32,011 nucleotides of DNA from Candidatus Aquidulcis sp. (lineage in GTDB: Bacteria; Chloroflexota; Anaerolineae; UBA4142), in NCBI GenBank assembly GCA_020723345.1, contig DYJA01000070.1, positions 1 through 32,011 on the forward strand, in the 5' to 3' direction. Position numbers and translations under genes: made by a program. Within the stretch, counting starts at the first letter, position 1; each line of letters starts with the position of its first letter. Positions 1-32,011 of the stretch are shown piece by piece. The notes under the pieces were generated by a model. It did not search any database. It had not been told where the DNA came from and worked only from the letters and a program-made list of their open reading frames with translations.

Positions 1-556
1 TGGCGAGCGCCTTGAGCGCGCTGCCGCGCACGATGGGCGTCTTGTCGCCGGGAAAATTGTAGGCGGTCAACAAATCGCGCAATTCCAATTCGACCAAGTC
101 GAGGAGTTCCGGATCTTCCATCACGTCGACCTTGTTGAGGAAGACGACGATGGCAGGCACTTCGACCTGGCGCGCGAGCAAGATGTGTTCGCGCGTCTGG
201 GGCATCGGACCATCGGGTGCGGAAACGACGAGGATCGCGCCATCCATCTGCGCGGCGCCGGTGATCATGTTCTTGATATAATCGGCGTGTCCGGGGCAAT
301 CAATATGGGCGTAATGGCGTTTGTCGGTTTCGTATTCGACGTGCGAGATGGCGATGGTGAGAATTTTGGTTTCATCGCGGCGCCCTTGTTTTTCGGACGC
401 CTTCGCCACATCGTCATAGGAGACGAAATTCGCCTGACCTTTGAGCGCGGCGACTTTGGTGATGGCGGCGGTCAGGGTGGTCTTGCCGTGGTCGACGTGA
501 CCGATGGTGCCGACGTTGACATGTGGTTTCGTGCGATCAAATTTTTGCTTTGCCAT
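1..556 (-). CDS. tuf: Elongation factor Tu, N-terminal part (cut by window edge)
   Basis: EF-Tu delivers aminoacyl-tRNA to the ribosome as a GTPase. The first 185 or so residues are visible, starting [10 protein letters not shown] at an ATG at 556 with a GGAG Shine-Dalgarno (563-566) six bases upstream; the rest lies beyond base 1. G1 (GHVDHGKTT, residues 19-27), G3 (DCPGHADY) and G4 (NKVD) are intact. The switch I stretch is odd: the usual ARGITI motif is absent, about five residues are added, and the segment reads [14 protein letters not shown] (residues 58-71). The Mg-binding Thr can still be aligned to Thr67. It is the last gene of the rpsL-rpsG-fusA-tuf (str) operon. The identification is secure; the effect of the switch I change is unknown. 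Confidence 0.97.
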
Positions 557-566
557 TTTTTACTCC

Positions 567-622
567 GTGTTCAGTGTCCAGTATTCACTATTCAGTGACG
601 TCTGAACACCGAATACTGCAAA
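567..622. repeat. 7-base-period repeat array with inverted halves (tuf/fusA spacer)
   Basis: The spacer reads as imperfect heptamers (GTGTTCA, GTGTCCA, GTATTCA, CTATTCA) followed by inverted copies (CTGAACA, CCGAATA, CTGCAAA). GTGTTCAG at 567-574 pairs perfectly with CTGAACAC at 602-609. It closely resembles the array at 27716-27776, which has GTATTCA/ACTGAAT units. Confidence 0.75.
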
Positions 623-2707
623 CTAGACTTTCCCTTTTCCCACAATCGCCTCGGCGATATTCGTGGGGAGTTGATCGTAATGATCGAATTCCATCGTAAA
701 CGTACCGCGCCCTTGCGTTTGCGAGCGTAGATCAGTTGCGTAGCCAAACATCGTCGCGAGCGGGACGAACGTGCGAATCGCGGTGACTCCGCCGGTGCGC
801 GGCTCCATTCCTTCGACATGCGCGCGGCGCGCCGACAAATCGCCGATCACATCGCCCATAAAGTTTTCCGGTACGACGACTTCGACGCGCATAATCGGTT
901 CGAGCAGGACCGGGCTGCCTTTTTGCACACCGGCTTTGAGCGCCATCGAACCGGCGATCTTGAAAGCCATTTCCGACGAATCGACTTCGTGGTACGAACC
1001 GTCGACGAGACGCGCTTTCAAATCCACGACCGGATATCCGGCGATCACGCCGCTGTCGAGCGATTCACGCACGCCCTTTTCAATCGCGGGAATGTATTCG
1101 CGCGGAATCGAGCCGCCGCGAATCGCGTCTTCGAATTCAAAGCCCTTGCCTTTTTCCAGCGGCGCAAGTTCGAGCCAGCAGTGACCGTACTGACCGCGCC
1201 CGCCGGTCTGGCGCACGAAACGCCCTTCGGCTTTCACCGACTTGGTGATCGTCTCGCGATACGCGACTTGCGGTTTGCCGACGTTTGCCCAAACTTTGAA
1301 TTCGCGCGTCATCCGATCCACCAGCACGTCGAGATGTAATTCGCCCATCCCGCTGATGAGCGTTTGTCCGGTCTCTTCGTCGGTGCGAACGCGGAACGTC
1401 GGGTCTTCTTCCGACAATCGGCGTAGCGCCTCCGACATCTTATCCTGATCGGCTTTGGTGCGCGGCTCAATCGCGACTGAAATGACCGGTTCGGGGAATT
1501 TGATCGCTTCGAGCAAAATCGGTTTTTCAGGATCGGAGAGCGTATCGCCGGTAAAAGTATTTTTCGGTCCGATGATCGCGGCGATGTCGCCCGCCAAAAC
1601 TTCTTGCACTTCTTCGCGCGAATTGGCGTGCATCCGCACCAAGCGACCAATGCGTTCGCGCTGATTGCGCCGCGTCGAGTTGATGTACGCGTTGCCTGCC
1701 ACAAGTTTGCCGGAATACACGCGCACGTACGCGAGACGACCAACGTACGGGTCGGTGACGATTTTGAAAGCGAGCGCGGCAGTCGGTTCGTTCTCGTTTG
1801 CCTTGCGCGTTTCTTCTTTCGTCGCGTCGTCGGGCAGGGCGCCGCGCACCGCCGGAATGTCAATCGGCGAAGGCAGGTAATCCACGACCGCGTCGAGCAC
1901 GGCTTGGACGCCTTTGTTCTTCAACGCCGCGCCGCAGAGTACCGGCACGAGTTTGCCGGAGACCGTCGCGCGGCGCAGGGCGGGCATCAATTCGCGCTGT
2001 GAAATTTCTTTGCCTTCCAAATATTTCGTCGTCAGCGCTTCGTCGGTCTCGGCGATCATTTCGATCATCGCGGCGTGGCGTTTGGCGGCGTCCTTTTTCA
2101 GTTCGGCGCGAATCTCGCGCGTTTCTGGCGCGACATCGGGATCATCGCTGTAGACGATTTCTTTCATCGCGATTAGATCGATGAACCCTTCGAACGCGGT
2201 TTCCGCGCCAATCGGCATTTGAATCGCGACCGGCTGCGCGCCGAGGCGATCCACGATCATCTCAATCGTCCGATAAAAGTTCGCGCCGAGCCGATCCATT
2301 TTGTTAACGAACGCGAGCCGCGGCACGCCAAAGCGGTCGGCTTGCCGCCACACCGTTTCGGACTGCGGCTGCACGCCGGCGACCGCGTCAAAGACGACGA
2401 TGCCGCCGTCGAGGACGCGCAGCGAGCGCTGCACTTCGGCGGTAAAGTCGATGTGCCCCGGCGTATCGATCAGATTGATCTGATGATCACGCCACGACGT
2501 GGTGGTGGCAGCCGACGTGATGGTGATGCCGCGTTCACGCTCTTGCTCCATCCAATCCATCACAGCCGTGCCGTCATGCACTTCGCCGATTTTATAAGTT
2601 TTGCCGGTGTAGTACAAGATGCGCTCGCTGACGGTCGTTTTGCCAGCGTCAATGTGCGCGATGACACCGATGTTTCTAATTTGCTCTAGCGGGACTAAAC
2701 GTGCCAC
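623..2707 (-). CDS. fusA: Elongation factor G
   Basis: EF-G is the GTPase that drives ribosomal translocation (and, with RRF, recycling). The protein is about 694 residues, normal for the family. The GTPase motifs are all present: AHIDAGKTT (G1), ERGITIT (G2), DTPGHIDF (G3), NKMD (G4) and GAALKNKG (G5). The C-terminal domains III-V follow with standard motifs such as GMGELHLDV and [10 protein letters not shown] chose the GTG at 2707, giving [14 protein letters not shown], because this matches the usual EF-G N-terminus and a GAGAG stretch lies about eight bases upstream. A TTG at 2725 would add six residues encoded inside the flanking repeat array. It lies between rpsG and tuf in the str operon. 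Confidence 0.97.
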
Positions 2708-2717
2708 GATAACTCTC

Positions 2718-2790
2718 AATGACAAATGATCAAATGACCAATGACAAATCTCAAATGCGCCTTTGTCATTTTTAATTTGTCATTTGTCAT
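2718..2790. repeat. 7-base-period repeat array with inverted halves (fusA/rpsG spacer)
   Basis: The left half consists of AATGACA-like heptamers (AATGACA, AATGATC, AAATGAC, CAATGAC). The right half is TTTGTCA heptamers (TTTGTCA, TTTTTAA, TTTGTCA, TTTGTCA), which is close to the reverse complement of the left. The array fills the whole spacer up to the rpsG stop codon. Confidence 0.8.
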
Positions 2791-3261
2791 TTACCATCGA
2801 TAGTGCGCGAAAGCGCGGTTCGCTTCCGCCATCTTGTGGGTTTCTTCTTTTTTCTTGATCGTCGCGCCTTGATTGGCGGCGGCGTCCATCAATTCGCCTG
2901 CCAACTTTTCGGCGTAGGTCTTGCCGCCGCGCGCGCGCGAATTGGCGATGAGCCAGCGCATCGCCAGCGCGACGCGGCGTTCGCTCGGCACTTCGACCGG
3001 GACTTGCAGGGTCGCGCCGCCGACGCGGCGCGGGCGTACTTCAATCGTGGGTCCGGCGTTGCGGAGCGCGGTCTCGAACACTTCGACCGGATTTTTCTTG
3101 GTCTTTTCGCCGATGATGTCGAACGCGTGGTAAACTGAGCGCGCGGCGACGGACTTTTTGCCGCGCGTCATCACGCGATTGATGAAATTCTGAATCTGCA
3201 AGTTGTTATATTTCGTATCGGGAGCAACTGGATAGTGCTCAACTTTTCCACGTCGGGGCAT
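2791..3261 (-). CDS. rpsG: Small ribosomal subunit protein S7
   Basis: S7 nucleates assembly of the 30S head by binding 16S rRNA, and in many bacteria it represses its own operon. The protein has 156 residues, the usual length, from MPRRGKVEHY to the typical C-terminus HYRW. Family motifs are visible: NFINRVMTRGKKS, VRPRRVGGATLQVPVEV and RWLIANSRARGGKT. The ATG at 3261 is preceded by AAGGAG (3269-3274) seven bases upstream. It sits between rpsL and fusA, with a repeat array on each side. Confidence 0.98.
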   Translation of the reverse strand: MPRRGKVEHYPVAPDTKYNNLQIQNFINRVMTRGKKSVAARSVYHAFDIIGEKTKKNPVEVFETALRNAGPTIEVRPRRVGGATLQVPVEVPSERRVALAMRWLIANSRARGGKTYAEKLAGELMDAAANQGATIKKKEETHKMAEANRAFAHYRW

Positions 3262-3275
3262 CTGAAAACTCCTTC

Positions 3276-3341
3276 GTCAACTGGTCAATCAGGGATTGGT
3301 CAACTGATTACTGATCACTGATTGCCTAATTGCCTGGTTGC
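3276..3341. repeat. 7-base-period repeat array (rpsG/rpsL spacer)
   Basis: The spacer contains consecutive heptamer-like units: ACTGATT, ACTGATC, ACTGATT, then GCCTAAT, TGCCTGG. More loosely spaced GGTCAAT/GATTGGTC copies lie in opposite orientations at its left end. The period is clear, but the inverted halves are less regular than in the other arrays. Confidence 0.6.
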
Positions 3342-3779
3342 CTACGCCGCGGCTTCACCCGCGCTGACTTTGGGTCGCTTGGCGCCGTACTTGGAACGAC
3401 CCTTGCGGCGTTTTTCGACGCCGGTCGTGTCCAACGCGCCGCGCACGATGTGATAGCGCACGCCCGGCAAGTCCTTCACGCGGCCGCCGCGAATCAACAC
3501 GACCGAGTGTTCTTGCAATTGGTGTCCTTCGCCCGGAATGTACGCCGTGACTTCGATGCCGTTGGTCAGGCGCACGCGCGCGATTTTCCGCAACGCCGAG
3601 TTTGGTTTCTTGGGCGTCATCGTGCGGACGATCGTGCAGACGCCGCGTTTCAAGGGCGAGCCCTTGCCGCGCTCTTGCTTGTTGCGGAGCGTGTTGAGCG
3701 TAAAGCGCAACGCGGGCGCTTTGGTCTTTTTCCCTTGTGGTTTGCGACCCTTGCGGATCAATTGATTGATCGTTGGCAC
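3342..3779 (-). CDS. rpsL: Small ribosomal subunit protein S12
   Basis: S12 lines the decoding centre and is the classic site of streptomycin-resistance mutations. The protein is 145 residues, starting [13 protein letters not shown]. It has the conserved loops [17 protein letters not shown] and [17 protein letters not shown]; both lysines linked to streptomycin resistance are wild type. The C-terminus extends with an alanine-rich GEAAA tail. The start is a GTG at 3779 with a strong GGAGGA Shine-Dalgarno (3786-3791). It is the first gene of the str operon, behind a leader of about 416 nt. Confidence 0.98.
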
Positions 3780-4195
3780 CTAATTTCCTCCAGAACGCGC
3801 ACATTCATCCTTGCGAAGGTTTGATCGTTGCCTGCGCGCGTTTTCTTGCATCCTTCGCAAGGTTGGTTTGACTGCCTGTTTTTGGCAACAAAATGCCCTC
3901 CCGCTTTGGAATCATCGCGGTCTCAGCGTGGCTTGGTTCGTGCCACCGACGACGCGCGAGGGAAGGGCAAACAATCCTTCTGTCCAATCTAGCGGACGAT
4001 GGGTCAAACCGGTTTCCACAAAAGGTTTCGTTCGGTTCAATCGCGTCTCCACGCGTAAACGTGGACAACGATTGCTTGCGGAAACCTCTTACGTTCCCCC
4101 CTCACGAGGGAACGGGTGACCCAACATTGGTCACGAATCGCCGTTTAGAGACAGAGCAAAGAGTCGTGAAACACTTTGTCGGTCACGATTCGTGC
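3780..4195 (-). promoter_or_regulatory. Long structured 5' leader of the str operon
   Basis: This stretch of about 416 bases between the predicted transcription start and rpsL holds no convincing gene. It holds inverted repeats: GTGGC/GCCAC (3928-3946), AAACCGGTTT (4006-4015), CCACG/CGTGG (4049-4064), a GTTCCC/GGGAAC hairpin (about 4093-4113), and CACGAATCG (4132-4140) with CGATTCGTG (4186-4194). The last pair brackets the first 60 or so bases of the transcript. The function is unknown. Confidence 0.5.
3809..3862 (-). promoter_or_regulatory. Candidate two-state hairpin just upstream of rpsL
   Basis: CCTTGCGAAGG (3809-3819) and CCTTCGCAAGG (3852-3862) are exact reverse complements of each other, 32 bases apart. 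Each copy is also a small hairpin on its own (CCTT/AAGG with a 3-base loop). The leader RNA could therefore form either one 11-bp stem or two short hairpins. The element lies about 18 bases upstream of the rpsL Shine-Dalgarno. A role in attenuation or feedback by S12 or S7 is inference. Confidence 0.5.
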
Positions 4196-4201
4196 TAGGC
4201 G

Positions 4202-4230
4202 ATTATATGCAATACGCGATGGCGTGTCAA
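4202..4230 (-). promoter_or_regulatory. Full-consensus sigma-70-type promoter for the str operon
   Basis: Read on the minus strand: TTGACA (4230-4225), exactly 17 bases, TATAAT (4207-4202). All twelve consensus positions match. The predicted start is near 4195. An AT-rich palindrome lies just upstream (4241-4263) where an UP element would be. Confidence 0.8.
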
Positions 4231-4240
4231 ATCGCGCCGT

Positions 4241-4263
4241 AGGACAATTTTCAAAATTGTCCT
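4241..4263. terminator. Perfect 11-bp palindrome at the rpoC stop codon
   Basis: AGGACAATTTT (4241-4251), a single C, then AAAATTGTCCT (4253-4263) form a perfect inverted repeat. It overlaps the rpoC TAG and lies about 46-68 bases upstream of the predicted str transcription start. It may end or stabilise the rpoC transcript, but no U-tract follows, so it is not a classic intrinsic terminator. It may also act as AT-rich upstream promoter DNA. Confidence 0.5.
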
Positions 4264-7200
4264 ATCCCGCCTCCGGCTCTTCCGAAATGTCGTCAACCGT
4301 GACGGTCGGCACGGGACCGATGTCGAGCGGCAGGGCTTCGGGATGGAAACCGCTGCCAACCGGGATCAACTTGCCGAGAATGACGTTCTCTTTCAACCCG
4401 CGCAACTGATCGACGCGACCGCGTACGGCGGCATCGGTCAGAACGCGCGAAGTTTCCTGGAACGACGCGGCGGCAAGGAACGATTCGGTCGCAAGCGCGG
4501 AACGTGTCAAGCCGAGCAGAATCGGTTGCGCGGTGGACGGATTGCCACCGGCTTCGGTCACTTTGGCGTTGCGTTCGTTGAACGCCTTGCGGTCGAGAAT
4601 TTCACCCGGCAGCAAGTCAGTATCGCCGGAACTGCGGACGCGCACGCGGCGCAGCATCTGGCTGACGATGATCTCGATGTGTTTGTCGTGAATGTTCACA
4701 CCTTGCGAGCGATAAACGTTCTGCACTTCTTCCAGCAAGTACAGCTCGCACGCGTCTTTGCCGAGAATCCGCAGAATCTCGCGCGGATTTTTCGGTCCGT
4801 CGGTCAACTGATCGCCGGCTTGGACGGCTTGTCCGTCTTCCACGCGAATGCGCGCCGCCGCCGACACTTCGTACTCCGCTTCGTCATGAATCTCGCGACG
4901 AAGCGTGATCAGCCCTTTTTCGACCATCGCCGTACCGGAGTTCTTCGCGACGATTGCCTCGTCGCCCTTGGCGATCACTTGCCCTTGCTCGACTTCCTCA
5001 TCGTCTTTGATCGCGGCTTTGGTCCCGCGCGGCAAGGCATACTCGTCCTGCTCGACGCGCGTGTTGGCGAGGCGGAGTTTGCGTTCGTCGCCTTCGGTAT
5101 AGATCTGAACGACGCCGTCAATCTCTGCCATCAACGCTTCGCCTTTCGGATCGCGCGCTTCGAACAACTCTTCGACGCGCGGCAGACCGCTGGTGATGTC
5201 TTCCACGCCCGCGACGCCGCCGGTGTGGAACGTGCGGAGCGTCAACTGCGTGCCCGGTTCGCCGATGGACTGCGCGGCGATGATGCCAACCGCTTCGCCG
5301 ATGGTGATCAAGCCACCGCGCGCGAGATCGCGCCCGTAGCATTTGGCGCACAAACCGTGCCGCGCTTCGCAGGTCAGCGGACTGCGGACGAAGGCGCGCG
5401 GCGCTTTGGCTTTTTCGACCGGCGCCCAGTTTTCTTCGGTGATCATCTCGCCCGCCGGAATGAGCACAGTGTCATTCTTGGGATCGACAATCGCCGCGGC
5501 GGCGATGCGTCCGGTCACGCGCTCGGCGAACGTTTCGCCGGTGCGCTCTTTGGAATTCGCGTCGATCCACACGCCCGCGCTCGTGCCGCAATCGTCTTCG
5601 GTGATGATGACTTCTTGCGCGACGTCGACGAGGCGGCGCGTCAAGTAACCGGCGTCGGCGGTGCGGAGCGCGGTATCGGCGAGACCTTTGCGCGCGCCGT
5701 GCGTCGAAATGAAATATTCGAGCGCGGTCAGTCCTTCGCGGAAATTCGACTTGATCGGCAGCGCGATGATGCGTCCCGCCGGATCCGCCATCAAGCCGCG
5801 CATTCCGGCGAGTTGGCGAATCGGTTGAAAGCCACCTTTGGTCGCGCCCGAGTTCGCCATCACGCTAATCGGCGACGCGGCGCGCATTCCTTTTGCGACC
5901 GCTTCGGTGACCGATTCCGTCGCTTCCGTCCAGAGTTCGACGGTCTTGACGTATTGTTCTTCTTCGGTGATCAAGCCCTTGCGGAATTGCTGTTCGACTT
6001 CGTGGACTTTGGTCGTGATGCGATCCAGAATCACTTGCTTTTCGTTCGGGACGGTGATGTCGTCAATCGCGATGGTGAGACCGCTGCGCGTCGCGTACTT
6101 AAAGCCGATTTCCTTGACCTTGTCCACGACGTCGGCGGTTTTTTCCGAACCCATTTTGGCGTACACTTCCGCGACGAGTTCTTTCAAGCGTTTCTTGTCA
6201 AGTGTGTCGTTGACGAAGCGCACTTCGGGCGGCAGAATTTCATTGAAGAAAACGCGACCGACCGTCGTCTCAAAGAGATCGCCTTTTTTCCTCGCGCCTT
6301 TGGGAATGCGCTGGCACGTCTCTGAATCGAACGACAATCTGATTTTGGCGTGAATTTCGACGTGACCCAGATCGTACGCGAGCGCGACTTCGTCCGGCGA
6401 GAAAAACACTTTGCCTTCGCCGCGTTCGCCGGGTTTTTCCATCGTCAGGTAGAACACGCCGAGTACCATGTCCTTCGTCGGCTCGACAATCGGCTCGCCC
6501 GACGCGGGTTTCAACAAGTTGTGCGACGCGAGCATGAACTTGCGCGCTTCGTCTTTCGCGGCTTCGGAGAGCGGCACGTGTACCGCCATCTGATCGCCGT
6601 CAAAGTCCGCGTTGAACGCCGCGCAGACGAGCGGGTGAATTTGGATCGCGCTGCCTTCGACCAAGATCACTTCGAACGCCTGAATGCCAAGGCGGTGCAG
6701 CGTCGGCGCGCGGTTCAGGAGCACGGGATGGTTCTTGATGATCTCTTCGAGCACGTCCCAAACTTCCGACGAGCCGCGATCCACCAACCGTTTTGCCGAT
6801 TTGATGTTGTGCGCGTAGTTGTATTCGACCAACTTTCGCATCACGAACGGCTTGAACAATTCGAGTGCCATCCCTTTCGGCAAACCGCACTGATGCAATT
6901 TCAAATGCGGACCGACGACGATCACGGAACGCCCGGAATAATCGACGCGCTTGCCGAGCAGGTTGCGGCGAAAACGACCTTGCTTGCCTTTGAGCAAATC
7001 GGACAGCGATTTCAGTTTGCGCTGACCGCGCGCGCTGACTGCTTTGCCGCGCGACGAATTGTCGATCAACGAGTCCACGGCTTCTTGCAGCATCCGTTTT
7101 TCATTGTTGACGATCACTTCGGGCGCGCCGAGTTCGAGCAAGCGGCGCAAGCGATTGTTGCGATTGATCACGCGGCGATACAAGTCGTTCAAGTCCGACG

Positions 7201-8485
7201 TCGCGAAACGTCCGCCGTCGAGTTGCACCATCGGGCGCAGGTCGGGCGGAATGACGGGCAGGACAGTCAGCACCATCCATTCGGGACGATTGCCCGCGCG
7301 GCGCAGCGCTTCGACGACGCGCAACCGCTTGATTTCCTTTTTCTTTTGCTGTTTCGATTTCGTCGCGCGAATCGTCGTGCGGAGCGTCTGTGAAAGTTGT
7401 TCCAGATCGACGCCCTTGAGAATTTCGTAGATCGCTTCCGCGCCCATCGCGGCTTCAAAGAGCGTGCCCCATTTTTCGCGCATCTCGGCGTAGCGCGCTT
7501 CGTTGATAATTTCGCCGACGCGGATCGCTTTCAGTTCGTCCATTTTTTCGTCGTGCGCGGTGTGAACCTTTTCCGTCTGCGCGTCGAGTTTCTGGCGAAT
7601 CTTGGCGGACTCGTCGTTCAGCGCTTGCTTCTTTTGCTCTTTTTCCGCGTCGAGCAGCAAACGGCGGTCGGATTCTTTGGCGCGAATATCTTTTTCGATC
7701 TCGGCAAGGTGCGCCTGCACGAGTTCGTTCAGTCGTTTGCGATGTTTCGCCGCGACGGTTTCGCCTTCGTCCGCGACAATCTCGTCCGTCGGTTCGAAGA
7801 CAATCGCCTTGCGAATTTCCGATCCCTTCGCCTCCTCGATCCGATTTTCCAATTTCTTGGCGATGCTGACGATCTGATCGGTCTTGTCCGCGAGTTGCTC
7901 TTCGAGTTTGCCGGTCGCCGCTTCGGTCTTGCGCGTGAGCGCGTCGATCTCTTTTTCGTATTGCTTTTCGAGTTCTTCGATTTCCGCTTCGGCTTTCAGT
8001 TCGATTTCCGCGACCTTGTTCTGCGTTTCCTTACTGAGCCGCTGCATCATCCGTTTGCGCGCGTCTTCGTCCACTTTCATCACGATGTACTGCGCGAAAT
8101 ACAAAACGCGTTCGAGCGCGCGCGGCGACAGATCGAGAATCAAGCCGATGCGCGAAGGCACGCCGCGCACGTACCACAAGTGCGACACCGGCGACGCGAG
8201 TTCGATGTGTCCCATCCGTTCGCGGCGGACGCGCGCGGGCGCGACTTGCACGCCGCACTTGTCGCAGATTATGCCGCGATTGCGAATCTTTTTGTACTTG
8301 CCGCACGCACATTCCCAATCGCGCTGGGGTCCGAAGATCCGTTCGTCGAACAAGCCGTCGCGTTCGGGGCGCAGCGTGCGATAGTTGATCGTTTCCGGTT
8401 TTTGAACTTCGCCGTACGACCACGCTCGAATCGTATCGGGGGACGCTAAACTGACGCGCATCGCGCGAAAATCTTTGAGTTCCAT
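4262..8485 (-). CDS. rpoC: RNA polymerase beta' subunit
   Basis: This is the catalytic subunit of RNA polymerase, about 1407 residues. The N-terminal zinc site has Cys at 59, 61, 74 and 77. The catalytic motif NADFDGD (625-631) supplies the three Mg-binding aspartates. The second zinc cluster ([11 protein letters not shown]) and the trigger-loop region are present downstream. Residues of about 142-335 are a highly charged, Lys/Glu-rich coiled-coil insertion before the conserved [15 protein letters not shown] segment, where Thermus-type enzymes also carry a large non-conserved domain. I chose the ATG at 8485 because GGAG (8491-8494) is five bases upstream; a GTG at 8491 would overlap that site. 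It follows rpoB. Confidence 0.98.
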
Positions 8486-8509
8486 TGTCACTCCACTTTA
8501 TCGAAGAAA

Positions 8510-8555
8510 CGGAACACGCAATACGCAACACGTGTTGCGTGTTCCGTGCTCCGTC
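8510..8555. repeat. 7-base-period repeat array with inverted halves (rpoB/rpoC spacer)
   Basis: Heptamers GAACACG, CAATACG, CAACACG are followed by TGTTGCG, TGTTCCG, TGCTCCG. The centre CGCAACACGTGTTGCG (8524-8539) is a perfect 16-bp palindrome, flanked by GGAACACGCAA and TTGCGTGTTCC. Confidence 0.8.
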
Positions 8556-8562
8556 AACTCAC

Positions 8563-11500
8563 TTATTCCCCGCCCTTCACTTCGCCATCGTCTGAACGTT
8601 TGCCGCGGCGACGCGCACCGCCGGTGATCCGTTCACCGCGTGCAAAACGTTCGCGGCGTTCGCGCATCAAATCGCGTTCGGTCCTCGGCGCGCCTTCGTG
8701 GAACAAACCGCCGCCGCCCATGCTCGGCGTGCGCTCTTCGCTTTCTTCCTTGCCAAACGTCATCTTCTCGCCGTCGGTGTTGAAGACTTCGACGCCCAAA
8801 CCAAGCGACTGCAATTCTTTGACGAGCACGCGGAACGATTCGGGCACGCCGGGTTCCAGAATTTCTTCGCCCTTGACGATCGCTTCGTACGTCTTGACGC
8901 GTCCGGTCACATCGTCCGATTTGACGGTGAGCATTTCTTGGAGCGTGTGCGCCGCGCCATATGCTTCGAGCGCCCACACTTCCATTTCGCCAAAGCGCTG
9001 CCCGCCGAATTGCGCCTTGCCGCCCAGCGGTTGCTGCGTGACGAGCGAGTACGGTCCCGTCGAGCGCGCGTGGACTTTGTCTTCGACCAAGTGCGCGAGT
9101 TTCATCATGTAAATCACGCCGATGGTCACGGGTTGATCGTACGCTATCCCCGTTTTGCCATCAATCAAGGTCAACTTGCCGGAGATCGGCGATGGCACTT
9201 TGAGTTCTTGGCTGATGCGATCAATTTCGGCGCGCAATTGCTCTTCGCTCAATTTTTCCGATGGCTTGTGGTCGTACGTTTCGAGCCACAGCCGATAGCA
9301 CGCGGTCCGCGCGAGTTTATCGCTCGCGACGCGCTCGTCCATCGTGCGCTCGTCTTCCTCAAACGACAAGAGCGCATCGGGATCGTAACTTTTTTCTTTC
9401 AACCACGCGCGCAACACCTGACGCCGCGCGTACACGCGATCGGTCGTGAGTTTGCGGCGTTCGGCATCTTTCAACCACTCGTGCAAGTAGAGCGCGCGCG
9501 CTTCGTCGTCATTCATCAAATCGTCGAGATTGTATTCTTGTTCCTTGAGCCAAACCCACGCGCGGTTCGTCGCTTCGAGCCACGCCTGGTCGATCAACCA
9601 CGCGCGCGAAAGTTCCGCGCTGATTTCGTTTTCGTCCGCGCCGTCGAACACTGGCGAGACGACTTTGAAACCCAAACGATCCGCCGCCCAACCCAAGTGC
9701 GTTTCCAAAATTTGTCCGATGTTCATACGCGCGGGCACGCCGAGCGGATTCAGGATGATGTCGACCGGCGTCCCGTCTTCGAGGTACGGCATATCTTGAA
9801 CCGGCACGACTTTGGAAATGACGCCCTTGTTGCCGTGCCGCCCCGCCATCTTGTCGCCTTCGGTGATCTTGCGTTGCTGCGCGATCGCGACGCGCACGAG
9901 TTTGTCGACGCCTGCGGGTAATTCGTGATGTTCGTCGCGCGTGAACACGCGCACATCTACAACTTTGCCGCGCTCGCCGTGCGGCAAGCGCATCGACGAA
10001 TCTTTCACCTCGCGCGCTTTTTCGCCAAAGATCGCGCGCAGCAGTTTTTCTTCCGGCGTGAGATCGGTTTCGCCTTTCGGCGTAATCTTGCCGACGAGAA
10101 TGTCGCCGGGGCCCACTTCCGCGCCGATGCGAATGATGCCTTCTTCGTCCAAGTCCTTCAACACGTCTTCGCCGACGTTCGGAATGTCGCGCGTAATTTC
10201 TTCGGGACCGAGTTTCGTATCGCGCGCTTCGATCTCGTGTTTTTCGATGTGGATGCTGGAGAACTTGTCCTGGTGCGCCATCCGCTCGCTGATCAAGATC
10301 GCGTCTTCGTAATTGCCGCCTTCCCAACTCATAAACGCGACGACGACATTTTGTCCCAGCGCGATTTGTCCCTGGTCGGTCGAAGAACTATCCGCGATGA
10401 CCTGTCCCTTTTTTACTTTCTGACCGCGCGACGCAATCGGGCGCTGATCGATGCAGGTCGATTGATTGGAACGATTGTATTTCCGCAAGACGTAGACGTG
10501 ATCTTTTTTGCCGCTGCGGACTTTGATCTCTTTCGCCGTCACGCTGACGACTTCGCCATCTTCTTCCGCGACGACGACTTGACCCGAATCGAGCGCGGCT
10601 TGCATTTCCATGCCCGTGCCGACGACCGGCGCTTCGGGACGCAGCAGCGGCACCGCCTGGCGCTGCATGTTCGAACCCATCAACGCGCGGTTCGCGTCGT
10701 CGTGTTCGAGAAATGGAATGAGCGCGGCAGACACGCCGACGATCTGTTTTGGCGACACGTCGAGGTACTGCACGCGATCCGATGAATCGGTAAGGAATTG
10801 TTGACGGCGGCGAATCTCGACGCGCTTGTCGACGAATTGGTGCAAGTGATCGAGGCGCGCGTTCGCTTGCGCGACGGTGTGCCGATCTTCTTCGTCCGCC
10901 GCGAGGTAGACGATTTCGTCGGTCGCGTACGCGCGCACCGAAATCTCTTCGTATTTCTTCAGCGCGGCGATTTTCGCCGCCAGCGCTTCGTCAACCACCG
11001 TTTCGGCTTTCGCGATGACTTTGTTCGAATCGGGATCGCTGATGTCCTCGCGCAAGATGCGCCCGAGCAAAACTTTTTTGTCGTTCGGCACAGTGTTCTT
11101 GACGATGCGGTACGGCGTCTCGATGAAACCGAATTCGTTGATCTGCGCGTACGTCGCCAGACGCCCAATCAAACCGATGTTCGGACCTTCGGGCGTTTCA
11201 ATCGGGCAGATGCGACCATAGTGCGAGTGATGCACGTCGCGCACGTCAAAGCCCGCGCGTTCGCGACGCAAGCCGCCGGGACCCAAAGCCGACAGCGTGC
11301 GCTTGTGCGTCAGTTCGTCGAGCGGATTTGTCTGCTGCATGAATTGGGACAACTGCGAGCCGCCGAAAAATTCGCGCATCGCCGCGACGACGGGACGAAT
11401 GTTGATCAAGTTGATCGCGGTCATCTGTTCCGGATCGCGGACGCTCATGCGTTCGCGCACGACGCGCTCCAAACGCAGCAAGCCGATCCGCAAATGATTC

Positions 11501-12582
11501 TGAATCAGTTCGCCCACCGTCTTGACGCGGCGATTGCCGAGGTGGTCAATATCGTCGCCGCCTTCGATGCCGTTGTTGATCAAAATCATGTGCTCGATCA
11601 CTTTGACCAAATCGTCGGCGCGCAGAATGCGTTCGGGCGGCAATTGATCGACGGGAACGTCCGTGCCGTACAAACGTCGATTCAGTTTGTGGCGACCGAC
11701 TTTGCCCAGATCGTAACGGCGCTGCGTGAAGAGCAAAGTCGTCAAAAAGGTCTTGGCGTTGTCGAGCGTCGGCGGATCACCGGGACGAAGTTTCTTGTAA
11801 AACTCCATCAGCGCTTCGTCGATGCTGTTCATCTTGGGCGACTCTTTCTCGAGCGTCGTGCTGATGTATTCGTGCTCGGAGTTGTTGTCTGCGCCCGCGA
11901 AGATGTTGATGATTCCTTCGTCGGTGCCATCGCCCACGCCGACGGCTTTGAGGAGCATCGTGACCGGAATCTTGCGCTTGCGGTCGACTTTGACGGAGAG
12001 AATATCGCGCTTGCTCGTTTCAAATTCGAGCCACGCGCCGCGATTCGGGATGAGTTTCGCCGAGCAGAGGACGCGTCCGGTCGCGCGGTCTTCGCCCGCG
12101 CTGAAATAAACGCCCGGCGAGCGAATCAACTGCGAGACGACGACGCGCTCCGCGCCGTTGATGACGAAAGTACCGTGTTCGGTCATCAACGGGAAATCGC
12201 CCATGTAGACTTCTTGCGTGGACGTTTCGCCGTTCAGATTATTGATCAGCGCGACTTTGAGGTGCAGTGGCGCGGCGAAGGTCATATCCATTTCGCGGCA
12301 CTCGGCTTCAGAATATTTCGGCTCGCTGAACCAGTACGTCAAGTTCAGTTTGCGCGCGATATCGTTATCGCCCGGAAAATAGAGCGAATATTCCTTGTTG
12401 AACGATTCGATCGGGGTGATTTCGTCGAAGAGTTCGCGCAGACCTTCGGTCTTGAACCACTCGAACGACTCGAGTTGAACCTTGATGAGGGTGGGGATGC
12501 TGTGAACGTCGGGGATACGCGCATACGACTTTTGGTCAGGCATCAGCGTATTGACAAGGGTGGACATGGTCAATTGGCTCAT
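8563..12582 (-). CDS. rpoB: RNA polymerase beta subunit
   Basis: The beta subunit has 1339 residues, close to the E. coli length, and ends in a basic [11 protein letters not shown] tail. Conserved blocks include [12 protein letters not shown], the [14 protein letters not shown] segment, [11 protein letters not shown] and [19 protein letters not shown]. The rifampicin pocket differs from E. coli: positions equivalent to D516, N518 and R529 read Q, T and T. Between about 9255 and 9612 there is a Trp-rich insert with repeated WL(K/E)-type helices near the place of the E. coli dispensable region 2. The ATG at 12582 has a GAGGAG Shine-Dalgarno. It is transcribed with rpoC; rplJ/rplL are not adjacent in this window. 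Confidence 0.98.
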
Positions 12583-13006
12583 TCGCTACACTCCTCAAAA
12601 GGCATTCGACGCGCCGCGCTCATTGGTGACTCGCCGATAATGACATAACGGCGAGCGTGCAAGACGCGTAAATGCGGGACAAGAGGGCAGCGATGCCCAC
12701 CTGCCGCTGATTGAAAAACAGATTGATTTGGCTTTAACGGTGGAGAGGCGGGATTGGAGTTCGCTAGCATTGACCGGTCAACGCGCGAACTCCCTCTCGG
12801 AAAGCGAGGGCAGAAGCAAGCGCTAACGATGCTTCAAGCGAGGCAAGCAAGGAGGAAGGAAAAAATGCAAGTGTCCACCAAACGCGGCGCGGCAGGCGAA
12901 GAAAAGAGAAAGAAAACGATAATCTGACCTGCCACTCGACAACAAAAAATTACCGACCGCGACCGCCCGAAATGCCTCGCGCCCGTGCCATGCTATCCGT
13001 AAGCAA
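12583..13006 (-). promoter_or_regulatory. Long structured 5' leader of rpoBC
   Basis: About 424 bases lie between the predicted start and rpoB, with no convincing gene. Stems seen: CTCGCCG/CGGCGAG (12630-12655); GGGCA/TGCCC with a tetraloop (12685-12698); GGAGTTCGC/GCGAACTCC (12756-12764 with 12785-12793), enclosing the 12-base palindrome TTGACCGGTCAA (12770-12781); and CCCTC/GAGGG (12792-12810). The nested stem at 12756-12793 is the strongest. It could bind an autoregulator or a termination factor, but this is inference. Confidence 0.5.
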
Positions 13007-13012
13007 GAGGAC

Positions 13013-13041
13013 ATTATAGAGGCAAAAGCGGACTGTGTCAA
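13013..13041 (-). promoter_or_regulatory. Full-consensus sigma-70-type promoter for rpoBC
   Basis: On the minus strand, TTGACA (13041-13036), 17 bases, TATAAT (13018-13013), all twelve positions consensus. An AT-rich hairpin AATTTT/AAAATT (13046-13061) lies directly upstream of the -35 box in UP-element position. The predicted start is near 13006. Confidence 0.8.
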
Positions 13042-13077
13042 GTTTAATTTTCGTTAAAATTCGCCCATCAAAGCCGA

Positions 13078-13203
13078 TTAGCCAAAATACATTTTCTCCG
13101 TCAGCGCCAAGATCACGCAACCGAAGATGATCACGTTGATCAGCGCGAGCAGCGCGATAAAGAACCAGTGCCGATAAGTTAGCGCGTTTGGATTGTCGCT
13201 CAT
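13078..13203 (-). CDS. 41-residue single-span membrane protein
   Basis: A very short gene downstream of birA on the same strand. The ATG at 13203 has a perfect GGAGG (13210-13214) six bases upstream, and the Shine-Dalgarno starts within about ten bases of the birA stop. The protein begins MSDNPNALTYRHW, followed by one hydrophobic helix (about residues 13-34, rich in Ile/Leu/Ala/Val), then EKMYFG. The topology suggests a single inner-membrane span with a short polar N-terminus. The rpoBC promoter lies just beyond its stop. I do not recognise a family. The evidence is the strong ribosome binding site, the coherent membrane helix and the operon position. Confidence 0.65.
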   Translation of the reverse strand: MSDNPNALTYRHWFFIALLALINVIIFGCVILALTEKMYFG

Positions 13204-13224
13204 CGTTTTCCTCCAAGCTCGAGA

Positions 13225-14031
13225 TTAGTGATTCGACAGCGTAACGTCACCTGCCAGCAATCGTTCAATTGAACCATCGGCGCGCCGCAGGAGGAGCGCG
13301 CCGTTCTCGTCCGCGTCAACCGCGATGCCTTCAGCGATCCCCTGCGCGGTCTGTGCGCGCACGGGTTGCCCCAAAGTGGCGAGCCGATTTTTGTATTCGT
13401 CGCGCAAATCTGCCCCTGCGCGCAGACGCAAATAGTACGCTTCGGTTGCGCGCAGGATGGCGCGCGCGAGTTGCGCGCGCGGAAAGGGCTGCCCAAGTTC
13501 GTCGGCGATGGTCGTCGCGTCGCGCGGAATTCCTTCCACTGTCGCCGCCGCGAAATTCACGTTGATGCCGACGCCCACGATCACGTACTCCAGCTTCTCG
13601 CCGACAATTCCCGATTCCGCCAAAATGCCTGCGCACTTCTTGCCGCGCACAAGCAAATCGTTGGGCCATTTGATTTGCGCGGGCAAACCCGTCTCCGCGC
13701 GAAGCGCGTCGCACGCGCCGAGCGCAATAGCAATCGTGACGCGCGCGGCTTGCGCGGGTGTCAGATCGGGGCGCAAGATCAGCGACATCAACAGGGACGA
13801 CCGCGCGGGCGCGACCCAGGATCGTCCCAGGCGTCCGCGCCCCGCGCTTTGCTCATCCGTGATCACGAGCGTGCCTTCCGGCTCGCCCGCATCCGCGAGT
13901 TGCCGCGCCGCGTCATTCGTCGATCCGATCCGTTCGTAATAGACGACGCGTCGCCCCAGCACGCGCGTCGTCAAATCGCGTTGGAGTATCTCCGCCGACA
14001 ATTTGTCGTTTATCATTTGTTCATCCATCAT
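13225..14031 (-). CDS. birA: Biotin--[acetyl-CoA-carboxylase] ligase (class I BirA)
   Basis: The enzyme joins biotin to the carrier lysine of biotin-dependent carboxylases through biotinyl-AMP. The 268 residues contain the catalytic domain only. The biotin/ATP-binding GRGRLGRSW lies at about 64-72, KWPNDLL at 121-127 and the catalytic lysine in GKKCAGIL at about 132. The short C-terminal SH3-like cap follows. No N-terminal winged helix is present, so it should not act as a repressor. Its likely substrate is the carrier protein encoded at 29276-29773. The exact start is uncertain: ATGs at 14031, 14028 and 14016 are in frame, and the first codons overlap a 7-base repeat array. The proposed promoter would give an almost leaderless mRNA. 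Confidence 0.95.
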   Translation of the reverse strand: MMDEQMINDKLSAEILQRDLTTRVLGRRVVYYERIGSTNDAARQLADAGEPEGTLVITDEQSAGRGRLGRSWVAPARSSLLMSLILRPDLTPAQAARVTIAIALGACDALRAETGLPAQIKWPNDLLVRGKKCAGILAESGIVGEKLEYVIVGVGINVNFAAATVEGIPRDATTIADELGQPFPRAQLARAILRATEAYYLRLRAGADLRDEYKNRLATLGQPVRAQTAQGIAEGIAVDADENGALLLRRADGSIERLLAGDVTLSNH

Positions 14032-14039
14032 TTGTCATT
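14000..14039. repeat. 7-base-period repeat overlapping the birA start
   Basis: Heptamers ATTTGTC, GTTTATC, ATTTGTT and again ATTTGTC, ATTCGC run through the birA start region. They resemble the TTTGTCA units of the fusA/rpsG array. Unlike most other arrays this one has no inverted half and reaches into coding sequence. Confidence 0.55.
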
Positions 14040-14043
14040 CGCT

Positions 14044-14071
14044 ATTATACCAGAAAAATCTTGACTCGCAA
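14044..14071 (-). promoter_or_regulatory. Putative birA promoter
   Basis: On the minus strand, TTGCGA (14071-14066, 4/6), 16 bases, TATAAT (14049-14044, 6/6). The predicted start is only a few bases before the first birA ATG. Its -35 box overlaps that of the divergent promoter. Confidence 0.5.
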
Positions 14072-14089
14072 TCTCTTTGGTGCTACACT
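14061..14089 (+). promoter_or_regulatory. Putative promoter for the transketolase-like gene
   Basis: TTGACT (14061-14066, 5/6), 17 bases, TACACT (14084-14089, 4/6). The predicted start near 14096 gives a leader of about 57 bases to the ATG at 14153. Confidence 0.55.
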
Positions 14090-14152
14090 GCGAACGCAAA
14101 TCGCAAATTGATGGTTGCCGAAAATCTTTCGATTTGCCAAAGGAGTCAAATG

Positions 14153-16513
14153 ATGTCGACGACGACGGAGGAACGCGTGGCGCAACGTTGTGCCGAATTA
14201 GCCAAGAACTTTCCCCACTGGGAGAAGACCAAGGATCTGATTGATCAGATCATTGACATCCTCGTCAACTATCGCCAGAGCGGTCACCCTGGCGGCTCGC
14301 GTTCCAAAGTATATCCGTTTTTGTCCTTGCTTCTAAGCGGTGCAATGCGCTGGGACATTCGTCACCCCGAAAAACGTTTTAGTGATCGTTTCATCCTCGG
14401 CGCAGGACACGCGATTCCACTTGTTTACGGTACGCTCGCGGTTTTCAACGAAGCGATGCGCGTCAAGTACCAGCAAACCGGCGACGCGCGCTACGCGCTT
14501 CACGTGCCGGTGAAAGGTCCACTGTACTGGGAAGACCTGTTGGGTTTTCGCCGCAACAAAGGACTGTCGGGTCACGCGGAAATGGAAGGCAAGACGCTCT
14601 TCTTAAAGTTCAACACGGGACCGTCGGGACATGGCAGCACCGCGGCAGTGGGCGAAGCGCTCGCGCTCAAACGCGCGGGCGTCGGCGATGTGCGCGTCTT
14701 TTTCATCGAGGGCGAAGGCGGGCTGACGCCCGGCGCAAATTACGAAGTGATGAATTCGTCGTGGGGACTTGCGCTCGACAATCTGTATCATCTGATCGAC
14801 TGGAACGATTTTGGGATTGACGATCACCCGGTCAGCAGCGCGGTCTATGGCAAACCTGCTGATTGGTACGCCGCGCATGGATGGCGTGTCTTCGGCACGG
14901 AGCAGGGCGAAAACTGGGACGCGATCTCGCAGACGTTACTCACGATGGTCTCGTCAGAAAATCCGAATCGTCAGCCAAGCATGACCTGGGTCAAGACGCA
15001 CAAGGGACGCGGTTATCTCAAGTACGACAATGCGTCGCACGGATCGCCGCACAAGCTCAACAGCGAAATTTTTTGGGAAACCAAAAAACCATTCGTCGAA
15101 AAGTACGACGCGTCGTTCGTCAATTTTGGCGGCGCCGCGCCGTCCGATCCCGCCGCGCTGCGCGCCGAGTTCAAAGCCAATCTGCAAGTCGTGATGGATG
15201 TGCTACATCGCGATCAGGCGTTGATAGATTATCTTACCGATACGCTCGTCGCGCTGGGCGACGCAGTGCCGAACGACACACCCAAGACGTTTCGACTTGG
15301 TACGCGCAATCCGTACCACGACGCGCGCGTGTACGATTTCCGCAACTATCCCGCCGATCTCTACATCAAGCCCGGCACGTCGATTGCAAACCGCGCCGCG
15401 CTCGCGAAATGGGGCGCGTGGGTCAACGCGTTCGGCGCGCGCGAGTACAATCGCCCGCTCTTCATCGCGGCGTCCGCCGACCTCGCGGGCTCGACGAACA
15501 TCTTTGGCTTTGCCGACAAGTACGGCGATTTTCCCGGCTATGGTTGGTACGAACGTTACGGTACGACGGAAGGCGCGCTCTTGCCGCAGGAGATCACCGA
15601 GTTTGTGAACGTCGGTCTGTTGACCGGCATGGCGACGATCAACTTTGCGACCGATCCCGAAAAAGAATTTCACGGCTTTTGGGGCATTTGCTCGACGTAC
15701 GGTTCGTTCTCGTATTTAAAGTACGGCATGATGCGCTTGTTCAGTCAGATCGCGCAAGATTGCCAATGGAAACTTGGCAAGGTCGTTTTCGTCGCCGGAC
15801 ATTCGGGACCTGAAACAGCGGAAGACAGCCGGACGCACTTTGGAATTTTTTCGCCGGGCGTGACGCAACTGTTTCCGCAGGGACAGATCATCAACTTGCA
15901 CCCGTGGGAATACAATGAGGTGCCGGTGTTGTTGGGTGCCGCGCTCAACGAAGACGCTCCGCTCGTCGCGCTGCATCTGACGCGTCCGCCCATCGATGTT
16001 CCCGACCGCGCGAATCTGGGAATCCCATCGCACTTTGAAGCGGCGCGCGGCGCGTACATCGCGCGCGACTATCGCGCCGATCAACCGCACGGCGGTACGA
16101 TCATCGTCCAGGGCACCAGCGCGATGGCGAACATCGTCAAGGCGTTGCCGGAACTCGACGCGCGCGGGCTGAATGTGAAAATCGTTTGCGCGACGAGTCC
16201 GCAGTTGTTCGCGCTTCAGCCGGAAGAATATCGCCGCCAAGTGTTGTCGTCCGCCGATCAGATCGATTCGACGGTGCTCACGACGCAAGCGCGCTGGCTG
16301 ATGCACGATTGGCTCTTCAACAAAATCGCCGAAGAGTACGCGCTCTCCGCCGACTGGGATAATCGCTGGCGCACGGGCGGCACAGTCGAAGAAGTGCTTG
16401 AGGAAGCGCATTTGACGAAGGACTGGATCTTGAAAGGCATTGAGCGATTCGTGGGCGAGCGCGCGACGCGCCTCGGTCGTTTCCAATGTGATTTGGACGC
16501 GGCGCGAAAATAG
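14153..16513 (+). CDS. Divergent transketolase-family (thiamine diphosphate) enzyme
   Basis: The fold and cofactor motifs are those of transketolase, which moves two-carbon units between sugar phosphates. At 786 residues it is over 100 longer than usual transketolases. Equivalents of the active-site histidines are visible at H45 (SGHPGG), H86 (GAGH) and H141 (SGHAE). The cofactor motif reads GEG (187-189) in place of GDG, with E188 at the Mg-ligand position and N218 (DWND) conserved. The pyrimidine-domain glutamate is in TEFVNVGLLTG, and AEDSRTH resembles the EDGPTH loop. It is not a phosphoketolase, since the GPGHGGP signature is absent. The ATG at 14153 is chosen for its AGGAG seven bases upstream; the ATG at 14150 is also possible. 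Substrate is unknown. Confidence 0.8.
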   Translation: MSTTTEERVAQRCAELAKNFPHWEKTKDLIDQIIDILVNYRQSGHPGGSRSKVYPFLSLLLSGAMRWDIRHPEKRFSDRFILGAGHAIPLVYGTLAVFNEAMRVKYQQTGDARYALHVPVKGPLYWEDLLGFRRNKGLSGHAEMEGKTLFLKFNTGPSGHGSTAAVGEALALKRAGVGDVRVFFIEGEGGLTPGANYEVMNSSWGLALDNLYHLIDWNDFGIDDHPVSSAVYGKPADWYAAHGWRVFGTEQGENWDAISQTLLTMVSSENPNRQPSMTWVKTHKGRGYLKYDNASHGSPHKLNSEIFWETKKPFVEKYDASFVNFGGAAPSDPAALRAEFKANLQVVMDVLHRDQALIDYLTDTLVALGDAVPNDTPKTFRLGTRNPYHDARVYDFRNYPADLYIKPGTSIANRAALAKWGAWVNAFGAREYNRPLFIAASADLAGSTNIFGFADKYGDFPGYGWYERYGTTEGALLPQEITEFVNVGLLTGMATINFATDPEKEFHGFWGICSTYGSFSYLKYGMMRLFSQIAQDCQWKLGKVVFVAGHSGPETAEDSRTHFGIFSPGVTQLFPQGQIINLHPWEYNEVPVLLGAALNEDAPLVALHLTRPPIDVPDRANLGIPSHFEAARGAYIARDYRADQPHGGTIIVQGTSAMANIVKALPELDARGLNVKIVCATSPQLFALQPEEYRRQVLSSADQIDSTVLTTQARWLMHDWLFNKIAEEYALSADWDNRWRTGGTVEEVLEEAHLTKDWILKGIERFVGERATRLGRFQCDLDAARK

Positions 16514-16585
16514 AGATTGGAGATTAGAGATTGGAGGTTGGATGATTGTTCCAACTTCCACCCTCTAACTTCCAACTTCCAATGC
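16514..16585. repeat. 7-base-period repeat array with inverted halves
   Basis: The left half is GATTGGA, GATTAGA, GATTGGA, GGTTGGA. The right half is CCAACTT, CCACCCT, CTAACTT, CCAACTT, which is its near reverse complement. It fills the spacer between the transketolase-like gene and the HIT gene and ends next to the HIT start, leaving no obvious Shine-Dalgarno. Confidence 0.8.
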
Positions 16586-16588
16586 CCC

Positions 16589-17137
16589 ATGAAACGACTC
16601 TGGACTCCGTGGCGGATGGCATACCTGAAGGCACCCAAAACATCGAACAAGCGCGGATGTATTTTCTGCGATAAGGTTCGCGCGAACGTCGCGCAAGATC
16701 GCGAGAACTTGGTCGTGTGGCGCGGCAAGCGCGCGTTCGTCGTGCTGAATTTGTATCCGTACTCGAATGGACATTTGATGGTCGCGCCGTACCGGCACAC
16801 CGGGGAATTGGAATCGCTCGACGGCGACACGCTGAAAGAGATGATGCTGCTTGTCGCGAAAAGTATCCGCGCGTTGCGAGTGATGATGAACCCGCAAGGA
16901 TTCAACGTTGGCGCAAACCTGGGACACGTGGCGGGCGCGGGTGTGGAAGATCACGTTCACATTCACGTCGTGCCGCGCTGGGGCGGCGATACGAACTTTA
17001 TGCCGGTGCTCGCCGACGTGCGAATGATACCCGAATTGTTGCCGCAGACGTACGATGGATTGCTGGAAGCATTTCGATCTGTGGACAAGCAATCGAACAC
17101 AACACCGACGAAGAATCGGCGGGAGAAAAAACGATAG
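16589..17137 (+). CDS. HIT-family protein, Ap4A phosphorylase-like
   Basis: HIT proteins act on nucleoside phosphate bonds. This type, with the N-terminal RLWTPWRMAYL and a CxxC (C24, C27), resembles Ap4A phosphorylases such as those of mycobacteria. The catalytic triad motif HVHIHVV is at 122-128, preceded by NVGANLGHVAGAG, which shapes the nucleotide pocket. The protein is 182 residues from the ATG at 16589; an upstream in-frame ATG would translate the repeat array and add 24 unlikely residues. The lysine-rich tail (TPTKNRREKKR) is not conserved. An MFS gene follows. Exact substrate is inferred. Confidence 0.88.
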   Translation: MKRLWTPWRMAYLKAPKTSNKRGCIFCDKVRANVAQDRENLVVWRGKRAFVVLNLYPYSNGHLMVAPYRHTGELESLDGDTLKEMMLLVAKSIRALRVMMNPQGFNVGANLGHVAGAGVEDHVHIHVVPRWGGDTNFMPVLADVRMIPELLPQTYDGLLEAFRSVDKQSNTTPTKNRREKKR

Positions 17138-17146
17138 TGGAACGAT

Positions 17147-17175
17147 GTAGGGGCGCAATTCAATTGCGCCCCTAC
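17147..17175. repeat. 29-base perfect palindrome (REP-like)
   Basis: GTAGGGGCGCAATT (17147-17160), a central C, then AATTGCGCCCCTAC (17162-17175): 14-bp arms without mismatch. It occupies the HIT/MFS spacer. The odd-centred design matches the 23-base palindrome at 4241-4263. In RNA it would form a strong hairpin that could stabilise the HIT mRNA or end transcription. Confidence 0.8.
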
Positions 17176-17188
17176 CGATGTTGGAAAG

Positions 17189-18496
17189 ATGAATTTGAGT
17201 TTGCGTATCAAAAACCGCGTGCTGAATGCGCTCAAGCCGGGCGCAACACTGGAAGCGCAAAATGCTTGGAATCTCTACGCCGATATTGCTTGGTTTGGGA
17301 TTTTGTCCGGCGTCGCGAGCGCGTTTCTCGCGGTCTTTGTAATTCGTCTGGGCGGCAGCGATACCCACGTCGGTTTGCTTTCCTCACTGCCCGCGCTCAT
17401 CACGATTTTCGCGTCACTGCCCGGCAGTCGCTTGGTCGAACGCGAAAAAAAGCCGCTGTCGGTTTTGCTGATCAGCGCGTTTTTGCACCGGTCGGGTTAT
17501 CTCGCGATTGCGCTCGTACCGTTTTTTCTCGCGACGAATCGCGCCGACGCGATTGTCGTGCTGGTCGCGCTGTTGACAATCCCGGTCGCGACGGCGAACA
17601 TCGCATTCACGACGATGTTCGGCAAAGCAGTCGCGCCCGAAAATCGCGCGCGCGTCGTCGCGGTGCGGAATGTGTGGGTTGGGATTACGAGCACGCTCAC
17701 CGCGTTCTTCGGCGGCAAGTTTCTCGATCAAGTTTTGTTTCCGATCAATTATCAGATTCTTTTCCTGATTGCCTTCGCCGGATCGATGTTGAGTCAGTAC
17801 TATCTGGCGCGCATTCGTTTGCCCGCCGAAACGTCGACGGTGTCGGCGCGCGCGCGGAGCGCGACGGGCGGTGCGCGCGCTTTTCTCGCGACGCTGCGCG
17901 GCAATCGCAAGTACACGCGATTTGCATTCGCTTCGTTCATTTTTCATTGGGGCTTGTTCTTCCCTGTGCCGCTCTATTCGATTTACTGGGTGCGCGTGTT
18001 GGAAGCGAGCGATGGCTGGATCGGCGCGTTCAGCATGGTCGCCAGCGCGACGACGATTGTGTTTTATCCGTTGTGGAGCCGCATGACGACGCGGCGCGGC
18101 AATCATCCTGCTATCGTTTTGGCGACGGCGGGGTTGGCGCTGTATCCTCTGATGACCGCGTTCTCGCCGAATGTCGAATGGATTCTTTTCGTTTCGTTTG
18201 TGGGCGGCGTGTTCACCGCCGGATATGGGCTGGGCTTTTTCAACGGCTTGCTCGAAGTGTGCCCCGAACAAAATCGCGCGCGTTATATCGCGGTGTACAA
18301 TGTCCTGGTCAACATCGCCGCGTTCGTCGCGCCGATCCTTGCGACATCGCTGACGCTGATTTTCGGAATCCACGCGATGCTGCTGCTCGGCGCGACGCTG
18401 CGCGCGCTGGGCGCGCTGGCGTTTTGGTTGCAACGCGACCGCCGAATCAATTCGGCGTCTATCGCAGGTGAAAATCCGATAAATCGGATTGGCTGA
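17189..18496 (+). CDS. MFS transporter
   Basis: This is a polytopic membrane protein of 435 residues with about twelve hydrophobic helices in two halves, the layout of the major facilitator superfamily. A charged loop after helix 2 (GSRLVEREKK) corresponds to the family's loop 2-3 region, and the middle loop (about residues 212-235) is polar and cytoplasmic in style. The substrate cannot be read from the sequence. The ATG at 17189 has a GGAAAG ribosome-binding-like stretch. The last 18 or so residues (RRINSASIAGENPINRIG) are encoded by two palindromic elements, which suggests that the native C-terminus was replaced when the palindromes arrived. Confidence 0.88.
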   Translation: MNLSLRIKNRVLNALKPGATLEAQNAWNLYADIAWFGILSGVASAFLAVFVIRLGGSDTHVGLLSSLPALITIFASLPGSRLVEREKKPLSVLLISAFLHRSGYLAIALVPFFLATNRADAIVVLVALLTIPVATANIAFTTMFGKAVAPENRARVVAVRNVWVGITSTLTAFFGGKFLDQVLFPINYQILFLIAFAGSMLSQYYLARIRLPAETSTVSARARSATGGARAFLATLRGNRKYTRFAFASFIFHWGLFFPVPLYSIYWVRVLEASDGWIGAFSMVASATTIVFYPLWSRMTTRRGNHPAIVLATAGLALYPLMTAFSPNVEWILFVSFVGGVFTAGYGLGFFNGLLEVCPEQNRARYIAVYNVLVNIAAFVAPILATSLTLIFGIHAMLLLGATLRALGALAFWLQRDRRINSASIAGENPINRIG

Positions 18497-18557
18497 TCGC
18501 GTCCGACACGTTTCAACGTGTTTTCACCTCGTTGAGCCGTCGTTTTGAAACGACGGC
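18441..18557. repeat. Cluster of four short palindromes at the MFS 3' end
   Basis: Four hairpins follow one another: GCCGAAT/ATTCGGC (18441-18456), AATCCGAT/ATCGGATT (18473-18490), ACACGTT/AACGTGT (18506-18521) and GCCGTCGTTT/AAACGACGGC (18536-18557). Each has a two-base spacer at its centre. The first two lie within the MFS reading frame. No U-tract follows, so they look like REP/BIME-type mosaic repeats, possibly also ending the transcript. Confidence 0.75.
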
Positions 18558-18575
18558 GGGCAAGCGCGACAATAC

Positions 18576-18604
18576 TCGCCAAACGCCGCGATTTTTGGTA
18601 AAAT
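18576..18604 (+). promoter_or_regulatory. Possible promoter for the thiolase gene
   Basis: TCGCCA (18576-18581, 4/6), 17 bases, TAAAAT (18599-18604, 5/6). It lies just after the palindrome cluster and before the repeat array. A weak match. Confidence 0.35.
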
Positions 18605-18660
18605 AGGAATTGGAGGTTGGAGGATGGAACTTGAAAGCGTTCCAATATCCAACTTCCAAA
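18605..18660. repeat. 7-base-period repeat array with inverted halves
   Basis: ATTGGAG, GTTGGAG, GATGGAA are followed by GTTCC, AATATCC, AACTTCC, which are inverted copies. It uses the same unit family (TTGGAGG/CCAACTT) as the array at 16514-16585. It stops at the thiolase Shine-Dalgarno. Confidence 0.75.
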
Positions 18661-18673
18661 TCAAGGAGGAAAC

Positions 18674-19864
18674 ATGACCACACAAAGACGTGAGGTTTTG
18701 ATTGTCGGTGGCGCGCGCACGCCCATCGGAAAATTTCAAGGCACGATCGCGCACATTCCTGCGCCTGAACTCGGCGCGGTCGTCGTGCGCGCAGCGGTCG
18801 AGCGCGCGGGCGTCGCGCCCGAGCGCGTCGAAGAAGTGATCGTCGGCAACGTTGTCGGCGCGGGACTGGGGCAAGCGCCCGCGCGACAAGCCGCGCTCAA
18901 AGCCGGACTGAAAGACACCATCGCCGCGACGCAAATCGGCAAGGTGTGCGGTTCGGGTCTAAAAGCGGCGATGTTCGCGAGCGCGATGATTCGCGCGGGC
19001 GATGCCGATGTTTTGGTCGCGGGCGGAATGGAAAATATGAATCGCGCGCCGTACTTGTTGTCGAACGCGCGCTTTGGTTATCGCATGGGCAACGCGGAAA
19101 TGCTCGACGCGGTCGTGCACGACGGCTTGTGGTGCGCGTTCGAGAATTGGCACATGGGACGCGCGGCGGAATTCATCGCGCGCGAGTGCGGCATCACGCG
19201 TGAACAGCAAGACGAATTCGCGTTCAACAGTCACCGCAAAGCGCTGGCGGCGATCCAAGCAGGCAAATTCAAAAACGAAATCGCGCCGATTGAAATTCCG
19301 TCGAAGAAAGGCGTGACATTATTTGAAACCGACGAGACGCCGCGCGCGGACACATCGCTCGAAGCGCTCGCGAAATTGAAACCCGCGTTCGAGGCGAACG
19401 GTACCGTCACTGCAGGCAACGCGCCGCCGTTGAGCGATGGCGCGGCAGCCGTCGTCCTCGTCGGCGATGATGTTGCCGCGCGCGATAACCTGAAACCGCT
19501 CGCGCGCGTCGTCGCGTACGCGCAAGCCGGTACCGATCCCAAGTATATTTTCTGGGCGCCGATCTACGCGGTGCGTCAAGTTTTGGAAAAGGCAAATTGG
19601 GAATTGAACGACGTCGATCTGTTCGAGATCAACGAAGCGTTCTCCGCCCAAGTCCTCGCCGACGGCAAAGAACTCGGACTCGATTTTGCGCGCGTGAATG
19701 TGAATGGCGGCGGCGTCGCGCTCGGTCATCCGATTGGCGCGAGCGGCGCGCGGATTCTCGTGACGTTGCTGTACGCGCTCAAGGATCGCGGCTTGAAGCG
19801 CGGTGTCGCGTCGCTGTGTCTCGGCGGTGGCGAAGCAGTCGCGATGGCGGTGGAAAGCGTGTGA
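18674..19864 (+). CDS. Acetyl-CoA acetyltransferase / 3-ketoacyl-CoA thiolase
   Basis: Thiolases cleave 3-ketoacyl-CoA to acetyl-CoA and a shortened acyl-CoA, or run the reverse condensation. The 396 residues carry the acylated cysteine C92 (VCGSGLKAA), the NEAF motif, H352 (GHPIGASGARI) and the second cysteine C382 (CLGGGEAV). The length and motifs fit the acetoacetyl-CoA/beta-oxidation type. The ATG at 18674 has a GGAGG site. Together with the acyl-CoA dehydrogenase and carboxylase genes downstream it points to fatty-acid or propionate-type acyl-CoA metabolism. Chain-length preference cannot be judged. Confidence 0.95.
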   Translation: MTTQRREVLIVGGARTPIGKFQGTIAHIPAPELGAVVVRAAVERAGVAPERVEEVIVGNVVGAGLGQAPARQAALKAGLKDTIAATQIGKVCGSGLKAAMFASAMIRAGDADVLVAGGMENMNRAPYLLSNARFGYRMGNAEMLDAVVHDGLWCAFENWHMGRAAEFIARECGITREQQDEFAFNSHRKALAAIQAGKFKNEIAPIEIPSKKGVTLFETDETPRADTSLEALAKLKPAFEANGTVTAGNAPPLSDGAAAVVLVGDDVAARDNLKPLARVVAYAQAGTDPKYIFWAPIYAVRQVLEKANWELNDVDLFEINEAFSAQVLADGKELGLDFARVNVNGGGVALGHPIGASGARILVTLLYALKDRGLKRGVASLCLGGGEAVAMAVESV

Positions 19865-19958
19865 CGTGTGGCGAGTGACGGGTGACGTGATGCGTGAAGC
19901 GTGAAACGTGGTGCGTGAAGTTACTCTTGTCATGTGCCCCACGTCTCTCGCCACTTTC
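19861..19958. repeat. 7-base-period repeat array after the thiolase gene
   Basis: Heptamers GTGACGT, GTGGCGA, GTGACGG, GTGACGT, GATGCGT, GAAGCGT, GAAACGT, GGTGCGT start at the thiolase stop codon. An inverted stretch, CACGTCTCTCGCCAC, follows near 19939-19953. Confidence 0.75.
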
Positions 19959-19982
19959 CTGCGCCAGCGAGAGAGGAAAGCC

Positions 19983-20312
19983 ATGGTCAGAACGAAGATA
20001 GCCAAAGAAACCAAAGCGCGGTATGCGACATCTACGCGACGCGAGGGGGACACGTTGTCAAAACGATTTGTCCTGCGAAATGCGACGCCAGCCCAAGTTA
20101 GACTATTGCGGCGGAATGTCGCGCTCTATGAGAAATTCGCCAAGCATTTGGAGCGTGAACACAAGGGCGAGTACGTCGCAATCGGTTTGGATGGCGCGCT
20201 GGTTGTAGGGAGCATTCATGTCGAGGTACTCCAACAAGCTGTAGAGAAGTTCGGCGCGGGTAATTTTGCCTTGTGGAAGATTGGCTACGATTACGCACTC
20301 AAGTGGAGATAA
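19983..20312 (+). CDS. Small protein, DUF5678-like, partner of the retropepsin-like gene
   Basis: A protein of 109 residues with a basic N-terminus and a C-terminal alpha/beta segment (YEKFAKHLEREHKGEYVAIG, then a GALVVGS turn and an FALWKIGYDYALKWR end). This resembles the small DUF5678-type proteins, based on memory and not on a search. The ATG at 19983 has GAGGA upstream; an earlier in-frame start at 19908 would run through the repeat array. Its stop shares one base with the next gene's start (TAATG), so the two are translationally coupled. The function is unknown. The bicistronic layout with a protease-like protein recalls toxin-antitoxin or substrate-protease pairs. Confidence 0.7.
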   Translation: MVRTKIAKETKARYATSTRREGDTLSKRFVLRNATPAQVRLLRRNVALYEKFAKHLEREHKGEYVAIGLDGALVVGSIHVEVLQQAVEKFGAGNFALWKIGYDYALKWR

Positions 20313-20656
20313 TGATGACCATCCACCGCCCGTACCCCTACCTTGCGTTTCGTTGTCGCGTTTCTGATCGAACTTTCGAGGAGTTGGCGTATGTAGACAC
20401 TGGTTTTAGCGGTGGCATGGTCATTCCCGAGTCCGAAAGGAAAGGGTTGTCCGAGCCGCTCGCCTACATTCCCATCGAATTAGGCGACGCGAGTCACACA
20501 ATAGGCGCTGAATATGTCGGCAATGTGCTCATCGGAGAATCGGAATTTCAAGTGACGGTCTTGTTTCTCGGCGGCGAGTACCTGATCGGGCGGGAAATTA
20601 TTGACCAGATGCGCATATGTTTCCATCACGGTCAATATCTCGAAATCGAAACGTGA
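20312..20656 (+). CDS. Retropepsin-like aspartic protease (clan AA)
   Basis: A protein of 114 residues with the hallmark of a single-domain, dimeric aspartic protease: D29-T-G-F-S-G in a hydrophobic context (AYVDTGFSGGMVIP), followed by a second glycine turn and the closing motif YLIGREIIDQMRI. These match the DTGASG and LLGRDFLD elements of bacterial retropepsin-like proteins. No signal peptide or membrane span is seen, so it should be cytoplasmic. It overlaps the upstream small gene by one base. It may process or degrade its partner, but this is inference. An acyl-CoA dehydrogenase gene follows 28 bases later. Confidence 0.78.
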   Translation: MMTIHRPYPYLAFRCRVSDRTFEELAYVDTGFSGGMVIPESERKGLSEPLAYIPIELGDASHTIGAEYVGNVLIGESEFQVTVLFLGGEYLIGREIIDQMRICFHHGQYLEIET

Positions 20657-20684
20657 ATCATTCTGATTCAAAGGAGAATCAAAA

Positions 20685-21830
20685 ATGGATTTCCAACTAA
20701 CGGAAGAACAACGCGCGATTCGCGATCTGGCGCGCGATTTCGCGCAGAAAGAAATCGCGCCGATCGCGGCGCAAATCGACGAGAGCGGCGAGTTCCCGTA
20801 CGAAACCGTCAAGAAGATGGGCGAACTCGGTTTGATGGGCATCGAGGTTCCCGAAAAATACGGCGGCGCGGGACTGGACGCGGTGAGTTACGTGCTCGCG
20901 GTCGAAGAAATTTCCAAAGTGTGCGCGTCGCACGGCGTTATTTTGAGCGTGAACAACTCGCTCGTCTGCTACGGGCTAGAAAAATTCTGCACCGAAGAAC
21001 AAAAGCAGAAATTTCTCGTCCCACTTGCGTCAGGCAAGAAGTTGGGCGCGTTCTCGCTCACGGAACCGCAGTCGGGCAGCGACGCGGGCAATATGAAAGT
21101 GCGCGCGGTGCTCGAAGGCGATCACTATGTCATCAACGGTCGCAAGTCGTGGATCACAAACGGTCCCGCCGCCGATTACATGATCCTCTTCGCCGCGACG
21201 CAACCCGAATTGAAACATCGCGGCACGGCGGCGTTTGTCGTCGACACCAAACTCCCAGGTTTCGAACTTGGCAAGAAGGAACCGAAACTCGGCATTCGCG
21301 CGAGCGCGACGTGCGAGGCGACGTACGACAATTACAAAATTCCCGTGTCGCATCGTATCGGAAATGAAGGTGACGGGTTTAAGATTGCGATGAGCATTCT
21401 CGACATGGGACGTATCGGTATTTCGGCGCAGGCGCTCGGCATCGCGGAAGCCGCGTACGAAGCGAGCGTCGCGTACTCGAAAGAGCGTTCCGCGTTCGGA
21501 CAAAAGATTTCCGAGTTTCAAGCAATTCAGTGGATGATCGCGGATATGTCGACGCGCATCGAAGCGTCGCGCTTGCTCGTCTACAATGCGGCGGTGAAAA
21601 AGGATAGCGGCGGCAAATTCAGTCGCGAAGCCGCGATGGCGAAACTCTTCGCGAGCGAGACCGCGATGTGGGTGACGACGAAAGCGATCCAGGTTCACGG
21701 CGGCGCGGGGTACAGCAAAGAGTTGCCGCTTGAGCGCTATTTCCGCGACGCGAAAATCACCGAGATTTACGAAGGCACGAGCGAGATTCAACGCATGGTG
21801 ATCGCGCGCGCGGCGTTGGAAGGGAAATGA
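20685..21830 (+). CDS. Acyl-CoA dehydrogenase (short-chain type)
   Basis: This flavoprotein makes the first double bond in acyl-CoA oxidation and passes electrons to ETF. It has 381 residues, the normal length. The FAD/substrate motifs are LTEPQSGSDAG, WITNG and RIGISAQALGIAEAA, and the QVHGGAGY segment and ITEIYEGTSEIQR carry the expected C-terminal features. The glutamate in IYEGT (E363) occupies the catalytic base position of short-chain enzymes. The ATG at 20685 has AGGAG upstream. The stop overlaps the next gene in ATGA, coupling it to an MNT antitoxin gene. Butyryl-CoA is a plausible substrate. Confidence 0.94.
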   Translation: MDFQLTEEQRAIRDLARDFAQKEIAPIAAQIDESGEFPYETVKKMGELGLMGIEVPEKYGGAGLDAVSYVLAVEEISKVCASHGVILSVNNSLVCYGLEKFCTEEQKQKFLVPLASGKKLGAFSLTEPQSGSDAGNMKVRAVLEGDHYVINGRKSWITNGPAADYMILFAATQPELKHRGTAAFVVDTKLPGFELGKKEPKLGIRASATCEATYDNYKIPVSHRIGNEGDGFKIAMSILDMGRIGISAQALGIAEAAYEASVAYSKERSAFGQKISEFQAIQWMIADMSTRIEASRLLVYNAAVKKDSGGKFSREAAMAKLFASETAMWVTTKAIQVHGGAGYSKELPLERYFRDAKITEIYEGTSEIQRMVIARAALEGK

Positions 21831-22297
21831 AAGCGAAACCAGGACGGCGATTGAAAGAACAACAGGCGGCGTACGCGACGCGACCAGCCAAGTCGCGTGC
21901 GCCGCGGCCAGTTCTTTTTCCGCAAGCGCGTTACTTGACGCGCAAGGAACGCGTCGCGCTCAAGGCATACCAAGACTATTTGCTCGCCGCGCTGCCTGAC
22001 CAAATCGAGCGCATCGTTTTGTTCGGCTCAAAGGCGCGCGGCGATAGCGCGCGCGATTCGGATGTGGATTTGTTGGTTGCGATCAAGGGTGCGCCTATCA
22101 TAGGTCTGGGGGCGTGTGATTCACGCTGGCAGACGATTGTTGATCCCACGTTTGATTTCTTGATGGAGTACGGTGTCTATTTGTCTCCAACGGTGATGCA
22201 CATTGAAAGGACAAAGGAATGGACGCCGCTCTTGGCGCATATCCGAAAGGATGGAGTCGAATTATGGCGATGCACAAAGAAGAGCATATCCAATTGA
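21827..22297 (+). CDS. MNT-domain nucleotidyltransferase (antitoxin of a HEPN-MNT pair)
   Basis: A protein of 156 residues with the minimal nucleotidyltransferase motif GS-X10-DxD (GSKARGDSARDSDVD) near residues 66-80. In known type VII HEPN-MNT systems, the MNT partner adds nucleotides to the HEPN toxin and silences it. The N-terminal 40 residues are basic and not part of the fold. The gene begins in an ATGA overlap with the acyl-CoA dehydrogenase stop and runs 34 bases into the HEPN gene. Confidence 0.85.
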   Translation: MKAKPGRRLKEQQAAYATRPAKSRAPRPVLFPQARYLTRKERVALKAYQDYLLAALPDQIERIVLFGSKARGDSARDSDVDLLVAIKGAPIIGLGACDSRWQTIVDPTFDFLMEYGVYLSPTVMHIERTKEWTPLLAHIRKDGVELWRCTKKSISN

Positions 22298-22683
22298 GAT
22301 TGTCTATTGCGCGTGACAAGTTGAGTGTCGCGGTTGAATTGCTGAGGAACGATCATTATGGCGACGCAATCTCCAAGGCGTACTATGCCATGTTCTACGC
22401 GGGCAAAGCACTGTTATTGGCTTTAGATCAAGATCCCCATAAACACAAGGGAGTCGTGACGATGTTTGGGGAAAAGATCGCCAGAGTTGGGCTAACTGAT
22501 CCGCGTTATGGGCGTACTCTGGCAAAAGCAGAACGCCTGCGTATAGACGCAGATTACAACGAACAATACCTTGCGACGCGAGAAGATGCCGAGAAAGCGA
22601 TCTGTGATGCCGAGGATTTTGTGAACGAAGCGCAAGAGACGCTGAAGAAAATCCAAGCGCGAGGGAAAAACCATGTCCATTGA
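22264..22683 (+). CDS. HEPN-domain protein (toxin of a HEPN-MNT pair)
   Basis: A helical protein of 139 residues with the HEPN signature [15 protein letters not shown] and a later [14 protein letters not shown] toxins are usually ribonucleases with an RX4-6H motif; I could not find that motif here, and the ADY-type subfamily may lack it. The ATG at 22264 has GGAG about seven bases upstream. It overlaps the MNT gene by 34 bases and the carboxyltransferase gene by 11, so the pair is sandwiched by coupled translation. RNase activity is therefore uncertain. Confidence 0.82.
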
Positions 22684-24223
22684 TCCCAAAATTCTCGAAC
22701 TGCGCCAGCGGCGTGAAGACGCGCGGCTGGGCGGTGGGCAAAAACGAATTGACCAGCAGCACGCGAAAGGCAAATTGACCGCGCGCGAACGCGTCGATTT
22801 GCTTTTGGACGAAGGATCGTTCCAGGAGTTGGGCGGTTTCGTCACGCCGCGCACGACGGGCTTTGGCGCGGAGAAGCAGGTCTTTTATGGCGACGGCGTC
22901 GTTACGGGTTATGGCACGATCAATGGACGACTCGTCTACGTTTTTTCGCAGGACTTTACCGTCTTCGGCGGATCGCTCGGCGAGGCGCACGCGGAAAAAA
23001 TTTGCCGTCTCATGGATCTCGCGATGAAGAACGGCGCGCCGCTCGTCGGCTTGAACGATTCGGGCGGCGCGCGCATCCAGGAAGGCGTTGTCTCGCTCGG
23101 CGGGTATGCCGATATTTTCTTGCGGAACACGCTGGCGAGCGGCGTCATTCCGCAGATCAGCGCGGTGATGGGACCGTGCGCGGGCGGCGCGGTCTATTCG
23201 CCAGCGATCACCGATTTTATCTTGATGGTCAAAGACACGAGTTATATGTTCGTCACGGGACCCGATGTCGTCAAAACGGTGACGCACGAAAACGTGACGT
23301 TCGAAGAACTGGGCGGCGCGATGGCGCACAACGAAAAAAGCGGCGTCGCGCATTTCGCCGCCGAAACCGAAGAACATTGCATCGCGTTGGTTCGCAAATT
23401 GCTCGCGTATCTGCCGCAGAACAACATGGAAGAGCCGCCGATTTTTCGCACGACCGACGATCCGCTGCGCGCGGAAGAATCGCTCGATTCGATTGTGCCC
23501 GACTCGCCGAACAAGCCGTACGACATTAAAGAGATCATCAACCGCGTCGTGGACGATGGCGAGTTCTTGGAAGTACACGAACATTACGCGCAGAACATCG
23601 TCGTGGGTTTCGCGCGCTTGAACGGGCGCGCGGTCGGCGTCATCGCGCAGCAGCCGATGGTGCTGGCGGGGTGTCTCGACATCAACGCGTCGGCAAAGGG
23701 CGCGCGGTTCGTCCGTTTTTGCGATTGCTTCAACATTCCGCTGATCACGTTTGAAGATGTGCCGGGATTTTTGCCCGGCGTCGGGCAAGAGCACGGCGGC
23801 ATCATTCGCCACGGCGCGAAATTGCTGTACGCGTATTGCGAAGCGACAGTGCCGAAGATCACCGTCATCACGCGCAAGGCGTACGGCGGCGCGTACGACG
23901 TGATGAACAGCAAGCACATTCGCGGCGATCTGAACTATGCGTGGCCCTCCGCGGAAATCGCGGTGATGGGACCCGACGGCGCGGTTAATATTTTGTACCG
24001 CGAGGAAATTTCGCAAGCCGCCGATCCCGACGCGCTGAAGCAGAAACTGACCCAGGAATATCGCGATCACTTTGCGAATCCGTACATCGCGGCGGGGCGC
24101 GGCTACATTGACGACGTGATCGAGCCGCACCAGACGCGCGCCAAGTTGATCGCGGGCTTGGAAATGTTGCAAAACAAACGCGATCAGAATCCGCCGAAAA
24201 AGCATGGGAATATTCCGTTGTGA
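22673..24223 (+). CDS. Acyl-CoA carboxylase carboxyltransferase subunit (propionyl/methylmalonyl-CoA type)
   Basis: The subunit moves CO2 from carboxybiotin to an acyl-CoA, most likely propionyl-CoA to give methylmalonyl-CoA. The 516 residues form two crotonase-like halves. The first oxyanion-hole region is [11 protein letters not shown] (128-138) and the second is [30 protein letters not shown] and [13 protein letters not shown] are also family motifs. The biotin carboxylase and carrier subunits are encoded about 3.5 kb downstream, after accessory genes, and a methylmalonyl-CoA mutase gene follows these. That context favours propionyl-CoA over acetyl-CoA as substrate. The ATG at 22673 lies inside the end of the HEPN gene. 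Confidence 0.93.
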
Positions 24224-24255
24224 TTTTCGATTGCGGATTTTTGATTTTGGATTGA
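24222..24255. repeat. 7-base-period repeat array
   Basis: GATTTTC, GATTGCG, GATTTTT, GATTTTG, GATTGAA run from the carboxyltransferase stop to just before the methyltransferase start. No inverted half is seen. Confidence 0.65.
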
Positions 24256-24262
24256 ACAGTTG

Positions 24263-25132
24263 ATGCGAAAACGAAAAAAGAGTTTTTCCGAGTGTGCGCT
24301 TGGGATAGGCAAGTTCATTCAAGGGGATTGTTTGGATGTATTGAACGATCTCCCCGCCGATGAATTCGTTCTCGCGTTCACGTCGCCGCCCTATCTCAAC
24401 GCGATCAATTACTCTCAACACGTTGACAAGATCAGAGGGCGCGTGGATTATTGGAAACGTGAGAACGTTTCTTACGACGAGTACCGACAATTCCTGACTG
24501 ATCGCTTTGCAGCGTTGTTGCGCGCGGTCAAGCCAGGTGGCTATAACATCGTCAATATTTCACCCGTTGGGTGGAATGGTGAACGAATGGCTTTGCCATT
24601 TCACTTTGTGAGTTGGATGGAGCAAATCGGTTGGAAATTCAAAGAAGATATTGTTTGGGAAAAAACGATTGCGCGGGATCGGCGGTCGGGCGTTCTCTTG
24701 CAACATCCATACCCAGGATATTACTATCCGAATCTCGTTTCGGAGTATGTTTTCGTTTTCCAAAAGCCCGCCGCAAAGAAAGATCGCGAGAATATCTACT
24801 GGAACCGCACGGCTGAAGAAAAGGAACGGAGCAGACTTGACCTGAGCAATTTTCAAGGCGAGATGAGCAAGAACGTCTGGAAAATTCGCCCGCTCTCCCC
24901 GCAGGAAAATCTACATCCCGCGCCGTTCCCGTTGGAATTGGCGGAGCGTGTTGTATCGTTGTACTCGTATCAAGGTGACGCGGTCATTGATATCTTCGCG
25001 GGAAGCGGACAAACAGCGCTCGCTTGCGAGAAACTTGGGCGGCGTCATGTCAGTATTGAAATCCTGAAAGAGTACGTGGATTATGCTGCGAAGCGGTTCA
25101 ATGCCGCATCGTGCAGACCAATGGGTAAGTGA
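24263..25132 (+). CDS. Beta-class DNA methyltransferase, likely N4-cytosine
   Basis: The enzyme transfers a methyl group from SAM to an exocyclic amine in DNA. It has 289 residues. Motif IV is TSPPY (40-44), typical of m4C enzymes, and motif I is DIFAGSGQT (243-251). The order IV before I marks the beta class, with a target-recognition region between them. A TTG at 24260 is an alternative start. The second methyltransferase begins three bases after its stop. The codon use is visibly less GCG/CGC-rich than that of the flanking metabolic genes, suggesting transfer as a cassette. Target sequence is unknown. Confidence 0.88.
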   Translation: MRKRKKSFSECALGIGKFIQGDCLDVLNDLPADEFVLAFTSPPYLNAINYSQHVDKIRGRVDYWKRENVSYDEYRQFLTDRFAALLRAVKPGGYNIVNISPVGWNGERMALPFHFVSWMEQIGWKFKEDIVWEKTIARDRRSGVLLQHPYPGYYYPNLVSEYVFVFQKPAAKKDRENIYWNRTAEEKERSRLDLSNFQGEMSKNVWKIRPLSPQENLHPAPFPLELAERVVSLYSYQGDAVIDIFAGSGQTALACEKLGRRHVSIEILKEYVDYAAKRFNAASCRPMGK

Positions 25133-25135
25133 CAA

Positions 25136-26050
25136 ATGACCAAAGTAATCCAAGGTGATTGTGTAGAGAAACTGAATGAAACGGTTTTTCGTCGAGAAGC
25201 GGGTAGAGAACCTGTCTGCTTGACGTTTCTTGATCCGCCGTTCAATCAAGGCAAGGATTACGATTACTTTGACGACACTTTGCCTGAACACGAGTACTGG
25301 TTGATGATGCAAACAGTATGTGCGCGCGTGCGCGAATTGACGGCAGACGGCGGCGCGATCTATTTCATGCAACGCGAGAAAAACACCGAAGCCGTTCTAC
25401 AATGTTTGCGCGAGACGGGTTGGACACTGCAGAACCTGATTATCTGGACAAAGCGCACGTCTGCTGTGCCAAACACGATCCGTTTCGGCAAGCAATATCA
25501 AATCATTGCTTTCGCGACGAAAGGCAAACGCCCGTGCGTGTTCAATCGTTTGCGGATTGATCTGCCATTGCGCCCTGAATACAAGTACGCGCGCGAAGAC
25601 GGTTTGTTTGTAACAGATGTTTGGGACGACATCCGCGAATTGACCTCTGGCTACTTCGCGGGCGACGAAGCGTTGCGTCGCGATAACGGCGAGCGCGCTC
25701 ACAAACAACAATCGCCTGTCGCGTTGTTGTTGCGGATCATTCTCTCGTCGACGATGCCAGATGACTTGGTGCTTGACCCATTTGCGGGCACAGGCACAAC
25801 GCTTGTTGTGGCAGAACAAGTTGGGCGAACATCGGTCGGGATTGAAATTGATCCTAAGAATGTGAACCTAATCCAGGAACGCTTGGACGCGCGGCGCGAT
25901 GCGGATTCAGTATCTCCGATGCGCGAGTACTATCGTTTCACGCCTGGGTTAGATCAGATCTGGAAAGGCGCTACACCAGCGCGAAGAACGCCACAACCGC
26001 AAATGGCGCTTCTTGAAAAGAAGCCGAGGTACAAACATGGGCGTGCTTAA
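25136..26050 (+). CDS. Beta-class DNA methyltransferase, likely N6-adenine
   Basis: A 304-residue SAM-dependent enzyme. Motif IV is DPPF (33-36), the N6-adenine form, and motif I is DPFAGTGTT (214-222), again in beta-class order. The C-terminal 40 residues are basic and Pro/Arg-rich. With its neighbour it gives two methyltransferases of different specificity, which often serve the two strands of an asymmetric site. It overlaps the following PD-(D/E)XK gene by 14 bases, so all three genes appear to be one transcript. Confidence 0.88.
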   Translation: MTKVIQGDCVEKLNETVFRREAGREPVCLTFLDPPFNQGKDYDYFDDTLPEHEYWLMMQTVCARVRELTADGGAIYFMQREKNTEAVLQCLRETGWTLQNLIIWTKRTSAVPNTIRFGKQYQIIAFATKGKRPCVFNRLRIDLPLRPEYKYAREDGLFVTDVWDDIRELTSGYFAGDEALRRDNGERAHKQQSPVALLLRIILSSTMPDDLVLDPFAGTGTTLVVAEQVGRTSVGIEIDPKNVNLIQERLDARRDADSVSPMREYYRFTPGLDQIWKGATPARRTPQPQMALLEKKPRYKHGRA

Positions 26051-27131
26051 ATTCTTTGCTTCCATTGTTCGTGTTTTGCACGCTGAGCCAGCAAGCGCGA
26101 CAGGCATTGGTCTGGATGAACTTGCCGCCAACGCGAGGCAATTTTCGTACATCGGCAATCGCAAAACACTCAGTTCGTTGGTTCGGCAAGAAGCAGACAA
26201 ACTGCTTCAGCGATTGTGCGCGATTCCAGATAAACGCTTAGAAACGTTGAAAGACACAGAGCCAGCACTTGCTGAAACGGTTCGATCCATTAAGTCGAAA
26301 GCATCGCGCCAGGGATTTGATATTGTTGGAGATTGGTTGGGACGCGAATGGGAAAAAGATTCGGGAGTGTTCCCAGATTTTCTGTTGGCGGTGGACGGCA
26401 CCGCGACTTTTGGAAATGGCGCGTTGCTCGAACTCAAAGACTCGAAAGGTGATAGCATTGCATCTTTCAACTCGACGATTCCGACGCGTTTCAAATCGTT
26501 GAGAGACGTGCAGCATATTTCAGGGAAAAACCTCGTTCCGAATGCGGCGCGGCTTTATGATTTTCCACTGTCTGTTGATCCCCAATATCTTGCCGAAGAG
26601 CGCCCTTGCTTTTACTTGGTTCGCACGCAAGCAAAGAATGATGACAAGGTGAGGATTTCGTTGATAGAAGGCTCGTTCTTTGAGACTTTGCCCAAGGAGC
26701 AATTGCTTGCGCAAGTTTGGGATCAAGTTCTTGATGCTGGCGGTGTCACGCCTGCCGACCGTCCTCACCTCGTCGAATTGTTGGCGAGTCTTGAGCAATC
26801 GGAAATTGCTCGGTCAAGAGAGATCAAGCAAGCATCGGTCAAGCCGCGTTTGCGTTTGATGGCGGAAGTTCACCATGATGCCAAGTTACATTCATACGCT
26901 GAAATCAAACCGCGAACTGTGAATCTGGTAATCAAGCGTGAACGCGGTCTTGACGAGACTTCGCTACAGAAAGAATTCGCCAAAGAAGGTATTCAGGCGG
27001 AAGTAGTCGTGGATGGCGACGCCAAATCCTTTCTGCTTTCTGAAGGTAAGAATAAACTCAGGTTGCGCTATTTTGTGATCCTGCATAAGCGCAACGGTGA
27101 GCATATCGTCTTGCAGTACAATTTGCAATGA
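26037..27131 (+). CDS. Candidate restriction endonuclease, PD-(D/E)XK-like
   Basis: A protein of 364 residues that I do not recognise as a family. It contains a plausible PD-(D/E)XK nuclease core: P113-D114 in VFPDFLLAVDG, then E132-L-K134 in LLELKDSKG, spaced as in many restriction enzymes. The C-terminal half is charged and may recognise DNA. The ATG at 26037 has GAGG upstream and lies within the end of the N6-adenine methyltransferase gene. Position directly behind two methyltransferases is the main support for a restriction role. The next gene starts within its stop codon (ATGA). Cleavage activity is inferred. Confidence 0.6.
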   Translation: MGVLKFFASIVRVLHAEPASATGIGLDELAANARQFSYIGNRKTLSSLVRQEADKLLQRLCAIPDKRLETLKDTEPALAETVRSIKSKASRQGFDIVGDWLGREWEKDSGVFPDFLLAVDGTATFGNGALLELKDSKGDSIASFNSTIPTRFKSLRDVQHISGKNLVPNAARLYDFPLSVDPQYLAEERPCFYLVRTQAKNDDKVRISLIEGSFFETLPKEQLLAQVWDQVLDAGGVTPADRPHLVELLASLEQSEIARSREIKQASVKPRLRLMAEVHHDAKLHSYAEIKPRTVNLVIKRERGLDETSLQKEFAKEGIQAEVVVDGDAKSFLLSEGKNKLRLRYFVILHKRNGEHIVLQYNLQ

Positions 27132-27715
27132 TGAACATTTCACCTCTCACCCTCACCGGCACCCACATCCGCCTCGAACCGCCCGCGGAAAAACATCTCG
27201 CCGATTTGCTCGCGGCGTCGTGGCACGACGAGATCTGGGAGTATCTGCCGTTCGGTCCGTACAAAACGATTGACGAATGGCGCGCCGCGATTGAACGCTG
27301 GCGCGCGCAGATGGAGCAAGGCACGAGCGTGGCGTTCGTGATCGTTCGCCGCAGCGACGAGCGCGTGGTCGGCATGACCGCGTATCTCGACATTCACGCG
27401 AAAGATCGCTGGCTCGAAATCGGCGGGACATGGCTGACGCCTGAGGCGCAGCGCACCGCGATCAATACCGAGTGCAAGTACTTGCTCTTGCGGCACGCGT
27501 TCGAAACGCTCGGCTGCATGCGCGTGCAACTCAAAACCGACGCGCGCAACATTCGCTCGCAGCGCGCGATTGAACGACTGGGCGCGGTGAAAGAGGGCGT
27601 GCTGCGCAAGCACATGCTCACGCGCGGCGGCTATCAGCGCGATACGGTGATGTACAGCATCGTGGATACGGAATGGCAAGCGGTGAAAGTGCGGCTGGCG
27701 GAAAAGCTCAAGTAA
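27128..27715 (+). CDS. GNAT acetyltransferase, RimJ/RimL type
   Basis: A GCN5-related N-acetyltransferase of 195 residues, resembling the RimJ/RimL branch that acetylates protein N-termini. It also resembles small-molecule acetyltransferases, so the substrate is open. Typical stretches include the N-terminal LTLTGTHIRLEPP, GGTWLTPEAQRT and the acetyl-CoA-binding region around DARNIRSQRAIERLGAVKEG. Its GCG/CGC-rich codons match the metabolic genes rather than the restriction cassette. The ATG at 27128 overlaps the upstream stop; a second ATG follows at 27131. Confidence 0.85.
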   Translation: MMNISPLTLTGTHIRLEPPAEKHLADLLAASWHDEIWEYLPFGPYKTIDEWRAAIERWRAQMEQGTSVAFVIVRRSDERVVGMTAYLDIHAKDRWLEIGGTWLTPEAQRTAINTECKYLLLRHAFETLGCMRVQLKTDARNIRSQRAIERLGAVKEGVLRKHMLTRGGYQRDTVMYSIVDTEWQAVKVRLAEKLK

Positions 27716-27776
27716 TCAGTATTCAGTGTTCAGTATTCAGTCGGACTGAATACTGAATTCTGAATACTGAACACTG
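27716..27776. repeat. 7-base-period repeat array with inverted halves
   Basis: GTATTCA, GTGTTCA, GTATTCA run into GTCGG and then ACTGAAT, ACTGAAT, TCTGAAT, ACTGAAC, ACTGG. The centre ATTCAGT-CGG-ACTGAAT is a perfect hairpin. This is the same unit as in the tuf/fusA spacer. Confidence 0.85.
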
Positions 27777-27785
27777 GGGGTTGGC

Positions 27786-29279
27786 TTGTTCAAAAAAGTT
27801 CTCGTCGCGAATCGGGGAGAAATTGCGGTGCGCGTGTTGCGCGCGTGCCGCGAACTGGGGCTGCATACTGTCGCGGTGTATTCCGAAGTGGATCGCAACG
27901 CGCTGCACGTGCGCTACGCCGACGAAGCGTACATGATCGGTCCCGCGCCCGCGCGCGAATCGTACCTGCGGATTGATCGCATCATTGATGTGGCGATTCG
28001 CGCCAAGGCGGAAGCGATTCATCCAGGGTACGGTTTCCTCGCGGAGAATGACGATTTTGCGCGCGCGTGTACCGAAGCGGGCATCGTCTTTATCGGTCCG
28101 CCCGCCGCGGTGATGCAAGCGATGGGCGACAAGATTCAAGCGCGTCGCACGGTTTCGAAACAGGGTGTCCCGGTCGTTCCGGGCACGTACGATCCATTGC
28201 GCGACGACGAAATGATCGCGGCGGCGAATCAAGTCGGTTTTCCGTTGTTCGTCAAAGCGTCGGCGGGTGGCGGCGGCAAAGGGATGCGCCGCGTCGAAAA
28301 AATCGAAGAACTGGCGAACGCGATCACGCGCGCGCGTAGCGAAGCCGAATCCGCGTTCGGCGACGGCACGGTGTACCTCGAACGTATCGTCAAGCCCGCG
28401 CGCCATGTCGAGTTTCAAATTCTCGCGGATGCGCGCGGCAACGTCATTCATCTCGGCGAGCGCGAATGTTCGATTCAGCGGCGGCATCAAAAGATGGTCG
28501 AAGAATCGCCGTCGGTCGCGCTCGATGAAAAACTGCGCGAGAAAATGGGCAAAGCAGCCGTCGCGGCGGCGAAGGCGGCGGGGTACGTGAACGCGGGGAC
28601 GATTGAATTTTTGCTCGACAAGGATCGCAATTTTTATTTTCTCGAAATGAATACGCGCTTGCAGGTCGAGCATCCCGTGACCGAACTTGTGACGGGCATT
28701 GACATTGTGAAAGAGCAACTGCGGATCGCGTCGGGTCGCCCGTTGAGTTATCAGCAAAAAAATGTGCAGCCGCGCGGCTGGGCAATCGAATGTCGTATCA
28801 CCGCCGAAGACGCGTACAACGGTTTTCTTCCATCGACGGGAAAAATCATCAGTCTGCACGAACCGACGGGACCCGGCGTGCGACTCGAAAGCGCGCTGTT
28901 CGAAGGATTCGAAGTGTCGTTGTATTACGATCCGCTCATCGCGAAATTGTGTGTGTGGGGACAAGATCGCGCGACGGCGATCATGCGGATGAAGCGCGCG
29001 CTCGGCGAATACAAAATCCTGGGGATCGCGACGGCGATTCCGTTTCACCAAAAATTATTCCAGAGCACGAGTTTCATCGGCGGACATTTCGATACGGCGT
29101 TTCTCGACGAGCGCTTTTCGATGGAGCAGGGCGGCTCGGATGAACGCGAACGCGTCGCTGCGATCATCGCCGCGCTGCTCACGCACGATCGGCGCCAGCA
29201 CGCGCTCAACATTCCGCCGCCGACTTCGAGTACGCGCGGGGGATGGAAACGATTTGGTTCGCTGGAGGGCTTGCGATGA
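27786..29279 (+). CDS. Biotin carboxylase subunit of an acyl-CoA carboxylase
   Basis: The subunit carboxylates biotin with ATP and bicarbonate. The 497 residues include the N-terminal FKKVLVANRGEIAVR, the ATP-grasp glycine loop GGGGKGM (161-167), ERECSIQRRHQK (226-236) and the Mg-binding EMNTRLQVEHPVTE (287-300). The last 50 residues are not conserved. The start is a TTG at 27786, with a GGGGG stretch at the end of the repeat array serving as ribosome binding site. The carrier-protein gene starts inside its stop codon. With the carboxyltransferase at 22673 it likely forms propionyl-CoA carboxylase. Confidence 0.95.
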   Translation: MFKKVLVANRGEIAVRVLRACRELGLHTVAVYSEVDRNALHVRYADEAYMIGPAPARESYLRIDRIIDVAIRAKAEAIHPGYGFLAENDDFARACTEAGIVFIGPPAAVMQAMGDKIQARRTVSKQGVPVVPGTYDPLRDDEMIAAANQVGFPLFVKASAGGGGKGMRRVEKIEELANAITRARSEAESAFGDGTVYLERIVKPARHVEFQILADARGNVIHLGERECSIQRRHQKMVEESPSVALDEKLREKMGKAAVAAAKAAGYVNAGTIEFLLDKDRNFYFLEMNTRLQVEHPVTELVTGIDIVKEQLRIASGRPLSYQQKNVQPRGWAIECRITAEDAYNGFLPSTGKIISLHEPTGPGVRLESALFEGFEVSLYYDPLIAKLCVWGQDRATAIMRMKRALGEYKILGIATAIPFHQKLFQSTSFIGGHFDTAFLDERFSMEQGGSDERERVAAIIAALLTHDRRQHALNIPPPTSSTRGGWKRFGSLEGLR

Positions 29280-29773
29280 AGTACACCGCGATCATCAACG
29301 ACAAAACGTACGACATCGAAGTGGGCGCGAACAACACGGTAATGGTAAACGGCGAGCCGCACAACGTGGACTTTCGCACGATTGACGGCAGCGCGCAGTT
29401 TTCGTTATTGCTCGACAATACGTCCTGGGAAGCGCTGGTGGATCGTAACGGCGACGAGTATCGCGTGTTGATCGGCGGAGAACTGAATGTCGTCGTCGTG
29501 CAGGACGAGCGCACGCGCAAGATGGCGAAGGCAGAAGGCGCGCAAGCCGCGCCGACGGGCGAGGCGATCATCAAAGCGCCGATGCCAGGTCTCGTGCGCG
29601 GCGTCGCGGTGAACGTCGGCGATAATGTCGCGGCGAAGCAAGGCGTCGTGATTCTCGAAGCGATGAAAATGGAGAATGAATTGCGGACGCCGCGCGCGGG
29701 TATCGTCAAAGAAATACGCGTGAAAGCGGGCGACAAGGTGGAGCAGGGGCAGGTGCTGGTGGTGGTCAAATAG
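29276..29773 (+). CDS. Biotin carboxyl carrier protein
   Basis: The carrier protein has 165 residues. Its C-terminal biotinyl domain carries the biotinylation site EAMKMEN, with K131 as the modified lysine, preceded by the APMPGLV entry strand. The N-terminal 90 residues form a beta-rich domain like that of acyl-CoA carboxylase alpha chains, so the pair corresponds to a split PccA. The ATG at 29276 overlaps the biotin carboxylase stop (ATGA). BirA (13225-14031) is the likely modifying enzyme. Confidence 0.93.
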   Translation: MKYTAIINDKTYDIEVGANNTVMVNGEPHNVDFRTIDGSAQFSLLLDNTSWEALVDRNGDEYRVLIGGELNVVVVQDERTRKMAKAEGAQAAPTGEAIIKAPMPGLVRGVAVNVGDNVAAKQGVVILEAMKMENELRTPRAGIVKEIRVKAGDKVEQGQVLVVVK

Positions 29774-29820
29774 TCGCGTGGTCGGTGTTGCCGCAATGCT
29801 GCACTGCACGGGAGGATGAA

Positions 29821-30129
29821 ATGATACAAGTGACAATCTCAAAACCAATGCATCGAATTCTCTCCAATCTGACAGGAGAGAACCGCGCGGAGGTCGCGCT
29901 GGAACTTGCGGCTAAGGACTTGTTGCGATTGAAGTTGCGACAAGTCGAAGAGCGTGTCAAGGAATTCGAATCGCGTTATCAAATGCAGTTTGCCGAATTC
30001 AAGCAGGCGTGGGACGCCGAGAAAATCCCCGATAGACATTCGTACGAAGTCGAGCGCGATTACTGGGAATGGGAAGCGGCGGTCAGCGACGAAAAGAAAT
30101 ATCGACAGATGCTGGACGAATTGCTATGA
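29821..30129 (+). CDS. Small coiled-coil protein, candidate antitoxin
   Basis: A protein of 102 residues with a short N-terminal strand-helix segment (MIQVTISKPMHRILSNL) and a long charged helix predicted as a coiled coil. The end is rich in Glu, Trp and Tyr (ERDYWEWEAA). This plan, a short N-terminal DNA-binding or dimerising part followed by a helix, is common in antitoxins. The ATG at 29821 has GGAGG upstream. It overlaps the next gene by four bases. Its role is inferred from the pairing. Confidence 0.65.
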   Translation: MIQVTISKPMHRILSNLTGENRAEVALELAAKDLLRLKLRQVEERVKEFESRYQMQFAEFKQAWDAEKIPDRHSYEVERDYWEWEAAVSDEKKYRQMLDELL

Positions 30130-30458
30130 CTATCGAAGAATTCGAGCGCGCGGTCTTTCAGGCAGCGGATCAGTCGCCGCTGTGCGATGTTCCCTTGATT
30201 CGCAATCTGACTCCGACTTTTGAAGCGATCCGCGTTCCACTGACCTTCGGCGGATTCATTGACGCGTTTTTCAACCAGGAAACAGGCACAACTGCTTTCG
30301 CGCTCATTCGTGATGACAAACGGATTTTCGGCGCGGACAATACGGGCGGTTGGCATTTGCATCCATTTGAGAATCCAGAAGAACATCGCGCGCTGGCGAA
30401 CGCGATGACGTTCGCGGATTTTGTCCAAGCGGTCGAAGAACGTTTTGCGGGAGGGTGA
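30126..30458 (+). CDS. Candidate TumE/DUF6516-like toxin
   Basis: A protein of 110 residues with a core reading FFNQETGTTAFALIRDD, then DNTGGWHLHPF, followed by a helical end. This resembles small TumE-type toxins of the DUF6516 group by recollection only; that link is tentative. The strong GWHLHPF motif could bind a metal or act catalytically. It is coupled to the upstream small gene by an ATGA overlap. A DUF433 gene starts one base after its stop, so two toxin-antitoxin-like pairs are in tandem. Confidence 0.5.
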   Translation: MTIEEFERAVFQAADQSPLCDVPLIRNLTPTFEAIRVPLTFGGFIDAFFNQETGTTAFALIRDDKRIFGADNTGGWHLHPFENPEEHRALANAMTFADFVQAVEERFAGG

Positions 30459-30459
30459 A

Positions 30460-30855
30460 ATGGAAACGAAAAGCGAAACGCAGCAAATGATACACGAACT
30501 GAAAGAACTGCGCGAGCAAGTGTACGCGCTGGAAGTGGAACTGAAACAAACGCCGAGCGGAAGCCAACGTTCTGAATTTCTCACCGAGCATCCGCATATT
30601 ATTCGGTTACAGGGTGTGCATGGAGGGCGGCCGATCGTGCGCGGTACTGGTGTTAGTGTGCAGACAATCGTCGCACTGTTCAAGCAGAATATCGGTCCTG
30701 AAAAAATCGTCGAGGATTATGATCAAGCACTGACGCTCGCGCAGGTCTACGATGCGCTGAGTTACTATTACGATCATCCTGGCGAGATTGATCAGTACCT
30801 TGAGGAAAATCGCGCGGCACTGGAGCGAGGATGGCAACCGCCCGTCTCTTCATAG
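30460..30855 (+). CDS. DUF433 antitoxin
   Basis: A 131-residue protein. After a coiled-coil N-terminus (about residues 1-37) it has the DUF433 core: IIRLQGVHGGRPIVRGTGVS, then TIVALFKQNIGPEKIVEDY and a YDALSYYYDHPGEIDQYL end. DUF433 proteins act as antitoxins to DUF5615 PIN-like toxins. The ATG at 30460 has a GGGAGGG site. It overlaps the toxin gene by 25 bases. Confidence 0.9.
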   Translation: METKSETQQMIHELKELREQVYALEVELKQTPSGSQRSEFLTEHPHIIRLQGVHGGRPIVRGTGVSVQTIVALFKQNIGPEKIVEDYDQALTLAQVYDALSYYYDHPGEIDQYLEENRAALERGWQPPVSS

Positions 30856-31196
30856 CATTGTATTTAGACGCAGATGTTTCAAAAAAGTCGGCGCCCACGT
30901 TGCGCGAAAAGGGCTTTGACGTGATTTCGGCAAAGGAGGTTGGCAATGCCGAACTGGATGATCGCGCACAATTGGAATATGCGATCGGACAGCGTCGCGC
31001 CATCCTGACCTGCAATATTCAGGATTTTGTTCCGTTGCTTGACGAGTACTGGCGCGCGGGCAGAGAACATTACGGCGTAATCGTTTCCGAGCAATTGTCC
31101 GTTGGTGAATTGTTGCGCCGCGTCCTCAATTTGCTGAATACGGTTGACGCCGATGAGATGAAAAACAGTTATCGCGATTTGGGCGAGTTCAAGTAG
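30831..31196 (+). CDS. DUF5615 PIN-like toxin
   Basis: A protein of 121 residues with the PIN-like acidic residues spread in the expected order: LYLDADVS near the N-terminus, then SAKEVGNAELDD, then LTCNIQDF. The fold would bind a metal and cleave RNA. It follows a DUF433 antitoxin with a 25-base overlap, the normal arrangement. The first residues (MATARLFIA) are not typical; a slightly later start is possible. Confidence 0.85.
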   Translation: MATARLFIALYLDADVSKKSAPTLREKGFDVISAKEVGNAELDDRAQLEYAIGQRRAILTCNIQDFVPLLDEYWRAGREHYGVIVSEQLSVGELLRRVLNLLNTVDADEMKNSYRDLGEFK

Positions 31197-31212
31197 TGGG
31201 GAGTGATAGCCA

Positions 31213-31545
31213 ATGCGTTGGAAATTCAAAACCTCCCAAAAGCATCTGGACAAATTGCTTGAGGAAGCAACGGTGGATTGCTATGATGAATACGAAGCAT
31301 TTATGGGTGTTATCGTCACGCTTGACGAAAACCTTCCATTCCCGTTTGAAGCGAAAGCATTGGGTGAAACCATGGAGGTGCTTGGCATTGACGATAACCG
31401 AAGCGATATGAAACACGGCGTCATCGCGCGCGTTCGCAAAGGCAAAAAGGAGTACCGCGTGGCGTTGTCGGAATTGGAAATACCCAAGAAATTGAAAACC
31501 AACAAGTGGTTTGAGATGTACCAATACTGGCTACAAGGATATTAA
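31213..31545 (+). CDS. CcbP-like calcium-binding family protein
   Basis: A protein of 110 residues. Its pattern of [37 protein letters not shown] and a closing [13 protein letters not shown] resembles the CcbP calcium-binding family, known from heterocyst-forming cyanobacteria. This is recognition from memory. The acidic residues in the first third could bind calcium. The ATG at 31213 has GGGGAG upstream. The methylmalonyl-CoA mutase gene starts two bases after its stop. Function here is unknown. Confidence 0.6.
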
Positions 31546-31547
31546 GA

Positions 31548-32011
31548 ATGACACTTCAAGAACGTAAACCCAAATTTGAAACGCTCTCAGGCATCGAAGC
31601 GAAGCGCGTGTACGCGCCCGACGACGGCGCGCAGAATTACAACGCGCAACTCGGTTTGCCTGGCGAGTATCCGTTCACGCGCGGCGTGCAAGCGACGATG
31701 TATCGCGGTCGCTTTTGGACGATGCGCCAGTACGCGGGTTACGCGAGCGCGGACGAATCGAACGCGCGCTACAAATATTTGCTCGCGCAGGGACAGACGG
31801 GCTTGTCCGTCGCGTTCGACTTGCCGACGCAGACGGGCTACGATTCCGACGCGGTGATGGCAGAAGGCGAAGTCGGCAAAGTTGGTGTCGCGATTTCGTC
31901 GCTCGAAGATATGGAGCGATTGTTCGACGACATTCCGCTCGGCAAGGTTTCCACTTCGATGACGATCAACGCGACGGCGGCGATTTTGCTCGCGCTGTAC
32001 GTCGCGGTCGC
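31548..32011 (+). CDS. Methylmalonyl-CoA mutase large subunit, N-terminal part (cut by window edge)
   Basis: This B12-dependent enzyme converts methylmalonyl-CoA to succinyl-CoA. About 154 residues are visible, including [29 protein letters not shown] and the [12 protein letters not shown] segment typical of the substrate-binding barrel; [19 protein letters not shown] closes the visible part. The ATG at 31548 follows the CcbP-like stop by two bases. It completes the propionyl-CoA to succinyl-CoA route started by the carboxylase genes. Confidence 0.95.

Follow-up and report, generated by a model that had tools for sequence, protein, structure and literature searches.

The rpoBC locus

The window analysed here, the whole stretch of 32,011 nucleotides, belongs to a 6.34-Mb draft genome of Candidatus Aquidulcis sp. 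(Chloroflexota). Promoter, leader, rpoB and rpoC all lie on its minus strand, and Pfam recognised the genes of S7 and EF-G downstream of rpoC. The relatives of RpoB came chiefly from Chloroflexota, several of them labelled Anaerolineae; rplL was found on a contig separate from that of rpoBC. Judged by sequence comparison, the region upstream of rpoB contains the promoter of the rpoBC operon of one Chloroflexota family, together with the operon's 5′ leader RNA. The features of the locus are:

4262 to 8491, minus strand: rpoC (Pfam RNA_pol_Rpb1 domains)
8563 to 12582, minus strand: rpoB (Pfam RNA_pol_Rpb2 domains)
12591 to 12596, minus strand: Shine-Dalgarno-like GAGGAG of rpoB (from the sequence)
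12683 to 12700, minus strand: small hairpin with hexaloop NNNGNN closed by GC/GC (covariation)
12743 to 12798, minus strand: central bulged stem, GAGAG-GGAGUUC / GAACUCC-8-nt bulge-CUCUC (covariation, model R1)
12748 to 12755, minus strand: bulge AAUCCCGC on the 3′ side of the central stem, with two invariant Cs (family alignment)
12838 to 12845, minus strand: recurring motif TGCCTCGC, complementary to 12973-12980
12944 to 12949, minus strand: U-run directly 3′ of the promoter-proximal hairpin, terminator- or pause-like (five Ts invariant in 14/14)
12954 to 12985, minus strand: promoter-proximal hairpin with a conserved G.G mismatch, CGGGCGCGA ... UCGCGGUCG (fold, model R2)
12973 to 12980, minus strand: GCGAGGCA, complementary to the motif at 12838-12845 (inverted repeat)
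13003 to 13006, minus strand: start-site motif TTGC, positions 7-10 after the -10 box (shared by rpoB promoters of the phylum)
13013 to 13018, minus strand: -10 hexamer TATAAT, spacer of 17 (12/12 consensus with the -35)
13036 to 13041, minus strand: -35 hexamer TTGACA (kept in 13/14 family genomes)
13042 to 13062, minus strand: A/T-rich tract upstream of the -35, UP-element-like (from the sequence; also in relatives)

Promoter and its conservation

The sequence-only reading had described a promoter matching all twelve consensus bases, preceded by an AT-rich element. Both are present: TTGACA-17-TATAAT occupies 13041-13013, the tract lies at 13042-13062, and a similar tract was seen by eye in relatives (L003-L011 among ten genomes). 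This promoter was the sole site with at least 9/12 matches between 11000 and 14000, where shuffled sequences gave 1.0 ± 1.0 such sites. Genome-wide, the 12/12 pattern occurred at 95 places and a reversed control pattern at none; the rpoB promoter is thus one of 95 such sites and not unique in the genome.

Conservation was evaluated in 20 genomes of the order, among them 14 of the same family and six of a sister family. A promoter-like site precedes rpoB in 13 of the 14 family genomes, with 376-520 nt from the -35 to the ATG, and the -10 hexamer, 16-17 nt from TTGACA, is TATAAT or close to it (TATACA in L005, TATAAG in L007). In the sister family, rpoB could be located in five of six genomes, and all five carried a 12/12 promoter 300-319 nt upstream. 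At the scale of the phylum, a site with at most two mismatches preceded 79 of 100 rpoB loci, against 11 of 500 shuffled upstream regions. These 100 loci were drawn from the 110 loci L002-L111, leaving out eight Actinobacteriota, L110 and L083, whose contig ends inside the match; they include L077, labelled a proteobacterium, and three probable duplicates (L032-L034, of L013, L016 and L021), which were dropped after this count. Loci having no site with at most two mismatches were likewise dropped from the subsequent leader and motif counts, except that L005 and L007, which keep TTGACA, were restored for the folding-energy and start-site counts. The family locus that has no promoter, L012 (genome G003), entered only the analyses keyed to leader elements. 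At the expected place of its promoter, right before the 5′ element, stands a palindromic GTAGGGGCGAAG...CTTCGCCCCTAC repeat, so that this genome has seemingly lost or replaced the promoter.

Immediately upstream of the rpoB promoter, a 41-codon ORF at 13204-13082 on the minus strand would encode a small hydrophobic peptide. It had no Pfam match, and no relative was found at E values up to 1 among 18 other family or order loci, some of which have short upstream sequences.

Folding and coding capacity of the leader

From the predicted start to the ATG of rpoB the leader would measure about 424 nt, the length that the sequence-only reading had given. The place of the promoter is kept in relatives, and it does not point to a start much nearer to rpoB. 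Folding of the whole leader of the present genome gave z scores of -2.79 or -2.39 in two runs. However, leaders across relatives folded in an ordinary manner: the mean z score was -1.36 for 13 family leaders, the present one included, against -1.06 for their reverse complements; -2.13 against -2.93 in the sister family; and -0.54 against -0.70 for 54 other leaders (six leaders shorter than 80 nt were left out of this comparison). We therefore rejected whole-leader folding energy as evidence. The four or more stems noted earlier do appear in the predicted fold, but their number alone is no evidence because family leaders fold about like their reverse complements; what counts is conservation.

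The unremarkable global fold fits a reading in which a strong promoter is simply followed by a long, structured but unregulated 5′ UTR inherited by family descent. The following operon on the minus strand agrees with it as well, since it too combines a 12/12 promoter with a leader of about 415 nt, so that long leaders are perhaps common in this genome. That second promoter lies at 4230-4202 on the minus strand, between rpoC and the next minus-strand ORF (3342-3779), a putative rpsL from gene order alone; its leader, about 4195 to 3780, contains inverted repeats by eye. We nevertheless hold an ordinary UTR unlikely in view of the elements described below, which are kept between genera of the family even though the intervening sequence is hard to align, and two of which covary.

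Rfam models gave no match by cmscan, either in the window at the gathering score or in 12400-13300 at E values up to 5; neither the Lacto-rpoB model (RF01709) nor the L10 leader model matched in either search. A scan for upstream ORFs of at least six codons, starting with ATG or GTG and preceded by a Shine-Dalgarno-like sequence, returned no recurring ORF in the 14 family leaders: nine had none, and those of the other five differ in place and length. A 13-codon ATG ORF overlaps the 5′ element; it was discarded as a leader peptide, as no Shine-Dalgarno-like sequence precedes it and, by eye, its start and frame are not kept in relatives.

Conserved elements of the leader

Comparison of the family sequences indicates that the leader comprises three conserved elements, two of them with covariation. 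The first of these two extends a stem singled out by the sequence-only reading at 12756-12793. This is a perfect 9-bp inverted repeat enclosing the 12-base palindrome TTGACCGGTCAA, and it forms the inner part of a 12-bp bulged central stem (12743-12798) conserved in the family. The RNA 12741-12800 folds at -27.8 kcal/mol (z -4.4), a value as low being reached by none of 200 shuffles. In the family alignment 94.2% of the cells are paired, and two pairs and five cells are changed on both sides. The covariation score was reached by 0 of 500 shuffles, while the number of double-change pairs was not significant (167 of 500). Sliding the pairing by one column lowered the score from 0.187 to 0.150, and an unforced consensus fold recovered 11 of the 12 pairs. 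The rows were chosen by the presence of GAGAG and CTCTC, and the invariance of that part is partly by construction. Altogether the central stem shows some covariation. The palindrome itself fared differently: it occurs in the present genome only and in none of the 12 family relatives that have the stem, and it was rejected as a functional site.

The covariance model R1, built on the central stem, matched 13 of the 14 family genomes (L005 has no central stem); at E<0.01 it matched only before rpoB, the second-best matches having E values of 0.115 or worse. In a sample of 199 genomes of the class, where stricter filters made the search less sensitive, R1 retrieved four of the five family members that were matched by R2, the model of the 5′ element, and missed the known copy of G001. 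Outside the family it gave two matches in this sample (E 0.006 and 0.009), about the number expected by chance.

Closer to rpoB, the hexaloop hairpin shows clear covariation, with three of its five pairs and eight cells changed on both sides. The cell count and the covariation score were each reached by 0 of 500 shuffles; sliding the pairing gave a score of at most 0.116, against 0.389 in the true register, and the unforced consensus fold was the same structure. The fourth base of the loop is an invariant G in 11 of 11 rows, rows which were picked by eye and are thus biased towards pairing. L008, L012 and L013 are absent from this alignment: L013 has a degenerate form, and none was seen by eye in the other two. 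Of the 14 family leaders, 9 contain a strict pattern of the hairpin within their final 170 nt, eight of them at the homologous site, compared with 4.6% of shuffles.

The third element, at the 5′ end, is conserved at the level of sequence, without covariation. In the present genome its hairpin folds at -14.4 kcal/mol (z -1.87), an energy that 11 of 200 shuffles equalled or bettered. R2 found its best match before rpoB in 14/14 family genomes, the next match having an E value of 0.013, and in the 199 genomes of the class its five matches were all in family members. No double change was seen in the 10 pairs across the family alignment, pairing was no better than in shuffled sequences (85.0% versus 84.1%), and RNAalifold kept six pairs, none with a double change. 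Just before the U-run, a hairpin of -9 kcal/mol or lower can be drawn in 13 of the 14 family leaders (-3.7 in L005); these are forced folds with no shuffle control, and L002 and L003 use other pairings there.

As best matches, the R1 and R2 elements are thus located in the family genomes only before rpoB. The covariation check in relatives proposed by the sequence-only reading therefore yielded conserved stems together with covariation in two of them, the central stem and the hexaloop hairpin, and not the absence of both.

Possible attenuation and its alternatives

The hairpins kept across relatives suggest that RNA polymerase levels in the cell may be tuned once transcription is under way. 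Weighing the evidence for and against together, our first choice is a new lineage-specific rpoBC leader RNA that most likely acts as an attenuator, a reading to which we give somewhat less than an even chance. The rpoB promoter would fire often and the output of RNA polymerase would be trimmed after initiation. The hairpin and U-run, about 50-57 nt into the predicted transcript, would serve as the first checkpoint by working as an intrinsic terminator or as a strong pause. A pyrimidine-rich stretch with C above G would come next, and further downstream the bulged stem and the hexaloop hairpin would form a sensing part. This part may be bound by RNA polymerase, a Nus factor or a ribosomal protein; alternatively, its fold may govern how long the mRNA lives or how rpoB is translated. 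The system as a whole would probably serve to adjust RNA polymerase supply by feedback, independently of the L10/L12 genes (rplL is on another contig).

Terminator-like hairpins were detected in 49 of 75 Chloroflexota rpoB leaders, whereas the reverse strand gave 8 of 75, and shuffled sequences 101 of 375 (27%); this set leaves out L032-L034, L051 (38 nt) and the loci lacking a site with at most two mismatches. A further 10 rpoB leaders, six of them from one genus, gave 4 of 10 versus 66 of 200 shuffles, with none of 10 on the reverse strand. The earlier proposal of post-initiation control thus stands in part: the leader is conserved and probably regulatory, but the control itself runs ahead of the evidence, given that the 5′ hairpin lacks covariation and that the terminator enrichment of 49/75 falls to 4/10 in the second set.

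Other leaders of the phylum offered related observations. In another family of the class (f53), six genomes have a full-consensus TTGC promoter before rpoC, with a leader of about 85-120 nt. A strict scan of these rpoC leaders (L154-L156, L158-L160) returned a terminator-like hairpin in 4 of 6; the reverse strand gave one in 1 of 6, and shuffled sequences in 5 of 120. The sister family (L016-L020) has a different conserved leader in the last 120 nt before rpoB, consisting of a AACATGCTC...GAGCATGTT hairpin followed by T-rich sequence and of a conserved TATTGTACAC block before the Shine-Dalgarno site. Five rpoB leaders of the Ktedonobacteria type (L049, L053, L060, L062, L063) have a similar terminator-like hairpin in common, AGTAAC...GTTACT or GTTATT, then TTTCTTGTC or TTTATTGTC.

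Complementarity between GCGAGGCA and TGCCTCGC was considered as a long-range switch. Of the 14 family leaders, 9 have the motif [T/C]GCCTC[G/A/C] within the 230 nt that follow the U-run. The proposed pairing did not reach significance, the mean duplex energy being -15.49 for a leader's own pair and -15.55 for cross-species pairs.

Pyrimidines make up 57-70% of the 100 nt that follow the U-run in all 14 family leaders, and C exceeds G there, so that a role of Rho is conceivable. A putative rut site in this stretch would make the attenuation Rho-dependent. This proposal draws on composition, and it is the one to which we assign the lowest probability.

The promoter-proximal place of the 5′ element, its sequence-level conservation with no covariation and its single strong match per family genome would also suit a put- or nut-like signal for antitermination or RNA polymerase modification. 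RNA up to about +57 would load onto the polymerase, which would then read through the 8-kb rpoBC operon. We consider this quite improbable, since a U-run after the hairpin is the opposite signature and, by eye, no boxA-like sequence is common to the phylum beyond the start-site motif.

A more serious alternative to attenuation, still rather less than probable in our opinion, dispenses with premature termination: the bulged stem and the hexaloop hairpin would bind a protein (RNA polymerase or a ribosomal protein) or an RNase, and this binding would set the translation or the decay of rpoB mRNA. It is in keeping with the covarying elements being the two downstream ones, nearer to the start codon, and not the terminator-like one; a separate autogenous control of E. 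coli rpoBC is also mentioned in the excerpted text of a review (PMC10931766). It leaves aside, however, the strong sequence conservation of the promoter-proximal element with its U-run, and the covariation preserves a local stem.

Comparison with known systems

How much RNA polymerase a bacterium makes is a long-standing problem, most of the work on it having been done in E. coli; there rpoBC is linked to genes of ribosomal proteins. Barry in 1980 and Steward and Linn in 1992 reportedly described the attenuator of E. coli rplJL-rpoBC and a possible autogenous control of RNA polymerase. The leader studied here resembles that attenuator in having a candidate terminator between promoter and rpoB. 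The E. coli attenuator separates the rpl genes from rpoBC, according to passages of PMC1242208, whereas here rpoBC is preceded by a long leader and by a full-consensus promoter of its own, with rplL on another contig. A strong promoter of its own and a leader with no Rfam match mean that polymerase-specific control could be studied here apart from the L10/L12 genes.

The Lacto-rpoB RNA motif (RF01709) is, in the excerpts of PMC2864571, likewise a conserved structured RNA, linked to rpoB by its name and restricted to one lineage. That lineage is however the Lactobacillales, and the present leader matched no Rfam family even at E values up to 5. The motif is merely listed in the available portion of PMC6064168. 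Cluster 245, a cyanobacterial rpoBC leader, is a further conserved leader RNA obtained by comparative genomics; the relevant passage of PMC1242208 presents it as the equivalent, within the rplKAJL-rpoBC cluster, of the attenuator of E. coli. In the B. subtilis L10(L12)4 rplJL leader, as outlined in parts of PMC4538822, hairpins and a terminator control an operon of the growth machinery, a control which for rpoBC is our inference. The same text describes three overlapping structures and a kink-turn target in B. subtilis; unlike there, an overlapping antiterminator could not be demonstrated in our leader, and rplL is elsewhere in the genome. Mycobacterial rpoB-rpoC, like the operon described here, has its own promoters, and in M. 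smegmatis transcription of a conserved upstream region lowers expression (excerpts of PMC6181997). That arrangement involves two promoters and an inter-promoter region, as the same excerpts state, whereas one promoter-like site was found here. PMC8388888 and PMC13236596, as far as their excerpts go, do not concern rpoBC leaders. Among the matches listed for rpoBC leaders or attenuation, rpoB initiation and Chloroflexota, mostly open-access and represented by partial text, the present leader and start-site motif were absent.

The start-site motif

The rpoB promoters of the phylum have a short motif in common at the expected start site. At positions 7-10 after the -10 box, the 78 promoters compared have T in 57, T in 50, G in 54 and C in 52. 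YYGC falls within positions 6-10 in 45 of 78, against 0-2 of 78 at four other offsets; because the rows are related species, the 45 are not independent events. As a general promoter feature the motif was rejected for the present genome: YYGC was found in none of 30 distinct other full-consensus promoters sampled from the 95, and exact TTGC in only one of the 95, that of rpoB. Among eight rpoB loci of Actinobacteriota, seven have a promoter-like site (at most three mismatches) and four of these seven carry TTGC in the same place, which hints that the motif may be older than the phylum.

The strict form TTGACA-16/18-TATAAT-N6-TTGC was searched in 400 genomes of the phylum and found at 46 places in 41 genomes; it is a minority form, as most of the 400 have no such place. 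Downstream genes were examined for 30 of the 46, many of them from few genera, and 27 of the 30 promoters stand upstream of RNA polymerase, tRNA, 16S rRNA or EF-Tu-type genes. In detail, 11 precede rpoB, six rpoC (five assigned by Pfam and L156 from its likeness to L155), five tRNAs, three 16S rRNA and two an EF-Tu-type GTPase, with one before YceD and two before other first large ORFs (MFS, MoaC).

From these counts one may imagine a Chloroflexota start-site code for growth-machinery genes, TTGC (YYGC) about 7-10 nt after a full-consensus -10 box marking the promoters of RNA polymerase subunit genes and of some tRNA, rRNA and EF-Tu-type genes, backed by a second control after initiation that an rpoBC leader RNA particular to the lineage would exert. 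We regard this combined scheme as speculative and on balance doubtful. If it were true, initiation at these genes would answer one signal, which might be the supply of the initiating nucleotide or else an initiation factor, and an rpoBC leader RNA of its own would have evolved in at least one family and perhaps in every one. Through the motif, RNA polymerase promoters are connected with some promoters of tRNA, rRNA and EF-Tu-type genes, a connection that can be tested genome-wide in a poorly studied phylum.

The motif was rejected as a hallmark of rRNA promoters: promoter-like sites were found at 19 16S loci, and YYGC stands at the best site in 6 of them, one being that of the present genome. 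About 339 nt upstream of this genome's partial 16S rRNA gene (L208) lies a 12/12 promoter whose -10 box is followed by TCGC at positions 6-9. At L166 and L167, the ORF of the EF-Tu-type GTPase, assigned by Pfam in L166 and from equal spacing in L167, begins about 813 nt downstream of the full-consensus TTGC promoter, a distance that is possibly another very long leader.
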